From positions 1-64,000 of the forward strand of contig DATNQN010000065.1 in assembly GCA_036703985.1 (NCBI GenBank): 64,000 nt of DNA, written 5' to 3'. The DNA comes from Leptolyngbyaceae cyanobacterium. Its GTDB lineage: Bacteria; Cyanobacteriota; Cyanobacteriia; Cyanobacteriales; Aerosakkonemataceae. The notes under the pieces were generated by a model that was not told the origin of the DNA, ran no database searches, and saw nothing but the letters and a program-made list of their open reading frames with translations. The translations under genes and the position numbers were made by a program. This document shows positions 1-64,000 of the stretch, in pieces (positions within the stretch are counted from its first letter, which is position 1; each line of letters starts with the position of its first letter).

Positions 1-841
1 GATTTTTCACCATATTTTTAATCCTCAAATCTTCATAGGCTATCAAGTCGTTAGACTGAACTACGCACCTTGCTAGTTTCACAGCATGGTCTTTACGTTG
101 CCTACTTATTTTGAGGTGGCGTTTACCTAAAATCTGCCTAGCCTTGCCTCTATTTTTTGAACCTTTTACTTTTCTGGAAACTCGACGTTGTGAGCGTTTA
201 AGAACCTTTTCTCCACTACGCAAAAACTTAGGATTCGCTAATCTAACGCCGTTGGAATCGGTGTAGTATTCCTTAACTCCAACGTCTAAACCAACTGTCT
301 TACCAGTTGCTTCTATGTTTTCAGAACGTTCTGCATCAATGCAAAATTGCACATATACTCCGTCAGCACGTTTTACCAATCTCACCCGTTTAATCTGGTT
401 AATTTGGTAGAATTGCAAATCACGAGTACCTTTGAGTTTTAATCGTCCAATGCCTTTTTTGTCGGTGAAGGTTATCGATTTTCGATTATCCGCCAGTTTC
501 CATCCTGATGTTTTGTACTCAACCGAGCGACAATCTTTCTGGAACTGGGGAAAACCTTTCTTACCAGGAATACCCTTTTTGCAGTTTTCATAAAATCGAC
601 AGATAGACGACCATGCTCGTTCGGCACTAGCTTGTCTAGCCATTGAATTAAGTTCATTTGCAAAAGGGAAGTTAGCCGCAAGTACAGCACAATATTTCTG
701 CAAGTCGTTTTTGCCCGTGCCTTTAACGTCCATCCATAGCCGAATACAGCTATTGCGGATGAATTTGGCAGTCCGAATTGCATCATCTACTGCGACTAGT
801 TGCGCTGACTTTCCATAAGCTTTGAACTCAAAAACTAGCAT
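1..841 (-). mobile_element. tnpB: IS200/IS605-family transposase-associated protein TnpB (5' part, cut by window edge)
   Basis: An open frame of 280 codons starts at ATG 841 and continues past position 1, so only the N-terminal part is present. An AGGAGGT ribosome binding site lies just upstream of the ATG. The translation shows the OrfB/TnpB pattern: an N-terminal helical region, a RuvC-I segment reading GLDVGVKEYYTDSNG with the catalytic Asp, an Arg/Lys-rich stretch, and a RuvC-II segment reading LIAYEDLRIKNM with the catalytic Glu. The zinc finger and third RuvC motif would lie outside the window. TnpB is an RNA-guided nuclease (the ancestor of Cas12) acting in transposon maintenance. No tnpA was seen on this side, so the element may be of the tnpB-only (IS1341) type. 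No stop or frameshift is visible, so the gene may be intact. Confidence 0.9.
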
Positions 842-863
842 CGTTTTACCTCCTGTCTTATAC

Positions 864-927
864 TACCATATCTGGTATAAGATTAATGGAAATACCATAA
901 AAAGCCGTCCTGGAAGGACGGGGCTTT
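864..927. repeat. Subterminal hairpins at the left end of the tnpB element
   Basis: A perfect stem CCGTCCT / AGGACGG with a GGA loop lies at 905-921, with an outer AAAGC/GCTTT pairing. A smaller TACCA / TGGTA hairpin lies at 864-877, closer to the tnpB start. Hairpins of this type at element ends are what IS200/IS605 transposases recognise as single strands. The element boundary probably lies close to 930. The rest of 842-1145 holds no gene that I recognise. Confidence 0.6.
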
Positions 928-1145
928 AAACCCAATTTTTCGGTAAGAAGAGTCTAGAATTAAGGGTTTGAGTTGTGATGACTCCTAGCTTAATAATAGC
1001 AATGGCCACTTTATACAAATATCGCTCGCCAATTTACTTCAAATCAAAATTTATTCGCGAGAGTAAACAAATTTTGTTTAATTTAAAGGTATTTATTCAG
1101 AGGTCAACTTAAAATTTAAAGTCAATTGAGATAAAGGTTTTTACT

Positions 1146-2081
1146 ATGGCAACTTCTGTTCGTGGAATCTCCAACGATACTAACTGGCCTAGTTTGCCTG
1201 TAGCCGCATGGCAAGATACCTATGAAACCATACATATGTGGACTCAAATCGTAGGTAAAATACGGCTAGCGCTGGTTCCCAACATTAATCACTGGTGGCA
1301 TTCCACCTTATATGTAACCCCACGCGGACTAACTACCTCTTCGATTCCTTACGGAAATACCAGTTTTGAAATTCGCTTTGATTTTATTTCTGATCAGCTA
1401 CAAATAGAAACCAGCAATGGTCAAACTAAGACAATTCCCCTTGCACCTCGTTCCGTAGCAGATTTTTATCAGGATGTGATGAATGCACTGAAGGAATTGG
1501 GCATTGAAGTTCGGATTTGGACAAAGCCGCAGGAAGTTGCAGAACCGATTTTATTCGAGCAAGACAACAAACACGCTGCATACGATCGCGAATATGCCCG
1601 ACGCCTTAGTATAATTTTGGTGCAAGTAGACCGGGTGATGACAAAATTTCGCTCCCGGTTTATTGGTAAATGCAGCCCAGTACATTTTTTCTGGGGTAGC
1701 TTCGATCTCGCCGTTACCCGCTTTTCAGGACGAACCGCCCCAGAACACCCCGGCGGCATTCCCAATATGGCAGACTGGGTAACGCGAGAAGCTTATTCCC
1801 ATGAAGTAAGCAGTTGTGGCTTTTGGCCCGGTGGTGGAGCGGTGACAGACCCGGTTTTTTATGCCTACGCTTACCCAGAACCGCCAGGATTTGCAGATTA
1901 TGCCATTCAACCAAAAGAAGCTTTTTATAGCTCTCAAATGCGAGAATTTATTTTACCTTACGAAGCAGTGCGACAAGCTGAAGATCCCGATGGAATGCTG
2001 CTAGCTTTTCTCCAAAGCACTTACGAAGCAGCTGCTAATTTAGCCAATTGGGAGCGAACGGCGCTGGAGTTGCCGGGGTAA
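1146..2081 (+). CDS. DUF5996 family protein
   Basis: A 311-residue soluble protein. It matches the DUF5996 pattern from memory: an N-terminal block with WPSLPVAAWQDTYETIH and HWWHSTLYVTPRGL, and a later block with HFFWGSFDLAVTRFSGR and the Pro/Gly-rich HPGGIPNMADWV. The conserved His, Trp and Arg clusters suggest an enzyme, but no reaction is established for the family and none can be read here. No signal peptide or membrane segment is visible. It stands alone, with a MITE-like element beginning two bases after the stop codon. Start at ATG 1146; no strong Shine-Dalgarno sequence. Confidence 0.8.
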   Translation: MATSVRGISNDTNWPSLPVAAWQDTYETIHMWTQIVGKIRLALVPNINHWWHSTLYVTPRGLTTSSIPYGNTSFEIRFDFISDQLQIETSNGQTKTIPLAPRSVADFYQDVMNALKELGIEVRIWTKPQEVAEPILFEQDNKHAAYDREYARRLSIILVQVDRVMTKFRSRFIGKCSPVHFFWGSFDLAVTRFSGRTAPEHPGGIPNMADWVTREAYSHEVSSCGFWPGGGAVTDPVFYAYAYPEPPGFADYAIQPKEAFYSSQMREFILPYEAVRQAEDPDGMLLAFLQSTYEAAANLANWERTALELPG

Positions 2082-2082
2082 G

Positions 2083-2165
2083 TTACCAATTCACTTAAGC
2101 GCTGTCACTTTTAATATTCTGGCAGGGGGAAAGATAAGTGACACTCTTATCAAGTGAATTGGTAA
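2083..2165. mobile_element. MITE-like element with 14-bp terminal inverted repeats
   Basis: The perfect terminal repeat TTACCAATTCACTT (2083-2096) is mirrored by AAGTGAATTGGTAA (2152-2165). The inner part carries the subterminal pair GTCACTT / AAGTGAC and a G-rich segment GGCAGGGGGAAAG. It encodes nothing. A shortened copy in the opposite orientation lies at about 32330-32390. It lies directly after the stop of the upstream gene, so it may also shape the 3' end of that transcript. Confidence 0.65.
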
Positions 2166-2190
2166 GTGTGCGTTGGGAAAAGTGCAAAAT

Positions 2191-2230
2191 AGGAGTCAGA
2201 ATTCAGAATTCAGGAGTCAGAATTCAGGAG
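2191..2230. repeat. Short direct repeat GGAGTCAGAATTCA
   Basis: Two direct copies of GGAGTCAGAATTCA, with an extra GAATTCA between them. Fragments of the same motif recur after the MAPEG gene (about 2896-2910) and at about 26332-26352. Low-complexity intergenic sequence of a type common in cyanobacteria. Confidence 0.5.
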
Positions 2231-2312
2231 ATAAAAGTATTTTGAATTCGGGCTTCTAAATTCTTTTTTCTTTTAACTAATAAATCTTGCACATTTGCGG
2301 AATCAGTGATCA

Positions 2313-2825
2313 ATGAATTCAATTTCTATTCCAATTTCCACACTTTTTATCGGAATCAACGGCTCGATCGCTTTTGCACTTTCCTACATCGTAGTGATGG
2401 AAAGGACAAAAACGAGGATTTGGCACGGAGAATCTAAGGAAGATGTTGCTAGCCAACCAAATTATTTAGAAAATCCCAATCAATGGGCAGCTTTGGTTGA
2501 AAATATTACCCAAAAGTCTGTAGCAACCAAAACTAGCGATGATGGAGTTTTACAGCGAAAAGTGCGTGCTTACGGCAATTTTACCGAGTACGTGCCATTA
2601 GCTTTATTGTTCATCCTTGCACTTGAATTGATGGCTTCACCAAGTTGGTTATTGTGGCTTTTAGGAGTGACGCTAACGGTGGCGCGAATTGCCCATGCTT
2701 GGGGCTTGATTACCACTTATGGCCCTTCACCGGCTCGTGCGATCGGCTTTTTTCTCACTTGGTTCGTGTATATTGTTGGTGCAAGTGCTTGTATTTATTA
2801 CGGAATCATAGGAATTGTTTTTTGA
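2313..2825 (+). CDS. MAPEG family membrane protein
   Basis: A 170-residue integral membrane protein with about four hydrophobic segments (near residues 8-28, 95-112, 114-135 and 145-168). The loop after TM1 and the sequence VLQRKVRAYGNFTEYVPLALLFILALEL fit the MAPEG family, in which R-x-x-x-A-x-x-N-x-x-E-x-x-P is the signature. MAPEG proteins are trimeric glutathione- or lipid-modifying enzymes. The bacterial branch (YecN-like) mostly lacks a proven substrate. It stands alone between repeats, and a dispersed repeat begins immediately after its stop codon. Confidence 0.85.
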   Translation: MNSISIPISTLFIGINGSIAFALSYIVVMERTKTRIWHGESKEDVASQPNYLENPNQWAALVENITQKSVATKTSDDGVLQRKVRAYGNFTEYVPLALLFILALELMASPSWLLWLLGVTLTVARIAHAWGLITTYGPSPARAIGFFLTWFVYIVGASACIYYGIIGIVF

Positions 2826-2872
2826 TTATCTGTGTTCATCTGTGTTTATCTGTGGATATCTGTGGTAAAAAA
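2826..2872 (+). repeat. Dispersed ATCTGTG repeat, copy 1
   Basis: A run of units around TTATCTGTGTTCATCTGTG ending in GGTAAAAAA, starting at the base after the MAPEG stop. Related copies occur at about 15415-15550, 29565-29680, 30609-30674, 40212-40257 (reverse) and 45577-45630. Confidence 0.7.
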
Positions 2873-2958
2873 CAAGATTTGGCACTTTTGCAAGAACTCT
2901 AAATTCAGGAGTCAGAAAAATCTTTCCCCCGCTCCCCCGCTGTTTTCATGATAATTCT

Positions 2959-4749
2959 TTAGCCGGACACACCGCTATCGGCACCCAATTGAAGGGCGTA
3001 CAAGTTAGCGTAAATCCCTTGTTGTGCAATGAGTTCGGCGTGAGTACCGCTTTCGACAATTTCTCCTTGCTGAACAACTAAAACTCGATCGGCTTGCGTG
3101 ACAGTGCTGAGACGGTGGGCGATTACGAAGCTGGTACGATTTTGGAGTAAACGCGCGATCGCATCTTGCACCAGTGCTTCCGTGCGCGTGTCAATGCTGC
3201 TTGTCGCCTCATCCAAAATCAGAATGCGAGGATTTATTAACACCGCACGAGCAATACTAACTAATTGTCGCTGTCCTTGACTCAAAGGTGCTCCCCTTTC
3301 TCCTAATTGGGTTGCGTATCCTTGAGGTAATGAGATGATAAATTCATGTACATTAGCTAATTGTGCAGCTTTTTCAATATCAGCTTGGGTGGCTTGAGGA
3401 CAGCCAAAAGCAATATTTTCAGCCACAGTTCCGCTAAACAAAATATTATCTTGTAAAACAATGCCAATTTGACGGCGCAAACTTGCTTGCGTTACGCTAC
3501 GCACATCAATACCATCAATTTTCACCGCACCGCTAGACACATCATAAAATCGCAAAATCAAGTTAATAATCGTACTTTTACCCGCTCCGGTTTGCCCTAC
3601 TAAAGCAATCATTTGCCCCGGTTGCGCGTGCAAATCTACTCCTTTTAATACGAGTTGATTTGGCGTGTAGCCAAAAGTAACATTTTCAAATTTTACCTCA
3701 CCTTGAATGGGAGGCATTTCAGTGGCATCGGGTGCATCGTTGAGTTGTGATGGTTCATCTAATAAAAAGAATATTCGCTCTAATCCTGCCATTGCAGATT
3801 GAGCTTGCGTATAAAATTGGCTGAGAATTTGAATCGGGCGAAAGAATTGTTGAACGTAAATTAAAAAAGATGTCACAACTCCTACGGTAGCTGCCCCCGT
3901 AACTGCCAAATATCCACCATAAGCTAATACTGCGGCGGTGGCTAAGGTGTTGAGAAAATCAATTGATGGTAAAAATGCGGCAGTAATTGCGACGGCTTGA
4001 ATGTTCGCATCTCGATTGGCTGCGTTTAACAAGTCGAATTCTTGAATGTTGAGTTGCACGCGGTTGAATGCTTGCGCCTCTCGCACGCTGGTAATTCCTT
4101 CTTCCAATTTGGTAGAAAGTTCGCCAATTGTTTCTCTAGTAACGCGAAATTTAGCTCTTGCCCAACGGGAAAATAAGCCTGTGGTAAAAATCATCAATGG
4201 TACGACTAGATTGCTAAGTAAACCTAGTTGTAAGTTGATGGAAAGCATGGCGATAATAATGCCAACTAAGCTCAAAGTGTTGCCTAACATTTGAGCGATC
4301 GTTTGTCCGAATGCCTGATTTACTGTATTGACATCATTCAGCAAACGGCTCATTAAATCCCCGGCTTCGCTGCGATCGAAAAAGCTGACCGGAAGGCTTT
4401 GAATTTTAATAAAAATATCTTGGCGCAGTTGGGCTAGTAATCGCTGCATGATCCAGCCAACGCGCAGAATTTGCTGTCGAATTGCAAAAATACCCAAAAC
4501 GTAAATTAATGTTAATAAAACTAACATTAATAGTAATCCTGGCAGATTTCCCGGTCTAATCAGGTGATCGATCGACCAACCGATTAAGAATGGGCCAATA
4601 GATTGGGTGGCTGCGCCGATCGCAACTAAGGTAATGGCAAGGGGAATTTCTTTGCGATAAGGTCGGAGATATTGCAAAAAGCGCCGTAAGGTAGAAAGTT
4701 GCTGATTGGCTTTTTGCTCTGATGGAACGATCGGACTGGCACCTCTCAT
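2959..4749 (-). CDS. ABC half-exporter, canonical ATPase site (multidrug/lipid type)
   Basis: A 596-residue fused membrane/ATPase half-transporter of the ABCB/MsbA type. Six membrane helices fill about residues 35-320. The nucleotide-binding domain follows, with Walker A GQTGAGKST near 384, signature LSQGQRQ near 486, Walker B ILILDEAT near 510 (catalytic Glu present) and switch His in IAHRLST. The signature deviates from LSGGQ, as is seen in the canonical half of heterodimeric exporters. The likely partner is the half-transporter at 5866-7647 on the same strand, whose Walker B is degenerate. Start ATG 4749 follows GGAGGAAAAAT. The substrate cannot be read from the sequence. Confidence 0.92.
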   Translation of the reverse strand: MRGASPIVPSEQKANQQLSTLRRFLQYLRPYRKEIPLAITLVAIGAATQSIGPFLIGWSIDHLIRPGNLPGLLLMLVLLTLIYVLGIFAIRQQILRVGWIMQRLLAQLRQDIFIKIQSLPVSFFDRSEAGDLMSRLLNDVNTVNQAFGQTIAQMLGNTLSLVGIIIAMLSINLQLGLLSNLVVPLMIFTTGLFSRWARAKFRVTRETIGELSTKLEEGITSVREAQAFNRVQLNIQEFDLLNAANRDANIQAVAITAAFLPSIDFLNTLATAAVLAYGGYLAVTGAATVGVVTSFLIYVQQFFRPIQILSQFYTQAQSAMAGLERIFFLLDEPSQLNDAPDATEMPPIQGEVKFENVTFGYTPNQLVLKGVDLHAQPGQMIALVGQTGAGKSTIINLILRFYDVSSGAVKIDGIDVRSVTQASLRRQIGIVLQDNILFSGTVAENIAFGCPQATQADIEKAAQLANVHEFIISLPQGYATQLGERGAPLSQGQRQLVSIARAVLINPRILILDEATSSIDTRTEALVQDAIARLLQNRTSFVIAHRLSTVTQADRVLVVQQGEIVESGTHAELIAQQGIYANLYALQLGADSGVSG

Positions 4750-4867
4750 ATTTTTCCTCCGCCTTCGTTTGCATTTTCCTATCCTATGCCTGAAAAGGCT
4801 ATCTTGAAACTATATTCAGTGATAGCTTATTGTTTGATTAAAATTTAATTGTTATTAGAAGGCATAA

Positions 4868-4974
4868 CTATAGCGATCCTATTTAAATAATCAACCCCAC
4901 CCTAGCCCTCCCCTTACCAAGGGGAGGGCTAGGGTGGGGTTTAGTTGTTCGCAATTCATTTAGGATCGCTATAG
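4868..4974. mobile_element. MITE-like element with terminal repeats and central hairpin
   Basis: A 14-bp perfect inverted repeat, CTATAGCGATCCTA at 4868-4881 and its mirror at 4961-4974, encloses a long central hairpin at about 4894-4940 (ACCCCACCCTAGCCCTCC and its mirror, about 21 paired bases with a short loop). It has no coding capacity. It fills most of the 345-bp gap between the ABC gene and the toxin-antitoxin remnant. Nothing else was recognised in that gap. Confidence 0.7.
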
Positions 4975-5094
4975 AGACAATCGCATTTTCTCAATAAGTA
5001 TGTTTTCTGTTATGGATAGCCATGATAAGGCAACTCAAGAATCAGTAAAATAGCTCTAAACAGACACCTTGTTAATTCCTGGGAGGCGATCGCA

Positions 5095-5382
5095 ATGTCT
5101 TCGATTGTTGAAGTGAGTGCATCAGGTACCTTACAATTACCTGCGGAGATTTTAGAGGCAATTCAGCCCAACACCCGCTTTTTAGTAGAAGTGGAAAGCA
5201 TTCCCAACAACGTTCCCAAGCAATATCGCTTAATCCTCTCCCCCGTTCCCCCAGAGAAACCCTTTTGGGCCACTGCTACACCTGAAGAACGGGCTGAACG
5301 ATTTCATCAGTGGGTACAAAGTCATAAAGGTGGAGTTAATCTGCCAGACGAAGCCTTGCGGCGGGAGAATATCTACGATTAA
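5095..5382 (+). CDS. VapB/AbrB-like antitoxin of a PIN toxin pair
   Basis: A 95-residue protein. The N-terminus (SSIVEVSASGTLQLPAEILEAI) resembles the swapped-hairpin AbrB/VapB DNA-binding fold, and the charged C-terminal tail would bind a toxin. A strong GGGAGGCGATCGCA leader places the start at ATG 5095. Its TAA stop overlaps the ATG of the following PIN gene by one base (TAATG), the usual arrangement of translationally coupled antitoxin-toxin pairs. The downstream toxin is disrupted, so this antitoxin appears to survive without a functional partner. Confidence 0.7.
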   Translation: MSSIVEVSASGTLQLPAEILEAIQPNTRFLVEVESIPNNVPKQYRLILSPVPPEKPFWATATPEERAERFHQWVQSHKGGVNLPDEALRRENIYD

Positions 5383-5827
5383 TGGCAACTTATCTACTGG
5401 ATACTAACATTTTACTCAGGAGTAGCGATCCTACCTCACCATCGCAAGCATTAGCAGATATATCTGTTACTCGACTTCTTAGTAGGAACGATCGGTTATA
5501 TATTACCAGCCAGAACATTGTTGAGTTTTGGGTTGTGGCAACTCGTCCCGCACAAGTTAATGGCTTGGGATGGAGTGTTCAACAAACTCATACTGAAATT
5601 GAGCAAATTCTAAGTCAATTTCCCTTGCTTGAGGAAACGCCAGAAATATTCCCTTACTAGTTCAATCTGGTGACAACCTACCAATTTCAGGGTAAGCGGG
5701 TACATGATGCTCGATTGGTTGCTGTGATGTTAACGTATGGCATAACGCACTTACTAACGTTTAATCAGATGATTTCAGGAGTATTAATGAAATTGTAGTT
5801 GTTCATCCTCAAGCGATCGCAACCTAG
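5382..5827 (+). pseudogene. PIN-domain toxin (VapC-like), inactivated by a nonsense codon and a frameshift
   Basis: The first 92 codons read as a PIN domain (YLLDTNILLRSSDP with the first catalytic Asp, and a later NIVEFWVVATRP). A TAG at 5658-5660 interrupts where a Trp codon (TGG) would fit. In the same frame the sequence continues with LVTTYQFQGKRVHDARLVAV, the typical second half of a PIN domain with its acidic residues. Near 5767-5770 one base appears to be missing, and the remaining frame then reads DDFRSINEIVVVHPQAIAT to a TAG at 5825-5827. So one nonsense and one frameshift mutation separate this from a complete toxin of about 149 residues. The N-terminal 92 residues lack the last acidic residues and should be inactive. 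Confidence 0.85.
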
Positions 5828-5865
5828 AGTCACAAAGTTAAACAATCGCTCAAAACTGTTGAAAT

Positions 5866-7647
5866 TCAATTCAACGATGTCGATCGCTTTACTTGAGATT
5901 CTAAAATAGCTCCGTAAAGCGGACTGGTTTTCATCAATTCTTCATGAGTTCCTTGGGCTACCAATCTTCCTTTGTCCATTAACAAAATGCGATCGGCCCT
6001 TTTTACCGTACTGATTCTTTGGGCAATTACGAAAGACGTACAGGTTCTTTGACGCATTAAGTTATCCAATTCTTCTTGAATTTGAGCAGCAGTTTTGGCG
6101 TCTACGGCAGAAGTACTGTCATCTAAAATCAGGATACTGTAATCAGTTAATAACGTGCGTGCGATCGCAATTCGTTGCTTTTGTCCGCCGGATAAACCAA
6201 CACCTCTTTCTCCTACAATTGTGTCGTATCCTTCTGGCAAACTATCGACAAAATCGTGAATTTGAGCGGTTTCCGCTACCTCGATTACTTCTTCTAAAGT
6301 TGCATTTGCTTTGGCATAAGCAATATTTTCGCGAATCGTACCAGAAAACAAAGTTGTTTCTTGAAATACGATACCGATATGCGATCGCAAACTTTTCAAC
6401 GTAAAATCTCGCACGTCTCGCCCATCGATCCGAACTGAGCCAGAAGTAACATCATAAAAGCGGGGAATCAGATTGATAATAGTGCTTTTCCCAGAACCTG
6501 TCATCCCTAAAATCGCAATCAATTCTTTCGGTTTCGTTTCAAAAGAAATGCCTTTTAAAGCTTCTGTGTCCGAGCCTGGATAACGGAAATAAACATTTTC
6601 AAATGTAATCCTTCCTCCACAGGTTTCAAATGGCATGGCATGAGGACGATCGCTAATTTCTATTTGGGCATCTACCACTTCATAAACTCGCTGGGCAGAA
6701 GCAGCAGCTTGCGCGATCGCCGGGGCAGCAAATCCAATTAACAAAACAGGTTGAATCAGCAACAACATATAAGAGTTAAATGCCACCAATTCTCCGATCG
6801 AAAAGTTGCCGTCAATTACGGCTGCTCCTCCATAACCAATTACCACCACCGTCACTAAATTACTTAGTAAAAAGATGAATGGAAATGTGTTATGGATGGC
6901 GCGAATGGTTCTCATATTAGTTGAGAGCAGAACATCATTCATCTTGGTGTAGCGGCTTTTTTCTGCTGACTCTCGCACGAACGCTTTTACCACTCGCACG
7001 CCAAACAAATTTTCTTGCAATACAGTATTCAGATCTCCCAATTGCTGTTGAACTTCTCCGAATAATCGACTATTTTTTTGGAGAAACCGCGCCATTAACC
7101 AACCTGCCATTGGTACGACTGTAAGGCTAATTAGCGCTAATTGCCAATTCATGATTAGCAAAATTATGGCGATAACGATTAGCGTTACTACACCAGTAAT
7201 GACTTGGATCAAACTAGTACCGAGAAACGATCGAATTTGGTCGATATCGCTGGTAACGCGAGTTAGTAATTGAGAAGTTTGAGATCGATCGTGATAACTG
7301 AAACTGAGATTTTGAATTTTACTGAAAATTTTATTTCGTAAATCATAAGCTACTCCCTGAGAGGTAGCTTCCGCCCAAAAACTTTGCCCAAAATTAAACA
7401 AACCCCTTGCGATCGCAGCTACCACCATCCATGCTGCGCTGTAAAATACAACTTGTAAGTTTTGTTTGGCAATCCCTTCATCAATTCCCCACCGAAATAG
7501 TTGAGGAGTCACTGCATAAGCAGCCGTTAAAAGTAACAAACTGAATAACGCGCCCAATGCAGTCCAACGGTAGCTTTTTACACTTCCCAGCACTCGCTGG
7601 AGTGGCTGCATTGCTGAGTTTTCCTTCAATTCTGGTTGCTGAATCAA
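5866..7647 (-). CDS. ABC half-exporter with degenerate Walker B
   Basis: A 593-residue ABCB-type half-transporter with six membrane helices in about residues 30-320. The ATPase domain has Walker A GMTGSGKST near 380, a canonical signature LSGGQKQR near 483, and Walker B ILILDDSTSAVD near 502. The catalytic Glu is replaced by Asp, and the usual switch His region reads IAQRIST (Gln for His). These are the hallmarks of the degenerate-site subunit in heterodimeric exporters such as TM287/288 or BmrCD. The partner is probably the gene at 2959-4749. The start appears to be TTG at 7647, ten bases after AGGAGGG. ATG at 7611 is an alternative without a ribosome site. Confidence 0.92.
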   Translation of the reverse strand: MIQQPELKENSAMQPLQRVLGSVKSYRWTALGALFSLLLLTAAYAVTPQLFRWGIDEGIAKQNLQVVFYSAAWMVVAAIARGLFNFGQSFWAEATSQGVAYDLRNKIFSKIQNLSFSYHDRSQTSQLLTRVTSDIDQIRSFLGTSLIQVITGVVTLIVIAIILLIMNWQLALISLTVVPMAGWLMARFLQKNSRLFGEVQQQLGDLNTVLQENLFGVRVVKAFVRESAEKSRYTKMNDVLLSTNMRTIRAIHNTFPFIFLLSNLVTVVVIGYGGAAVIDGNFSIGELVAFNSYMLLLIQPVLLIGFAAPAIAQAAASAQRVYEVVDAQIEISDRPHAMPFETCGGRITFENVYFRYPGSDTEALKGISFETKPKELIAILGMTGSGKSTIINLIPRFYDVTSGSVRIDGRDVRDFTLKSLRSHIGIVFQETTLFSGTIRENIAYAKANATLEEVIEVAETAQIHDFVDSLPEGYDTIVGERGVGLSGGQKQRIAIARTLLTDYSILILDDSTSAVDAKTAAQIQEELDNLMRQRTCTSFVIAQRISTVKRADRILLMDKGRLVAQGTHEELMKTSPLYGAILESQVKRSTSLN

Positions 7648-7696
7648 TGGAGTTTGCCCTCCTGTACGTTAAGGCGAGAAAACAAAATTTTTGTAG

Positions 7697-7722
7697 GGTG
7701 CGTTACACTACATTAACGCACC
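7697..7722. repeat. Inverted repeat GGTGCGTTA / TAACGCACC
   Basis: A 9-bp perfect stem with an 8-base loop lies between the divergent ABC and ZIP genes. The motif belongs to a common class of cyanobacterial dispersed palindromes, so it is not necessarily an operator. Confidence 0.5.
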
Positions 7723-7770
7723 AAGCGTAACTGTCTAACAAATCATTTTTAAACAGTTTGCGGAAAGATA

Positions 7771-8544
7771 ATGTCCTCTATTATTGCTGGTTTAAGTGGT
7801 AGCCTGTTAGCTGGACTATCCACATTTATTGGCGCATTACCCATACTGCTGTTCCGTAAGATCGACGAAAGGTGGATTTCGATCATGTTGGGATTTGGCG
7901 GCGGGGTGATGCTAGCTGCGAGTGCCTTTTCCCTGATTTTACCCGGTACGGAAGCTGCGATCGCACTCGGCTATGGTAAACTTTGGGCGGCGATGGTGAT
8001 GGCGATCGGCGTTGCTGTGGGAGGATGGTTACTATCCCTGATTCACCGATTTTTCCCCCACGAACATTTTATTAAAGGTAAAGAGGGAAGCACTCCGGCT
8101 AGTTTAGCTCGCATTTGGCTGCTGATTGCCGCCATTACCTTACACAACTTTCCCGAAGGACTCGCGGTAGGAGTTAGTTTTGGCGATGATAACCTCAGTA
8201 ACGGTTGGATAACCGCTTTAGGAATCGGTCTTCAAAACATCCCAGAAGGATTGGTGGTAGCAGTTTCTTTGATTGCAGAAAAGTATTCAGTTCGCTATGC
8301 GTTATGGGCTAGTTTATTAACTGGATTGGTAGAACCAATTGGCGGGATAATCGGTTTAAGTGTTGTGAATTTAACTACATTGATTTTGCCTTGGGCAATG
8401 GCTTTTGCGGCTGGGGCAATGCTATTTGTAATTTGCGATGAGATTATTCCGGAAGCTTACCAACGAGGAAAAGAACGGGAAGGAACTATCGGTGTAATGG
8501 TGGGATTTATTATCATGATGGTTTTAGATATATCGTTAGGTTAG
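7771..8544 (+). CDS. ZIP family divalent metal transporter
   Basis: A 257-residue polytopic membrane protein with about eight hydrophobic segments. The two ZIP signature helices are clear: LHNFPEGLAVGVSFGD and LQNIPEGLVVAVSL, whose His, Asn and Glu residues form the binuclear metal site in this family. ZIP transporters import Zn2+, and often Fe2+ or Mn2+, across the inner membrane. The length and the NFPEG/NIPEG spelling fit the ZupT/GufA group. The variable loop between TM3 and TM4 is short and not His-rich. Start ATG 7771 follows GGAAAG. No Fur- or Zur-type operator could be identified. Confidence 0.9.
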   Translation: MSSIIAGLSGSLLAGLSTFIGALPILLFRKIDERWISIMLGFGGGVMLAASAFSLILPGTEAAIALGYGKLWAAMVMAIGVAVGGWLLSLIHRFFPHEHFIKGKEGSTPASLARIWLLIAAITLHNFPEGLAVGVSFGDDNLSNGWITALGIGLQNIPEGLVVAVSLIAEKYSVRYALWASLLTGLVEPIGGIIGLSVVNLTTLILPWAMAFAAGAMLFVICDEIIPEAYQRGKEREGTIGVMVGFIIMMVLDISLG

Positions 8545-8914
8545 TCATTTTTATAAATAGAAAAATGGGAATGGTAAGATAGAAAGATGAATAAACTATG
8601 TAAATTTAGCGAAAAGCTGGCAAAATATAAAAATTCGTTGCAGTAACTTGGCAAATGAGCAAACGATTGCAATAATTGTATTAATGCAATTTGCTAGTTA
8701 TAAATATTGTGGCTGACCTACTTATTTTTTAAGGTAGGTAATTTGGGCTGATATTAAGCTGATTTATTTAATCACTAGTAAATTATGTTATTACAGCGCT
8801 TTGCAGGCGCGTGAGATAGAAACCCGATTTTTTGAAGAAACCGGGTTTTTAATCTGTAACTCACAAAGCCTGAAATCCTTTCTATTATCGATCTAACCTA
8901 GCTAAAAAAAAGAT
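8545..8914. other. Intergenic region, no gene recognised
   Basis: 370 bases between the ZIP gene and a membrane protein gene. It is AT-rich and contains the AAACCCG palindrome at 8819-8850. I see no convincing ORF with a ribosome site, no tRNA and no riboswitch. Confidence 0.5.
8819..8850. repeat. AAACCCG palindromic repeat, copy 1
   Basis: GAAACCCGATTTTTT followed by GAAGAAACCGGGTTTTT forms an imperfect hairpin with a T-run. A perfect version lies at 19411-19441. It could act as a terminator of the ZIP gene, although it is about 280 bases past that stop. Confidence 0.6.
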
Positions 8915-9778
8915 ATGGCTAACAAAAATAATATAACATTTAAGTTCAAATCATATTTGAGTAAGTCACTTATAACTTATATTTTATTAACTTTTAATAC
9001 TTTGTTAGTTATCTTAATATTAGGAATAGTTGCTAAAAATAACTTTTATCTGGAAGGGGCTAATTGGTTAACTAAACCGATCGTTAAACATGGATTACTC
9101 ATAGTATTTTTATTGTTATTGACTTGGGTGATTGCTGTAATTTTAATTATTCAGGGAGAAACCATAGCACAAGAATGGTCAAAAGGCTTGCGAAATAGTG
9201 CATACTTTGATGAAAACGATGCTTTTTTTAAAGAAAATATCCGAGTTTACAAAGAACATTTTCAAGCACCAGAGAATGAAAAACAAAGAATTATCGAGCA
9301 GTTACAAGAAATCAAACGAAGGGCTAAAAGTCATTTCAAAATCATGACTTATTTCTACGTTCGTTACTATACATCGATCGCAATTACATCTAGTGCAGCA
9401 ATCATTGCGGCCATTTGTTTGATATTCATTAGTAAAGAAGGGTTAACTGATGCTAATCCGTATGTAATTAACCTGTTTTTGGTTTCTTCAAGCATAGGCA
9501 TTCTATTTGGGACTTTTCCGGCTGTATTTAAACAAGAAAAAAATGTGTCGGATAATAAAGCTTTGTACTTGCGATACATAGCCTTAGAACAACAAATACT
9601 AACTTATTTGGCAACTGGTAGAACTCAGATAATAAATAAAGGACAAAATCAAGACGTAAAAGACTTTATCTATTATCTTGACAAACAAATGGAAACGATT
9701 AATCAATTAGCCATTGGTTTCGATTCTACTCGCATTCCTAAATATCAAGACATCTATCCAGAAAACTTTAAATTTTAG
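8915..9778 (+). CDS. Hypothetical four-helix membrane protein
   Basis: A 287-residue protein, not recognised with confidence. Two hydrophobic helices lie near residues 20-42 and 59-82. A charged, Glu/Lys-rich soluble segment follows (about 90-148), then two more helices near 150-172 and 183-203, then a helical C-terminal tail. The layout of a helix pair followed by a basic/acidic helical tail is loosely reminiscent of SLATT-type 2TM proteins, but no signature can be claimed. Codon use is more AT-rich than its neighbours. It stands alone, and no function is assigned. Confidence 0.6.
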   Translation: MANKNNITFKFKSYLSKSLITYILLTFNTLLVILILGIVAKNNFYLEGANWLTKPIVKHGLLIVFLLLLTWVIAVILIIQGETIAQEWSKGLRNSAYFDENDAFFKENIRVYKEHFQAPENEKQRIIEQLQEIKRRAKSHFKIMTYFYVRYYTSIAITSSAAIIAAICLIFISKEGLTDANPYVINLFLVSSSIGILFGTFPAVFKQEKNVSDNKALYLRYIALEQQILTYLATGRTQIINKGQNQDVKDFIYYLDKQMETINQLAIGFDSTRIPKYQDIYPENFKF

Positions 9779-9859
9779 GTATAGTAGATATCTCTAAAAT
9801 TTAAAGTGCGTTACCACCAAACCTTTGTAGAAACATTTTATGAAACTTCTCTGCAATCT

Positions 9860-10648
9860 TTATTCTTTTCTATCAATATCAAAACCAGTAAGAAAAGACA
9901 GTGGATTACTCATATTTTCAGCAAAGCCAAGGATGGCTCGATCGCGATGTTCGTAAAGTAACTCCCCTCGATCGTTAAACAAAAAAGTTGCACCTCTTTG
10001 AGTTAAATAAGCAGGATTAGGAACATAGGTTTTCCAGTTACTCAGCACTTCTCCCATATTCCGCAATCGCAACGTTGCTAACTCAAACGGACGCTGAAAA
10101 CCTTTACCACCCGCGAATCCGAAGAATGAACCTTTGAGCGGGGGAAGCGGGGGAGCTTGAATAGTTTCCTCATCGTCAATTAATTGGGGTGCTTTTGTGT
10201 CGCCTTTATATCCTCGAAATACTTCCGTCAAAGTACCGGGGCTACCAATTCCAGCACACATCAGCATTAAGTTAAGCCAAGCATTCACACCAGATGATAA
10301 ACCAGGTAATTTGAGAGATAAACCTGAATACAAATTGAGTTGTTGGTGCAGTTGGGCGGTGGGATCTACAAATAGGCAGTCTGCGGGAAATTTAGTATAA
10401 CTACAGAATCGCTCCCCGGAAGTGCGATCGCCAATTCCCACCGCCCGCAGCGCAATCCCTTGTGCTTGAAGCTTTTCGTCATCTCGTTGCAACCACCAAG
10501 CATACTCGAAGCTGTCAAAATCTCCCAGCTGCGGCAATAGCAATACCAGTTGCAGAGGTGAGGAAGCACAACCGCTCAAAATCGGTACAACTGCTCCATC
10601 ACTCACCCGTTGGCGTTCGGTTTGACTTAATATGTTATGTGTATTCAT
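9860..10648 (-). CDS. Peroxiredoxin-like (AhpC/TSA-type) family protein
   Basis: A 262-residue soluble protein with the layout of the cyanobacterial/chloroplast peroxiredoxin-like AhpC/TSA group: PILSGCASSPLQLVLLLPQLGDFDSFEYAW near the N-terminus, a central LFVDPTAQLHQQLNLYSG, and a C-terminal TFLFNDRGELLYEHRD strand-turn-strand. The usual peroxidatic T-x-x-C motif is not seen, so peroxidase activity is uncertain. Its ATG overlaps the xisI stop by four bases (ATGA), making it the third cistron of a tightly coupled xisH-xisI operon. Residues 105-200 carry an inserted variable region. Confidence 0.75.
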   Translation of the reverse strand: MNTHNILSQTERQRVSDGAVVPILSGCASSPLQLVLLLPQLGDFDSFEYAWWLQRDDEKLQAQGIALRAVGIGDRTSGERFCSYTKFPADCLFVDPTAQLHQQLNLYSGLSLKLPGLSSGVNAWLNLMLMCAGIGSPGTLTEVFRGYKGDTKAPQLIDDEETIQAPPLPPLKGSFFGFAGGKGFQRPFELATLRLRNMGEVLSNWKTYVPNPAYLTQRGATFLFNDRGELLYEHRDRAILGFAENMSNPLSFLTGFDIDRKE

Positions 10649-10980
10649 CGGGAAACAGCCAAGTCTGTATGTTTTCTTTCTTCGATATTTCTAAAACCCA
10701 AAACAATTCGATCGCGCGGAATTCCCGCAGCAATTAAGTCTACAGCAATTCCATCTTCCGTGCCATCGTGCTGAATCCAAAGCTGATTATCAATAATATC
10801 GATATGCAGCAAAGTTCCATAGATACGATAACCGTTTTGCCAACCAGTTTCTACTAAAAGATAACGATCGCGATCGCGATCGAACACCAGTTCCATTTGA
10901 ACTTCTTCGTCGCTACCTAAAAAATCAGCGTATTCTTTCAAAACTTTTTCGATTATATCACGCTCCTTTAGTGAATCCAT
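10645..10980 (-). CDS. xisI: XisI-like protein (fdxN element excision controlling factor family)
   Basis: A 111-residue protein matching the XisI family: an N-terminal helix (EKVLKEYADFLG), a central DRYLLVETGWQNGYRIYGTLLHIDI and IWIQHDGTEDGIAVDLIAAGIPRDRIVLGF-type sequence near the C-terminus (here LWIQHDGTEDG). In heterocystous cyanobacteria XisH and XisI control excision of the fdxN element, but most copies, probably including this one, are far from any nif gene, and their function is unknown. It overlaps xisH by 13 bases upstream and the next gene by 4 bases downstream. Toxin-antitoxin-like behaviour has been suggested by its genomic mobility, but that is inference. Confidence 0.9.
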   Translation of the reverse strand: MDSLKERDIIEKVLKEYADFLGSDEEVQMELVFDRDRDRYLLVETGWQNGYRIYGTLLHIDIIDNQLWIQHDGTEDGIAVDLIAAGIPRDRIVLGFRNIEERKHTDLAVSR

Positions 10981-11387
10981 CGGACAATTTCCTCCTTAAA
11001 TATATCGAAAGTAACTAAACGAATAATGCCATCTTCAATCAAAACTTGGCCTGCTTCTTCCTCAAAAACTGTCTTGCGAGTTTCTTCACTGACTGCCAGG
11101 TAGAGAGTATGTTCGGGATAGTAACGTTTCAATAAACGAGCGTACAAAACAAACTGACCGAGAGCTTCTTCCAAATCTTTCATGTCTGAAGGACGGGTAA
11201 AACTTTTCACTTCAATCGCTATCTTTTCAACTCCCCGTTCCGCTGCTAGTAAACGCTTTGCACCTAAATCAACAAAAAGGTTTTTTCCACGAGCTAGGCG
11301 AATCCGCAATGGGTCATGGGTAATTATCCAACCATCTTTAATCAAAGCATTTTTAACGGTATCGTGATAGATGTCTTTTGCAGGCAT
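10968..11387 (-). CDS. xisH: XisH-like protein
   Basis: A 139-residue protein of the XisH family. The sequence MPAKDIYHDTVKNALIKDGW at the start is diagnostic. The core resembles an endonuclease-like alpha/beta fold: D in LFVDLGAKRLLAAERG, then KIAIEVKSF, matching the D...ExK pattern of PD-(D/E)xK nucleases. It is the first gene of xisH-xisI-peroxiredoxin-like. Start ATG 11387. A small ORF on the opposite strand overlapping its 5' end (11371-11667) is considered spurious. Confidence 0.92.
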   Translation of the reverse strand: MPAKDIYHDTVKNALIKDGWIITHDPLRIRLARGKNLFVDLGAKRLLAAERGVEKIAIEVKSFTRPSDMKDLEEALGQFVLYARLLKRYYPEHTLYLAVSEETRKTVFEEEAGQVLIEDGIIRLVTFDIFKEEIVRWIH

Positions 11388-11477
11388 AATAACTTCATTT
11401 TACCGAATTTACGCCAGGTTTGTCGGGACACCGCATCATTATCAAGATTTTAATTATGGCCGTGTCCCTACAGAGAT

Positions 11478-11602
11478 TGTAGGTTGGGTTGAGGTACGAA
11501 ACCCAACATTAGCAAGGTTAACTCAACATAGCAAGAGTTTTGTTGGTTTTCACTATCGTATGTACTACGCACAGGCTACGCCTACAACTCAACCTACATT
11601 TA
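11478..11602. repeat. GTAGGTTGGGTTGAG palindromic element
   Basis: TGTAGGTTGGGTTGAG on the left is mirrored by a CAACTCAACCTACA-type end at about 11587-11601, with an inner AAACCCAAC. It has the size and form of a small non-autonomous repeat. A related GGTTGG...CCAACC segment lies at about 53068-53100. Confidence 0.5.
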
Positions 11603-11605
11603 TTG

Positions 11606-13294
11606 TTAAATATGCTTCAACAACTCTGCACGAGTTTCTCCATCAATTAATTGAAAAGCGCGATTAACTCCAGAGAGGATAGCTAGCAATGATGCTGTTA
11701 CGATGTTAGCGTGAATGCCAATTCCGTAGAGGGAGTTTTTCAGCCAACTACTGCTGATTTCGACATATGCGATCGCAGTAGCGTCACTACCCCGGCTGAG
11801 AGAATGTTCTTCGTAATGATGAACTTTTAAATCCAAATTAAGAGCGTGAAGAAAAGCATCGATCGGCCCATTACCTCGTCCATTAATCGTAACAGTTTCA
11901 CCCTTTAACAACAACGTTGCGGTGAGAGATTGAATTTCATCTTCTGCCAACAACTGATGAGAAATATACTTAAATGGTGAAACAGCTTGCAAATATTCTT
12001 GCTCAAACAAATGCCACAAATTAGAAGATGACATTTCTTTACCGCTAGCATCCATCGCTTGTTGCACGACTTGGCTAAATTCGATTTGCAAACGACGAGG
12101 CAATACCAAATCGTAATCTCTTTCTAGCAAGAAAGCGATACCACCTTTACCGGATTGGCTGTTTACTCGCACCACCGATTCATAAGTTCTTCCCACATCA
12201 GCAGGATCTAATGGTAGATATGGAACTTCCCAAACTGCATCGGATTTTTGGACTGCAAAGCCTTTTTTGATTGCATCTTGATGAGAACCAGAAAAAGCGG
12301 TGAATACCAAATCTCCTACATAAGGATGACGGGGATGGATGGGTAATTGAGTGCAATATTCGATCGTTCTGGCTACTTCATTAATATTAAAAAAGTCTAA
12401 ACCCGGATGAATGCCTTGGGTGTATAAATTCAAAGCAAGGGTTACCAAATCTACATTTCCCGTGCGTTCTCCGTTGCCAAACAAACATCCCTCCACTCGT
12501 TCGGCACCTGCCATTTGTCCTAATTCGGCAGCGGCTATTGCACAACCGCGATCGTTATGAGGATGTACTGATAAAATAATGCTATCTCGCTTATTCAAAT
12601 TGCGGTGCATCCATTCTACTTGGTCGGCGAATATATTAGGAGTAGCCACTTCCACCGTAGCAGGTAAATTGATAATCGCTTTGCGCTGTGGTGTTGGTTG
12701 CCAAACCTCAATTACGGCATCGCAAATTTCTTTGGCAAAATCGAGTTCTGTGGCGGTAAATGTTTCGGGAGAATATTCAAATTGCCACTCGGTATCGGGT
12801 TGTTCGGCAGCAAGTTCGACAAATAGTTTGGCTGCTGATACTGCCAAGTCAATCGTACCATTTGGGTCTAAATTAAATACGGTGCGACGAAATACTGGCG
12901 ATGTGGCATTATACAAATGTACGATCGCGCGTTTAGCACCTTGCAAAGCTTCAAAGGTACGCCGAATCAGGTTTTCTCGCGCTTGCGTCAATACCTGAAT
13001 CGTTACGTTATCGGGGATTAGCTGATGTTCGATCAGATGTCGGACAAAATCAAAATCTGTTTGAGAAGCGGAGGGAAATGCTACTTCAATTTCCGTAAAA
13101 CCAATATCTACTAACATCTGGAACAACTGCAACTTTTGTTCCACGTTCATCGGTTCGATTAATGCTTGATTACCATCTCGCAAATCCGTACTCAGCCAGA
13201 TGGGGGGTTTCTCAATTATTTTAGACGGCCAAGTGCGATCGGGCAATGCAATGGGGGCAAATTGGCGATATTTTGTAGCGGGATTTTTCAACAC
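11606..13294 (-). CDS. leuA: 2-isopropylmalate synthase, type 2
   Basis: A 562-residue enzyme that condenses acetyl-CoA with 2-oxoisovalerate, the first committed step of leucine synthesis. The N-terminal TIM barrel begins with [14 protein letters not shown] (metal-binding Asp in D-x-R-D-G), and the metal motif HPHNDRGCA is clear. The C-terminal part carries the regulatory LeuA dimer domain ([18 protein letters not shown]), where leucine feedback normally acts. The type-2 length and opening ([12 protein letters not shown]) match the TIGR00970 form rather than the approximately 530-residue type 1. The start is GTG 13294, preceded by AAAGGA. A 46-codon leucine-rich leader ORF ends seven bases inside it. 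The rest of the leu pathway is not in the window. Confidence 0.95.
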
Positions 13295-13428
13295 GATCGT
13301 TTTTTCCTTTGTTTGAAATAGTTATTAGATGTAGCGGCAAAAATAGGGCTGTCAGGTTGCCAAATATTCCTCTTCTGACAACCCAAACGCAGTCGCAGCA
13401 ACATCCCAAGTGCTTGATGCAGTAGCAT
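13288..13428 (-). CDS. Leucine-rich leader peptide of leuA (46 codons)
   Basis: An ORF from ATG 13428 to TGA 13288-13290, with AGGAG seven bases before the ATG. The first 16 residues read [16 protein letters not shown]: seven leucines encoded by CTA, CTG, CTT and TTG, followed by a basic, Leu-poor tail. The stop overlaps the leuA GTG start region (GTGTTGA), so leader translation could be coupled to leuA initiation. Leucine-rich leader peptides upstream of leucine genes are the classic sensor of charged tRNA-Leu in attenuation. No such cyanobacterial leader is known to me, so this is an inference from sequence. A spurious overlapping ORF in another frame (13221-13409) lacks a ribosome site. 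Confidence 0.6.
13339..13383 (-). promoter_or_regulatory. Alternative hairpins of a putative leuA attenuator
   Basis: On the transcript, GGUUGUCAG (13383-13375) can pair with CUGACAGCC (13355-13347; nine pairs including one G-U) followed by CUA and five U (13343-13339). The same 5' strand can instead pair with GGCAACC (13361-13355). The two pairings are mutually exclusive and begin at the last codons of the Leu-rich stretch, so a ribosome stalled there would sequester the 5' strand. The U-run is short, so termination is uncertain. Translational control is equally possible. Confidence 0.45.
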
Positions 13429-13781
13429 GAGAATCTCCTATTTGTATGAGTTAGTTAAAAATTGTTCAGCGCAATTTTAATCAATTACAAAAATGATTAA
13501 AACTGAGGAAAAGTATATTTGAATAGTGAAAAAATTATTTGCGCCCCAGGCGCAGCAGCAGCCCCAGCCCCAATAAAAGGCTAGTGGTTTGATGTAGAGA
13601 TAGCTGCTTAGTGAACATCATGATTAAATACAACGCTGTCGTCTATCTTAACTGTTGAAAAGAGATAAGTCAATCGATTTTAGAAAGTATGAAAGATAAA
13701 GGATAAAGGATGAAGTATGAAGGATAAAGGATAAAAATTAACTCATTTTTTCCATCTCCCCATCTCCCCACCTCCCCATCC
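13429..13781. other. Intergenic region upstream of leuA leader, with low-complexity repeats
   Basis: 353 bases. The leuA promoter should lie in its left half, but no -10/-35 pair is convincing. It also contains a CCAGGCGCAGCAGCAGCC tract (about 13546-13565), heptamer-type repeats AAGGATAAAGGATGAAG at 13685-13737, and a CTCCCCATCTCCCC tract at about 13750-13780. No gene was recognised. Confidence 0.5.
13685..13737. repeat. Heptamer-type tandem repeat AAGGATA/AAGGATG
   Basis: Degenerate tandem units of seven bases (AAAGGAT, GAAGTAT) on the + strand. The same family in reverse orientation lies at 17119-17188. Short tandemly repeated heptamers are typical of filamentous cyanobacteria. Confidence 0.6.
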
Positions 13782-14468
13782 TCACTGAACTTGTTGCCAC
13801 AAACGCTGATTTTGCAGCAAAGTTTCGGTCATTTTGGCGAGTTTATCCAGCATTTCTTGATGTTTGTCGGCACTTTCCTTATATTGGCGCTTTTTTTGCA
13901 GTGCGGCGCGTGCTAAATCTTCCCGGTTTTGTTTGAGTGCTTGAATTGCTACGCGCTGCCAAGCGTCTATCTCTTTTAATTCTTGCGTATACTGAGGTTG
14001 GATAGTATCCCAGTTAACTCGAATTTCCGATAGCGCCCGGTTAAATAGCTGCATGGCATCTTCTGGTTTGGCTTCTTGAAGCGATCGCCCTAACGGTTCT
14101 GATAAACTATCAACATTAATATTCCCCAGCATCGGCACGAAATCAACTACCTGCTGGCTGTAACTCACTCCAGTTTTGCACCAATTAGCAAAATGTTCGC
14201 AGTTATTAAATAATAAATTATATTTTTGTTCTCCCAACCGACTTTCTGCACGACGGATGACGACATCGGGAATAAAACTAGTTTGATATGACTTGACATA
14301 AATAGACGAACTACCAGCTAACGTAGCCATAGAAGTGCGTTCTATAATAGCGCTTGGTTTGCGATAATGAATCACCGTACCGTCACCACAGTCAATGCCA
14401 TGATGTTGGTACACTCCCTCCATGTTGAGGAAGTGTCGGTAAGCATAAATTTGATCGCCTCTTGCCAT
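13782..14468 (-). CDS. LRAT-domain (NlpC/P60-like) acyltransferase-like protein
   Basis: A 228-residue protein. Residues 1-115 form a lecithin:retinol acyltransferase-type domain: GDQIYAYRHFLNMEGVYQHHGIDCGDGTVIHY carries the conserved His residues, and NLLFNNCEHFANWCKTG carries the catalytic Cys in N-N-C-E-H-F. Residues 130-228 form a charged coiled-coil-like tail (KKRQYKESADKHQEMLDKLAKM). LRAT-family enzymes are circularly permuted papain-like thiol enzymes acting on lipids. The bacterial substrates are unknown. No signal peptide is seen. It stands alone, and a palindromic repeat separates it from the HAD gene. Start ATG 14468. Confidence 0.8.
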   Translation of the reverse strand: MARGDQIYAYRHFLNMEGVYQHHGIDCGDGTVIHYRKPSAIIERTSMATLAGSSSIYVKSYQTSFIPDVVIRRAESRLGEQKYNLLFNNCEHFANWCKTGVSYSQQVVDFVPMLGNINVDSLSEPLGRSLQEAKPEDAMQLFNRALSEIRVNWDTIQPQYTQELKEIDAWQRVAIQALKQNREDLARAALQKKRQYKESADKHQEMLDKLAKMTETLLQNQRLWQQVQ

Positions 14469-14499
14469 ATTACGATCTCTTTTTAGATTTTATTTGTTG

Positions 14500-14556
14500 G
14501 TTTGTAGTGAGGACTTTAGTCCTCAAATTCTAAGGATTAAAGTCCTTACTACAAAC
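14500..14556. repeat. GTAGTGAGGACT palindromic repeat, copy A
   Basis: Two 24-base arms (beginning GTTTGTAGTGAGGACTTT and mirrored by AAAGTCCTTACTACAAAC) with two mismatches and a nine-base loop. It ends exactly at the stop codon of the HAD gene on the minus strand. Copies B and C (26381-26405 and 30704-30754) also sit directly after minus-strand stop codons. Confidence 0.75.
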
Positions 14557-15308
14557 TATAATAGCGAGCTATGTAAACGATATAACATTTCAAGATTGAG
14601 ATGAGTTCCATCTAAAACATCACCAGCTAAAACAGTTAAAGGTAATTCCGGTTCTCCTAAATGATTTAACACTAATAAAGCTTCCGCAAAATTCTGGTTT
14701 TTGGTATAATCATTAACAGTGACGATCGTTGGTAAACCTGCGGCAACCGCAGCTTGCATACCGTGCAGAGAATCTTCTAATACCAAACAATCTTGTGGTT
14801 GTAAGTTCATCTCTTTGATCACGTAATGATATATGTCCGGTGCTGGCTTTTTCGCTGGTACGATATCGCCTGCGGCAATTACTTCAAACCAAGCGGGGTC
14901 GAGAGTTTTTTCTAATAATGCGATCGCATTTGGCAGTGCGCTAGTAGTTGCAATAGCTAACCGCACTCCTTGAGATCGTGCTTCTAAAATTAATCGCTTT
15001 ACTCCCGGACGTAAAGGAATCTTTCCCTGTGCCAATAAATCTCGATAATGTTTCGTTTTTGTTGCGTGTAAGTCGGCAATGAAACTATCATGAGGAATAA
15101 CAAATTCCGGTAGATATTTTTGCAAATAAAAGCTAATTCTTTCTTTCCCGCCAGCGACAGATAATAAATCTCCGTAAAGCTCAGATGACCAATCCCAATC
15201 TAATCCAGATTCGGCAAAAGCTAAATTAAAAGCTACTCGATGACCGTCTTTTTCGGTATCTGCTAAAGTACCATCAACATCAAAAATCAAAGCACGTAAT
15301 TTCTTCAT
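14556..15308 (-). CDS. HAD-superfamily hydrolase, CbbY-like
   Basis: A phosphatase or phosphoglucomutase-type HAD protein of 250 residues. Motif I is FDVDGTLADTE (nucleophile and acid/base Asp), motif II TTSALPN, the conserved Lys lies in AKKPAPDIYHYV, and motif IV is VLEDSLHGMQAA. The alpha-helical cap between residues 20 and 85 and the spacing fit the CbbY branch, whose members dephosphorylate xylulose-1,5-bisphosphate, an inhibitor of Rubisco; that role here is inference. A TTG at 15329 allows seven more codons, but ATG 15308 is preferred because GAGGAA lies at good spacing before it. No neighbours in an operon. Confidence 0.85.
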   Translation of the reverse strand: MKKLRALIFDVDGTLADTEKDGHRVAFNLAFAESGLDWDWSSELYGDLLSVAGGKERISFYLQKYLPEFVIPHDSFIADLHATKTKHYRDLLAQGKIPLRPGVKRLILEARSQGVRLAIATTSALPNAIALLEKTLDPAWFEVIAAGDIVPAKKPAPDIYHYVIKEMNLQPQDCLVLEDSLHGMQAAVAAGLPTIVTVNDYTKNQNFAEALLVLNHLGEPELPLTVLAGDVLDGTHLNLEMLYRLHSSLL

Positions 15309-15364
15309 TGAATGGAATTCCTCTGGCAATAATTAGCAAATTTGTAAATTGGGTATTGGTCATA

Positions 15365-15399
15365 GCATAATATCATTTTTATCGAAAATGATATTATGC
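15365..15399 (-). terminator. Perfect 15-bp hairpin, possible terminator of the methyltransferase gene
   Basis: GCATAATATCATTTT and its exact mirror flank a five-base loop TATCG. It is AT-rich and lies about 160 bases beyond the minus-strand methyltransferase stop. A terminator role is plausible but unproven. Confidence 0.45.
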
Positions 15400-15414
15400 C
15401 CGTTAGCATCGGCA

Positions 15415-15550
15415 GCCAAAAAATCGCTTTCTTATCTTATCTGCGTTTATCTGCGTTCATCTATCTTTATCTGCGGTAAAAATTAAATGCCTGATTCCCA
15501 CAGATAATTTTTATCATCACTCTTACACTACCGATACAACCGGACAGAAT
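15415..15550. repeat. Dispersed ATCTGCG repeat, long copy 2
   Basis: Begins with ATCGCTTTCTTATC, continues as TCTGCGTTTATCTGCGTTC units, then GCGGTAAAAATTAAA and a tail with TCCCACAGATAATTTTT and ACAACCGGA. The same order recurs at 29565-29680. Both copies lie immediately 3' of a methyltransferase gene on the minus strand. Confidence 0.7.
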
Positions 15551-15558
15551 ATATCGAA

Positions 15559-16506
15559 TCATTCTGGTTTTCGACCAATAATCGTGCGATGACGAGGATC
15601 GCTTGGCATAGTAATGATATGCTCAAATCCTACCGATCGCATAACTGCTTCCACATCAAAAGTATAGAATTCATCAGACCAAGGTTCCGTGCTTTTCATC
15701 AGAGTAAACAGTACTGGTGGTAAATTTTGAATTACCGGAGATTGAGGGTTATTATCTACTAATGCTAAATATCCATTGGGACGTAACAGACGGAATGCTT
15801 CTTTAAAAATTGCCTCTGTAGCATGGTGAGGTAATTCATGAGTGACGAATTGGAGAGTAACCAAATCAAAGCTGGCGGATGGTAAATCCGTATTTTCAGC
15901 ATTACCATGAAGCCAGGATATTTCGTTATTTGTATCTCGCGTTTGTGCTACTGCCAACATATAGGGAGATAAATCTAATCCGACTGTTCGAGGTGGCGTA
16001 TCTTGCCTTTTTTGATAATAGCGATGCAGCCAAAAAGTAGAGATCCCAACCGAACAACCAATATCGAGAATATCTTTTACTTGTTTTGGGCCGTATTTCT
16101 CTAAAATTTCGTGAAAACTGCCGCGTAATCTCTCTTGGGCTGCTTGCCAACTAATCTGTTCTTTTGGCCATACTCTTAAAGCCATTGCATAAGTTGCTGA
16201 CTCAGCTTCAAATGCCGCTTGCCAACACAAATTACCTTCATTGTAAGCATGAAATGGTACTAGGTAATAGTCAGGATAAGTAATGTTTGGATTGACTATT
16301 TTTTCTAGTAGTTGTTTAGCATCAGAGGCGTCTAGTTCGGAGTAGTTCTTGCGCCAGGGAATACCATTTTTTTCGGCGGTTTTGACGATGACTTGCCGCG
16401 CTTGCTGTTTCATCACAGCATAGATCGGTTTGGTTTGGATCAGAACGTTAACAAAGCGAGAAAGGATATCATCACCAGCCCAGTCTGGTTTGAGTTTTGC
16501 AGTCAT
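15559..16506 (-). CDS. Class I SAM-dependent methyltransferase
   Basis: A 315-residue protein. Residues 1-125 form an N-terminal helical region (RFVNVLIQTKPIYAVMKQQA) typical of a cyanobacterial group of methyltransferases. The Rossmann core starts at VKDILDIGCSVGISTFWL (motif I). Motif II is VGLDLSPYMLAVAQ, motif IV ASFDLVTLQFVTHELPH, and post-motif EAFRLLRPNGYLALVDNNP. The core resembles the UbiE/type-11 group, but the acceptor is unknown. A repeat shared with the second methyltransferase locus (29701-30540) lies just downstream. Start ATG 16506; no strong ribosome site. Confidence 0.85.
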   Translation of the reverse strand: MTAKLKPDWAGDDILSRFVNVLIQTKPIYAVMKQQARQVIVKTAEKNGIPWRKNYSELDASDAKQLLEKIVNPNITYPDYYLVPFHAYNEGNLCWQAAFEAESATYAMALRVWPKEQISWQAAQERLRGSFHEILEKYGPKQVKDILDIGCSVGISTFWLHRYYQKRQDTPPRTVGLDLSPYMLAVAQTRDTNNEISWLHGNAENTDLPSASFDLVTLQFVTHELPHHATEAIFKEAFRLLRPNGYLALVDNNPQSPVIQNLPPVLFTLMKSTEPWSDEFYTFDVEAVMRSVGFEHIITMPSDPRHRTIIGRKPE

Positions 16507-16607
16507 TCGATTTTAGATTTTGAATTTTAGATTTTAGATTGAATTCAAGAATGAATTGCCGTGATTTTACCATTAAATGGCTATTAGGTAAAAGTCTTGG
16601 CATTAGC

Positions 16608-16997
16608 TCAATCATCTTCATACTCTACCCAAGAATTAGAAGTTTCGGACACGGCAACTTTCAGTTGTACATCGGGTGGTAATTTCTTTTTGGTTTCATC
16701 GTAAATATATTTAGCGATCATTTCAGCAGTTGTTTCGTATTCTGGTGGCAAAACTTCGTTGAGAATACAGTGATCGAGTCCTCCTTTAGTCACGTCTTGT
16801 TTAGCCCAACGTAAAGTTTTAAAATCAGCCACCATGACGGAATGGGGGCAATATTCCGAGCTATGAAGCTTAGATGATGTTGCTTCAATTTTTACTTTAT
16901 AGCTGTGTCCGTGCATCCGACCGCAAGGGCCATTGTAATCTTTGATGTAGTGGGCGCTATCAAAGCTAAATTCTGTGACGAGTTTCCATTTAGGCAC
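16608..16997 (-). CDS. queD: 6-carboxytetrahydropterin synthase (QueD family)
   Basis: A 129-residue enzyme converting dihydroneopterin triphosphate to 6-carboxytetrahydropterin in queuosine precursor synthesis, or acting as a 6-pyruvoyl-tetrahydropterin synthase. The zinc ligands are His16 (FDSAHY) and His29/His31 in CGRMHGHSYKV; Cys25 fits the catalytic Cys, and GLDHCILN plus SETSNSWVEYED complete the T-fold pattern. The length is typical. The start is GTG 16997 after GAGGAGAAAAT. Other queuosine genes are not in the window. Confidence 0.9.
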   Translation of the reverse strand: MPKWKLVTEFSFDSAHYIKDYNGPCGRMHGHSYKVKIEATSSKLHSSEYCPHSVMVADFKTLRWAKQDVTKGGLDHCILNEVLPPEYETTAEMIAKYIYDETKKKLPPDVQLKVAVSETSNSWVEYEDD

Positions 16998-17118
16998 TTT
17001 TATTTTCTCCTCTAAGCAATTTCAGTAGAGAATAAGTATACATAAGCTGCGGCAGCATTTTATTTGTATGTGCAAGCTAATGAGGTATAGGGAGATGGGG
17101 AAAATAATTGATTAATTT

Positions 17119-17188
17119 TTATCCTTCACACTTTATCCTTTATCCTTCACACTTCATACTTTACCCTTCATCCTTCATCCTTCATCCA
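17119..17188. repeat. Heptamer-type tandem repeat forming the 3' end of the ArsR gene
   Basis: Tandem TCCTTCA/TCCTTTA/TACTTTA units, the reverse of the 13685-13737 repeat. The last codons and the TGA stop of the minus-strand regulator (17175-17177) fall inside the repeat, so its final residues (DEG) are repeat-encoded. Confidence 0.65.
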
Positions 17189-17504
17189 ACCCGTTGATAC
17201 TAGTAAAACAGTTAACCAGTACTCCCCGGTTTAAGCAGTGGTACTTGGTTTGTCCGTCTTTGCGAGTCTGGATTACTCCCGCTTCTGCCAGGATTTTCGA
17301 GTGGTGGCAAAACAAAGCTAGACTGATACCTGTTTGATTGGCAATCTCCGAACTGCTGATATTGTCGGTGAGAGCGAGCATTTCGACGATTCGCAGTCTG
17401 GTGGGGTCAGAAAGGGCTGCAAAAATTTTCGCCCGCTGCTCTGTATTGTCTAGAGCGGTTACAAACAGTGGCGTTGGCGGTGTTCTGTCGTTGGTGTCAA
17501 CCAT
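17175..17504 (-). CDS. ArsR-family regulator, RexT-like
   Basis: A 109-residue winged-helix repressor: IFAALSDPTRLRIVEML, then the recognition helix region SSSEIANQTGISLALFCHHSKILAEAGVI, and the wing TRKDGQTKYHCLN. It lacks the ELxVCDL metal site of SmtB/ArsR proteins. Cysteines are at 66 (in the recognition helix), 90 and 99. The divergent gene is a thioredoxin, the same arrangement as Anabaena RexT, a hydrogen-peroxide-responsive repressor of trxA2. That homology is inferred from layout and family, and a vicinal Cys pair as reported for RexT is not seen here. The last codons are formed by a heptamer repeat. Confidence 0.8.
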   Translation of the reverse strand: MVDTNDRTPPTPLFVTALDNTEQRAKIFAALSDPTRLRIVEMLALTDNISSSEIANQTGISLALFCHHSKILAEAGVIQTRKDGQTKYHCLNRGVLVNCFTSINGLDEG

Positions 17505-17552
17505 AACTAGCTATTGTTCTATCTCTATCTTACTTTAGTTAGAGGCTAGTGA

Positions 17553-17624
17553 AATAGTTAAACAACTACTTGACTATTCCTAAAAATATTTCTAACATAA
17601 TGGTTAAAAGGTTGTTTAAGTATT
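17553..17624. promoter_or_regulatory. Twin 26-bp dyad operators between the ArsR gene and trxA
   Basis: Site 1 (17553-17578) reads AATAGTTAA - eight bases - TTGACTATT. Site 2 (17599-17624), read on the minus strand, is AATACTTAA - eight bases - TTAACCATT. Both have 9-8-9 dyad form and share AATANTTAAACAAC. They face each other, one near each gene. The size and dyad form suit a winged-helix dimer, so autoregulation plus control of trxA is the likely role. Confidence 0.65.
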
Positions 17625-17683
17625 AAAGCGGAACCCGCCCCACTGACTCATGTTGCCATCTGGCAGAAAGGAGATTGCAAATC

Positions 17684-18034
17684 ATGTCTAATGAATCACC
17701 CTACGTAACGCTCACCACAGAGAATTTTTCAGCCGAAGTATTAGCTAGTGCTGTGCCAGTTATGGTTGATTTCTGGGCTCCTTGGTGTGGCCCTTGTCGG
17801 GTGGCAAATCCGTTAATCGAAGGATTAGCGATCGAATTTGCACAAATAGCCAAGGTAGGTAAGCTTAACGTTGACGAGCATCCCCAAGTCGCTAGCCAGT
17901 ATGGAATTCAAGCAATACCAACTATGTTGTTTTTCCAAGATGGTCAAATAGTTGACAAAGTAGTTGGCGTGGTTTCTCTACCAGAATTAACTGCCAAATT
18001 GAACGCTTTAGTGGAAAAAAGCGTTGTTGCTTAA
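17684..18034 (+). CDS. trxA: Thioredoxin
   Basis: A 116-residue thioredoxin with the active site FWAPWCGPCRV (Cys35, Cys38) and the cis-Pro in QAIPTMLFF. It reduces protein disulfides in the cytosol. AAGGAGA at 17669-17674 supports ATG 17684; an in-frame TTG at 17675 would be too close to it. It is divergent from the RexT-like gene across two operator-like dyads, and probably corresponds to the peroxide-induced TrxA2 type of filamentous cyanobacteria. The N-terminal SNESPYVTLTTENFSAEVL is also typical of that branch. Confidence 0.92.
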   Translation: MSNESPYVTLTTENFSAEVLASAVPVMVDFWAPWCGPCRVANPLIEGLAIEFAQIAKVGKLNVDEHPQVASQYGIQAIPTMLFFQDGQIVDKVVGVVSLPELTAKLNALVEKSVVA

Positions 18035-18071
18035 TGACTTATATCGATTACCTGAATGTTTGCTACAGATG

Positions 18072-18144
18072 GTAGAGATGGGCGGGTTTTGATTTTAATT
18101 TAGCTGATGGTAATACAAATATTTTGCGCTAAACCCGTCCCTAC
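18072..18144. repeat. GGGCGGGTTT palindromic repeat, copy 1 (intergenic)
   Basis: Left arm GAGATGGGCGGGTTTTG and right arm GCTAAACCCGTCCCTAC enclose about 45 bases. The same element, of about 66 bp, lies inside the restriction-modification gene at 24731-24797. Placed between trxA and the Old Yellow Enzyme gene. Confidence 0.65.
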
Positions 18145-18236
18145 TCATTTGTCGCAAACATTTGCGTAAACGATATTATTTTTCTGCAAAAATCGTAATT
18201 TTTCCCTCAATATTTCTTTTACTAGAGGTACAAAAG

Positions 18237-19370
18237 ATGAGTGTTAATCTCGATCTATTTTCGCCTGTTCAAGTTGGTCGTTACACTTTACCAAATCGGA
18301 TCGTAATGGCTCCTTTAACTCGTAATCGTGCGGGAGAAGGTGATACTCAGGGACCGATCAATGCTACATATTATCGCCAACGAGCTTCGGCTGGATTAAT
18401 TGTTTCGGAAGGGTCGCAAATTTCACCGCAAGGACTTGGTTATCCGAATACGCCAGGAATTTATTCTCAAGCACAAATTGAGGGATGGCGGCTGGTAACT
18501 GATGCGGTTCATGAAGTAGGAGGACGAATTTTCTTACAACTTTGGCACGTTGGAAGAAGTTCTCATCCAGATTTGCAATTGAATGGGGAATTACCTGTCG
18601 CACCTTCTGCGATCGCACCCGTTGGCATGGCGATGACTTATACTGGAGAAAAGCCATTTGTCACTCCTCGTGCATTAGAAATTTCCGAAATTCCCGGCAT
18701 TGTCGAACAATATCGTCGAGGGGCTGAAAATGCTTTAGCTGCTGGTTTTGACGGTGTAGAAATTCATGGTGCTAACGGTTATTTGCTAGATCAATTTCTT
18801 CATGATGGTTCTAATCATCGGACTGATGAATATGGCGGATCGATCGAAAATCGCGCTCGGTTGTTGATGGAAGTTACCCAAGCGGTGACCGAAGTTTGGG
18901 GTAGCGATCGCGTAGGCGTGCGCCTGTCTCCCAGTGGTACTTTTAATAGTATGTCAGATTCCGATCCGAAAGCTTTATTTACGTATGTAGCTGATGCTTT
19001 AAACCGTTTCGATCTAGCTTATTTACATTTAGTTGAGCCAAGGATCAATGAAGATTCTCTTAATCGTTGGAAAAAGAGCAATGTGAAAGATGATGGCGAA
19101 GAAGAAGGTTTGACATCACGGTATTTTCGTTCGATTTATCGAGGCACGATTATTTCTGCTGGTGGGTACGATCGCGAATTAGGTAATGCCACGATTGCCG
19201 CTGGCGATGCGGATTTGATTGCTTATGGCAGATTGTTTATTTCTAATCCCGATTTACCAGAAAGATTCGCTCGCAATGCTCCTTTGAATTCATACGATCG
19301 CTCTACATTTTATGGCGGAGGAGTCAAGGGTTACATCGATTATCCAAGTTTGGAATTGCAACCTGCTTAG
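18237..19370 (+). CDS. Old Yellow Enzyme family alkene reductase (NemA-like)
   Basis: A 377-residue FMN-dependent oxidoreductase reducing activated C=C bonds with NAD(P)H. The N-terminal block LFSPVQVGRYTLPNRIVMAPLTRNR, the active-site segment LQLWHVGRSSHP, and FDGVEIHGANGYLLDQFLHD with EYGGSIENRARL are all canonical. The C-terminal FMN phosphate loop is AGGYDRELGNATIAAGDADLIAYGR. A TTG at 18162 would add 25 residues, but ATG 18237 after AGAGGTACAAA is the standard start. The single gene lies downstream of trxA and may be part of the oxidative or electrophile response; that is inference. Confidence 0.92.
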   Translation: MSVNLDLFSPVQVGRYTLPNRIVMAPLTRNRAGEGDTQGPINATYYRQRASAGLIVSEGSQISPQGLGYPNTPGIYSQAQIEGWRLVTDAVHEVGGRIFLQLWHVGRSSHPDLQLNGELPVAPSAIAPVGMAMTYTGEKPFVTPRALEISEIPGIVEQYRRGAENALAAGFDGVEIHGANGYLLDQFLHDGSNHRTDEYGGSIENRARLLMEVTQAVTEVWGSDRVGVRLSPSGTFNSMSDSDPKALFTYVADALNRFDLAYLHLVEPRINEDSLNRWKKSNVKDDGEEEGLTSRYFRSIYRGTIISAGGYDRELGNATIAAGDADLIAYGRLFISNPDLPERFARNAPLNSYDRSTFYGGGVKGYIDYPSLELQPA

Positions 19371-19410
19371 AAGATCCGATCTAGCCATTTTAAGACGAGT
19401 TAGGTACAAA

Positions 19411-19441
19411 GAAACCCGGTTTCTTCAAGAAACCGGGTTTC
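19411..19441 (+). terminator. AAACCCGG palindrome, copy 2, possible terminator
   Basis: GAAACCCGGTTTCTT and its exact mirror with a single central base give a 15-bp stem, 41 bases after the OYE stop. It lacks a T-run, and the same sequence is a dispersed repeat (copy at 8819-8850), so termination is only possible. Confidence 0.55.
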
Positions 19442-19530
19442 TGGGCTATATTCATGTAACTGAAAACTACTATATCTAGACTGAGAGCGCTGTATGAGGT
19501 AGCATTTTGACAATTGTCAAAATCTTAAAC

Positions 19531-20721
19531 ATGATGAAGTTACCATCACCGCTACTCTTAATTTTTCTGTTATTAATCTCCGGTTGCAATTGGCAAAAAG
19601 AGCGAGTTAGTAATGTCAACGCAGAAACTACCGGACAAGTTCAGCCAGAAACACCAGTTAAACCAAAATCTTATACCAAAGAAGCAAAACTAGTGGCTGT
19701 AGGGGATATTTTGATGCACTTGTCCCTGACTCGCTCTGGTTATAACCCTCAAAAGAAAACTTATAATTTTGATGGATTTTTCAAAGAAGTTAAGCCAATT
19801 ATCTCTTCTGCTGATTGGGCGATCGCAAATCTAGAAACTACTTTAGCAGGTGCAGCCGCAGGTTATGAAGGATATCCTCTTTTTAATGCCCCAGCGGAAG
19901 TCGCCGATGCTGCTAAAAAAGCTGGTTTTGATGTCTTGACAACCGCCAATAATCATGCTTTAGACAAAGGGGAAAAAGGAGTAATTAATACAATTAACAA
20001 TGTTCAAAAATGGGGAATTCCTGCTGTAGGAACAGCTAGATCCCAAAAAGAAGCATCAAAAATTTTGATTATCAAAAAAAATGATATTTCAATGGCGATT
20101 ATGGCTTATACTTATGGGACAAATGGTATTCCCATTCCCAAAGGAAAGAATTATTTAGTTTCTTTGATTGATGAAGGTAAAATAGTTAGAGATATTGCCA
20201 GAGCTAGAAAGCAAGGGGCAGAAATTGTAACGATTTGTCTTCATTTTGGTGATGAGTATCAGCGTCTACCCAATGCCAAACAAAGACAAATGGTAGAAAG
20301 GTTAGTAAAATCAGGAGCGGATATCATTCTGGGTAGCCATCCTCACGTAGTTCAACCTTATCAAGTATTTAAAGTCAAAGGTATAGATGGTAAAATTAGA
20401 ACCAGAACAGTCATCTATTCAATGGGAAACTTTATTGCCAATCAATCAGGAAAATATCGCAATTTGGGAGTAATTTTTTCAGTAAATCTTCAAAAGCGTT
20501 TTCCAGAAAAAACTGTCGAGATTACCAAGGTAGAAGCGATTCCCACTTGGGTACATAAGTATCCCTTGAATGGTAAGTTAAATTTCCGAGTTTTGCCGAT
20601 CGCAACCGTGGTAAATCGTCCTAAATATCCCCTTTTACCCAGTAGTGCTTATCCGAGCTTGAAAAAAGATTTAACTGAAATGGATAAGCATCTCAAATCT
20701 TTAAGCCCTAAGAATTTGTGA
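19531..20721 (+). CDS. CapA family lipoprotein (poly-gamma-glutamate synthesis-type metallophosphatase fold)
   Basis: A protein of about 396 residues. The N-terminus is a lipoprotein signal: hydrophobic LLLIFLLLISGC with a lipobox ending in Cys, so it is probably anchored outside the inner membrane. The core has CapA motifs: LVAVGDILMHLSL, DWAIANLETTL, TTANNHALDKGEKGV, TICLHFGDEY and ADIILGSHPHVVQP, consistent with a calcineurin-like metal centre. The Bacillus relative is part of poly-gamma-glutamate export; no cap genes lie nearby, so the role is open. The TTG at 19507 is possible, but ATG 19531 or 19534 fits the signal better. Confidence 0.85.
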   Translation: MMKLPSPLLLIFLLLISGCNWQKERVSNVNAETTGQVQPETPVKPKSYTKEAKLVAVGDILMHLSLTRSGYNPQKKTYNFDGFFKEVKPIISSADWAIANLETTLAGAAAGYEGYPLFNAPAEVADAAKKAGFDVLTTANNHALDKGEKGVINTINNVQKWGIPAVGTARSQKEASKILIIKKNDISMAIMAYTYGTNGIPIPKGKNYLVSLIDEGKIVRDIARARKQGAEIVTICLHFGDEYQRLPNAKQRQMVERLVKSGADIILGSHPHVVQPYQVFKVKGIDGKIRTRTVIYSMGNFIANQSGKYRNLGVIFSVNLQKRFPEKTVEITKVEAIPTWVHKYPLNGKLNFRVLPIATVVNRPKYPLLPSSAYPSLKKDLTEMDKHLKSLSPKNL

Positions 20722-20753
20722 AAATCTAAAATTTATTAGTGAGAGGATAGATC

Positions 20754-21146
20754 ATGACTGAAAAAGCAACTTTTACTTGTCAAATTCCCCTAGCTTGGAA
20801 AGAGAAAATAGAACAGATAGCAGCGACTAGAAATAAACGAAATGAGGAGATTGTTCAGGAAGCGATCGCGCAGTATTTAGGTGAAGATATCCTGAATAAT
20901 GAAAACCGTTTAGTAGCATTGCAAGCCGAGGTAAACACTCAACAAAAAGAACTAAACCAATTAAGTACAACTGTGAAAAATTTACAGCAGAGATTGCAGG
21001 CGGCAGCTACTATGATTAGTATTCCCGATCCGGTTTCTGTAGTGTCACCGCCGAAAATTGCGCCAGTTCAGTTAGATGATGATGATTTGATAGAAGATGA
21101 ACCAGATGAGATTCTTTATGATTTTTTGCCACCGGAATTGAGATAG
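20754..21146 (+). CDS. Small protein with ribbon-helix-helix-like start and coiled coil
   Basis: A 130-residue protein. The opening TFTCQIPLAWKEKIEQIAATRNKRNEEIVQEAIAQYL has the beta-strand plus two-helix pattern of a ribbon-helix-helix DNA-binding domain. A heptad-rich coiled coil follows (LQAEVNTQQKELNQLSTTV, about residues 55-85), then a Pro-rich linker and an acidic tail (LDDDDLIEDEPDEIL). No family name is certain. GAGAGGATAGATC precedes ATG 20754. It may be cotranscribed with capA, 32 bases upstream. On the opposite strand its 3' end abuts the MazF remnant. Confidence 0.65.
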   Translation: MTEKATFTCQIPLAWKEKIEQIAATRNKRNEEIVQEAIAQYLGEDILNNENRLVALQAEVNTQQKELNQLSTTVKNLQQRLQAAATMISIPDPVSVVSPPKIAPVQLDDDDLIEDEPDEILYDFLPPELR

Positions 21147-21218
21147 AGTTTTGCCTGTTCCGTATCCTTGAACTGGATCGAGAGTTGCCAGCCATATTTC
21201 CCCATGCTTAACAGTCAT
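21147..21218 (-). pseudogene. MazF/PemK toxin N-terminal remnant
   Basis: From an ATG at 21218 that overlaps the antitoxin stop (ATGA), about 24 codons read MTVKHGEIWLATLDPVQGYG-TGKT, the typical N-terminus of a MazF endoribonuclease (xVKRGEIWLxxLDPxxG). Similarity ends near 21147, where the convergent gene on the + strand begins; the rest of the toxin is missing. Nothing resembling the missing C-terminal part was seen nearby. Confidence 0.75.
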
Positions 21219-21451
21219 GCTCGATCCTCTTGACGCAGTTGCTCGATATAATCTGCCATTCCATCTTCTGCAAGTTCTCTGTCTTCCTGAGCGAATTCTT
21301 GATAGAGGCTGGCAAATTGATGCAAATCAGCTACTTTTTGATTGAATCGACTGCGAAATTTGATAAATTCAATAAATTCTCCAACTTGCTTGAGTTGTTC
21401 TTCGTTAAATCGATCTATTTCTTGTTTCAGGCTTTCTCTGGTTACTTGCAT
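21215..21451 (-). CDS. Antitoxin-like protein upstream of the MazF remnant
   Basis: A 78-residue helical, acidic protein beginning MQVTRESLKQEIDRFNEEQL with KQVGEFIEFIKFRSR, a pattern common among small cyanobacterial antitoxins. Its stop overlaps the ATG of the MazF N-terminal remnant in the usual coupled order antitoxin-toxin. ATG 21451 is preferred over 21466 because GAGGAG sits seven bases upstream. The family is not named with certainty. It appears to be an antitoxin left without a toxin. Confidence 0.65.
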   Translation of the reverse strand: MQVTRESLKQEIDRFNEEQLKQVGEFIEFIKFRSRFNQKVADLHQFASLYQEFAQEDRELAEDGMADYIEQLRQEDRA

Positions 21452-21462
21452 ATTGTTACTCC

Positions 21463-21669
21463 TCAAAGAGTTAACAGAGGTAAATCGAGAGCTTGAAGAT
21501 TGACAGTATCTACGTTTTTTGAACAGTTATCTATTGTAATGGTGACAACTTTACCTTCGTCGTCATAATCTAAGATTAGATCGTCAGTAATGGCGTCAGT
21601 ATAAACTACGGGTTTGCTAGTTAGCTCGATCGTTAATGTGTCAGTATCAGAAAAATATTGAATCTTCAT
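21463..21669 (-). CDS. DUF2283 family protein
   Basis: A 68-residue protein: MKIQYFSDTDTLTIEL, then TDAITDDLILDYDDEGKVVTITI, the beta-rich DUF2283 pattern (Y-x-x-x-x-D-x-L-x-I and D-x-D-x-x-G-x-I/V). These proteins often lie beside DUF4258 or other toxin-antitoxin genes. GAGGAGAAGAACTACA places the start at ATG 21669 rather than the upstream 21717. It lies 11 bases upstream of the antitoxin-like gene and 48 bases downstream of the BrnA-like gene on the same strand, so the three may be one transcript. No DUF4258 partner is seen. Confidence 0.75.
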   Translation of the reverse strand: MKIQYFSDTDTLTIELTSKPVVYTDAITDDLILDYDDEGKVVTITIDNCSKNVDTVNLQALDLPLLTL

Positions 21670-21717
21670 TGTAGTTCTTCTCCTCTTGCCGTTTGTAAAA
21701 GTTACTGAAACCAACAA

Positions 21718-22002
21718 TTAGCTGTTAACAACTTCACTCAACGCTTCGTTAATTATTTCATCACTTACACCGCGACGCTTCAAACTTGCAATTAATGCTG
21801 TCACTGTTTCATTCTCAAATCGCTCTAAATCGGTACGTAATCCCTGACCAATATAAGCGCGAATCAATGCCTCATAACCAGAAAATCCCAACAATGGTGC
21901 AAGCTGTTTGAGGTCTTTCACCACATCTTCAGGAATGCGAATCGTTACGCTAGTCATAGCACGATTTCGTTCTAACCGCTTTTTTAATTTCTCAATTTTC
22001 AT
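21718..22002 (-). CDS. BrnA/CopG-like antitoxin
   Basis: A 94-residue protein with a ribbon-helix-helix-type segment MTSVTIRIPEDVVKDLKQLAPLLGFSGYEALIRAYIGQGL, preceded by a Lys/Arg-rich stretch. The C-terminal helix (SDEIINEALSEVV) is less typical. Its ATG overlaps the stop of the BrnT C-terminal remnant, the coupled toxin-then-antitoxin order of brnTA loci. AGGAG lies ten bases before the ATG. The toxin partner is truncated, so the antitoxin is orphaned or kept for another reason. Confidence 0.75.
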   Translation of the reverse strand: MKIEKLKKRLERNRAMTSVTIRIPEDVVKDLKQLAPLLGFSGYEALIRAYIGQGLRTDLERFENETVTALIASLKRRGVSDEIINEALSEVVNS

Positions 22003-22085
22003 ACATTGCTCGCTCCTGACGAGTTGCTTTACGTGCTGAAATAATCCGAATCATATTTTCCTCACGTTCGATCTCATCTATCAGT
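21992..22085 (-). pseudogene. BrnT toxin C-terminal remnant
   Basis: The frame ending at TGA 21992 reads ...DEIEREENMIRIISA and then RKATRQERAMYEN, the typical C-terminus of BrnT ribonuclease toxins. Upstream, the frame enters the 3' end of the restriction-modification gene, whose stop codon is at 22086-22088. The N-terminal two thirds of a BrnT (W-D-x-x-K-x-x-x-N-x-x-K-H-x-x-x-F) is absent. The remnant therefore seems to have been cut off where the large gene now ends. Confidence 0.75.
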
Positions 22086-25000
22086 TTATTGCGCTCTCTG
22101 AATTGGCATCCTGGGTGGTGCAGTTTTCCACATTAGATCGATTTCTTCTGGAGTGAGTTCGTATGCCTGATTAACCAAATCAGATAATTGATGCTCTAGT
22201 TGCAAAATTTCTCGGTTTCTATTTTGCATCGGTACAGCAAATTCATTATAAACTTCTTTGATTTGTTTCTGTTCGGAAACGCCTAATAACTTGCTTCCTT
22301 TTTTGGCTTTTGGCAGTCGTTTGCTGATTTCATCAATGAATTCTTGCTGGCTCAGTTTAGAAAAGTCCTCTAACTTTTGTCCTGGTTTTTCAATATGGAA
22401 TACCGAGCGTAACCAGTCCAGCACATCGCGTTGATTTTCTTGGTTGATTTTTGTTAGTTCGATTAGGCGAGATACTTTCGGTTCAACTTGCGATCGAATT
22501 TCATTGGTGGGTGGTGCAATCGGAAGAGTTTCCATTAAATATCCAAGAGGAGCTAACGCTTCATCCTTCATGTGTGGCAAATATCTCCAATTATGCCACC
22601 ACATTAGAAGAGAATTTAATACAGTTAGAAGATATAAATCATTTGATGGAATTAAGGAAACCTTATTATTAGCAAAATGATTTTCAATTGAAAATGAAAA
22701 ATATGGATGAAATTGTATTTCTTGATAAAAAATTTTAGGAGTTTCAAAAAGTTGCCAATATGCAGTTGAATCTTGAATTTCGTACCATTGGTAATTTCCT
22801 GCTTTTCGTCCACGCCAATCGCCATCTTTTTTCCTATTCCAGTCCTTCGGACAAGGTTCTAACCTCTCTCTATATTGACCAAGAAATGTTTTGATAGCTG
22901 GATAAGTTTCTATATCAATTCCCCTGCGCGTAAAAATCATCCAAAGACCTTCCCAATTAGGAATCCATCTTCTAATGTCTTGACCACGCAAAAAAGGTTT
23001 GATGATTTCAGCCGACTTAGGATCGATTTGAATGAGAGTTTCTTTTGTAGCACTATCAATCAAAAATGCCTCATTGAATCCTGTCGTAACGCCACGATAA
23101 ATTTCAATGTTGGCAAAATCTTTCAATGGAACTCCGACCAGTTTAATCTTTGCCATCAAATCATCTACATCCTGTCGTTCTAAACTCCAAGCATCAGCAG
23201 TAAATCGCGACCAAGGAACAGGGTAGCCTGACTTATGAACATATTCTGTAAGATCTATGTCTTCTAATTTATCGCGGGGAACAGGACAAATGAGAACGGG
23301 AGATTGGGATGAATTAGTTGCATTAGAACGGTAAACTTTACGAACAACAACAATGCAGGGAAAAACATCGGCATCTGCAAAAATGTGGGCGTGTCCAAAA
23401 TCAACAATTTGTTCAAACACACAGTTGTCTGTAAAAAATTTTCTTAGTGCTTCTCCATAACCCGCCCGTAGCCATTTATTAGTAACAATATAAGATAATG
23501 CTCCACTCGTTCTAAGAATCTTCACGCCTCTTTCATAGAAATAGGTGTAAAGATCCGCAACACCATGATAAGACTGGTACTGTCCCTGGAAAAATGGCTT
23601 GATTTCTCCTAATCCTTCCTGTCTAACATACGGAGGATTTCCCACCACTACATCAAAACCAGCCTTCTCATTCCAACTAGCATTTTCCAAATCGATAAAC
23701 ACTTCTGGAAATTCCAAATCCCAATGAAAAAAGCGTTTCTCTTCACCCAGTTTTTGCGCTTCCTCATAAACAGCTTTATCTGCCTTACTCATCTTTTTCG
23801 GATTAGCTGTAATTGCATTCGTTCCATACACCCGCAAAAAATTATCCGATTGTTTCAAACCAAAAAACTTAGAAACATAAATATTTAACAACTGCTTAAA
23901 AGGTTTTGCTGCTTCATCAAAGGAACGAAATAACTTTTCGCTTTGTTCGACTTCGGCAAAAGTAGCATCACTCAAAACACTTACACCGCGCATGATTTCT
24001 GCTGCTTTCAATAAGCCTACAAAAGGCCCAGCTAATAAGTTTAACTGTCCGCTTTCTTCCTGCGCCATCTTTGCTTCTGCTTCTCTCGCTGTCGTACCAA
24101 TCAGCGAATTCCCACAGCGCAAATGATGATCTAAAAAACTCAAAGGTGCGCCAATAGTAAAGGAATGCAGCCACAAACTTACCTTTGCCAACTCTACCGC
24201 CATTGGGTTTAAATCCACACCATAAATGCAACGTTTCATCACTACCCGTTGCAATAATTGAGTTGGTTCTAACCTGTCGGGATTAATTGTAATTCCCTGC
24301 TGTTCTAAGTTTTCTAAAATGCTTTGGCGCGTTTGATCCAGCATTTCCAACACGGGATTATGTTCGGGATATTCGGTTAAAATGCTGATTAATTCATCAG
24401 TCAAATAATCCACTGCTTCCACTAAAAAATGACCGCTTCCCATTGCCGGATCGCACACTTTAATATCGAGTAAAGTGCTTTGGGCTTCTCGTTCTAAGCG
24501 TTGTAAATCTTTTCGCAATCCGTTAATACTTGGTACGCTTAAGCGTTGATCTTCTAATCGATCGTGCAGTTGGGAAATTTGCGCCATTAGTTCGCCAAAT
24601 CGCGCTTGTCGCTGTTCTAAAATTGGCTTGATCGTGTGGCTAACAATGTATTTTACAATATAATCAGGCGTGTAATAAGACCCAGTAGCTTTGCGATCGC
24701 CTTTATCATTTTCTAAATGTACCGATACCTGGAAGGGCGGGTTTTGCTGAGAGATTGTCTGTTCGATTGAAGAGTTATTTGCTAAACCCGCCCCTACGGA
24801 ATCAATAACTACTCGATATTCTAACAATCCCTCATAAATAGAACCAAGTTGTCGCACGCCCAAAAAACTATAATCGATCGGTTGTCCTTCAAATCGCGCC
24901 AGTCGATCTAAAACTGGTGCTAATACGGCATCGGATATCTTAAATTGAGATAAAAAATGATTGGCGCGATACTCTATTCGATCTGATTGCTGATAAAAAT

Positions 25001-26084
25001 CAAAGTGAAATAAACCGCCATTATAGCGAGGTACTCCTAATCCTGCATCACCGCGATCGACTATTTGAAATAAACTTAATAAGCGATCGTACATTCCCGT
25101 AGAAGTTTGGCTCAATTTCTTCTGACGCTCAATCCCTTGGGCTACTTCTTGGGTTAACTTAATTAAGCTATAATCTCGATAATCGCGATCGATTGGTAAT
25201 AAGTTTCTTGCTTCTGCATATAATAAAAATAACAGTTTATAAAGAAATGATAGAGTTGCTGCATACACTTGTTCCGATGTCACTTCTTCCCCCCGTCGGG
25301 TAGCATCCGCCACAAATCCCCCCGCCAAATCGGGAAAAATGCGATCGAACACCAGCGCTTTTAACTCATTCCCCACTCGCGTTGCATAAGTGGTACTACC
25401 ATCGCGCACTCGTTCTAAAAAATTGCGTCCTTGGGTATCTTTAACAAATGCTTCTTGGCGAAAGAATAACCAAAAATATTTAAACTTGTCTAAATCTGCG
25501 TCTTCCAGAAGTTCCACCAAATCCACTTGATAAAACTCCGTTGCGGTAGAAGAAGCTTGTCGATAATATAACCGCCATTCTCTCCCATTCGTCAAAATTC
25601 CCCAATCTACCCCTGTTCCCGTGAGATAGCTAGCAATTTGAAAGGATGGGTTTTCATTTTTATAAATATCCCGTTTATCGTTAGCAGAAACTTTGCTTAA
25701 CGGACGTTCCCAGTATTTTGCTTCTGCGATCGCAATTACCCGCCCATAAAACGCAGTCTCATTATTTTGTAAAGGATAAGCAGAATCGCGATCGCTTTCA
25801 CTATTAAATAAAGCATAATCCGGTCTTTCTGCCCTACCTTTACCGCTCGTCGTCACCTGGGGAATATAACTAAATTTTAGAATACCTAAAGCAGGTTTAA
25901 TAAATACTTCCTCTGTTTGAGCTTCATTCAGCGTTGGTAACAAGTTTCTTTGAGAAATATAAAGATTTTTTAATTTCTGAAAATCGGCAGATACATTTAC
26001 TTGCCATTCTGGACATTCTTGCAGGCGATGTTCCAAATAATGCTGGGAAAATAACGGTTTATTTGGTTTTTGTCGATCTGCCAT
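22086..26084 (-). CDS. Type IIG restriction-modification enzyme (Eco57I-type methylase with fused nuclease)
   Basis: A protein of about 1332 residues (1355 if ATG 26153 is used). The N-terminal part holds a PD-(D/E)xK-type nuclease: Asp in RPDYALF and AIAEAKYW (E-x-K). The central adenine-N6 methyltransferase has CDPAMGSGHFLVEAV (SAM motif) and the catalytic NPPY in VVGNPPYVRQEG. The C-terminal third, with a TaqI-like specificity region (DGDWRGRKAGNYQWYEIQD), would read the target site. One polypeptide therefore modifies and cuts DNA. AGGGGATTCAATC favours ATG 26084. About 22 residues between the nuclease/helical region and the methylase are encoded by a dispersed palindromic repeat in frame. 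The 3' end abuts a BrnT remnant. Confidence 0.9.
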   Translation of the reverse strand: MADRQKPNKPLFSQHYLEHRLQECPEWQVNVSADFQKLKNLYISQRNLLPTLNEAQTEEVFIKPALGILKFSYIPQVTTSGKGRAERPDYALFNSESDRDSAYPLQNNETAFYGRVIAIAEAKYWERPLSKVSANDKRDIYKNENPSFQIASYLTGTGVDWGILTNGREWRLYYRQASSTATEFYQVDLVELLEDADLDKFKYFWLFFRQEAFVKDTQGRNFLERVRDGSTTYATRVGNELKALVFDRIFPDLAGGFVADATRRGEEVTSEQVYAATLSFLYKLLFLLYAEARNLLPIDRDYRDYSLIKLTQEVAQGIERQKKLSQTSTGMYDRLLSLFQIVDRGDAGLGVPRYNGGLFHFDFYQQSDRIEYRANHFLSQFKISDAVLAPVLDRLARFEGQPIDYSFLGVRQLGSIYEGLLEYRVVIDSVGAGLANNSSIEQTISQQNPPFQVSVHLENDKGDRKATGSYYTPDYIVKYIVSHTIKPILEQRQARFGELMAQISQLHDRLEDQRLSVPSINGLRKDLQRLEREAQSTLLDIKVCDPAMGSGHFLVEAVDYLTDELISILTEYPEHNPVLEMLDQTRQSILENLEQQGITINPDRLEPTQLLQRVVMKRCIYGVDLNPMAVELAKVSLWLHSFTIGAPLSFLDHHLRCGNSLIGTTAREAEAKMAQEESGQLNLLAGPFVGLLKAAEIMRGVSVLSDATFAEVEQSEKLFRSFDEAAKPFKQLLNIYVSKFFGLKQSDNFLRVYGTNAITANPKKMSKADKAVYEEAQKLGEEKRFFHWDLEFPEVFIDLENASWNEKAGFDVVVGNPPYVRQEGLGEIKPFFQGQYQSYHGVADLYTYFYERGVKILRTSGALSYIVTNKWLRAGYGEALRKFFTDNCVFEQIVDFGHAHIFADADVFPCIVVVRKVYRSNATNSSQSPVLICPVPRDKLEDIDLTEYVHKSGYPVPWSRFTADAWSLERQDVDDLMAKIKLVGVPLKDFANIEIYRGVTTGFNEAFLIDSATKETLIQIDPKSAEIIKPFLRGQDIRRWIPNWEGLWMIFTRRGIDIETYPAIKTFLGQYRERLEPCPKDWNRKKDGDWRGRKAGNYQWYEIQDSTAYWQLFETPKIFYQEIQFHPYFSFSIENHFANNKVSLIPSNDLYLLTVLNSLLMWWHNWRYLPHMKDEALAPLGYLMETLPIAPPTNEIRSQVEPKVSRLIELTKINQENQRDVLDWLRSVFHIEKPGQKLEDFSKLSQQEFIDEISKRLPKAKKGSKLLGVSEQKQIKEVYNEFAVPMQNRNREILQLEHQLSDLVNQAYELTPEEIDLMWKTAPPRMPIQRAQ
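24731..24797. repeat. GGGCGGGTTT palindromic repeat, copy 2, inside the R-M gene
   Basis: On the coding (minus) strand it begins GTAGGGGCGGGTTTAGC and ends CAAAACCCGCCC, with arms matching 12 of 14 bases and about 36 bases between. It encodes VGAGLANNSSIEQ followed by TISQQNPPFQ in frame, just before the methylase segment KATGSYYTPDY. The same element is intergenic at 18072-18144. Confidence 0.75.
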
Positions 26085-26380
26085 GATTGAATCCCCTGCT
26101 TTTTTGTATTCCCATTTCATTCTAATAGGATTTAGGTATAAGCTAAAGCGCATCTAATTTGTATATTTCCGAGTGTCGAGGAAAACTGTCAATCCCTCTC
26201 CCCATCCCCCCATCCCCCCATCTCCCCATCAAGCTCAATATCAAAATTAAATGCGTAGCAGCTTAGCTAGCAGACTAGGAGTAAGAGTTTAAAATATTAA
26301 AAACTCTTATCTCCCACTGATTACATTCTGACTTTTGAATTCAGAAGTCAGAATTATTCAATTACGCCTAGCTATAAGAA

Positions 26381-26405
26381 TAAGGACTGAAGTCCTTACT
26401 ACAAA
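26381..26405. repeat. GTAGTGAGGACT repeat, half copy B
   Basis: AAGGACTGAAGTCCTTACTACAAAC-type sequence, one arm of the family, ending eight bases after the stop of the minus-strand GTPase gene. The remaining 26154-26380 holds C-rich tracts (CCCCATCCCCCCATC) and no gene. Confidence 0.7.
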
Positions 26406-26412
26406 CGAAGTC

Positions 26413-28329
26413 TCAAACTTGTTTCAAATAAGATTCAAACCGCTCTTTTAACTGCTGAATTGACAAATTTTTCGTCCAAAATTCTACCAAAGCATGACCG
26501 AAAGCCCAAGCATTGCGTTCGGGTGTGGCAGAATTTTCTAATAATAATGGCCAAAGAGCTAGTAAATCGAATTTGAGGGTATTAGAATCACCAGTATTTA
26601 AGAGATTAAATAGCTCGTAAGCCATTTGCAATTTACCAATTACTATGGGTAATTGTTCGACGGGAATTTGTTCGGCTAACAGATATGCTAGTTGTGGCGA
26701 TCCGGTTGATAATGTAGAAACAAATCGGAGGATCGGACTTTTCAGGAGGGCGGTTAATCCTTGAGAGGTTGCCATTTGGAATGTGTAGCGATCGATAATT
26801 TTTGCCGCCGCTACGGTACGGGCATCCAAGTTACGCAAAAAACGCGCTAACCGTAGTTGTTTGGTAGGTTCGATCGATTCTACTAAAGCAAGGGATAAAG
26901 CATCGACACCCCAAGCATCGCGATTGGTTTTGCGATCGCTGGTAACGATTGGTAATACGAAATCGCAATATTCACCTAACTGCTGTTCCCGATATTTAGT
27001 AGCTTCTCGAATCGAAATTTCCTTTGGTCGATCGCCCCATTCCCAATCATAAGGCGGTTGCCATTCTCGGATCGGACGCAAGCGATCGACTTGAGTAACA
27101 ATGGCGATCGCAGGCAGATTTTCGATTTCTCCGATCGTCTCTTTAAGAAAGTCTACATCCATTTGCAAAGCCGGATCGAGGGCAGGGGTAACGAGTAACA
27201 GTAAATCTGCATTATCTGCATACTCTAAAACTGTATTTCGCAATTCTTCACCCTTCACTTGTTCGTATCCCGGAGTATCCCAAAGAGTGAGAGTTTCTCC
27301 GCTTTCAGTTTGCCATTGATAATTCTGAATTTTATCCGTACTGGGCAGCACATCAACTGCTGCTTTTTCTGATTGAAATAAAGTATTAATTAAACTGCTT
27401 TTTCCCGCACCAGTCCGCCCTACCAACAAAATATTAACAGGTTTCTGGATAACCTTTTCTTCCGGTTCTGCTTGTGCCAAAATATCGCGTAGAGTTTGCG
27501 TTTTTGTTTTGGGAAGTGTGGGAGTAGAAACCGCAAATTCTTTCGCTGGGAGAGTAGTACCGCCGTAAAGCGCGATCGCTTGTCCGCACAAATTCCGCAA
27601 CGCTGCTTCTCGCAACAATCGACTTAAATTTACCAGTAATTCTTCAGTGGCGCGATTATTAGAACCCTGAGTTGCTGTTTTAGCTAATGCCGCCGCCGGA
27701 TTCAAAAACCATTGCGCCCAGTTCCAAGCTTGCCAGAGTTTGCGTGCCGATGGTTCTAACTTGCGGTAGACTTCATAAGCTTGGTATGCTTGTGCAACAG
27801 TTACCTGATTGAGGGCGGGAGATAATTGTTGCATCCACCGATCCATATCATCCACTGTCCCCCGAATTAGTCCGTAAGCTTGGGGAACATAGATATTTAG
27901 TAGGGGATATTTGACTTCTGGATGGTAGATATGTGCGATCGCCACAATCATATCTTGACATCGCTGCCAAAAAGTGGGCCAGTCCTCCCACATTGGGCGA
28001 TCGTTCTGCGCTGCTTGGAGAATTTCTTTTAATGCTGTAGTTGCTTTGTCGGTGTCGTCATTTCCTGCGATCGATCCAATTCTACTGGTAGCACTATCTT
28101 CTAGTTCCTTGCTGACTTGTGCAACCACCGCTTCGATCTGCGCCACCGCCGGTTGCGTCCATTTTACCAACAACCAACGCCACCCCACAAATACCAGCGT
28201 AAATACAGCCCAAATCCAATTAATGCGCCACTCATGAATTTGCAATCCCGCCGCTATCATCAAGAAACCGATGATACTTGCGATCGGTGTTGCTAATACG
28301 ATCCATTGCCATAATTTTAATCGCACCAT
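26413..28329 (-). CDS. Membrane-anchored Era/YcjX-like GTPase
   Basis: A 638-residue protein. Two hydrophobic helices near residues 10-30 and 37-55 anchor the N-terminus. A helical region follows (60-290), then a GTPase domain: G1 LVGRTGAGKSSL near 301, G3 DTPG near 350, G4 TQVD near 410. The C-terminal 150 residues are helical. G5 is not obvious. Such membrane GTPases occur across cyanobacteria, often near DUF697 GTPases. A second one is 2.5 kb away at 30791-32122. The function is unknown; envelope or stress roles are only guesses. Start ATG 28329. Confidence 0.8.
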   Translation of the reverse strand: MVRLKLWQWIVLATPIASIIGFLMIAAGLQIHEWRINWIWAVFTLVFVGWRWLLVKWTQPAVAQIEAVVAQVSKELEDSATSRIGSIAGNDDTDKATTALKEILQAAQNDRPMWEDWPTFWQRCQDMIVAIAHIYHPEVKYPLLNIYVPQAYGLIRGTVDDMDRWMQQLSPALNQVTVAQAYQAYEVYRKLEPSARKLWQAWNWAQWFLNPAAALAKTATQGSNNRATEELLVNLSRLLREAALRNLCGQAIALYGGTTLPAKEFAVSTPTLPKTKTQTLRDILAQAEPEEKVIQKPVNILLVGRTGAGKSSLINTLFQSEKAAVDVLPSTDKIQNYQWQTESGETLTLWDTPGYEQVKGEELRNTVLEYADNADLLLLVTPALDPALQMDVDFLKETIGEIENLPAIAIVTQVDRLRPIREWQPPYDWEWGDRPKEISIREATKYREQQLGEYCDFVLPIVTSDRKTNRDAWGVDALSLALVESIEPTKQLRLARFLRNLDARTVAAAKIIDRYTFQMATSQGLTALLKSPILRFVSTLSTGSPQLAYLLAEQIPVEQLPIVIGKLQMAYELFNLLNTGDSNTLKFDLLALWPLLLENSATPERNAWAFGHALVEFWTKNLSIQQLKERFESYLKQV

Positions 28330-28480
28330 AGTCTGATCCCTGCTTACTTTGGTTAGACTCGTTATGCCTATACCGCTATTGTGGATCTGATATTGTTTTT
28401 TGTGACGATCTAATGAATGCTAGACGACCTTGAATTGGCAGAAAATATAGAATAATTATTTTTAGGAAGATCTTGTTAAC

Positions 28481-28708
28481 ATGAAAGCAGACGAATATAT
28501 TCTACAATTACCTCATATAGGTTTGAAGAGTAGGCAGCTACTTCCCGATCGAGCGGGGATATACTATGTACTAGACGAGCAATTGCTAATCTGGTACATA
28601 GGACAAGCGAAAAATCTACGCACCCGTTGGTTAGGCGAGAGTCACCACAGATTTTATCAGCTACAAAAGCAACGGAAAAAACAATTTATTATCGTATGTT
28701 TCACCTAG
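28481..28708 (+). CDS. GIY-YIG nuclease-like protein, apparently truncated
   Basis: 75 residues showing a GIY-YIG N-terminal half: AGIYYVLDE and WYIGQAKNLRTRW, then HHRFYQLQKQRKKQ. Full-length cyanobacterial relatives go on for more than 100 further residues, including the catalytic Glu, which is missing. After FII the frame ends at TAG 28706-28708. Another frame offers IYYRMFHLENF before its own stop, suggesting a frameshift near 28685. It is likely a decaying gene. Start ATG 28481 after GGAAGATC. Confidence 0.65.
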   Translation: MKADEYILQLPHIGLKSRQLLPDRAGIYYVLDEQLLIWYIGQAKNLRTRWLGESHHRFYQLQKQRKKQFIIVCFT

Positions 28709-28727
28709 AAAATTTCTAGTTCCTGCT

Positions 28728-28892
28728 ATGCTTACCGTCACATTAAATGGAAAGTGGAAAACAGATATACCTTTTGGCGCTAAAGATAATATGTCATACA
28801 TCGAAGTTGTAGAAATCATTAAAAATCGCTTACAGAAAAGCGGAATACCTAAGCTGAAGTTCTCATTCAAATCAGAGTCTACAAGTACTTAA
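28728..28892 (+). CDS. Possible small protein, 54 residues
   Basis: An ORF reading MLTVTLNGKWKTDIPFGA with later VVEIIKNRLQKSGIPKLKF. It has no recognisable ribosome site and no family that I recognise. It could be a genuine short gene just upstream of DUF4160/DUF2442, or the shifted tail of the GIY-YIG gene, because its frame stays open upstream to about 28692. Confidence 0.3.
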   Translation: MLTVTLNGKWKTDIPFGAKDNMSYIEVVEIIKNRLQKSGIPKLKFSFKSESTST

Positions 28893-28934
28893 CTCGGCTA
28901 AAATAATTATCATATTGTTGTTTACAGGAGCTTT

Positions 28935-29183
28935 ATGCCAGAAGTTACCCGATTTTACGGAATAATCATCAAAATTTTCTTTGGGGATCACCCACCTCCT
29001 CATTTTCACGCAATTTATGGTGAGTACAATGCTTTGATCGGTATTGAGTCTTTAGAAGTTATTGAAGGAGATTTACCGAATCGAGCCGAAAAGCTAGTAA
29101 TAGAATGGGCAACTTTGTACCAGAAAGAATTGTTGAATATGTGGAATAGCCAAGAATTTAGTAAACTTCCACCATTAAAATAA
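28935..29183 (+). CDS. DUF4160 family protein
   Basis: An 82-residue protein with the family pattern MPEVTRFYGIIIKIFFGDHPPPHFHAIYGEYNA: the P-P-H-F-H motif is diagnostic. The remainder includes LVIEWATLYQKELLNMWN. DUF4160 almost always precedes DUF2442, as here (13 bases apart). The pair behaves genomically like a toxin-antitoxin or small regulatory module, but the activity is not established. ACAGGAGCTTT gives a strong ribosome site before ATG 28935. Confidence 0.9.
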   Translation: MPEVTRFYGIIIKIFFGDHPPPHFHAIYGEYNALIGIESLEVIEGDLPNRAEKLVIEWATLYQKELLNMWNSQEFSKLPPLK

Positions 29184-29196
29184 CTGTGAGTTTTTT

Positions 29197-29472
29197 ATGA
29201 AGACAGAGCGCATTGTTTCTGCTAAAGCTATTGACGATAAAACCTTGATGGTTAAGTTTACCAATCTCGAAATCAGAAAATACGACATCTCTAAGTTATT
29301 AGAAAATCCGATATTTGCAGGCTTACGTAATCCTGGTTTTTTCAGAAATTTTAGAATTGAACCTGGTGGTTATGGGCTAGTTTGGAATGACGAAACCGAT
29401 CTTAGTGAATATGAACTTTGGCAGAATGGAATCAGTTTAACAGATGAAGAAATTGAACAATATGATAAGTAG
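29197..29472 (+). CDS. DUF2442 family protein
   Basis: A 91-residue protein: KAIDDKTLMVKFTNLEIRKYDISKLL, then NFRIEPGGYGLVWNDETDLSEYELWQNG, matching DUF2442 (typical G-x-x-W-x-D-x-x-D-L-x-x-x-x-L/L-W). It is translationally close to the DUF4160 gene and presumably its partner. No function is established. Confidence 0.9.
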   Translation: MKTERIVSAKAIDDKTLMVKFTNLEIRKYDISKLLENPIFAGLRNPGFFRNFRIEPGGYGLVWNDETDLSEYELWQNGISLTDEEIEQYDK

Positions 29473-29564
29473 ATTCATCATATTACTAATTAACAAAATA
29501 ATGCCCGAAATATCCCCAAGTCATTTACAAAAGCCTTGGGGGATAGTTTAATAGTGGCGTCTTA

Positions 29565-29680
29565 AAGAAAAAATCATTCTCTTATCTGCGTTCATATGCG
29601 GTAAAAATTTAAACCCCAATTCCCACAAATAATTTTTCCCATCCCTCTTACCCAACCCATACAACCAGAAACGATATCAC
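29565..29680. repeat. Dispersed ATCTGCG repeat, long copy 3
   Basis: Shares with 15415-15550 the order CTTATCTGCGTTCAT, GCGGTAAAAATT, TCCCACAAATAATTTTTCC and ACAACCAGA. It lies between the DUF2442 gene and the 3' end of a methyltransferase gene on the minus strand. Confidence 0.7.
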
Positions 29681-29700
29681 TCCAAAAGAAATGAAAAACC

Positions 29701-30540
29701 TCAACAAATAGTAAAGCTGAGAACCAGATAACGCAATAATTCTAAACGACTCAATAGTTCAATCATACCGGTAACAACTACAGAATCCATTCTACCTATT
29801 TGCTCGAATAAGTTACGAACTACAGGATAAGTAGGAAGTGTATTTTCCGTAATATCTTCTTTAAACGTAAGACTAAAACCACTAACTTTGGCTAATTTTT
29901 CATAATCATCAATCGAAAATTCGGTATTTACTCGTCCGTAAGTTGATGTTACTAAATAATCGCCAAATTTTGCTAAGAATGGGTGGAAAGGATAAACCAA
30001 AGATATGGGTACAAAATCAGAAATTGCCAACCTTCCTCCGGGACGAAGTACGCGCTTTACTTCGCGGAAAAAATCAACGCGACTGGGGAAATGAAAAATG
30101 CACTCAACGGCTAAAACGATATCAAAAGAGGCGTCTGGAAATGGTAAGCGACAAGCATCTCCTTCTACGAATTCTATTTGGTTATTGTTGCGATGTTGAA
30201 CTTGCTGTTTTGCGATCGCTAATTGTCGCGCATCGATATTTAAGCCAATTAAGTCCATATTTTGGAACTTTTCATTTAAACTGGCGATCGTTCCGCCAAA
30301 TCCACATCCTACATCTAGCAAGCGCGTGCTATCTTTAACTCCTGCTGCTGAGTATACCCGTTGGGTTAATTGCTCTGCTGCTGCTACGAAGTCTACCACC
30401 GATCCGTCTGCTTGTGCTGGATTTTCCCAATAACCCCAGTGAACATGATTACCAAATATTTGTTGCACCTGTGCATCACCTGCTGCAAGACGTTCTAATA
30501 CGAGATCGAAATAAGGTAGAGAAATTTTAGCAGGTTGCAT
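29701..30540 (-). CDS. Class I SAM-dependent methyltransferase (UbiE/sterol-methylase-like)
   Basis: A 279-residue protein. Motif I is LLDVGCGFGGTIASL, motif II LIGLNIDARQLAIAKQQV, motif IV ASFDIVLAVECIFHF, and the post-motif VKRVLRPGGRLAISDFVP. The N-terminal FGNHVHWGYWENP (H-x-G-Y-W) is characteristic of small-molecule methylases related to sterol and gamma-tocopherol methyltransferases. The substrate cannot be read. The C-terminal hydrophobic ELLRYLVLSFTIC may touch a membrane. It stands alone, bracketed by dispersed repeats on both sides. Confidence 0.85.
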   Translation of the reverse strand: MQPAKISLPYFDLVLERLAAGDAQVQQIFGNHVHWGYWENPAQADGSVVDFVAAAEQLTQRVYSAAGVKDSTRLLDVGCGFGGTIASLNEKFQNMDLIGLNIDARQLAIAKQQVQHRNNNQIEFVEGDACRLPFPDASFDIVLAVECIFHFPSRVDFFREVKRVLRPGGRLAISDFVPISLVYPFHPFLAKFGDYLVTSTYGRVNTEFSIDDYEKLAKVSGFSLTFKEDITENTLPTYPVVRNLFEQIGRMDSVVVTGMIELLSRLELLRYLVLSFTIC

Positions 30541-30608
30541 AATAAATTGGCCGTTTTAATAGATGATTATTTCATTAAATCATATCAAGTCCGGTAGTAT
30601 CGGTTGCC

Positions 30609-30674
30609 TAAAAAAAATCACTTTCTTATCTGCGTTCATCTGCGTTTATCTGTTTACATCTGCGGTTAAAAATT
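30609..30674. repeat. Dispersed ATCTGCG repeat, copy 4
   Basis: AAAAATCACTTTCTTATC followed by TGCGTTCATCTGCGTTTATC units and GCGGTTAAAAATTAA. It lies upstream of the second methyltransferase gene; the preceding GGTTGCCTAAAA also resembles the start of copy 2. Confidence 0.65.
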
Positions 30675-30703
30675 AACCCATAATATATAAGTAAAGCTCG
30701 TTC

Positions 30704-30754
30704 GTAGTGAGGACTAAAGTCCTCAATCTGAGGACTGAAGTCCTCACTACAAAC
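30704..30754. repeat. GTAGTGAGGACT palindromic repeat, copy C
   Basis: GTAGTGAGGACTAAAGTCC and its mirror separated by five bases, 37 bases after the stop of the minus-strand DUF697 GTPase. It can form a stem of more than 20 bp. Confidence 0.75.
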
Positions 30755-30790
30755 TATGGTAATAGTAAAATATAAGTTAAAGCATTTTTC

Positions 30791-32122
30791 TTAAGTTTTA
30801 ATCCCCTTAAACCGTTCTTTCGCATTTTGAAAAGCTTCTTGCATTGCCGCTTGAATTCGTTTGGGGTCTGGCTTTTTCCCTCCCATCAAATCACCGAAAT
30901 AAACACAAGCGCCTTCACCTAATGCCAAAGTGTATGCAGCTGCCCAAGAAGCTGCGATCGCACTGCCAAAACCAGGTATAAATTTAACTAACTCCCGTCC
31001 GATCGCTTGAGCGACAAAACCACCTGCGATCGCGCTTACCACACCCCCCGCTTGCGATGGGCTAAGAGTTTGACCGTACAATTTACCCAACACCCCCACC
31101 ATCGATACTTGCAATGCCGTCAGTACGGGCATGGTAGCCAAAGGTAACGGTACAGCGGCTAAGGTAGCTGCCATAATTGAAAATGCCAAAATGTAGCGGC
31201 GTCCGACATCTCGGTACAAATTGCCAATTTGTTCGCCAACTTTCTCATCTAATAACTGATAAATAGCCGCCGCCTCCGCTTCTGGCAAAAGTTCTGCCAA
31301 CCCATCTCGGAAAGCTTCTAAGCCGTAAAATACGGGAGTGTAGCCATCTTCTTCTAGAGTAAAATCAATTAGTACGGCCCGATCGCACAACCCAGTAAAC
31401 GCATCTCGAATTGCATCAAAAGCCCGTTTCACTTCTTCAAATTCCGGTGGATAAGGGGGATGATTATCAGTACCGACGGGATATAATTCGTGCAAGCAAG
31501 TAACTGCCAACAAACAAGGAATATCGGGATATTTCTGACGCAACCGTTGGGCGATTTGCCGCAAAGTATCGATCGCGAAATCATTAATTTTGACCGTTAA
31601 AATTAATACCCTAGCGCAGCGAGTGTCCTGTTTGAGATCGCCGATCAATTCTTGTACGATCGCCTCAGTATTTTGATTAACATCTCCCAATCCCACCGTA
31701 TCCGTAAAAATCAACAACGGCACTTCCCCGGAAGGATAAGCATAACGTTGCGTGTGTTGCGTGTGGGGGCGAAATCCTTGCCCGACAATTTCTGCCGAAA
31801 CTCCCGTCAATCCGCGCACGATCGAACTTTTCCCAGCTTGCGGTTTACCGATTAACAGCGCTTCCGTCGTTGGCAATTGGGCGCGAACAGTCTCCAAAAT
31901 CTGCGCCACCTCAGCATCGCTGACACTAAACCATTGCAGAAACTTTTGTGTCAATTGTTCTACAGGTAGAAGTTTGGTTAAGCGTCCGGTAGTGGTATTC
32001 CAAGCATCAGCAATCCGATCGATCTGGAATTTTTTTAGCAATCCAGACTTCTTATCGTCAATCGGTTCGTTGGCTGGCTGAGAATTATCTGACATATTCT
32101 CAGGATCGTGTTGTTCGGTCAT
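30791..32122 (-). CDS. GTPase with C-terminal DUF697-like membrane domain
   Basis: A 443-residue protein. The GTPase core follows an acidic N-terminus: G1 LIGKPQAGKSSIVRGL near residue 92, G3 in FTDTVGLGD, and a G4-like TCLH in LLAVTCLHELYP, which departs from the usual N/TKxD. The C-terminal 150 residues (FSIMAATLAAVPLPLATMPVL, SAIAGGFVAQAIG, GFGSAIAASWAAAYTL) are hydrophobic and match the DUF697 type. The odd G4 suggests altered nucleotide choice. It is a likely functional relative of the GTPase at 26413-28329. Start ATG 32122. Confidence 0.85.
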   Translation of the reverse strand: MTEQHDPENMSDNSQPANEPIDDKKSGLLKKFQIDRIADAWNTTTGRLTKLLPVEQLTQKFLQWFSVSDAEVAQILETVRAQLPTTEALLIGKPQAGKSSIVRGLTGVSAEIVGQGFRPHTQHTQRYAYPSGEVPLLIFTDTVGLGDVNQNTEAIVQELIGDLKQDTRCARVLILTVKINDFAIDTLRQIAQRLRQKYPDIPCLLAVTCLHELYPVGTDNHPPYPPEFEEVKRAFDAIRDAFTGLCDRAVLIDFTLEEDGYTPVFYGLEAFRDGLAELLPEAEAAAIYQLLDEKVGEQIGNLYRDVGRRYILAFSIMAATLAAVPLPLATMPVLTALQVSMVGVLGKLYGQTLSPSQAGGVVSAIAGGFVAQAIGRELVKFIPGFGSAIAASWAAAYTLALGEGACVYFGDLMGGKKPDPKRIQAAMQEAFQNAKERFKGIKT

Positions 32123-32205
32123 TCGATTTTAGATTTGAGATTTTAGATTTGAGATACTAACCCAAGTTGCTAATTATGAATTTAGACGTTTCAACCCCCT
32201 CGCAT

Positions 32206-32270
32206 CCCCCTTTTTAAGGGGGACTTTCCGGTCTGGTTCCCCCCTTTTTTAAGGGGGGTTAGGGGGGATC
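32206..32270. repeat. CCCCCTTTTTAAGGGGG palindrome cluster
   Basis: CCCCCTTTTTAAGGGGG is followed by a second, longer CCCCCCTTTTTTAAGGGGGG within 40 bases. These are common dispersed cyanobacterial repeats and could form strong hairpins. Confidence 0.6.
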
Positions 32271-32329
32271 GATCGTAAAAACACAACTTGCATTACCAGA
32301 ATTGACCTAATAGATAAATCGGCATCTAG

Positions 32330-32390
32330 TACCAATTCACTTTCCCAGCGTCACTAATCTTTCTTTTCCCCCTGCCAAAATAGACAGCCT
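32330..32390. mobile_element. Truncated second copy of the 2083-2165 MITE
   Basis: TACCAATTCACTT, then GTCACTAATCTTTC and CCCCCTGCCAAAATA, matching the reverse complement of the first copy in order. The other terminal repeat is missing. Confidence 0.6.
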
Positions 32391-32489
32391 ACCAGCCATT
32401 TTAGATGATTAGGCAGAGATATCAGCTACCGCAGCCAGCTAAAATCAATATGCTTACCCGACGACTAGAGAAAGTTCGCCATTCAAACC

Positions 32490-34064
32490 ATGCGATTTAT
32501 CACCGATCCGCCGACTTCTGTCAAAATCCGCAAAATGAAGGAAAGGGTGCGATGGAACGATCCGTTAATCACCCAACGGGGAATCGATCAAACTAGAATT
32601 GCGATCGAGGATAGTCATGCAGACAATGGAGAATTTTCATTTTTGGTAGTCGGAGATAGCGGTTCCGGTTCCCATCGCAAATACAATCCCCAACGGCGAA
32701 TTGCCGAACTGATGTGGAAACATAAAGAAAACAGTCGATTTGTATTGCACACCGGAGACGTAATTTATCTGGTTGGTTCCAGTGAATATTACTTTAAAAA
32801 CTTTATCGAACCCTATCGAGAATTTCTCTTAGGCGGCGAACAACCAAAAAGCATTGCATACGATCGCATGACCTTCAAATTGCCGATTTTACCAGTCCTC
32901 GGCAATCACGATTATTACGACTTACCATTTATTTACGGTTTATTCGCCCAAGCTGCACTACCCATTCGCCGCCTGCTAAGTTCTCAATTAGATTTTGATA
33001 TCGGTTGGCACGGTTCGTTTCAGGGTAACGCCTACGCCCAAGCCTTTCTTGATTATCTGAAAAATTTTAATACCCAAACAGAACTCAACCGTCACTTAGA
33101 CACGCATTATACTGCCAAAACTGACACCGGTCGCTGTTTGCTTTACGAACCAGGACACTTTACCCGTTTACCCAATCGTTATTATACATTTCGTTATGGT
33201 GGAATCGATTTTTTTGCCTTAGATTCCAATACTTTTAACGCACCTCCACCATTAAAACCAACTCGCGAAGGAAAAGCTTATCGTCTTCAATTGGAAAAGC
33301 GCCGCCAAGAAATCGAACTGGAAAGAGAACAAATTCTCGAACTTTCCACCACTCTCGATCCGGAAAATCATGAAGAAGCCGAACAATTAGATGATTTGAA
33401 TGCCAAATTAGAACAACTGGATGAAGTAACCCTAGACATCGAAAAACAATTAGCATCCAATCAAACTACCGTAATCGATTTTGAACAACTTGACTGGTTA
33501 AAGCAAAAGTTAATAGAATCTTGGCATACCAAAGAAGTACGCGGACGCATCATTTATTTTCACCATCCGCCCTACGTTACCGAAGCAACCAAATGGCAAC
33601 AAGCACAAACCTTAGCCGTGCGTTGGCGTCTCCGTCAAGTATTAGATGAAGTGTCTTTAGCTGTCGGTTCTTTACCAGAAAATCGTCCGTTAGTTGATTT
33701 AATTTTAAACGGTCACGCCCATTGTTTGGAACATCTTCGCACTGGCGATACCGGACACGCCGATTCTTATTTAAATTGGATCGTTTGTGGCGGTAGCGGA
33801 TACAGTTTGCGTCGCCAACGTAGCGAAGGTGCGGAATTAATGGAAACTTTTGAAGAAAACGATCGTATTTCCACTCGCAAAGTAGCCGAATCTCAACTTT
33901 TTGTCGGTCGTTACGGACAAGGTTTAAAAAAGCGAAGACCTTATTCATTTTTACGCATTGACGTGCAAGAAGGACAACTACCAAAATTTATCGTTCGTCC
34001 CTTTATTGCCGAATGGTTTGAGCGACAATGGCACGAAAGCGAAATGGAATCACTTATAATTTAA
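32490..34064 (+). CDS. Calcineurin-like metallophosphoesterase
   Basis: A 524-residue protein. All metallophosphoesterase motifs are visible: FLVVGDSGSGSH, LHTGDVIYLVG, PVLGNHDYYD, IYFHHPPY and LNGHAHCLEH, together binding two metal ions. A charged insertion (about residues 265-325, KRRQEIELEREQILEL) is coiled-coil-like and interrupts the domain. No signal peptide is seen. It lies divergent to the DUF697 GTPase, and the two may share regulation. The substrate is unknown. ATG 32490 is the first start of the frame; the start is not well fixed (no good ribosome site). Confidence 0.85.
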   Translation: MRFITDPPTSVKIRKMKERVRWNDPLITQRGIDQTRIAIEDSHADNGEFSFLVVGDSGSGSHRKYNPQRRIAELMWKHKENSRFVLHTGDVIYLVGSSEYYFKNFIEPYREFLLGGEQPKSIAYDRMTFKLPILPVLGNHDYYDLPFIYGLFAQAALPIRRLLSSQLDFDIGWHGSFQGNAYAQAFLDYLKNFNTQTELNRHLDTHYTAKTDTGRCLLYEPGHFTRLPNRYYTFRYGGIDFFALDSNTFNAPPPLKPTREGKAYRLQLEKRRQEIELEREQILELSTTLDPENHEEAEQLDDLNAKLEQLDEVTLDIEKQLASNQTTVIDFEQLDWLKQKLIESWHTKEVRGRIIYFHHPPYVTEATKWQQAQTLAVRWRLRQVLDEVSLAVGSLPENRPLVDLILNGHAHCLEHLRTGDTGHADSYLNWIVCGGSGYSLRRQRSEGAELMETFEENDRISTRKVAESQLFVGRYGQGLKKRRPYSFLRIDVQEGQLPKFIVRPFIAEWFERQWHESEMESLII

Positions 34065-34460
34065 AATGGCAACAGAAGACGCCATACCTTATTTATCTTG
34101 ATAATAAGAGCTTATTTAACTTTAAGCTGTGTTAAGCAGGGCTGAAAATTGAATATTTCAGTCAAAAAATCAGTAGTAAGGCGCACGCGAACAGAATAAT
34201 GTAACGAAAAGTTTACATAATTAAAACCTGCTGTCTCCTATTTGGTGGCCGCGAAGGAAAAAATAAGTGACAATGTAAAATTAAACTGACGCGAAAGTAA
34301 AAGGAGAAATTTAGGAAAATAACTAACCCGGAATAAAGAAAGTTAACCGATGTAAAAGTAGTAATCACTTAATGCTTGGCTGCTAATTGCCGAATAATTA
34401 TTAAATTTTTAACAAAAAATTAAAATCATTTAAGATGAAACTATTTAACACTTAATAGCA
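34065..34460. other. Intergenic region upstream of histidine kinase, nothing recognised
   Basis: 396 AT-rich bases. An AAAGGAGAAAT-like sequence at about 34302 has no ORF behind it. No repeat family, tRNA or riboswitch was recognised. It presumably holds the kinase promoter. Confidence 0.45.
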
Positions 34461-36971
34461 ATGGACATTGACGTAACTAAAACCACCATTACTTCTGCTA
34501 ATTTGCTTGTTTCAGATGCTTTAGATATGTTAACCGCGCTCAAAGCTTCTCAAGCTATCTCAGGAGAAGTTCACTTTGATAGATTAATTGCTACTTTAAT
34601 GCAAGTAGTGATGGAGAATGCGGGAGCAGAAAAATGTTATCTTCTCTTGCTTAAAAATGGCAACTGGTTAATTGAAGCAAAGTCAGTGAACGGACAATAT
34701 CAATTTCCATCAATCCCTATTAGAGAAAGTCACGAAATTCCCATTTCTCTAATCAATTATGTAGAGCGCACTAAAAAAAACTTAGTCATTGATAACATTA
34801 CTACTGTTAACACTTTTGCAACCGACCCTTATATTAAAAAACATCAGCCCAAATCCGTATTATGCACTCCCATCATTAACAGAGGAAAAATGATGGGAAT
34901 AATTTACTTAGAAAATAGCCAAATTGCTGGAGTTTTTACCCCAGCAAGGTTGGAAATATTGGGATTGATTGCTACTCAAACAGCAATTTCTTTAGAGAAT
35001 GTCATTCTGTACCGAACTTTAGAAGAAAAAGTAGAAGAACGCACCATTCAATTAACTAAAGCTAATGCTTGTTTAGAGCAAGAAATCGCACAACGCAAGC
35101 AAATAGAAATTCAACTGAGACAAAGCGAAGCGCGTTATCTGGCAATCATCGAAGATCAAACAGAATTGATCGTTCGGTTTTTATCAGATGGTACGGTTAC
35201 TTTTGCTAATGAAGCTTTTTGTCGTTTTTTTGGATTAATGCGGGAAGAAATTCTTTTTCGCCATTACGAACCGGTGATTTGGCCAGAAGACAGGGAGTAC
35301 GTAGTTAAACGGCTCAATTGTATTAGTAAAGAAAATCCAGTAGTTACTATTGAAAATAGAGCGATCGTCAAAGGGCAGATGCGTTGGATGCAGTGGATCG
35401 ATCGAGGAATATTTGACGAGTGCGATCGCTTAGTAGAATATCAATTAGTCGGACGAGATATTACCGATCGAAAACTGGCGGAAGTCGAACTCGAACGCGC
35501 TAAAGAAGCCGCCGAAACAGCTAATCGTGCTAAAAGTGCTTTTCTGGCTAACATGAGTCACGAATTGCGAACGCCCCTCAACGCCATTTTAGGATTTTCT
35601 CAACTGATGAACCGCCCCGCCAATCTTTCACCAGAACAGCAAGACAATCTCGGCATTATCAGACGTAGTGGAGAACATCTACTCGCACTAATTAACCAAG
35701 TGCTAGACCTCTCCAAAATTGAAGCCGGAAAGATGACCCTCAATGAAAATACCTTCGATCTATATAAGCTAATAAATGATATAGAAAATATGTTTTCTTG
35801 GAAAGCCAAAGAAAAAGCCTTACAGTTAGAATTAGTACTCAGTAACGATTTGCCAAAATACATTCGTACCGATGAAGTTAAATTGCGACAAGTACTGATT
35901 AATTTGATCGGTAATGCTATTAAATTTACCGAAGGCGGAAAAATTTCGGTTAAAGTAGGAACTAAGTCAAGCAATTGCCAAGCAGCAATTACTTTTGAAA
36001 TCAAAGATACGGGAGTTGGGATTAATGAAAACGAATTGCAAAACCTCTTCAAAGCTTTCGTACAAACAACTTCCGGTCAACAATTACAAGAAGGAACTGG
36101 CTTGGGATTAGCGATCAGTCATCAATTTGTTTGTTTGATGGGTGGTGAAATAACCGCGTTCAGTCATGGTAAAGCTTTTACTCCCGGTATAGGTATTAGG
36201 GAATGCCGCGAAGATAGCACTAATGGTACCACCTTGAAGTTTGATATTATAGCTAGTTTAGTAGCGAATAATGAAATAGAAAATCCTACTCTAACTCGTC
36301 GCTTTAAAGCTGTTGCACCTAATCAACCACAATGTCGAATTTTGATCGTCGATGATAACAATGAAAATCGCTTATTATTGCACAAAATGCTCTATCCTTT
36401 TGGTTTTTTATTACAAGAAGCTCACAATGGAAGACAAGCTATAGAAATTTGGGAAAACTGGCAACCCCACTTAATTTGGATGGATACCCGAATGCCAGTG
36501 ATGGATGGTTATGAAGCGACTAGGGAAATTAGGGCTAGAGAAAATAGCCAATTAGTTACCTCAAAAACAGTAATTATTGCCTTGAGTGCTAGCGTATTAG
36601 CTGGGGAAAAAAGTACGCTTTTAGCAGCAGGTTGCGATGCTTTTATTAGCAAGCCTTTCCGAGAAGAAGAGATTTTTCAAGCAATTCATTCCTATTTAGG
36701 CGTGTCCTTCATTTATGAGGAACCAACTTTAATTGCTGATAAAGTGCTAGCGAAACCACTACAAGTAGCTCCGGCTGCGATGGCTGTTTTACCTAGAAGT
36801 TTATTATTAAGTTTACGCGAGGCTGTTGTGCAAGGGGATTTGGAAGCGATCGCAATTGCGATCGGGCAAGTACGGATGCAAGATGAAGGTTTAGGGAACG
36901 CTCTACATACTCTGGCCGAACGGTATCAATTTGAAGAATTATTAACTTTAATTCAGAGTGTTGAGCAATGA
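34461..36971 (+). CDS. Hybrid sensor histidine kinase (GAF-PAS-HisKA-HATPase-REC)
   Basis: An 836-residue soluble kinase. A GAF domain spans about residues 25-190, a coiled segment (LEEKVEERTIQLTKANACLE) joins a PAS domain at about 225-345, and the HisKA box has His367 in ANMSHELRTPLN. The ATPase has the N-box INLIGNAIKFTEGG, DTGVGI and GTGLGLAIS. The receiver domain (about 625-745) has Asp675 in IWMDTRMPVMDG and Lys in FISKPFR. The last 70 residues are a small helical domain seen in many cyanobacterial hybrid kinases. No membrane helix is visible. Its partner response regulator is not in the window. Confidence 0.93.
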   Translation: MDIDVTKTTITSANLLVSDALDMLTALKASQAISGEVHFDRLIATLMQVVMENAGAEKCYLLLLKNGNWLIEAKSVNGQYQFPSIPIRESHEIPISLINYVERTKKNLVIDNITTVNTFATDPYIKKHQPKSVLCTPIINRGKMMGIIYLENSQIAGVFTPARLEILGLIATQTAISLENVILYRTLEEKVEERTIQLTKANACLEQEIAQRKQIEIQLRQSEARYLAIIEDQTELIVRFLSDGTVTFANEAFCRFFGLMREEILFRHYEPVIWPEDREYVVKRLNCISKENPVVTIENRAIVKGQMRWMQWIDRGIFDECDRLVEYQLVGRDITDRKLAEVELERAKEAAETANRAKSAFLANMSHELRTPLNAILGFSQLMNRPANLSPEQQDNLGIIRRSGEHLLALINQVLDLSKIEAGKMTLNENTFDLYKLINDIENMFSWKAKEKALQLELVLSNDLPKYIRTDEVKLRQVLINLIGNAIKFTEGGKISVKVGTKSSNCQAAITFEIKDTGVGINENELQNLFKAFVQTTSGQQLQEGTGLGLAISHQFVCLMGGEITAFSHGKAFTPGIGIRECREDSTNGTTLKFDIIASLVANNEIENPTLTRRFKAVAPNQPQCRILIVDDNNENRLLLHKMLYPFGFLLQEAHNGRQAIEIWENWQPHLIWMDTRMPVMDGYEATREIRARENSQLVTSKTVIIALSASVLAGEKSTLLAAGCDAFISKPFREEEIFQAIHSYLGVSFIYEEPTLIADKVLAKPLQVAPAAMAVLPRSLLLSLREAVVQGDLEAIAIAIGQVRMQDEGLGNALHTLAERYQFEELLTLIQSVEQ

Positions 36972-37008
36972 GCTACCGATATTGCGATCGCTGATTTTAA
37001 TGAAAATC

Positions 37009-37893
37009 TCAAACCAAGAAAAATACTCCCGCATTCGGGTCTTCTTGGAATAATTGTAAAGATTCCACACCTTCCACCAACGCTACTAAATCCCCCGTAT
37101 TAGTAGAAATACTCACACCAGAAGCCCGGTTACCAGTAACGGCAAATGACCCGCTATTCTGCACGTAATCGTTCGGTCTTCCAGCTAATTCAATAAAATC
37201 TTGCCCTGAAGTAAAGTTTTGAATGTAAGCATAGTCAGCATTACCTCGACCTACATAAAATCTCTGAGCAATTGGGTTATTTGCCGATCTTTCAGAAGCT
37301 AATAAAAAGTTATCTACTCCCCCTCCACCTACTAGCAAATCTACTTCACCAACTCCGAAACTAGTCGGTCTGCTATCAGGAATTCCCCGATTAGCAATTA
37401 TGTCTAAATAAACTCCAGTAATTACATTTTGCGGCCCAACACCTGTCACGATATCATTGCCACTAGTACCCGTAAATAAAGCTTGTCTGTTTTCAAATCG
37501 TCCGGCTGCGATAAAATGTGACAATCCAGATGAAAATGTCCCCGCAGCTACAGCAGCACCGACTTCTGGATAACGAGCTAAATAATAATCTTCATTAAAT
37601 CCAGCGGTGGACGGAATTGTTGATACACCGCCACGCCCTTCTGCTTCTCCCAACAAGATGAAATGTTGTAAACCGGAACGGAAAAACCCGGCATTGACTG
37701 CATTTCTTACATCAGGATTGGCTGCTAAATATTGTTGTTCGTTCCAAAGGGGAGAAACCGCAATGCGTCCTTCTTGAATACCAAATTTTTGAAAGTGTTC
37801 TAAGCCAGAAGCAAATCCTCCTGCTGCTACTACTGCTCTTACATCGGGGTTATTATTGAGATAAAAACGTTCGTCGTAGATAGCATAAGTCAT
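37009..37893 (-). CDS. Protein with three NPDV-type repeats and RTX-like C-terminus
   Basis: A 294-residue protein. Three repeats of about 47 residues begin FYLNNNPDVRAVVAAGGF, QYLAANPDVRNAVNAGFF and YYLARYPEVGAAVAAGTF, each followed by a SGLxHF...G-x-x-E-x-R segment. The C-terminal half is Gly/Asn/Asp-rich (TGTSGNDIVTGVG, VDLLVGGGGVDNF), resembling calcium-binding RTX repeats; such proteins are often secreted without a cleaved signal. No signal peptide is seen. ATCAGGAGAAAAAG precedes ATG 37893. The function is not established; an extracellular or surface role is inferred. Confidence 0.75.
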   Translation of the reverse strand: MTYAIYDERFYLNNNPDVRAVVAAGGFASGLEHFQKFGIQEGRIAVSPLWNEQQYLAANPDVRNAVNAGFFRSGLQHFILLGEAEGRGGVSTIPSTAGFNEDYYLARYPEVGAAVAAGTFSSGLSHFIAAGRFENRQALFTGTSGNDIVTGVGPQNVITGVYLDIIANRGIPDSRPTSFGVGEVDLLVGGGGVDNFLLASERSANNPIAQRFYVGRGNADYAYIQNFTSGQDFIELAGRPNDYVQNSGSFAVTGNRASGVSISTNTGDLVALVEGVESLQLFQEDPNAGVFFLV

Positions 37894-38113
37894 TTTCTTT
37901 TTCTCCTGATGTAATGATTTGGATGGGCGTGCGATCGCGTAAACTTTTGACGGATAGCCAACTAGTTAGTTCCTCAAGCTACTTTGCTCAAAGTTTTCAC
38001 AAACAACCACAGATTACCTCTAGCTATGGTAACCTCACTTCATCCGATTGTTTCATCCTACGGGGTGATTTTTGGAAATTTCAACGATCTATGCTTCATT
38101 CCCGAATAGGTCG

Positions 38114-38512
38114 TTATTTTAATTGATAATCCTGATTGTATTCGACTAGTTCAATTTCGTTACCATCCGGATCTGTAACGTAAATGCGGTGTTTTGTTTC
38201 CGGTGCTGTCATGGTGTAATATTCAACATTATTTTTATCCAATGATGCTTTCATTGCTTCACCATCATCGATGACAAATCCTACATGATTGATACCGATA
38301 TTTTCATAAATTGTATGGACTCTCTTTTCGTTTGGTGCATCGTTGAGCGCTAAGTAAAATTGGTTGTTACCGAAGTGCATCCAGCGACTACCGTAACTAT
38401 CTACACCTTCTGCACGCACGTACCAATTGGGAAAAATGGTTTGATAGAAATTTTTGGTGGCATCGATATTTTGGCAGGCAAGATTGATGTGTTCAAAGCG
38501 AATCAGATTCAT
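38114..38512 (-). CDS. VOC (glyoxalase/bleomycin resistance) superfamily protein
   Basis: A 132-residue VOC protein: FEHINLACQNIDATKNFYQ opens the fold, and GINHVGFVIDDGEAM with RIYVTDPDGNEIELVEY completes the second half. Metal-ligand candidates are His in FEHI and INHV and Glu in EIELVEY. AAGGATCGAAAA sets ATG 38512; twelve upstream codons in the frame are not needed. The substrate is unknown. The gene lies alone between a repeat protein and the HCF173-like gene. Confidence 0.85.
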   Translation of the reverse strand: MNLIRFEHINLACQNIDATKNFYQTIFPNWYVRAEGVDSYGSRWMHFGNNQFYLALNDAPNEKRVHTIYENIGINHVGFVIDDGEAMKASLDKNNVEYYTMTAPETKHRIYVTDPDGNEIELVEYNQDYQLK

Positions 38513-38672
38513 TTTTCGATCCTTATTTTTACAAAAATCTCTTTGCAAGGAGAGTAAGTTATTTTTTCTCTCCCTTACTTGGCGGTGTTTGCCTCTATTT
38601 ATTTAAAATCATAGTCGTTATGAGTATGAGTTGACAACTATTTGGGGAAATGCGATCGCACTTCCCCAATCA

Positions 38673-40166
38673 TCAACGTCGAACTAAAGCAGCAGATTGC
38701 AATTTACTAAAAAGCGCACGCCAATCTTGGCTACCAACACTATTTTCCGCTTCTTTCACCTCAAACGTGACATTGCAAGCTTTCGATTCTTTTAACGCTT
38801 CAATGCACAATTGGGCAATATCTTCCCGACTGACTTTACCTCTAATATTGTCGCCTTGCTCGAAAATTAAAGCTTTACCACCTGGTTCTTCAGTTAACGC
38901 ACAAGGTCTGATAATAGTGTAAGGAACGCCACTAGCGCGAACGGCATCTTCTCCTCGCAATTTCCAAGTCAGAATACCGCCAAGTTGATCGTTCATTCTA
39001 ACTGCTGGTGGTTCTTCTGCTAAGTTTAATCCAGGACGACCGGGACGAGTCACTCCAGCAGAACTGACCATGATAAATTGGGGTAAAGCAGTACTGCCAT
39101 ATGCTGCGATCGATTCCACTTGCAAGGCAAAACCCCCTGGTGTAAAGTTTGGGTTGAGCGCTCCATCGTACTCGAATTTACTGAGCATGATTTGAAAAGA
39201 GCGAATTTGGTTGGTGTTAATGCGATCGCTATTTTGCAAAGTCTTGGCGCGAAACACGGGAATTAGATCGTCAAATGGGATACGCACGTCAATCCAAGTA
39301 TTTGCGATCGTATCAAAAGAATAACTGTAAGCAATTCCATCCCATTGCGTTTCCGTGCGAATAAAAAATTTATATCGCTTTCCGTCACCTTTCACCCGCA
39401 ATGCTATCCCTTCATAATCAGATAAATCTAAAGGTGTATCGAAATTGCGAGTACGCACGGAAGCAAAACCACCGGAATTAGCAGTGGAAACATTACCCGC
39501 AAACAAAGCAGTATTATCCACCAATTGAATACCGCTTTGACTGACACCTCCCATCACCACATCATCCACCGCACCCCAAAGATTTTTCAATTCTGCCGAT
39601 GGTTCGACAAAATCAAATATGACTTTTTCTTTCGATTTAGGAAGATATTTCGCAGCAGTTTCTACCAGATTTTTAATGCCTTGATAATCTACAATTTCGG
39701 GACTATCTACTACTTCTGGCATATAAAATTTGATGCCTTGATAATATTTCGATCGATCCGGCGTGTCTCCCTCCACTGGCTGCACTCGCACACCCGTGCA
39801 ACAAATCACTGCGCTGACATCTTTCATTAATTCCGCAGTCAAGGTTTCTGGAATGGTAATATCTGCTTCAAATAATTCTACTTTGTCGCCCAACATTTCT
39901 TTGGCTCTAGGGATATTTCGCACTAAAGCACGTACTTGATTACCCCGTTCTAGCAATTGGCGGACGACTCTTTTTCCCACACCGCCAGTTGCACCAGCTA
40001 CTAAAATCATTCCCACTTTTGCTTCTCCTGTAAATTTATTTGGGTTGGGTTGATCTCGTTTTTGAAATATGCGTTGTAGGCAGTTTAAAAAAGGGATGAC
40101 TTCAAAGTAGGTAAGAGTTTGGAAAAATCTGCCTGCATCCCATTTGGAGGTTTTTTGTTCGCTCAT
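38673..40166 (-). CDS. HCF173-like atypical SDR with inserted CIA30 domain
   Basis: A 497-residue protein. The SDR part starts at MILVAGATGGVGKRVVRQL (residue 53), is interrupted by a CIA30 domain (about 176-345: LWGAVDDVVMGGVSQSGI, VKGDGKRYKFFIRTETQWDG), and resumes with FIMVSSAGVTRPGRPG, lacking the YxxxK motif of active SDRs. This architecture is that of plant HCF173, needed for translation of psbA (D1) in photosystem II; the cyanobacterial relatives are less studied. It confirms a photosynthetic host. The N-terminal 50 residues may attach to membranes. The start lacks a clear ribosome site. Confidence 0.85.
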   Translation of the reverse strand: MSEQKTSKWDAGRFFQTLTYFEVIPFLNCLQRIFQKRDQPNPNKFTGEAKVGMILVAGATGGVGKRVVRQLLERGNQVRALVRNIPRAKEMLGDKVELFEADITIPETLTAELMKDVSAVICCTGVRVQPVEGDTPDRSKYYQGIKFYMPEVVDSPEIVDYQGIKNLVETAAKYLPKSKEKVIFDFVEPSAELKNLWGAVDDVVMGGVSQSGIQLVDNTALFAGNVSTANSGGFASVRTRNFDTPLDLSDYEGIALRVKGDGKRYKFFIRTETQWDGIAYSYSFDTIANTWIDVRIPFDDLIPVFRAKTLQNSDRINTNQIRSFQIMLSKFEYDGALNPNFTPGGFALQVESIAAYGSTALPQFIMVSSAGVTRPGRPGLNLAEEPPAVRMNDQLGGILTWKLRGEDAVRASGVPYTIIRPCALTEEPGGKALIFEQGDNIRGKVSREDIAQLCIEALKESKACNVTFEVKEAENSVGSQDWRALFSKLQSAALVRR

Positions 40167-40211
40167 AAGTTTGAGTTAGTTGAAACAGTTGCAAATTAGT
40201 TTTGAGGAATT

Positions 40212-40257
40212 TTTTACCACAGATATCCACAGATAAACACAGATGAACACAGATGAA
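40212..40257 (-). repeat. Dispersed ATCTGTG repeat, copy 5 (reverse)
   Basis: Reverse orientation of the 2826-2872 copy: TTTTACCACAGATATCC, then ACAGATAAACACAGATG units. It lies just upstream of the HCF173-like gene. Confidence 0.65.
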
Positions 40258-40399
40258 GCTGTTGTCTTCTCGCTTTTTGACACAGATGTAGGTTTACATT
40301 TATGGTTACAAATTAAGTTTAATTTTGCTACAAATTTTCTCCCCTGCCCCCTTTCCCTCTGCCCCCCTGCCAAAACAATAGGCGATTTGGTTCCGACAA

Positions 40400-43102
40400 A
40401 TGCTACATTCGTTGCAATGGCACTTGGCCTGTATTTTCAGCATGAGCATAACCCATCGAGATTCAATGCCTACAACAGACTCTACCAATGGCAATGTTTG
40501 TCGGGAATTATCGGAAGATAGTTTTCAGTTTACCGTCACTGGGCAGTTGTGCGCGATCGAAGACGTGCTGTACCTAGTTTGCGTGGATGAGACGCGCTTC
40601 CGAGTTGCTCAAAAACAGAATGAGTGGCAGGAAGGACAACTGTATCAGTGGCGCGTCATCCCCAGTACTGATTCTACCGGTCAAGTGTCGCTGTTAAGTT
40701 TGGTGAGCGGAAATGCGATCGCTATACCTACCCAAGATCTTCAAGAGGATATATGTTACTTCATCGGTAGAGTACTCCAAGTGGGTAGGCGCAATCCATC
40801 TGTTCAATTTAAAGTAAAAAGACCGGAAGAAAAAGCCTTAAAATTAACTTTGCTTAATAGCATTAATTTTGATTTCAAAGTAAGTCAACTAGTGCAAGTG
40901 CAAGCACGTCGCATCGGAAATGAATTACATATTTTTGCTGCACAACCTATTGAAGAAACTCCAGAAAATACTAATATAGTAACTCAAGAACCAGAAAAAA
41001 TTAACTCCTTAACTCCCTCATCCCCTCCACCGCCACCAGATGATATTGCCATCGCTGCACTAGTTGAAAAAACGAAAGAATCTGGTTGGGAAATTGCACC
41101 AGCAGTCCGTCGCCGCAGTGGATGGGAATGGGAAGCGGCGATACCAGAAACCGGACAACGGGCTAGGGTATATGTACGCGGAAAAAGAGTGAAAGTTTAT
41201 CAATATCCTTCTTCTTTATCGATTCATCCCGGCAGAAGATTAGTGTCAGATGAAATCGCCAAACAATCAGAAATAACTGATGAAATTGAACCGAAAAATG
41301 ATAGATTAATAGTCAGACCTTTGGGAGCAGCGAGGGGAATTGGTGCTTCTTGTTTTCAAGTTGCGATCGGCCCTTATGAAATTGTCATGGATTGCGGCAC
41401 CAGACCGAAAGGTTACGATCCTCTACCAGCATTAGATCATCTCAAAAATCCCGACTTATTATTAATTACTCACGCACACCAAGATCACTTAGGTGCAGTA
41501 CCCGTTTTTCACAATCGATTTCCCGGTACGCGGATGATTTGTACGGCGGGTACGCGAGAAATTGCTCACGTCATGTTGCAAGATTGTTTAAAAATTCAAC
41601 AATTAAATGAAGATTTCCCCCAATTATTTGATGAAGATGATTTAGAGCGAACTTTATTTGCTTTGGAAACTCAACCGATTGGCGTTGACTTTGAACCTTT
41701 ACCGGGATTGCAAGTCAGGTTTATCAATGCCGGTCATATCGTAGGCGCTGCTTGTATTTATCTGCGATATGGCGATCGCTCTCTATTCTATACTGGTGAT
41801 TACAATACCACTTCCAGTCGCACTACAGAAGGATTGAAATTAGCAGATTTACCCACAGCAGATATCCTGATTACCGAGTCAACTTATGGGGCAGATACTC
41901 ATCCGAATCGGAAATCTCAAGAATCGGCATTATTGGAAGCAATTGCAGAAGTTGTCACCAAAGGCGGTAACGTTTTAATACCTGCTTTTGCATTAGGAAG
42001 GGCGCAAGAAATTATCTTGGCAATTCGCACTTCTGCTTTATTTCATAAATTGAAAATACCCATTTATGTAGATGGATTAGTGAGAGCAGTTACCGATGTT
42101 TTCCGAGATAATTTAAGTTTTCTTCCTCAGTCAGTACAAAACTTCGCCCAACAAAAACAAGAGCCATTTTTCGAGCCAAATTGTCCTTCTCCCGTCATCC
42201 CAATTACATCTCCCAAAGAACGACCTTTGGCAATGGCGCAACCGAGTGTAATTATTGCTAGTTCGGGGATGTTAACTGGTGGCCCTTCAATTTATTATGC
42301 TACTAGTTTGTTAGAACGAGAAAACTCTGCTATCTTCATTTCTGGTTACACTGATGAAGAAAGTCCCGGTCGTTTATTGCAAGGATTAAAAACCGGGGAT
42401 ACGGTAAATTTAGAAGGAAAAGAGTTAACTGTTCGATCTCAAATCAAGCGATTTAATTTAAGCGCCCACGCGGATAAAGTAGGTTTAACCCAAGTAATTC
42501 ATCGGGTAAATCCTAAACATTTGATTTTGATTCACGGTTCCCAAGATGCGTTGCACGAACTATCCCGCGCTGGGGAATTACAACAAAAATACTATATTCA
42601 TATTCCCAGTGTGGGAGATGCGATCGAATACGGACAAGTACCAGAAAAAATGTCCCGTTCCAAACTCGTTCAGATGGATTTACCTGCCGAATTCGAGGTA
42701 GTAATTGACGCAGAAGTAGAAGGTGCTTGGTTAAGAATACCAGAATCAGTAGTAGAATCAGACCCCCGTTGGCAAATGTTAGCTGCGAATGGCATAATTC
42801 GCGCTAAATGGGAAGGTTTCCACTTAAAATTAAGTCCCCTTTCCCAAAGACATATAGTAATTGAAGAAGCTGTTGCATCTGGCGAAGATTGCTGCGCGAT
42901 ATGTCAATTTTTTGCTGCTGGAAAATGTCAAGGAGAAGATAGTCCTCTGTTAGGAATGCAGGTAGATCCAACTGGTAAATGTTTGGAGTTTATGCGAAGA
43001 GGTAGCAACGCTCAAAATATAAAGATAGAGATGGAAGATATGGATGAAGATGAGGATATAGGAGATGAGGATGAGGATTCATTGATGATGTCTGATGATT
43101 GA
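40400..43102 (+). CDS. Beta-CASP metallo-beta-lactamase ribonuclease-like protein with acidic tail
   Basis: A protein of up to 900 residues. An N-terminal region of about 300 residues (beta-rich, with a KKxRxSGWEWEAA-like segment) precedes the metallo-beta-lactamase domain: LITHAHQDHLG near 356, GHIVGAACIYL, FYTGDYN near 464, TESTYG, and beta-CASP motifs including SGYTDEESPGR and IHGSQDAL. This matches the CPSF/YSH1-like RNA-processing nucleases. Near residue 831, CCAICQFFAAGKC suggests a metal-bound Cys cluster. The tail is strongly acidic (MDEDEDIGDEDEDS). The start is uncertain: ATG 40400, 40442 or 40466. Confidence 0.88.
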   Translation: MLHSLQWHLACIFSMSITHRDSMPTTDSTNGNVCRELSEDSFQFTVTGQLCAIEDVLYLVCVDETRFRVAQKQNEWQEGQLYQWRVIPSTDSTGQVSLLSLVSGNAIAIPTQDLQEDICYFIGRVLQVGRRNPSVQFKVKRPEEKALKLTLLNSINFDFKVSQLVQVQARRIGNELHIFAAQPIEETPENTNIVTQEPEKINSLTPSSPPPPPDDIAIAALVEKTKESGWEIAPAVRRRSGWEWEAAIPETGQRARVYVRGKRVKVYQYPSSLSIHPGRRLVSDEIAKQSEITDEIEPKNDRLIVRPLGAARGIGASCFQVAIGPYEIVMDCGTRPKGYDPLPALDHLKNPDLLLITHAHQDHLGAVPVFHNRFPGTRMICTAGTREIAHVMLQDCLKIQQLNEDFPQLFDEDDLERTLFALETQPIGVDFEPLPGLQVRFINAGHIVGAACIYLRYGDRSLFYTGDYNTTSSRTTEGLKLADLPTADILITESTYGADTHPNRKSQESALLEAIAEVVTKGGNVLIPAFALGRAQEIILAIRTSALFHKLKIPIYVDGLVRAVTDVFRDNLSFLPQSVQNFAQQKQEPFFEPNCPSPVIPITSPKERPLAMAQPSVIIASSGMLTGGPSIYYATSLLERENSAIFISGYTDEESPGRLLQGLKTGDTVNLEGKELTVRSQIKRFNLSAHADKVGLTQVIHRVNPKHLILIHGSQDALHELSRAGELQQKYYIHIPSVGDAIEYGQVPEKMSRSKLVQMDLPAEFEVVIDAEVEGAWLRIPESVVESDPRWQMLAANGIIRAKWEGFHLKLSPLSQRHIVIEEAVASGEDCCAICQFFAAGKCQGEDSPLLGMQVDPTGKCLEFMRRGSNAQNIKIEMEDMDEDEDIGDEDEDSLMMSDD

Positions 43103-43172
43103 ATTGATAAAAGGAAATTAAAAACGGTGTTATAATTGATTGGCAGGATTGCTGTAATGAAAGGGGGTTGAT

Positions 43173-44486
43173 ATGCAAACAATTACTATAGAAAATTTCG
43201 GCCTTGTGAAGTATTTTACAGCAGAAGTTAAAGATGTAATGCTGTTGATTGGCCCACAAGCTAGCGGTAAAAGCACTATTAGCAAGGTAATTTTTTTCTT
43301 TAAGGAAATCAAAGATGAATTGATGAGATTTATCTATGAAGTGAGTCCAAAAGAACTGGAGCATCCCATTAATTCGTTTTCATTACGTTTAAAACAAAAA
43401 TTTACAGATTGCTTTGGACTAACCACACATCTTCCTAACTTTGTAATGAAATATGATTATTCAAATACGAAATCTACAATAATTTCACTAGATGATAAAT
43501 CTTATATAAAAATTACCTTTAACGAAAATATTTTGGATGAACTAAATTTAATTTTCCAAGAGGTGCGAGAGTATAACAACAAAACATCAAGGTATCAAAG
43601 TAGTTATACCGCCTTGAACGCTCTTCTAGAAGTGGAAGCTGAAAAAAGAGCTTATCTCAAATTGGTAGAGAATCGTGTTATTAATTTATTTGAAGAAGTA
43701 AGAAGTACATTATTTATACCAGCAGGTAGAAGTCTTTTATCAACTTTGGCCGACCAAATACCGTTTATAGTTATAGAGCCTTATACTTTAGATTTCTTCA
43801 TGAAGTCTTTTGGCGAAAAAATAAATCGATTAAAGCCTTCTTTTAAAGATAGTTTAACTGAACTAGTTGAGCAAAAAAAGAATTTGACAGAACAAGATAT
43901 TGATTTTGATAAAGTTAACTTAGCTATTAAGCTAACCAGAGAAATTTTAAAAGGTGAGTATAAATTTGAGCGAAATAGGGAAAGAATTTATTTTAATGAA
44001 GAAGAATATGTTAAATTACAATATGCTTCATCAGGTCAACAGGAAGTTATTTGGGTTTTGCTTTTAATATTCAGGTATATTTTAGATAGAGAGAAAGTAT
44101 TTATAGTTTTTGAAGAACCAGAAGCTCATCTTTATCCAGAAACGCAAGAAAGTATAGTTCAACTTATAGGATTAGTCGCTAATGTGGAAAACAATCAGGT
44201 AATTGTGACTACTCATAGCCCTTATATTCTATCATCTTTTAATAACCTTTTGTATGCTTATCAGCTTGGTGTAGAACGAGTTGATACTGAGCCAGAGGAT
44301 ATTGCCAAAATTATCGATCGCAATCTTTGGATCGATCCAGAACGTACTGCGGCTTACTCGATCGCAGGCAAACATTACGAATCAATTATAGATGAAGATC
44401 TCAAACTTATTCAAGCGGAAAAAATAGATAGTGCTTCGCGCCTAATTAATGATAAATTTAACGAATTATTTAAGTTTGATAATTAA
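43173..44486 (+). CDS. AAA/ABC-type ATPase of the OLD/RloA/PtuA kind
   Basis: A 437-residue ATPase without a TOPRIM domain. It opens with ITIENFGLVKYF and Walker A LIGPQASGKST near residue 27. The Walker B VFIVFEEPEAHLYP lies near 309, with adjacent Glu, and the His switch VTTHSPYIL near 345. The middle (about 100-290) is a helical insert. Such proteins are the energy-coupling halves of phage defence pairs (Septu PtuA, RloA, PARIS AriA). Only three bases separate it from the next gene, a putative nuclease. More AT-rich than the neighbouring genes, which suggests transfer. Start ATG 43173 after AAAGGGGGTTGAT. Confidence 0.85.
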   Translation: MQTITIENFGLVKYFTAEVKDVMLLIGPQASGKSTISKVIFFFKEIKDELMRFIYEVSPKELEHPINSFSLRLKQKFTDCFGLTTHLPNFVMKYDYSNTKSTIISLDDKSYIKITFNENILDELNLIFQEVREYNNKTSRYQSSYTALNALLEVEAEKRAYLKLVENRVINLFEEVRSTLFIPAGRSLLSTLADQIPFIVIEPYTLDFFMKSFGEKINRLKPSFKDSLTELVEQKKNLTEQDIDFDKVNLAIKLTREILKGEYKFERNRERIYFNEEEYVKLQYASSGQQEVIWVLLLIFRYILDREKVFIVFEEPEAHLYPETQESIVQLIGLVANVENNQVIVTTHSPYILSSFNNLLYAYQLGVERVDTEPEDIAKIIDRNLWIDPERTAAYSIAGKHYESIIDEDLKLIQAEKIDSASRLINDKFNELFKFDN

Positions 44487-44489
44487 TTT

Positions 44490-44948
44490 ATGGGTGATGA
44501 TTTTTTTAAGGAGAATGAATGCACGGAGTTTTGCGATCGTCGAAAAGTATTAGTTGTCAAAGACCTTGGTAATTCGCAGGAATATAGAGTGGTAAATGCC
44601 AGCCAAAAAGAGTTATGCAAGATCAGAATAGATGGTTGCTTGATCGAAGAAGGTGAAAGGTGTGATTACTTATTATTAAACTGTGAAGATAGGCTGGCTA
44701 TCTTTGTTCAGCTAAAGGGACAAGATTTAATTAAGGCAATTTCCCAGATCGAATCATCAATTAATTTTCTGATTAAACAATTAGCAGATTTTAAAATTTA
44801 TGCTCGAATTGTACTAAATAAGACACCTACCCCTGCCATTAATAGTTCGACTGAAATCAAACTAAAAAAAAGGCTGAAAAAGCACAACGGTGAAGATAGC
44901 CGCGAACTCATTAAGTATCAGAGTAAAATTATGGAAGAAAAAGTTTGA
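44490..44948 (+). CDS. Putative PD-(D/E)xK-type nuclease partner of the ATPase
   Basis: A 152-residue protein of no family that I can name. ERCDYLLLNCEDRLAIFVQLKGQDL contains Asp59 and Gln74-x-Lys76, the D...QxK spacing of PD-(D/E)xK nuclease folds; KAISQIESSINFLIKQL fits the following helix. It begins three bases after the ATPase stop and has no ribosome site of its own, so it is probably translationally coupled. A nuclease effector is the simplest reading. The fold assignment is inference from a short motif. Confidence 0.6.
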   Translation: MGDDFFKENECTEFCDRRKVLVVKDLGNSQEYRVVNASQKELCKIRIDGCLIEEGERCDYLLLNCEDRLAIFVQLKGQDLIKAISQIESSINFLIKQLADFKIYARIVLNKTPTPAINSSTEIKLKKRLKKHNGEDSRELIKYQSKIMEEKV

Positions 44949-44957
44949 GGCAAATAG

Positions 44958-45533
44958 TTAAAAAGACGATCCGGGTTGCTTAAGAAATGCTGCTTCCTCC
45001 GGTGTTGTCTCTCGTCCTAAAATTTGATTGCGATGGGGAAATCTGCCAAAACGTTGGATTATTTCTAAATGTTGGTACGCATAATCAATATCAGAAGCCG
45101 TATCAGGATAGTGGCGCAACTGTTCAAATAATGCCACAGCTTGCTGTTGATGTTCTAAGTTTTCGCTATGCTCGAAAGGTAAGTAGATAAAACAACGCTG
45201 TACGGGGATTAATTGGGAATCGAATTTTTGTGCAACGGCGTGTTGTGCACAAGTAAGTGCTTGGGAGTCCGTGGCGAAAGCTTTTGGGTTACCTCGAAAC
45301 ATATTGCGAGGGAATTGATCTAGTAAAATTATCAGTGCGAGACAGCTAAGAGGTAAATTTTGCCAGCGATCTAGCTGACCGGATGCGGCTAAGTTATAGT
45401 CGGAGAGAAATTGCGATCGCACTTTCTCATCAAACTCCCCATCTTTAGTAAACCAAACCGCGCGCGGTTTTCCATAACCAGGTTCATCAGAACTACCAAA
45501 CCAAAAATTGAGAATTTCATCAACTCGCGACAT
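44958..45533 (-). CDS. DUF924 family protein
   Basis: A 191-residue helical protein: LNFWFGSSDEPGYGKPRAVWFTKDGEFD opens the family pattern, followed by LALIILLDQFPRNMFRGNPKAFATD and FIYLPFEHSENLEHQQQAV. DUF924 proteins resemble TPR-like helical bundles, and no enzyme activity is established. It converges on the ATPase/nuclease pair, and their 3' ends are ten bases apart. Start ATG 45533 after GAGGATGATTT. Confidence 0.9.
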   Translation of the reverse strand: MSRVDEILNFWFGSSDEPGYGKPRAVWFTKDGEFDEKVRSQFLSDYNLAASGQLDRWQNLPLSCLALIILLDQFPRNMFRGNPKAFATDSQALTCAQHAVAQKFDSQLIPVQRCFIYLPFEHSENLEHQQQAVALFEQLRHYPDTASDIDYAYQHLEIIQRFGRFPHRNQILGRETTPEEAAFLKQPGSSF

Positions 45534-45535
45534 AA

Positions 45536-46810
<1,275 letters not shown>

Positions 46811-46856
46811 AGAAGGGACTAGGGACTAGGGAAGAGGGATGGGGGGGATGGTGGAG

Positions 46857-46950
46857 AATTCAAAATTCAAAATTCAAAATTCAAAATTAAATTCTTTTGA
46901 CTTCATCCTTCTCAAATGACCAATGACCAATGACAAATAACAAATAACCA
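46857..46950 (+). repeat. AATTCAAA and CCAATGA tandem repeats leading into a start codon
   Basis: Four AATTCAAA units (46857-46890) are followed by CCAATGACCAATGACAAAT-type heptamers (46914-46950). The last unit contains the ATG of the next gene (46951), so its first codons are repeat-encoded and no ribosome site is present. Confidence 0.7.
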
Positions 46951-47655
46951 ATGACAAACGAAGGAATTTTTGTTCATCAATTTGAGTTAGGGCCGTGGGA
47001 TAATTTTATTTATCTGATTGGCGATCGGCCCAGTCGTACTTGTGCGGTAGTTGACCCGGCTTGGGATGCACCGACTATTTTAGAAGAAGCGGCAAAACTG
47101 GATGTCAAAATCACTCACATTCTTTGTACTCACAGTCACTTCGATCACGTTAACCGGGTTAATGAAATTTTAGAAGCGACTGATGCGCCAGTTCACATGA
47201 TGGGAGAAGAAATTGATTTTTCTGGTTTCAAATGTGAAAATTTGGTGCGTCATTCGCCGGGGGATACGATTTCGATTGGCGATCATTTAGAAATTACCAT
47301 GATGCACGCGCCCGGTCATACGCCTGGGTGTACCTGTTATCGAATTAAAGATGCTTTGGTAACGGGAGATACTTTATTCGTCAATGGTTGCGGACGCTGC
47401 GATTTTGTGGGTGGCGATCCGGTGGTGATGTTTTACACTCTCCAAGATTTGGTAAACAAACTGCCTCGCAATACTACTATGTATCCCGGTCACAATTACG
47501 GAGATACGCCGACAGCTACTCTGGATATGCAGTTACAAACTAATCCTTATTTACGGCTACCAACGGTGGAGGATTTTGTCAGTCATCGAATGGAAGGGAA
47601 AAAACCAAATACGCCGCTTCCGCCAGAACCGAAATGGCATCCCAGCCAAAAGTAA
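46951..47655 (+). CDS. MBL-fold hydrolase, glyoxalase II-like
   Basis: A 234-residue metallo-beta-lactamase hydrolase with the metal site CTHSHFDHVNRV, then HAPGHTPGCTCYRI, TGDTLFVNGCGRCD and YPGHNYGDTPTATL. This fits the glyoxalase II/persulfide dioxygenase-like group, and glutathione thioesters are the usual substrates. The position after frmA suggests S-formylglutathione or another glutathione adduct as substrate; that is inference. The start codon lies in a heptamer repeat without a ribosome site. An ATG-like alternative is not visible within the first 25 codons. Confidence 0.88.
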   Translation: MTNEGIFVHQFELGPWDNFIYLIGDRPSRTCAVVDPAWDAPTILEEAAKLDVKITHILCTHSHFDHVNRVNEILEATDAPVHMMGEEIDFSGFKCENLVRHSPGDTISIGDHLEITMMHAPGHTPGCTCYRIKDALVTGDTLFVNGCGRCDFVGGDPVVMFYTLQDLVNKLPRNTTMYPGHNYGDTPTATLDMQLQTNPYLRLPTVEDFVSHRMEGKKPNTPLPPEPKWHPSQK

Positions 47656-47688
47656 TTTAAACTTTCTTTCCCAGAACTAAGAACCATG

Positions 47689-47712
47689 CCAGACTATAGT
47701 CTGGGGGTGCAT
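47689..47712 (+). promoter_or_regulatory. 16-bp palindrome overlapping the ribosome site of the STAND gene
   Basis: CCAGACTATAGTCTGG (47689-47704) is a perfect palindrome. It is followed at once by GGGTGCAT and the ATG at 47717. It could be an operator, or hide the ribosome site in an RNA hairpin. The CTGGGGGTGCAT end resembles CTGAGGGTGCAT before the TIR gene at 54986. Confidence 0.5.
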
Positions 47713-47716
47713 CTAC

Positions 47717-49909
47717 ATGACAATAGAAGAAGCGCTGGTAATTGTTGACACAGTTCTCAAGCCAGGTTACTTGAATCAGGTTCAAGAACTTGTTTTGCGT
47801 CAATCTTGGGAAGGACGCACTTACTCCGAGATTGCGGCTAACTATGGTTATGACTCAGATTATGTAAAAAATGTTGGTTTTGGGTTATGGCAGTCTCTTT
47901 CTGAAAAGTTAGGGGAGAAGGTTAGTAAAAGTAACTTTCGCTCAATTGTCAGGCGGCTTAGTTCTCAGGTAGTTCACCGAGTGGGTAACGATGCTGAGAA
48001 TAGGGTTGAATTAACTTCTTCTCCTGTTGTTCAGCTACCAAAAGAGGAGGCGGGGACGCCAAAATGGGGAGATGCGGGAAAGGAAGAAGACGCTGCAAAG
48101 TCGATCGTCCCAGGATCTTTGCACGCGGTTTCCGTGCTTCCCTCCGTTAATGATGTGTCTGGGTTTCCGCTTTCTCCGCCTCAATCTCAAATGGCGACTT
48201 TTGACCATAGGGAGTTGGCGGAGTCATGTCAGTGCGATCGCACTCCCCCAGTCTCGAAGAATACAGTGCCAGAATCAAATCATTTTGATGAGATTAATGT
48301 TTTTAAGGATACTACCCCTGAAAAAATATTGTTGGAAAATTCGGAACATCTCACCTCCCAGAGGGAACCGGAAAACTCCTCTCCTGGCGGGTTAGAGATT
48401 GGCAATTGGGAGGATTCACCCGGAGAACAGGTACAAAATCCAGTTCCGTTTGGGAAAAATCTGTCTTTAGTAAGTAGCTTTTCCCTGGTCGATCGCTCTT
48501 TTTTAAATGAAGATCGGTTTTTGTTAGAAAAACGGACGCCAGAAGAAAAAGCATCCTACTACTCGCTATCTAGCGTTGAGCATATGCAAAGGGAAAGGGA
48601 AGAAAAAAGCGATCGCAGATTGAACCCTGAAAAGTGGCGAGTAGCTACGGAAAAAGAGTGGGAAAAAAGAAGATCTGGAGAAAGAGAAAGGGAATCTCTT
48701 TTTGTAGAAGAAACCAAAAGAGATGAACGCGGATGGATAAATACTCTTAGCCATCGTCCATTACCTTTAAATAATTACCCAACCAAAATAATTATCAATC
48801 GTCGCCAAGATTGGGAAAAAACGATTGATGTGTCTGTTTTTTACGGACGCGCGGAAGAAAAAGAAACCTTGAAGCAATGGTTGGTGGAAGAACGCTGTCG
48901 TTTGATCGCGTTGTTCGGGATGGGGGGAATCGGCAAAACTGCGTTATCCTTAAAAGTGGCGCAAGAGTTGACAGATCGATATGAATGCGTCATTTGGCGC
49001 AGTCTTTTGCCTACTCTGGCGGTTCCTCAATTACTCCTGAGTTGGATAAAATTCATCAATCCCCAGCACACTAGCGATCTACGAGAAGATCTGGATAGTT
49101 GTATTTCTTGTTTGGTCGAATATTTGCAAAAACACCGTTGTCTGTTAGTCATAGATGATATGGAAGTGATTTTGCGAAGTGGCGATCGCGCTGGCTACTA
49201 TCGAGAAGGTTATGAGGATTACGGGGTGTTGTTCAAACGATTGGCGAAGGAAGTACACGATAGCACGATTCTGATTGCCAGTCGAGAACAACCGAAAGAA
49301 TTAGCCTTTTTAAGCGGTAAAAAAGTGCGATCGCTACAATTACAAGGTTTATCAGAATCCGCCGCTTGGGAAATCTTCCAAGAAAAAGGTTGTTTTGAAG
49401 AACAAGAAGATGATTGTAAAAAAGTAATTCAACTTTATCAAGGTAATCCACTAGCGCTAAAAATCGTTTCTACTACAATTCAAGAACTGTTTGATGGTAA
49501 TGTAGCCGCCTTCCTCGCTCAAGGTACTGTGGTTTTTGGCGATATTCGCGATTTGCTAGACGAACAATTTAGCCGTTTGTCGGACTTAGAAAAAGAAATC
49601 ATGTATTGGTTAGCTGTGGAACGTCAGCCAGTTTCGCTAGCAGAATTACGGCAAAATCTTACTACCTTGAGCGTTTTGTCGTCCGAACTGTTAGAAGCGC
49701 TAGAATCCCTCAAACGTCGTTCTTTAATCGATAATATTTCCGGAAGTTTCACCCAAAAACCCGCGATCGCGGAGTACATGAACAATCGATTAATCGCTCA
49801 AATATATCAAAAAAAAACTACCCAGGATGCCTTACCTTACAGCAGTCATGTTTTAATTAATCGGTTATTTCAAAATCCTAAGTTCATTAAGCATTCCTAT
49901 AACAGTTGA
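47717..49909 (+). CDS. vMAP-type HTH plus NB-ARC STAND protein without a sensor domain
   Basis: A 730-residue protein. Residues 1-85 (MTIEEALVIVDTVLKPGYL, RTYSEIAANYGYDSDYVKNVG, GEKVSKSNFRSIVRRL) form the vMAP N-terminal HTH domain found on cyanobacterial STAND proteins. A long Ser/Pro/Glu-rich linker fills about 95-360. The NB-ARC NTPase starts at FGMGGIGKTALSLK (residue 401), with RCLLVIDDMEVILRSG as Walker B and GNPLALKIV as the GLPL motif; a winged helix follows. STAND proteins of this kind normally go on into WD40 or TPR sensors; here the protein ends soon after the winged helix. That could be truncation or use of a separate sensor. Confidence 0.85.
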   Translation: MTIEEALVIVDTVLKPGYLNQVQELVLRQSWEGRTYSEIAANYGYDSDYVKNVGFGLWQSLSEKLGEKVSKSNFRSIVRRLSSQVVHRVGNDAENRVELTSSPVVQLPKEEAGTPKWGDAGKEEDAAKSIVPGSLHAVSVLPSVNDVSGFPLSPPQSQMATFDHRELAESCQCDRTPPVSKNTVPESNHFDEINVFKDTTPEKILLENSEHLTSQREPENSSPGGLEIGNWEDSPGEQVQNPVPFGKNLSLVSSFSLVDRSFLNEDRFLLEKRTPEEKASYYSLSSVEHMQREREEKSDRRLNPEKWRVATEKEWEKRRSGERERESLFVEETKRDERGWINTLSHRPLPLNNYPTKIIINRRQDWEKTIDVSVFYGRAEEKETLKQWLVEERCRLIALFGMGGIGKTALSLKVAQELTDRYECVIWRSLLPTLAVPQLLLSWIKFINPQHTSDLREDLDSCISCLVEYLQKHRCLLVIDDMEVILRSGDRAGYYREGYEDYGVLFKRLAKEVHDSTILIASREQPKELAFLSGKKVRSLQLQGLSESAAWEIFQEKGCFEEQEDDCKKVIQLYQGNPLALKIVSTTIQELFDGNVAAFLAQGTVVFGDIRDLLDEQFSRLSDLEKEIMYWLAVERQPVSLAELRQNLTTLSVLSSELLEALESLKRRSLIDNISGSFTQKPAIAEYMNNRLIAQIYQKKTTQDALPYSSHVLINRLFQNPKFIKHSYNS

Positions 49910-50118
49910 CATTTGATTCGGAATAAGGGAAACTTTACGAATTTACAGAGATATTTTTTCCTCCATCACCATTTGCCGTAAAAACCATAATTTAAAAACG
50001 TCCAATGTATCGCTCACAGTCAATTTTTTGACAGCAATTCGGTCTAAATTTTCATTTATAGATTTTTTATGAACGAAGAACCGATAAAATTTAAGCAATC
50101 AAGTGCATCAACGCTTAA

Positions 50119-53061
50119 ATGATCGATCGCATAGTTTATATTTGGCGTCAACAAGCGCAGGAGTTATTAAATAAACTTTCTCAAGCTTTAAATGAACCGA
50201 GTTCTCATCCGGTCTTATTTAATCTTTGGGGAGTGTCAGGAGTAGGTAAAACTACTCTACTAGACCAGATGGAAATTGATTATGAAAGACTAGCTTTTTT
50301 TATTATGGTTCCCTTTAGCTTGATTCAGGGGACTGAATCTCCCTTGGATTTAATGCTGAAGATAGATCGCGAATTAAATAGACAATTACCTGCTGAAACC
50401 AAAAGAGAAACGAATTCACTATTTAAAGGCGATTTTAGGGCGCTTTATCAAGAATATCAACAAACTTTACATCAATTAACAACTCAACCAATCGCGGGTA
50501 AGTTGTCAGTTGATATCGAGCAGAAAAAATTAGTCGATTGGCTAGTTCATTATTCATTGTCCTCGGTTGCCAAAATTATCCACAAATGCCCGTTAAATCC
50601 TAAAATTCAAGAATTATTAGCACGACATCCCGCAACCGAACAACGTTCGGATTTACAGGAATTAATGCAAGCGCCTTTAGCGAAGTTGACCGAAGCATTT
50701 ACTGCAAATTTAATTGCCAAGGCAGCGATACCAATAGTAATTGTTTTAGATAACTACGAACAAGCCTCGAAAGATATTGATGTTTGGCTGAGGGAATATC
50801 TGTTATTAAGTAATGATTTGCGACCGCACAAAATTCGCATCGTTTTATCCAGTAGGCGTTGCTTACTCGAAGAAGCATCCTGGCAAAAAATCCAGCAAGA
50901 ACAGCAGTTAATTTATAGCCAGCAATTAAATGAATTTAGCAAAGAAGAAACTCGAATATATCTTCAGCAATTAAGTATTATCCAGCCTTTAGAAATTCAA
51001 CAGATATATCGAGCTACCAAAGGACTACCTTACTATCTTAACTGGCTCGGCACCGAACGAGAAAATGGTCGAGAAATTACTCCTTTATCTGCCAGCCAAA
51101 CTGTGATTAATTTGTTACTGCAAAAGTTCACCTTACAGCAAAAGCAGGTATTAGAACTAGCAGCTTGCTGTCGGTGGTTTAACCGTGCATTAATCCGTCA
51201 ACTTATACCTCATCAAGAATTGAAATTAGAAAAAACAGATAATGAAAATATAGATTGGTTTGATTGGTTGACTCAATGTTACTTAGTAGAAACTTTTGAA
51301 GGATATTATCGCTTAAATAACGTCATTAAAGAAGTATTGCGTCTATCACTTTGGCAAAACGATCGAGAACATTTTTATAAGATTAACAACTGGTTAGCTA
51401 ATTATTTTGAAACATTGGCGAATACGGAAGTTCCTCCAGAACTACCGATTGCTGCTCAATATGAAAATCCGGATTGGCGTCATTACATGAGTGAATGCCT
51501 TTACTATAGCTTGTTCGGACGGCTCAACGATTATAAATATAAATTTTTTTCCCATTTATTCGCAGGTATATATTTGCGCCAAACACAAATTGTTTTAGTG
51601 CCTTACTTAGCGATCCTTTCAGAAGTGATAAATTTGTCAAATCACCATGTTTTATCTTATGAAGTGGGGAATTTTTTAACATCTATTAAACCCGCCATAG
51701 AATGTCACTGGATTGTCACGGAAACAAGTTATTTAGATTTACAAGAATTAGATTTTTGTGGTTTTACACCATCCCAAATAGAGGTAACATTACAAAATTG
51801 TGACTTTTATATTACCTACCTAACTGGTGTCGCTAAATTTGCTGCTTTATTATATAAAGCGAGACGCTGCCAGCCAAATCAGCGAATAGATTGGTTGCGG
51901 CTGGCCTTAGAACAAGCAGAACAAATTACTACTCCCGCCGACCCCAAGTTCAGCAGCAGTTTATTTTTAGGGGAAATCGCAGATGAATTCTATAATTTGG
52001 GTTTGTATGAAGCAGCAATTTATAGTTATGAAAAAGCTTTAGAATTTGTACCGGAAAGCGATGTTGCTTGGTGCAAACGCGGCATGGCATTAAGAAAATT
52101 AGGATTTTATGAAGATGCTATCGTTAGTTACCAGCAAGCCATTCAATTGAACTCACTTCAATATGAAGCATGGTACAATATGGGTATTGCCTTGCGTCAT
52201 TTAAAACGTTTTAAAGAAGCTTTGTCTTCTTATCAAAGAGCGATTGAATTACAAACAAATCAGTGGGAAGTTTGGAATAGTCGCGGTATATTATTGCGGA
52301 AAATGGGGCGATTAAATGAATCAATTGCTAGTTATAAACAATCTCTAAAATTAAAGGATGATGAGTCTGGTGTTTGGTACAATTTGGGGATTGCGCTGGA
52401 TGATTTAGGCGATTATGAAAGAGCGTTGATGAGTTACAATCGTGCTTTGCAGTTACAACCTAATGACTATGAAGCATGGTACAACCGTGGCATAACACTA
52501 CGTAAATTAGAACGTTACGAAGCGGCACTGAAAAGTTATGAAAAAGCCTTAGAAATTTATGATTTAGATGCAAGTGTATGGTACAATCGAGGCTACGTTT
52601 TAGATGAATTGAAACTGTATGAAGAAGCGATCGCCAGCTACGATCGAGCTTTATCAATTGACCCCGATGATTTTAGCACTTGGTACAATCGCGGATTAGC
52701 CTTGCGTAAATTAGGATGGATTGAGGAGGCGATCGCATCTTTCGATCGCGCGATCGAACTTGAACCAAACAAGCACAAAACTTGGTTCAATCGTGCTATG
52801 GCACTCCGCCAATTAGGAAGGATCGAAAATGCGATCGGATCTTTCGATCGCGCCGCCGCACTGCAACCAAACGAACCTAGTAACTGGTACAATACAGCCT
52901 GCTGCTATGCTTTATTGGGTAATGTCGAACAAGCTGTGAAAAACTTAAAGATTGCAATTAATCTCAGCCCTAATCAATGTCGAACGATGGCAATTACTGA
53001 CACGGATTTTGATACGATCCGTTCAAACCAGGCTTTTCAAAATTGTCTTTATATAAATTAA
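50119..53061 (+). CDS. P-loop NTPase with ten C-terminal TPR repeats
   Basis: A 980-residue protein. The P-loop is near the N-terminus: NLWGVSGVGKTTLLDQM around residue 38, with IVIVLDNYEQASKD as Walker B and a later LSSRR sensor. Residues 300-600 are helical. From about 615 to 955 ten 34-residue TPR units follow one another (YEAWYNRGITLRKLERYE type), nearly all with the W-Y-N-x-G consensus. This is a STAND-like sensor/ATPase with no fused effector, downstream of the vMAP-NB-ARC gene that lacks a sensor. No strong ribosome site before ATG 50119. Confidence 0.85.
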   Translation: MIDRIVYIWRQQAQELLNKLSQALNEPSSHPVLFNLWGVSGVGKTTLLDQMEIDYERLAFFIMVPFSLIQGTESPLDLMLKIDRELNRQLPAETKRETNSLFKGDFRALYQEYQQTLHQLTTQPIAGKLSVDIEQKKLVDWLVHYSLSSVAKIIHKCPLNPKIQELLARHPATEQRSDLQELMQAPLAKLTEAFTANLIAKAAIPIVIVLDNYEQASKDIDVWLREYLLLSNDLRPHKIRIVLSSRRCLLEEASWQKIQQEQQLIYSQQLNEFSKEETRIYLQQLSIIQPLEIQQIYRATKGLPYYLNWLGTERENGREITPLSASQTVINLLLQKFTLQQKQVLELAACCRWFNRALIRQLIPHQELKLEKTDNENIDWFDWLTQCYLVETFEGYYRLNNVIKEVLRLSLWQNDREHFYKINNWLANYFETLANTEVPPELPIAAQYENPDWRHYMSECLYYSLFGRLNDYKYKFFSHLFAGIYLRQTQIVLVPYLAILSEVINLSNHHVLSYEVGNFLTSIKPAIECHWIVTETSYLDLQELDFCGFTPSQIEVTLQNCDFYITYLTGVAKFAALLYKARRCQPNQRIDWLRLALEQAEQITTPADPKFSSSLFLGEIADEFYNLGLYEAAIYSYEKALEFVPESDVAWCKRGMALRKLGFYEDAIVSYQQAIQLNSLQYEAWYNMGIALRHLKRFKEALSSYQRAIELQTNQWEVWNSRGILLRKMGRLNESIASYKQSLKLKDDESGVWYNLGIALDDLGDYERALMSYNRALQLQPNDYEAWYNRGITLRKLERYEAALKSYEKALEIYDLDASVWYNRGYVLDELKLYEEAIASYDRALSIDPDDFSTWYNRGLALRKLGWIEEAIASFDRAIELEPNKHKTWFNRAMALRQLGRIENAIGSFDRAAALQPNEPSNWYNTACCYALLGNVEQAVKNLKIAINLSPNQCRTMAITDTDFDTIRSNQAFQNCLYIN

Positions 53062-53213
53062 ATTTTAGGTTGGCTCGAACGATTGCTCAACCCAACCTAT
53101 TCTCGTACTATTTCAAGCAGATAGAAGTAATCTCTCGGGTCTTTCCCCAATTCCTATCTCACCTTCAGCCTAAATACCCAAATTAAATGCTCTCGCCCAT
53201 CAGCCCATCATAT

Positions 53214-53837
53214 TTATAGAGAATTTAAGCTAACTTCTCTCATCGGTTCTCTCTCATCTCTACTATCTCTATTTTCTTTCTCATCTTTCTTATCCTTTTC
53301 TTGCTTCTCTTCATTTTCTTGTTTTGACTTAGCCTGTGCTAATTCGGTAATGTATACTTCTACATCTTTTCTGATAATTTTTTCTACCCGATTAGCAAAA
53401 GAACTGTAAGCACTATCGTGATTTGGTGATGCTTGATAAGGGCCAGATAACTGGAAGAATTGCCAACCTTCAATTTTGAGTCCTTCTACCGTATTGCGAT
53501 ATTGCTGCCAGCGATCGCCAAATCGGAAAAACTCTTCTGATGCTGCACTGATCGCCACTACCTGACTGACCCCAAAAGTTAACCAACGCATCGCTTTGCC
53601 AACTTGACCATCCATGTTCAAACTCACCAAAGCAGGAATTACCACACCGCCCACGATCGTCATCATTCGTAGTTTGTAAAAGCGATCGCGAGACTTACTA
53701 GATTTACCCTCCAGCCACAATACTTGATCTAACCAGCGGGATTTCATAAACTGCTTTTGTAAATCACTCATTTCCAGTCGATCGATTAATTCATTCATCT
53801 CTTGCTTCAACTGAACGCGATAATCATTTTTTGACAT
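53214..53837 (-). CDS. DUF4231 (SLATT-type) membrane protein
   Basis: A 207-residue protein. KSRDRFYKLRMMTIVGGVVIPALVSL and VGKAMRWLTFGVSQVVAISAASEEFFRFGDRWQQYRNTVEGLKIEG are diagnostic of DUF4231; two membrane helices are followed by the R-W-x-x-Y-R-x-x-x-E-x-L-K helix and LSGPYQ. This family belongs to the SLATT fold, proposed as membrane effectors partnered with SLOG sensors. The C-terminal 40 residues are Lys/Glu repeats. It converges with the TPR gene; a SLOG gene lies 5 kb away. TAGGAGCTAATCAA precedes ATG 53837. Confidence 0.88.
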   Translation of the reverse strand: MSKNDYRVQLKQEMNELIDRLEMSDLQKQFMKSRWLDQVLWLEGKSSKSRDRFYKLRMMTIVGGVVIPALVSLNMDGQVGKAMRWLTFGVSQVVAISAASEEFFRFGDRWQQYRNTVEGLKIEGWQFFQLSGPYQASPNHDSAYSSFANRVEKIIRKDVEVYITELAQAKSKQENEEKQEKDKKDEKENRDSRDEREPMREVSLNSL

Positions 53838-54597
53838 TTGATTAGCTCCTAATTATTTGAAAAGAAGTTTTTGGACTTAATGTTGAGTGAGGCTATTAGT
53901 CCAGAACTCCATCTATACGGCTTAGAGAAAATATGTAGAATACGTCCATCTCCTCGCCGCAGTAGATGAAAAAATATAACCATTTAAATAATGCCATTAA
54001 GCTATTTTTTTACTAGTCCTGTAAAAGTAACATCTAAGTTATAAAATTGCCTTCTTTAAGTAGTCACAATAAAGTAATATTTCACTAGGGTTACAAGTAA
54101 TTATCAGTGTTTATACAGTTCATATAAAAGTAATATTTGCCTAATTGCACGTAATTAATAAAATAATTGCGCCTAATTAAAAGTGCTTCAACATTTTTTT
54201 ATTAAATCAAAATTTAATTTACGTATTTATGCGTAATCCTTTCAGCGGAAATGCTGATTTTTACCGAGTATAAACACGGCAATTCTTGCATAACAAGCTA
54301 TTCAAGAGTTACTCTGATGTTAGAAAAAGTAACAATATTATACCTAACGCTTTTTTTTAAAAAAATTTCATTAAGTTTGTGCTAAGTTATTGATTAACTG
54401 CAACCGCTCGCTAGATCGTAGTCGATTAATTTTGGGTGCGTTATTTGCTGGGAAATTTTAAAAATATATATTTCCGGCAAATAACAAAGTAAGTAAGTGC
54501 TTTTGAACGCTAATGGTTGAGAACATAAATAAGTCAAGATCATTAGCCAAGGTCGAGCGGTTAGTTCATCTACAAAAACATCAGGGTCAGGTGCATC
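53838..54597. other. Long AT-rich intergenic region
   Basis: 760 bases between the divergent DUF4231 and 54598 genes. No coding ORF with a ribosome site, repeat family, tRNA or known riboswitch was recognised. It contains T/A runs (about 54340-54370) and must carry the promoters of both flanking genes. An unrecognised small RNA cannot be excluded. Confidence 0.45.
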
Positions 54598-54828
54598 ATG
54601 AAACTACATAATACAGATACTAAATTCCAGTTCCCAGACACATCATCCGACAACACAGAAAATAGCCTTCAGATAGAAGTACGATTAGTTGATGTAGTTG
54701 TGCTAGAAGCTTCAGGGGAAGGTTTATATGGTTTCCTTTCTTTAGACTTAATCGAAGCTTTGCCAGAGTTCAAAAATAGCAGTCAACTTGAGTATATAGA
54801 AGCGTTTACCCCTCCAAACCTGGGCTAA
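54598..54828 (+). CDS. Small hypothetical protein upstream of the TIR gene
   Basis: 76 residues, not recognised: MKLHNTDTKFQFPDTSSDN, then QIEVRLVDVVVLEASGEGLYGFLSLD. It is acidic, with no membrane segment. GGTGCATC precedes the ATG, resembling the leaders of the TIR (54986) and STAND (47717) genes. It is 157 bases upstream of the TIR gene and may share its transcript. Confidence 0.5.
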   Translation: MKLHNTDTKFQFPDTSSDNTENSLQIEVRLVDVVVLEASGEGLYGFLSLDLIEALPEFKNSSQLEYIEAFTPPNLG

Positions 54829-54985
54829 GAAAAGCCAGAATCGCTTTTTAACTCAAATATCAACCGTCAAGCGCTTATCAGAAATGATTCAGCACTTGGC
54901 GATTGTTGGAATGTTCCCTTTCTCAAAATTAACGATACTCGGCTAATCTACATACAACATGAGAGCTAATAATTTCTGAGGGTGC

Positions 54986-55960
54986 ATGAGTACTGTTTTT
55001 GTTTCTTATTCACGCAAAGACAAGGAGTTTGTCAAAAAGCTACATCAAGCATTTAGTGAAGCACAACGGGACGTTTGGGTTGATTGGAAAAATATTCCAC
55101 CAAATGCTGATTGGCGGCACGAAATTCAGCAAGGAATCATTGCTTCTGACATATTCTTATTCGTTCTCAGTCCCGATTCTGTTGCTTCCTATGAATGTGG
55201 AGTTGAGATTGCCCAAGCGATCAAACATAACAAGCGTTTAATACCGATTGTTTATCGCGAAGTTGAGTACGAAGCAGTTCATCCCAGACTAGCAGCACTC
55301 AACTGGATTTTTTTACGTGAAGAAGATGATTTCAACGACGGCTTTCAAAAGCTAATCCAAGCAATCGATACGGATTTAGATTTCGTGCGAACCCATACGC
55401 GCTTGTTGCAGCGTGCCATTGAGTGGGATAGCAAAAAACGCGATCGCTGCTTTTTGTTACGAGGCAACGATTTAAAAGAAGCACGGGAATGGCTCGATCG
55501 AGCATCTGATAAACAACCATTACCCACAGCGCTGCACGAGCAGTATATCAATGCCAGTGCGAAAGCACAAGCTAAAAAATACGCGGCAATATTTACCGTT
55601 GTAAGCTTGGATTTAGTTTTGACTAGTTTTTTGGGATTAGCGACTTTTAGCCTGCAAAAAGTCGTTAATAACCATCATCATCATTATCCTGTTTATGCCC
55701 AAAATTCTGACTTTGAGGAAAAATTTATGGCCGAGGAAAGTGCAGATGAAGGTTACTTCGTTCCAACTGCCAGTATTGATACGACTGTTCAGTCTGTGAA
55801 AAAAGATAACGCCCTATGCCAGCGCAAAAATGGTGCCATGAAAATTTTGAAACAACAGGTTAAAGCAGTGAAAGGCCGAAATTTCTTACCGAAAAACAAA
55901 ATATTGGCTTCTACTAATCCGGATAGTCAAATTGTTTTCTGGGTAGTTCAGGAGAATTAG
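54986..55960 (+). CDS. TIR-domain protein with a transmembrane segment
   Basis: A 324-residue protein. The TIR domain (1-130) opens FVSYSRKDKEFVKKL, has the BB-loop region WVDWKNIPPNADW, and the catalytic Glu74 in ECGVEIAQA. A linker module (130-195: HTRLLQRAIEWDSKKR, FLLRGNDLKEAREWL) is shared with the TIR-WD40 protein at 59616. One membrane helix (about 200-225) and a short unrelated tail follow. TIR domains of this type hydrolyse NAD+ or make cyclic ADP-ribose isomers. It looks like a short paralogue lacking the WD40 sensor. GAGGGTGC lies just before the ATG. Confidence 0.88.
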   Translation: MSTVFVSYSRKDKEFVKKLHQAFSEAQRDVWVDWKNIPPNADWRHEIQQGIIASDIFLFVLSPDSVASYECGVEIAQAIKHNKRLIPIVYREVEYEAVHPRLAALNWIFLREEDDFNDGFQKLIQAIDTDLDFVRTHTRLLQRAIEWDSKKRDRCFLLRGNDLKEAREWLDRASDKQPLPTALHEQYINASAKAQAKKYAAIFTVVSLDLVLTSFLGLATFSLQKVVNNHHHHYPVYAQNSDFEEKFMAEESADEGYFVPTASIDTTVQSVKKDNALCQRKNGAMKILKQQVKAVKGRNFLPKNKILASTNPDSQIVFWVVQEN

Positions 55961-56528
55961 CCCTTAGCAGCCTGGAGATTCTTAAATTCAGAATTCTGAA
56001 TTGCTAACTTAATAAAGTGTATATTGGGTTTCGCGATCGCGAAACCCAATATTTTGTTTTTGCCAGACAGAGTAGCTAAGAAGTATTAAGCCTATTGTTA
56101 GAGAGAATTGCTATAAGTACTAGGAAAAAGTTTTGTTAGCGTAGCGCGTTTTGAATTATCCTCTCATCCAACTACCCGCTACCAGTCCAAACCGTATAAC
56201 TAAAAACTTACGTTATTAACCAAAAAGAACAGATTTAGCAAGTATTTTGTCATTTATATAAAGGTAATAACAATGTTACTATAAAGTATAGTCTTTGTTT
56301 AACTTGTTTGAAAATAATCCATTTGAATTATTATTTCTAACACAAGTAATAAATAAGTCACAACATTTCATTTATAACTTTTTTAGTACTTATATAAAAA
56401 GATTTTCGTGTTAGGTTGTTAAAACGATCGAATCGAGCCAAAAAGATTGCTACCTTCAAGAAATTAGCAAACAATAAATTTGGCCGACTTGGATCGTAAT
56501 CATTTGTGTATCTGCAAGGACGATTACC
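55961..56528. other. Intergenic region with a 32-bp palindrome
   Basis: 568 bases. It contains AGAATTCTGAATT near 55990, the palindrome at 56021-56052, and then AT-rich sequence. No gene was recognised. Confidence 0.45.
56021..56052. repeat. Perfect 32-bp palindrome centred on HIP1
   Basis: ATATTGGGTTTCGCGA and its exact mirror, with GCGATCGC at the centre, about 60 bases after the TIR stop. It is symmetrical in DNA and would form an RNA hairpin. It may act as a bidirectional terminator or be a repeat. Confidence 0.65.
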
Positions 56529-57245
56529 GTGATACAACAAACTCAAACTACTCAAAATTTCATAGATCTTAAGGTCACTGCTAATACCATCCTTAAAACA
56601 GGGCCGATTCAAGCAAGCGAGTTACCGGATAGTGAAAAATTAGCAATATTAGAGGGGGTTTATCAAATTAAAGACTATGATGACCAGGGAAACCACTTAC
56701 TGATAGACTTAGTAAATAACTTGGGTGGAAGAACTGAGTGGTATATTTTTAAAGGTCATGTTGAACTGCTAACTCTCAGTTCTTATGACGAGAACAATGA
56801 CGAACCAGAACCGAAAAAAGAAGGCCCGATCTCTCTTCCTGGCTATAAACAAACATTCTATTTATCACAGCCAATCATTGAGAAAGGAAATTTCACCTGG
56901 GCAGAAGCTACAAAGAACGGTAGCCGAATTCCTCAATCCAAAGAAATTGTAGATAGTATCATGACTCTCGCGCATAAAATGGAAGAAGTGCGAGATTTAT
57001 TTGGCGGACAAGCAATTACTGTTACCTCTTGGTATCGAGACCCTTTTACTAACAAACGGGTGGGAGGAGCCAGCAAATCAACCCACATTTTGGGTCATGG
57101 CATAGATTTTAATGTAGCGGGTTTTGCTCCCAAACAAGTTCAACAAAAATTAGAAAATGTTTGGACTGGCGGCTTGGGATATGGTCGTGGTTTCACCCAT
57201 TTAGATATGCGGGATTACAAAGCCAGATGGCACTACGGCTCTTAA
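56529..57245 (+). CDS. Peptidase M15-type (D-Ala-D-Ala carboxypeptidase-like) protein
   Basis: A 238-residue protein. The N-terminal 100 residues form a beta-rich module (LKVTANTILKTGPIQASEL, WYIFKGHVELL) like SH3-type cell-wall-binding domains. The catalytic part has TSWYRDPFTNKRVGGASKSTHILGHGIDFNV (zinc His and Asp in S-x-H-x-x-G-x-x-x-D) and FTHLDMRDYKARWHYG with the second His. It should cleave peptidoglycan peptides. No signal peptide is seen, so export or delivery is unexplained, as with phage endolysins. The start is GTG 56529 after AAGGA. Confidence 0.85.
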   Translation: MIQQTQTTQNFIDLKVTANTILKTGPIQASELPDSEKLAILEGVYQIKDYDDQGNHLLIDLVNNLGGRTEWYIFKGHVELLTLSSYDENNDEPEPKKEGPISLPGYKQTFYLSQPIIEKGNFTWAEATKNGSRIPQSKEIVDSIMTLAHKMEEVRDLFGGQAITVTSWYRDPFTNKRVGGASKSTHILGHGIDFNVAGFAPKQVQQKLENVWTGGLGYGRGFTHLDMRDYKARWHYGS

Positions 57246-57403
57246 CGATCGAAAAGTAATTAGCTGTAATTAACCCATTAATATATTCAGCATTACTTTC
57301 AATGAATTAATGGTAAAAAGCCAACTTAATAAGGTAGATAAAAGTTAACTTTTTACCTTTTATCATTCGCTTTGACAGTTTTTACCTAATTTGTAAATCA
57401 GGG

Positions 57404-58405
57404 ATGTTACGCATGGAAGCTACCCAATTAAAAATGAAGCCTGCCCAATTAAAAGCTTATCGGCAGGCGGCTTTAGATAAGCTCGAACAACTGCTATTAG
57501 ACCTGCCTGAGGAAGCACGCGAAGCAGATTATTTTGTGGATAAATACATCCGGATTTTATCTCAAAAATCCGAACGTCCAGCCGATGCGCCTCCTTATGT
57601 AGGGCTATATGGTCCAGACAAAACCTTAGACGAATATCGGGATATTGCGACAGATCGCTTACAAGAACTAGCGATGCGACTTCCCGACTTAGATGTAGTA
57701 GATGAAGAAGCAGATAAATACATTCGCATTCTCTCTGAAGTAGCACCACGTTCTAACGACGCACAACCCTACGTTGATTTATTTGTTTTGCGTGACGAAA
57801 AGGCAAGCAATAACGATTTACCGTCACTTAATGGCAATGGATCGTTTGCAAATTCTGCCCCTACCTACATCACGACAGAGCAATTATTAGAAATAATTGG
57901 CTCAACCGATCTCAAGTCTCGTATTGAATCTTTAGTTCCGGGCGTTAATCAAACCTTTGACAAGTTTCAAATTAATACTAAATTGCGGATGGCTCACTTT
58001 TTAGCCCAAGTGATTCATGAAAGCGGCGGTTTTCGTTGGCTGCGGGAAATTTGGGGGCCGACAGCGATTCAGCAGCGCTATGAAGGACGGCGGGATTTAG
58101 GCAATATTCATCCAGGAGACGGCAAGCGTTTTATGGGGCGGGGAGCGATCCAACTGACGGGTCGTGCTAATTACGAACAATTTTCCTCTTATATGGGAGT
58201 TGATTTTATCAAACAGCCAGAATTAGTAGAGTCTTCCCCATACGCCGTGATAGTTGCTGGATGGTATTGGGATAGCCGTAAAATTAACGCACCTGCCGAT
58301 AATGATGACTTAAATCGCGTGACACGGCTAATTAACGGCGGTACGATCGGTCTGGCCGATCGCCAAAAGTACCTGCTTTGCGCTAAAAAAGTTTTAGGCA
58401 TTTAG
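57404..58405 (+). CDS. Glycoside hydrolase family 19 (chitinase/lysozyme-like) protein with duplicated N-terminal module
   Basis: A 333-residue protein. Two related units lie at about residues 19-66 and 75-127 (AYRQAALDKLEQLLLDLP / EYRDIATDRLQELAMRLP, each ending DKYIRILS and PYV-x-L). They are of unknown function and may bind cell wall or a partner. The GH19 domain follows: MAHFLAQVIHESGGFRWLREIW with the catalytic Glu and MGRGAIQLTGRANYEQF. GH19 enzymes cut chitin or peptidoglycan glycan chains. No signal peptide is visible. It follows the M15 gene by about 160 bases, so peptide- and glycan-cutting enzymes are paired. Confidence 0.85.
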   Translation: MLRMEATQLKMKPAQLKAYRQAALDKLEQLLLDLPEEAREADYFVDKYIRILSQKSERPADAPPYVGLYGPDKTLDEYRDIATDRLQELAMRLPDLDVVDEEADKYIRILSEVAPRSNDAQPYVDLFVLRDEKASNNDLPSLNGNGSFANSAPTYITTEQLLEIIGSTDLKSRIESLVPGVNQTFDKFQINTKLRMAHFLAQVIHESGGFRWLREIWGPTAIQQRYEGRRDLGNIHPGDGKRFMGRGAIQLTGRANYEQFSSYMGVDFIKQPELVESSPYAVIVAGWYWDSRKINAPADNDDLNRVTRLINGGTIGLADRQKYLLCAKKVLGI

Positions 58406-58679
58406 TCAAGTTTCGCTGAAGATTGCCATGTATCAAATGGTCTTGAGTTAGCCAATTGGCAATTGCCAGCATCAATCTTCCCTGGCTGCTTTGGGGGTCG
58501 CCCCTCAACGAAATTACGATCGTCAAAGGCAATCCCCAAAGATTTCCTTCCTACTTTTCCTAATAAGTTCCTACTTTTCCTACTAATTAAGTAATTGTTA
58601 AGGCTCAAATGCCTGGAATCTTAAGGGTGTGTCTGGTTTACAGTTGTTTTAAACTCAACTTAAAAAACAGACTAATCCG

Positions 58680-59468
58680 ATGGATAACCATTTCAACATC
58701 ACTTTTTCTAATGGGCAAATAGCACAAGCGATTCGAGTCCATGAGCCAGCACAATTATCGAAAGCTCTCAGCAAAATAGGACTGGAAGGTCCGCGACCGA
58801 TTTTAGTAGTAGTGGGAGGTGCTAGCAGTGTTAGTGAAGTTAGTCTTCAATCGATGCAAAAATTTTTTGTCGAAGTCTTAGCCCCCATTGTGGAAAGATT
58901 AGGAGCCTATGTGGTGGATGGTGGTACCGATGTGGGAGTCATGCAGTTAATGGGTCAGGCGCGCGCTCAAACAGGTTGCACGTTTCCGTTAATTGGTGTT
59001 GCTACCGATGGAAAAGTAGCTCTTCCTAACCAAAGCGATCCTCCGGCTGATTCGACACCTCTCGAACCCAATCATACTCATTTCATACTGATTCCTGGTG
59101 AAAAATGGGGAGATGAATCACCTTGGATGGTACGGGTAGCTACTGTATTAGCGGCTGGAGATCCTTCAGTAACGGTGTTGCTAAATGGTGGGGAAATTAC
59201 TTTTCAAGATGCCTTATACAACGTAATTGCTGGGCGGTTGGTACTCGTAATTGCTGGCACTGGTAGAACGGCAGATAAACTGGCATCTGCTTTACATGGT
59301 GAACCTACTACTGATGAGCGATGCAAACAATTAGTTGAGTCTGGCTTGCTACAAGATATCAACATACAGGATGATTTTAATTTGTTAGCTCAATTAATTC
59401 AGGGATTACTTTCTAACCAAAACCAACAAAGCCAGCTAGAGCCAAATTTAAAATTTGACAATTTTTAG
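58680..59468 (+). CDS. SLOG-family LSDAT (TRPM-like) sensor protein
   Basis: A 262-residue Rossmann-type protein. The LSDAT signature is seen: PILVVVGGASSVSE, then AYVVDGGTDVGVMQLMGQARAQTG and FPLIGVATDGKV, and HTHFILIPGEKWGDESPWMVRVA. Prokaryotic LSDAT proteins are the relatives of the TRPM channel nucleotide-sensing domain, proposed to bind NAD-derived ligands such as ADP-ribose. TIR enzymes produce such ligands, and the TIR-WD40 gene follows 148 bases downstream. No effector is fused. The start ATG 58680 lacks a ribosome site. Confidence 0.85.
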   Translation: MDNHFNITFSNGQIAQAIRVHEPAQLSKALSKIGLEGPRPILVVVGGASSVSEVSLQSMQKFFVEVLAPIVERLGAYVVDGGTDVGVMQLMGQARAQTGCTFPLIGVATDGKVALPNQSDPPADSTPLEPNHTHFILIPGEKWGDESPWMVRVATVLAAGDPSVTVLLNGGEITFQDALYNVIAGRLVLVIAGTGRTADKLASALHGEPTTDERCKQLVESGLLQDINIQDDFNLLAQLIQGLLSNQNQQSQLEPNLKFDNF

Positions 59469-59615
59469 TTAGTAATGCAATAATTGATTTTTGATTACTT
59501 TAAAATAGCTATTGCCTAAACAAATTAACGATCTGATGCTGATGGTAAATAAAATCAGATCTTTAAAAAAGGTTCTATACCAATTATTACAACGTGTTCA
59601 TTTTCGAGTTTAGCC

Positions 59616-62399
59616 ATGACGGATCTTTTTATATCCTATTCTCGTAAAGATAAAGAGTTTGTCAGAAAGCTCCATACCGAGCTAATCAAATTGAATCGAA
59701 ATGTTTGGGTTGATTGGGAAGATATTCCACCTATAGTAGACTGGTGCAAAGAAATTTCCTTAGCCATTGAATCAACCAATAACTTCGTGTTTATCCTCAG
59801 TGCTGACTCGGTTAAATCCGAACCTTGCCGCCATGAAATTGAAATGGCTATTAAGCATTGCAAAAGGTTAGTACCGATCGTGCGACGAGATGATTTTGAT
59901 GCCAGTTTAGTACATCCGGAACTAGCTCGTTGTAATTGGTTATTCGCCAAAGAAACAGATGATTTCGATCGTTTTTTTCAAAAATTTAACGAAGCGATCG
60001 ACACTGACATCGATTACGTTCGTCAACATACTCGCTTGGAATTGAAAGCTGTTGAGTGGAATAGTAAAGCTCAAAATAAGAGCTTTTTGCTGAGAGGAGT
60101 TGATTTAAAAGATGCCAGCCAATGGCTAATCGGAAGTTTAAGTAAAAAACCAAAGCCAACTCAGCTACAAGCTCAGTATATTACCGCCAGCAGTCGAGCA
60201 GAATCTCAGCAACAAAAAAGAACGATCGCAGCCATTGGTGCCAGTTTAGTAGTAACCACTGGATTAGCTATTTTGGCTTTCTATCAGTTTCAAGTCGCCA
60301 AATTACATCAAATGGAAGCTGAAGAAGATAGAATTATGGCATTAACAGCCTTGTCAAAAGTTCGCTTAAAAAGTCATGATGAGTTAGGAGCATTGACCGC
60401 TGCTGTAAAAGCAGGCAAAGAGTTGCAAAATGCTACTTGGAAATTCCCAGAACAGAAAAATCAGACAGCACTAACTCTCCAAGATGTAGCTTATAAAATT
60501 TACGAACGCAACCGTTTAGAAGGACATCAAGATAAAATTTGGAGCATCAATTTTAGTCCAGATAACAAAATAATTGCTTCCGCTAGTAAGGATAAAACAA
60601 TTAAGCTTTGGAATTTTGACGGACAACTCATAAAAACCATTGAAGGTCATCAAGGCCCTGTTTATTCTGTTACTTTTAGTCCGGATGGAAAAACCATCGC
60701 TTCAGCTAGTGCTGATAAAACAGTTAAATTGTGGAATTTAGACGGGCAGTTAATCAGAACATTCAACGGTCATACTGATTCTGTTAATAGCGTCAATTTT
60801 AGTCCTGACGGACAGACTATCGTGACGGGTAGCGACGATCTAACTATTAAACTTTGGCAAATTAACGGCACTTTGCTAAAAACTATTCGAGGGCATCAAT
60901 CTTGGGTTAATAGCGTCACTTTTAGTCCGGATGGAAAAACCATCGCATCATCTAGCGATGATAAAACTATTAAGCTTTGGAGTGCTAATGGGGAGCTATT
61001 GAAAACTTTCCAGCCAGATAGCGATCGAATTAATTCTGTTACTTTTAGTCCAGATGGCCAGACGCTTGCTTCGGCTAGTAACAATGGGACTATTAAGTTG
61101 TGGAGTCGCGATGGCAAGCTGATAAAAAATATTTACGCCCATAATAATTGGGTTTATAGTGTTAAGTTTAGTGTTTCAGGCAAGCTGATTTTATCAGCTG
61201 GTGGTGACGGTACTGCCAAAATTTGGAATTCTGATGGTTCTTTACAGGAAACCTTATACGGTCATCACGCTGATGTTACAGCTATAGCCTGGGCTTCCAA
61301 TAAAGAAATTATTGCTACGGCTAGTGCAGATAAAACTATTAAAATCTACCGCAATAATAGAAGTTACTTTTTGAAGCTGGAAGGACATACTTCTAGCGTA
61401 CAAAGTGTAACTTTTAGTCCGGATAGTCAAACTATTGCTTCCGCTAGTAATGACTATACCATTAAACTTTGGGATAAGAATGGCTTTCTAGAAAAAACTT
61501 TAGAAGCACAACAAGCCGAATTCAGAGACGTAATTTTTTCTCTGGATGGTAAATTAATTGCCGCTAGTAGCTACGATAAAACAATAAAGATCTGGAAAAA
61601 AGACGGGACACTAGTGGCCAATTTTCAAGGGCATCAGGATAAAGTTAATAGTGTTAAATTTAGTCATGATGGTCAGTTAATTGCTTCTGCTAGCGATGAC
61701 AAAACAATTAAAATTTGGAAATTAGATGGCACTTTATTACAAACTTTAATCGGGCATAAATTTAGAGTAAAAAGTATTGCTTTTAGTCCTGAAGATGAAT
61801 TAATTGCTTCTGCAAGTGACGATCGAACTGTGAAACTATGGAAACGCTCTGCCAATGGTGTCTCTTATACTTTTTACAAAACTCTTGCGGGAGATGATTG
61901 GTACGAAGATGTGAAATTTAGCCCAGATGGTAAGCTCATTGCTACAGCTAGCGCAGATAAAACAATTAAGCTCTGGAATCAATATGGAGTACTGCTTAAT
62001 ACGATGAATGGTCATGAAGGAGTTGTTTGGAGCATCAGCTTTTCACCTGATAGTAAGATGATTGCTTCTGCAAGTTCCGATCGAACTGTAAAGCTTTGGA
62101 GCGTTGATGGAACTTTAATAAAAACTTTATCGCTTCATAATGATTGGGTAAAAAGTGTGGCTTTCTCCCCCGATGGGAAAAAGCTAGCTTCTGCCAGTAC
62201 AGACCAAACAATAGTTATTTGGAATCTAGATCTAATTGCATCCCAATATAAAAATCTCGATCAGTTAATTAACCATAGCTGTGATTGGCTGCATGATTAC
62301 CTGATGAACAATCCTAATATTAGTAACGAGCGCTATCTTTGCAAAAATAATACTGGAGATTGGAAAATAGCTAATTGGCAGTCAAATATGTTGAAATAG
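59616..62399 (+). CDS. TIR-TM-WD40 protein
   Basis: A 927-residue protein. The TIR domain (1-130) opens FISYSRKDKEFVRKL, with Glu74 in CRHEIEMA. The shared linker module (HTRLELKAVEWNSKAQ, FLLRGVDLKDASQWL) is followed by one membrane helix (about 205-228, TIAAIGASLVVTTGLAIL). From about 300 onward 14 WD40 repeats (EGH...SVTFSPDGKTIASAS...IKLW) should make two seven-blade propellers. A short helical tail ends it. It would be an inner-membrane-anchored sensor with a cytosolic NADase. It is closely related to the short TIR protein at 54986. Confidence 0.93.
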   Translation: MTDLFISYSRKDKEFVRKLHTELIKLNRNVWVDWEDIPPIVDWCKEISLAIESTNNFVFILSADSVKSEPCRHEIEMAIKHCKRLVPIVRRDDFDASLVHPELARCNWLFAKETDDFDRFFQKFNEAIDTDIDYVRQHTRLELKAVEWNSKAQNKSFLLRGVDLKDASQWLIGSLSKKPKPTQLQAQYITASSRAESQQQKRTIAAIGASLVVTTGLAILAFYQFQVAKLHQMEAEEDRIMALTALSKVRLKSHDELGALTAAVKAGKELQNATWKFPEQKNQTALTLQDVAYKIYERNRLEGHQDKIWSINFSPDNKIIASASKDKTIKLWNFDGQLIKTIEGHQGPVYSVTFSPDGKTIASASADKTVKLWNLDGQLIRTFNGHTDSVNSVNFSPDGQTIVTGSDDLTIKLWQINGTLLKTIRGHQSWVNSVTFSPDGKTIASSSDDKTIKLWSANGELLKTFQPDSDRINSVTFSPDGQTLASASNNGTIKLWSRDGKLIKNIYAHNNWVYSVKFSVSGKLILSAGGDGTAKIWNSDGSLQETLYGHHADVTAIAWASNKEIIATASADKTIKIYRNNRSYFLKLEGHTSSVQSVTFSPDSQTIASASNDYTIKLWDKNGFLEKTLEAQQAEFRDVIFSLDGKLIAASSYDKTIKIWKKDGTLVANFQGHQDKVNSVKFSHDGQLIASASDDKTIKIWKLDGTLLQTLIGHKFRVKSIAFSPEDELIASASDDRTVKLWKRSANGVSYTFYKTLAGDDWYEDVKFSPDGKLIATASADKTIKLWNQYGVLLNTMNGHEGVVWSISFSPDSKMIASASSDRTVKLWSVDGTLIKTLSLHNDWVKSVAFSPDGKKLASASTDQTIVIWNLDLIASQYKNLDQLINHSCDWLHDYLMNNPNISNERYLCKNNTGDWKIANWQSNMLK

Positions 62400-62564
62400 C
62401 GATAAGTAAATTCAGTAGTGAGGAGAGAAAAAATCTCAATTAGATAAGTTATCGATTCGCAAATTCCGAACTATTATCCCAAGTAAGCTATCTGCTTAGA
62501 TTGATAGCCACCATATTCCCAATCCATTACAATTTTGGTAGATGGATTAAAATTGGTAGCAGCC

Positions 62565-64000
62565 ATGAAAGAAGAACAGCGTCAACGGGCAATTAGCGCG
62601 TTTCAAGAATTTTTGACAACGCCAATGGAAAATTTGCTCGCACGAAATAGCAAAGCTAATGCAGAATCAGCCGCTTTAGCTTTGTTTCATTCTGTTGCCA
62701 GTTCGGTGCCGGCTTACCAAAATTTTTTAACAGAAAACAACATTGATGCTGCCCAGATCCAAACTTACCAGGATTTCCAAAAGCTGCCCCCCATTACCAA
62801 AGAAAATTACTTGAAGCTTTATCCGTTAACTCAATTGTGCCGCTACGGACAATTGGAAACTTGCGATACGATCGCAGTTTCATCTGGCTCAACGGGCAAA
62901 CCTACTTTTTGGCCGCGTTTTTTGGCAGATGAATTGCAAATTGCCACTCGATTCGAGCAAATATTTCACGATAGTTTTCACGCGGACACTCGTCGCACTT
63001 TAGCGGTAATTTGTTTCACTTTAGGAACTTGGGTAGGTGGCATATATACGACTAATTGCTGCCGCTATCTCGCCAGTAAAGGTTATCCCGTTACGGTAAT
63101 CGCACCGGGTAACAATAAAGAAGAAATTTTTCGGGTAGTGCAAGAATTGGGCGAGGCGTTCGAGCAAGTTGTTTTGTTAGGATATCCACCATTTATTAAG
63201 GATGTCATCGATACGGGAATTTCCCGTGGATTAGAGTGGCAAAAATATCGCGTAAAAATGGTTTTTGCAGGAGAAGTTTTTAGTGAAGAGTGGCGAAATT
63301 TGGTAGGCGAAAGAGTGGGAGCGTGTAACTTTTATTACGATTCGGCTTCTCTTTACGGAACGGCTGATGCTGGAGTTTTAGGAAATGAAACGCCGCTGAG
63401 TATTTGCATTCGTCGTTTTTTAGCGAATCATCCAGAAGCGGCTAAAGAATTATTTGGGGAATCTCGACTTCCCACCCTGGTACAGTACGATCCTTGTCAG
63501 CGCTTTTTTGAAGTAATTGACAAGAATTTGCTATTTTCTGGCGATAATGGGATTCCTTTGGTACGTTATAACATTTTGGATACCGGGGGTATCGTTAGTT
63601 ATGATGAAATGCTGAATTTTCTCAGGAAATGGAATTTCGATCCCCTCGCAGAATTAGGGGAAAATAGAGGAATTCATCAGTTGCCTTTCGTTTATGTTTT
63701 CGGACGTTCTAATTTTACAGTTTCTTATTTTGGTGCCAATATTTATCCGGAAAACGTGACGGTAGGATTAGAACAACCTGGGATTAGAGAGTTGGTAACT
63801 GGTAAATTCGTGCTGCAAGTTAAAGAAGATGACGATCGCAATAAGTTCTTGTCTGTAGTGGTGGAGTTAGCACCTGGGGTGGAAGGTGACGAGGAGAAGA
63901 AAAACGCGATCGCATCTTCTATTCTCTCTCAACTGCAAAGACTCAACAGCGAGTTTGCTAACTACGTTCCTTTGGAATATCAGATGCCGCAAGTTGCCTT
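62565..64000 (+). CDS. PaaK-like adenylate-forming enzyme (cut by window edge)
   Basis: An ORF from ATG 62565 still open at 64000 (478 codons). The A3 phosphate loop is AVSSGSTGKPTFWP, with LPPITKENYLKLYPL before it and a FYYDSASLYGTADAGVLG segment later; the C-terminal SRSNF-like part reads VFGRSNFTVSYFGANIYPENV. These match the phenylacetate-CoA ligase (PaaK) branch of AMP-forming acyl enzymes. The substrate is unknown. It is downstream of the TIR-WD40 gene, separated by 165 bases without a recognised feature. Confidence 0.85.
   Translation, partial: MKEEQRQRAISAFQEFLTTPMENLLARNSKANAESAALALFHSVASSVPAYQNFLTENNIDAAQIQTYQDFQKLPPITKENYLKLYPLTQLCRYGQLETCDTIAVSSGSTGKPTFWPRFLADELQIATRFEQIFHDSFHADTRRTLAVICFTLGTWVGGIYTTNCCRYLASKGYPVTVIAPGNNKEEIFRVVQELGEAFEQVVLLGYPPFIKDVIDTGISRGLEWQKYRVKMVFAGEVFSEEWRNLVGERVGACNFYYDSASLYGTADAGVLGNETPLSICIRRFLANHPEAAKELFGESRLPTLVQYDPCQRFFEVIDKNLLFSGDNGIPLVRYNILDTGGIVSYDEMLNFLRKWNFDPLAELGENRGIHQLPFVYVFGRSNFTVSYFGANIYPENVTVGLEQPGIRELVTGKFVLQVKEDDDRNKFLSVVVELAPGVEGDEEKKNAIASSILSQLQRLNSEFANYVPLEYQMPQVA

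What the first reader, a model, noticed from the sequence alone, without database searches (positions are those of the whole stretch)
24731..24797. Dispersed palindromic repeat inserted in frame in the restriction-modification gene
Seen: an element of about 66 bp with matching GGGCGGGTTT arms lies inside the coding sequence and keeps the frame, encoding about 22 residues between the helical region and the methylase. A related copy is intergenic at 18072-18144. A mobile repeat tolerated as protein sequence is unusual.
Basis: seen in the sequence. Interest (0 to 1): 0.5.

Follow-up and report, generated by a model that had tools for sequence, protein, structure and literature searches.

The report
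Repeat-insertion hot spot in restriction enzyme
A small palindromic repeat scattered through a cyanobacterial genome has landed in frame in a restriction enzyme gene, at a floppy loop where other kinds of repeat have also landed in relatives from two bacterial phyla.

Summary
A dispersed palindromic repeat (GTAGGGGCGGGTTT…AAACCCGCCC, about 67 bp) lies in frame at 24729-24799 (-) in a 1355-aa Eco57I-type single-chain R-M gene and encodes VGAGLANNSSIEQTISQQNPPF. Of 62 genome copies examined, only this one lies in a long open frame. No other of 131 distinct homologues has the peptide; the commonest homologue linker is 60 nt shorter.

The main new result goes beyond the finding. The same linker, between YEGLLEY and GSYYTP, carries palindromic inserts in 13 of the 131, of about seven kinds (grouped by eye), in Cyanobacteria and Chloroflexota. 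All 12 that can be judged are in frame. Ten of 13 belong to kinds seen in several copies in their own genomes. A tree needs 10 changes of the label. Close sister genes lack the insert (L021 for L020, L216 for L246). AlphaFold2, with modest local confidence, puts the insert at the tip of a beta-hairpin before the methylase.

Best reading: selfish repeats survive where a length-tolerant surface turn lets them be translated. In-frame coding palindromes are known (Rickettsia RPEs, intragenic REPs); one linker hit this often was not found in my paper searches.

The parts
22086..26153 (-). R-M gene, 1355 aa: HSDR_N-like N-terminus (below Pfam's cut-off), Eco57I/N6_Mtase methylase, TaqI_C specificity domain
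   Evidence: motifs EAKYW 144, DPAMGSGHF 568, NPPY 839
24687..24815 (-). linker between YEGLLEY and TGSYYTP, 129 nt (commonest length in the 131 homologues is 69 nt, 36 of 131)
24729..24799 (-). palindromic module, GTAGGGGCGGGTTTAG...CAAAACCCGCCCTTCC on the coding strand
24732..24797 (-). 22 codons read through the module: VGAGLANNSSIEQTISQQNPPF
24784..24793 (-). left arm on the coding strand, GGGCGGGTTT
24735..24744 (+). right arm (shown on +), GGGCGGGTTT
18074..18146 (-). second copy of the module, intergenic, between a thioredoxin gene and an FMN oxidoreductase gene
18041..18176 (.). 136-bp outer element (MITE-like) around that copy, imperfect 30-bp terminal inverted repeats ATATCGTTTACGC.../ATATCGATTACC...

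Best explanation
The feature is one copy of a dispersed, non-autonomous palindromic repeat that inserted into a single-chain R-M gene and is translated as a 22-residue, probably disordered, extension of a beta-hairpin turn just in front of the methylase domain. The turn tolerates length change, so in-frame insertions there are neutral or nearly so and persist, while insertions elsewhere in genes are mostly purged. Other kinds of palindromic repeat in other lineages have therefore landed and survived at the same turn many times. Shown: repeat identity, in-frame reading, uninserted sister genes, several insert kinds, sequence conservation of the gene. Inferred: transposition as the route, neutrality, retained enzyme activity, purging elsewhere.
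For: 62 copies examined in the genome; only this one in a long ORF. 13 of 131 distinct homologues carry palindromic linker inserts of about seven kinds; 12 of 12 judgeable are in frame. Ten of 13 belong to kinds with several copies in their own genomes. Close flanks with and without insert: L020/L021 99%, L246/L216 96% over 140 residues. Tree: 10 changes needed, 7 forced by supported branches. Strong stems in the linker 8.3 to 18.3 times as frequent per base as in the rest of the gene, by threshold. AF2: strands at model 217-222 and 248-253 flank residues 226-243 with pLDDT under 50. dN/dS of the window gene over about 865 codons 0.14-0.15 v. 0.13 in an insert-free pair.
Against: No transposase or target duplication for this repeat was identified: of five Y1-transposase matches one lies near a copy, and it is a 63-aa remnant. 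Three of 13 inserts (L153, L154, L173) are palindromic but not shown to be dispersed. Strong stems also occur outside the linker (33 gene-bins against 9 linkers at the lowest threshold). The insert label is clustered on the tree (3 of 500 shuffles as low as 10 changes; mean 12.5), so some inserts may share an origin. The hairpin region has modest pLDDT (blocks 58, 43, 65). L020/L021 has dN/dS 0.45, so constraint may be relaxed there. Homologues were found through protein matches, so frame-shifted copies may be under-sampled. No activity data. No genome labelled same genus appeared.
Confidence: 0.83

Rival explanations
1. The linker DNA is a preferred target of the transposition machinery, so the hot spot reflects insertion preference and not tolerance.
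For: Different repeats land within a few codons of each other.
Against: About seven repeat kinds with different arm sequences share no target sequence that I could see by eye in the printed linkers (no motif search was made). All 12 judgeable inserts keep the frame, which insertion preference alone does not predict.
Confidence: 0.07
2. The inserts are selected: linker length or charge tunes restriction against methylation, or helps evade anti-restriction proteins, so repeats are recruited as spacers.
For: Recurrence in two phyla; 10 changes on the tree. L253 has expanded its insert to a 306-nt linker.
Against: Most short-linker homologues lack an insert (74 of 87). Insert peptides differ widely in sequence. 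dN/dS of the inserted window gene is unremarkable.
Confidence: 0.1
3. The peptide is an old native part of the protein that resembles the repeat by chance.
For: None found.
Against: 81-bit model match; none of the other 130 distinct homologues has the peptide; 18 exact-arm copies in the genome against 0 in the control; blastn of the linker finds other genome copies at 79-84% over 60-73 bases.
Confidence: 0.01

Closest known systems
Rickettsia palindromic elements (RPEs)
   Same: Palindromic repeat inserted in frame in protein genes and translated (passages of PMC10969869)
   Different: RPEs are about 150 bp and sit in frame in many unrelated genes; here 1 of 62 copies examined is genic, and the new point is many repeat kinds at one site
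Intragenic GTAG/CGTC REPs (Di Nocera et al. 2013, PMC3733652; sections and passages read)
   Same: GTAG at one end of a palindromic repeat; three cyanobacterial families reported; intragenic copies reported; different REPs at about the same site in recB of two Xanthomonas species
   Different: Here the loop is typically 39 nt instead of 2-20, the GTAG end is largely mirrored at the other end, and no partner RAYT was found
Bacterial MITEs
   Same: Short, multi-copy, inverted-repeat ends; 8 of 62 copies of the module lie inside larger elements with significant outer inverted repeats
   Different: No transposase or target duplication identified; the R-M copy has no outer inverted repeat
Single-chain Eco57I/type IIG R-M enzymes; nearest solved relatives CamA and BREX PglX/BrxX
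   Same: Methylase motifs and domains
   Different: The global structure match is weak (TM 0.40 or less by query length, rmsd about 15 A for the best); significant sequence matches to solved structures lie in the methylase and downstream of it

Membership tests
Rickettsia palindromic elements (protein-coding palindromes) | palindromic repeat read in frame inside a conserved gene | tested here: met
Rickettsia palindromic elements (protein-coding palindromes) | family commonly inserted in frame in many unrelated genes | tested here: not met
   1 of 62 copies examined lies in a long ORF
GTAG REP | GTAG at one end, in most members | tested here: met
   G 0.89, T 0.96, A 0.91, G 0.89 in 46 A-type copies; 0.88, 1.0, 0.94, 0.94 in 16 B-type copies
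GTAG REP | stem 5-13 bp with a loop of 2-20 nt and an unpaired GTAG | tested here: not met
   10-bp arms but typically a 39-nt loop; right end CTTAC/CTAC mirrors GTA (definition)
GTAG REP | partner RAYT transposase flanked by the repeat | tested here: not met
   5 Y1_Tnp matches in the genome, one near a copy and only a 63-aa remnant
MITE | inverted-repeat ends, many copies, short | tested here: met
MITE | target-site duplication and a related autonomous transposon | not tested
   no uninserted site from a close enough relative; no systematic transposon search made
Type IIG / Eco57I-type R-M | one chain with endonuclease-like N-terminus, N6-adenine methylase motifs and specificity domain | tested here: met
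   Eco57I 152.8 bits, TaqI_C 29.2 over cut-off; HSDR_N 22.7 is below its cut-off, so the endonuclease part is weak; motifs; PADLOC REase_MTase_IIG, although DrmMI scores higher
Type IIG / Eco57I-type R-M | restriction and methylation activity | not testable with these tools
   needs bench work
DISARM (DrmMI is the best PADLOC hit) | neighbouring drm genes | tested here: not met
   none among the 7 neighbouring ORFs scanned

The most novel reading that the evidence does not exclude
The linker in front of the methylase domain is an evolvable length dial. Cells repeatedly recruit whichever palindromic repeat is abundant in their own genome to lengthen it, and this alters the balance of restriction and methylation or the escape from phage anti-restriction proteins. 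Selfish DNA would then be a recurrent supplier of adaptive spacers in one class of defence enzyme.
Probability: 0.12. Interest if true: 0.75.

Novelty: new variant of a known kind. Interest (0 to 1): 0.52.

Why it matters
Coding palindromes are usually described genome by genome. Here one position in one protein family offers many natural insertions of several kinds of repeat, with closely related uninserted sisters. That makes an open question directly testable: do translated selfish repeats change a protein, or merely survive where they do no harm? It also marks a natural insertion site for tags or domains in single-chain R-M enzymes.

Tried and rejected
RAYT/REP membership: considered because of the GTAG end and rejected as a filing (loop length, mirrored end, no partner transposase). 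RNA element: Rfam found nothing at its gathering scores in the window. DISARM: best PADLOC hit, but none of the 7 neighbours scanned is a drm gene. A coding bias of the repeat itself: the VGAGLA frame is open in 34 of 62 copies against about 30% for shuffles; I put this down to stop-free arms and did not pursue it. Target duplications were not determined: the nearest uninserted homologues are too diverged at the DNA level. MFE z-score of the window linker alone is weak (-1.4), so folding energy was not used as evidence for it.

Rows dropped before counts: L031-L042 and L044-L048 had no linker anchors and were left out, as was L207 (a repeat of the window gene). Of the loci given to, 175 had anchors, reduced to 131 by exact duplication of the linker and its flanks. 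In one search, 406 loci encoded a relative but only the best 80 were returned. The tree used 125 of the 131. The copy census stopped at 62 places (E up to 0.0134) of a list that runs to E = 10; only frames of 100 aa or more were listed, within about 2.5 kb on each side. The grouping of inserts into seven kinds is by eye. The first stem scan limited the spacing of the outer seeds instead of the loop and so missed L252; one search repeats it with the loop limit, and its figures are used here. It counts 9 of the 13 inserts at the lowest threshold and 3 at the highest; the window gene counts only at the lowest.

Full report
OBSERVATION. The arms GGGCGGGTTT are exact at 24735-24744 (+) and 24784-24793 (-), and a near copy lies at 18080-18140 with one arm mismatch. 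The element lies in an ORF of 1355 aa, 22086-26153 (-), which reads through it. Pfam finds Eco57I (152.8 bits), N6_Mtase, MmeI_Mtase and TaqI_C over their cut-offs, and HSDR_N below its cut-off. PADLOC gives two DrmMI models first and several REase_MTase_IIG models next. None of the seven neighbouring ORFs scanned is a drm gene. The peptide VGAGLANNSSIEQTISQQNPPF starts at residue 453.

THE REPEAT. In the window's own 7.68-Mb genome the exact-arm pattern occurs 18 times, against 0 for the pattern read backwards. A fixed-length pattern with up to 3 mismatches gives 34. A covariance model of 18 copies gives a list from which I took 62 places with E up to 0.0134. The left end GTAG is conserved (0.89-0.96 per base in 46 A-type copies) and the right end reads CTTAC or CTAC. 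Sixteen B-type copies share about 30 further conserved bases on each side, ending in TAAGTAGG...CCTACTTA. Eight of 62 copies have an outer inverted repeat above the 99th percentile of shuffles, of at least four sequence types; the copy at 18074 is one of them (136-bp element), the R-M copy is not. So the module occurs bare or inside larger MITE-like elements. The model has a match in 27 of 60 genomes searched, among them all ten of the window's family, itself included. Of the 62 copies, only the R-M copy lies in a long frame open on both sides; two others lie in frames of 101 and 104 aa with 17 and 11 codons after the repeat.

THE HOMOLOGUES. A whole-protein search of 148 genomes gave 93 with a match, many to the methylase part only. 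Comparing linkers showed uninserted homologues with a 20-codon gap at the insert. Unexpectedly, L020 (G067) carries a different palindromic repeat, PPQPPFSKGGEG, at the same place, and L030 (G106) carries the same kind of repeat with an assembly gap inside the linker. I then gathered homologues by an anchor search of named genomes (80 of 406 relatives returned), of 386 genomes of the window's phylum (16 with a match at E 1e-25 or better) and of 400 genomes of the phylum of the Anaerolineae locus L152 (105 with a match at E 1e-12 or better), and fetched 40 further stretches. 175 loci had both anchors, 131 of them distinct.

THE HOT SPOT. Thirteen of the 131 carry palindromic inserts between the anchors: the window gene (GTAGGGGCGGGTTT); L020 and L030 (CCCCCC...GGGGGG); L151 (GAAACCTGACAGGTCT, a perfect 16-bp stem); L152, L153, L155 and L246 (CCCTCTCCC/GGGAGAGGG kind); L251, L252 and L253 (GGATGAAGGATGAAG kind); L154 (GGAGGACGG); L173 (AGACCCGAA...TTCGGGTCT). 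Twelve are in frame; L030 cannot be judged because of the gap. Of the rest, 74 have linkers of 81 nt or less and 44 have longer linkers in which I saw no strong palindrome. Several copies in the own genome were seen for ten: the window; L020 (itself and two adjacent places at about 90 and 84%), L030 (through L150, the same linker in a named record), L151, L152 and L155; L246 and L251; and L252 and L253, whose genome G507 holds many matches to the L251 probe (their own letters were not used). For L153 its genome has one match, itself. For L154 and L173 the listed rows show only the insert itself, but those lists are capped; one 92% match to L173's insert lies in another genome, G481.

INDEPENDENCE. 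Sister genes with 99% (L020/L021) and 96% (L246/L216) identity over 140 flanking residues differ by the insert. A tree of 125 rows needs 10 changes of the label, 7 forced by supported branches, with all kinds counted as one label. The label is clustered all the same: the shuffled mean is 12.5 and 3 of 500 shuffles are as low as 10. The window gene and its nearest relative L030 carry different kinds, and one clade of six mixes three kinds. The quick tree method and long branches make some placements unsure.

ENRICHMENT. In the gene body of the 130 in-frame homologues, strong stems lie in 9 linkers and 33 other gene-bins at the lowest threshold, while linkers are 3.2% of the bases: a rate ratio of 8.3, binomial P 5.7e-6. 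Higher thresholds give 6 v. 21 (8.7), 5 v. 10 (15.2) and 3 v. 5 (18.3). Codon shuffling expects 18.6 of the 47 stems at the lowest threshold and 0.4 of the 8 at the highest. An earlier version of the scan gave 7.6 to 13.5. Strong stems also occur elsewhere in these genes, for example L243 at about 86 and 191 codons after the linker, so the linker is a main site and not the only one.

STRUCTURE AND FUNCTION. AlphaFold2 on residues 230-960 with 38 rows (mean pLDDT 76, pTM 0.72) puts strands at model 217-222 and 248-253 and a stretch under pLDDT 50 at 226-243, which is P0001 455-472, nearly the whole insert. The blocks of ten around it average 82, 58, 43 and 65, so the hairpin itself is modestly predicted. 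It lies just before the TGSYYTP start of the methylase. Foldseek's best solved matches are BREX PglX/BrxX and CamA, with TM 0.40 or less by query length; sequence search finds the CamA entries first. The motifs EAKYW, DPAMGSGHF and NPPY are intact. Over about 865 codons from the N-terminal part through the methylase core, dN/dS of the window gene against L021 and L118 is 0.146 and 0.136, like the insert-free pair L021/L118 (0.132); dS is above 1 in these pairs. With more of the gene, including the more divergent C-terminal part, the values are 0.263 (window gene/L021) and 0.208 (L021/L118). L020/L021 is higher (0.446; 0.539), so relaxed constraint after that insertion is possible.

LITERATURE. 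From PMC3733652 I read the abstract, the sections on GTAG families, dimers and genome distribution, the first part of the discussion and search passages. It describes GTAG/CGTC REPs, three cyanobacterial families, intragenic REPs, the suggestion that inserts may sit in flexible linkers or loops, and REPs at about the same site in recB of two Xanthomonas species. From PMC10969869 I read passages on RPE in-frame fusions. Seven paper searches returned nothing in their listings on an insertion hot spot in a type IIG or Eco57I-type linker; the library is open-access only, and the consensus sequences of the REP paper are in a figure that is not held.

VERDICT. The single insertion is a new example of a known phenomenon. 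The recurrent decoration of one hairpin turn by several kinds of repeat in two phyla is the more interesting result and is best explained by tolerance. Neutrality, activity and the mobilising enzyme remain untested.

Noticed in passing
18041-18176: 136-bp MITE-like element around the second copy; similar outer ends flank copies in L077 and L101 (just beyond the window end) and, more weakly, L075.
   Followed up: partly
L072, L073, L080, L081, L083, L084, L085, L088, L091, L094, L100, L102, L103, L105, L107, L108: Highly conserved subfamily of about 130 bp with ends TAAGTAGG...CCTACTTA around the same module; its mobilising enzyme is unknown.
   Followed up: partly
L253 linker (G507): Linker grown to 306 nt of GGATGAAGG-type units, still in frame: a translated repeat array that could vary in length.
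   Followed up: no
L243 about 86 and 191 codons after the linker; L183 about 275; L258: Further strong palindromes in genes of this set, outside the linker: possible secondary landing sites.
   Followed up: no
L028 3255-3333 and L144 2575-2653: A repeat similar to the L152 insert (83% over 82 bases) lies upstream of the linker in a cyanobacterial homologue.
   Followed up: no
26413-28329 and 30791-32122: Two MMR_HSR1/dynamin-like GTPase genes near the R-M gene; PADLOC gives weak LeoA/LeoBC matches.
   Followed up: no
L040, L041 (G007, G003): Partial relatives of the R-M gene with two stops inside, in two same-family genomes (89 and 88% identity over residues 18-298).
   Followed up: no
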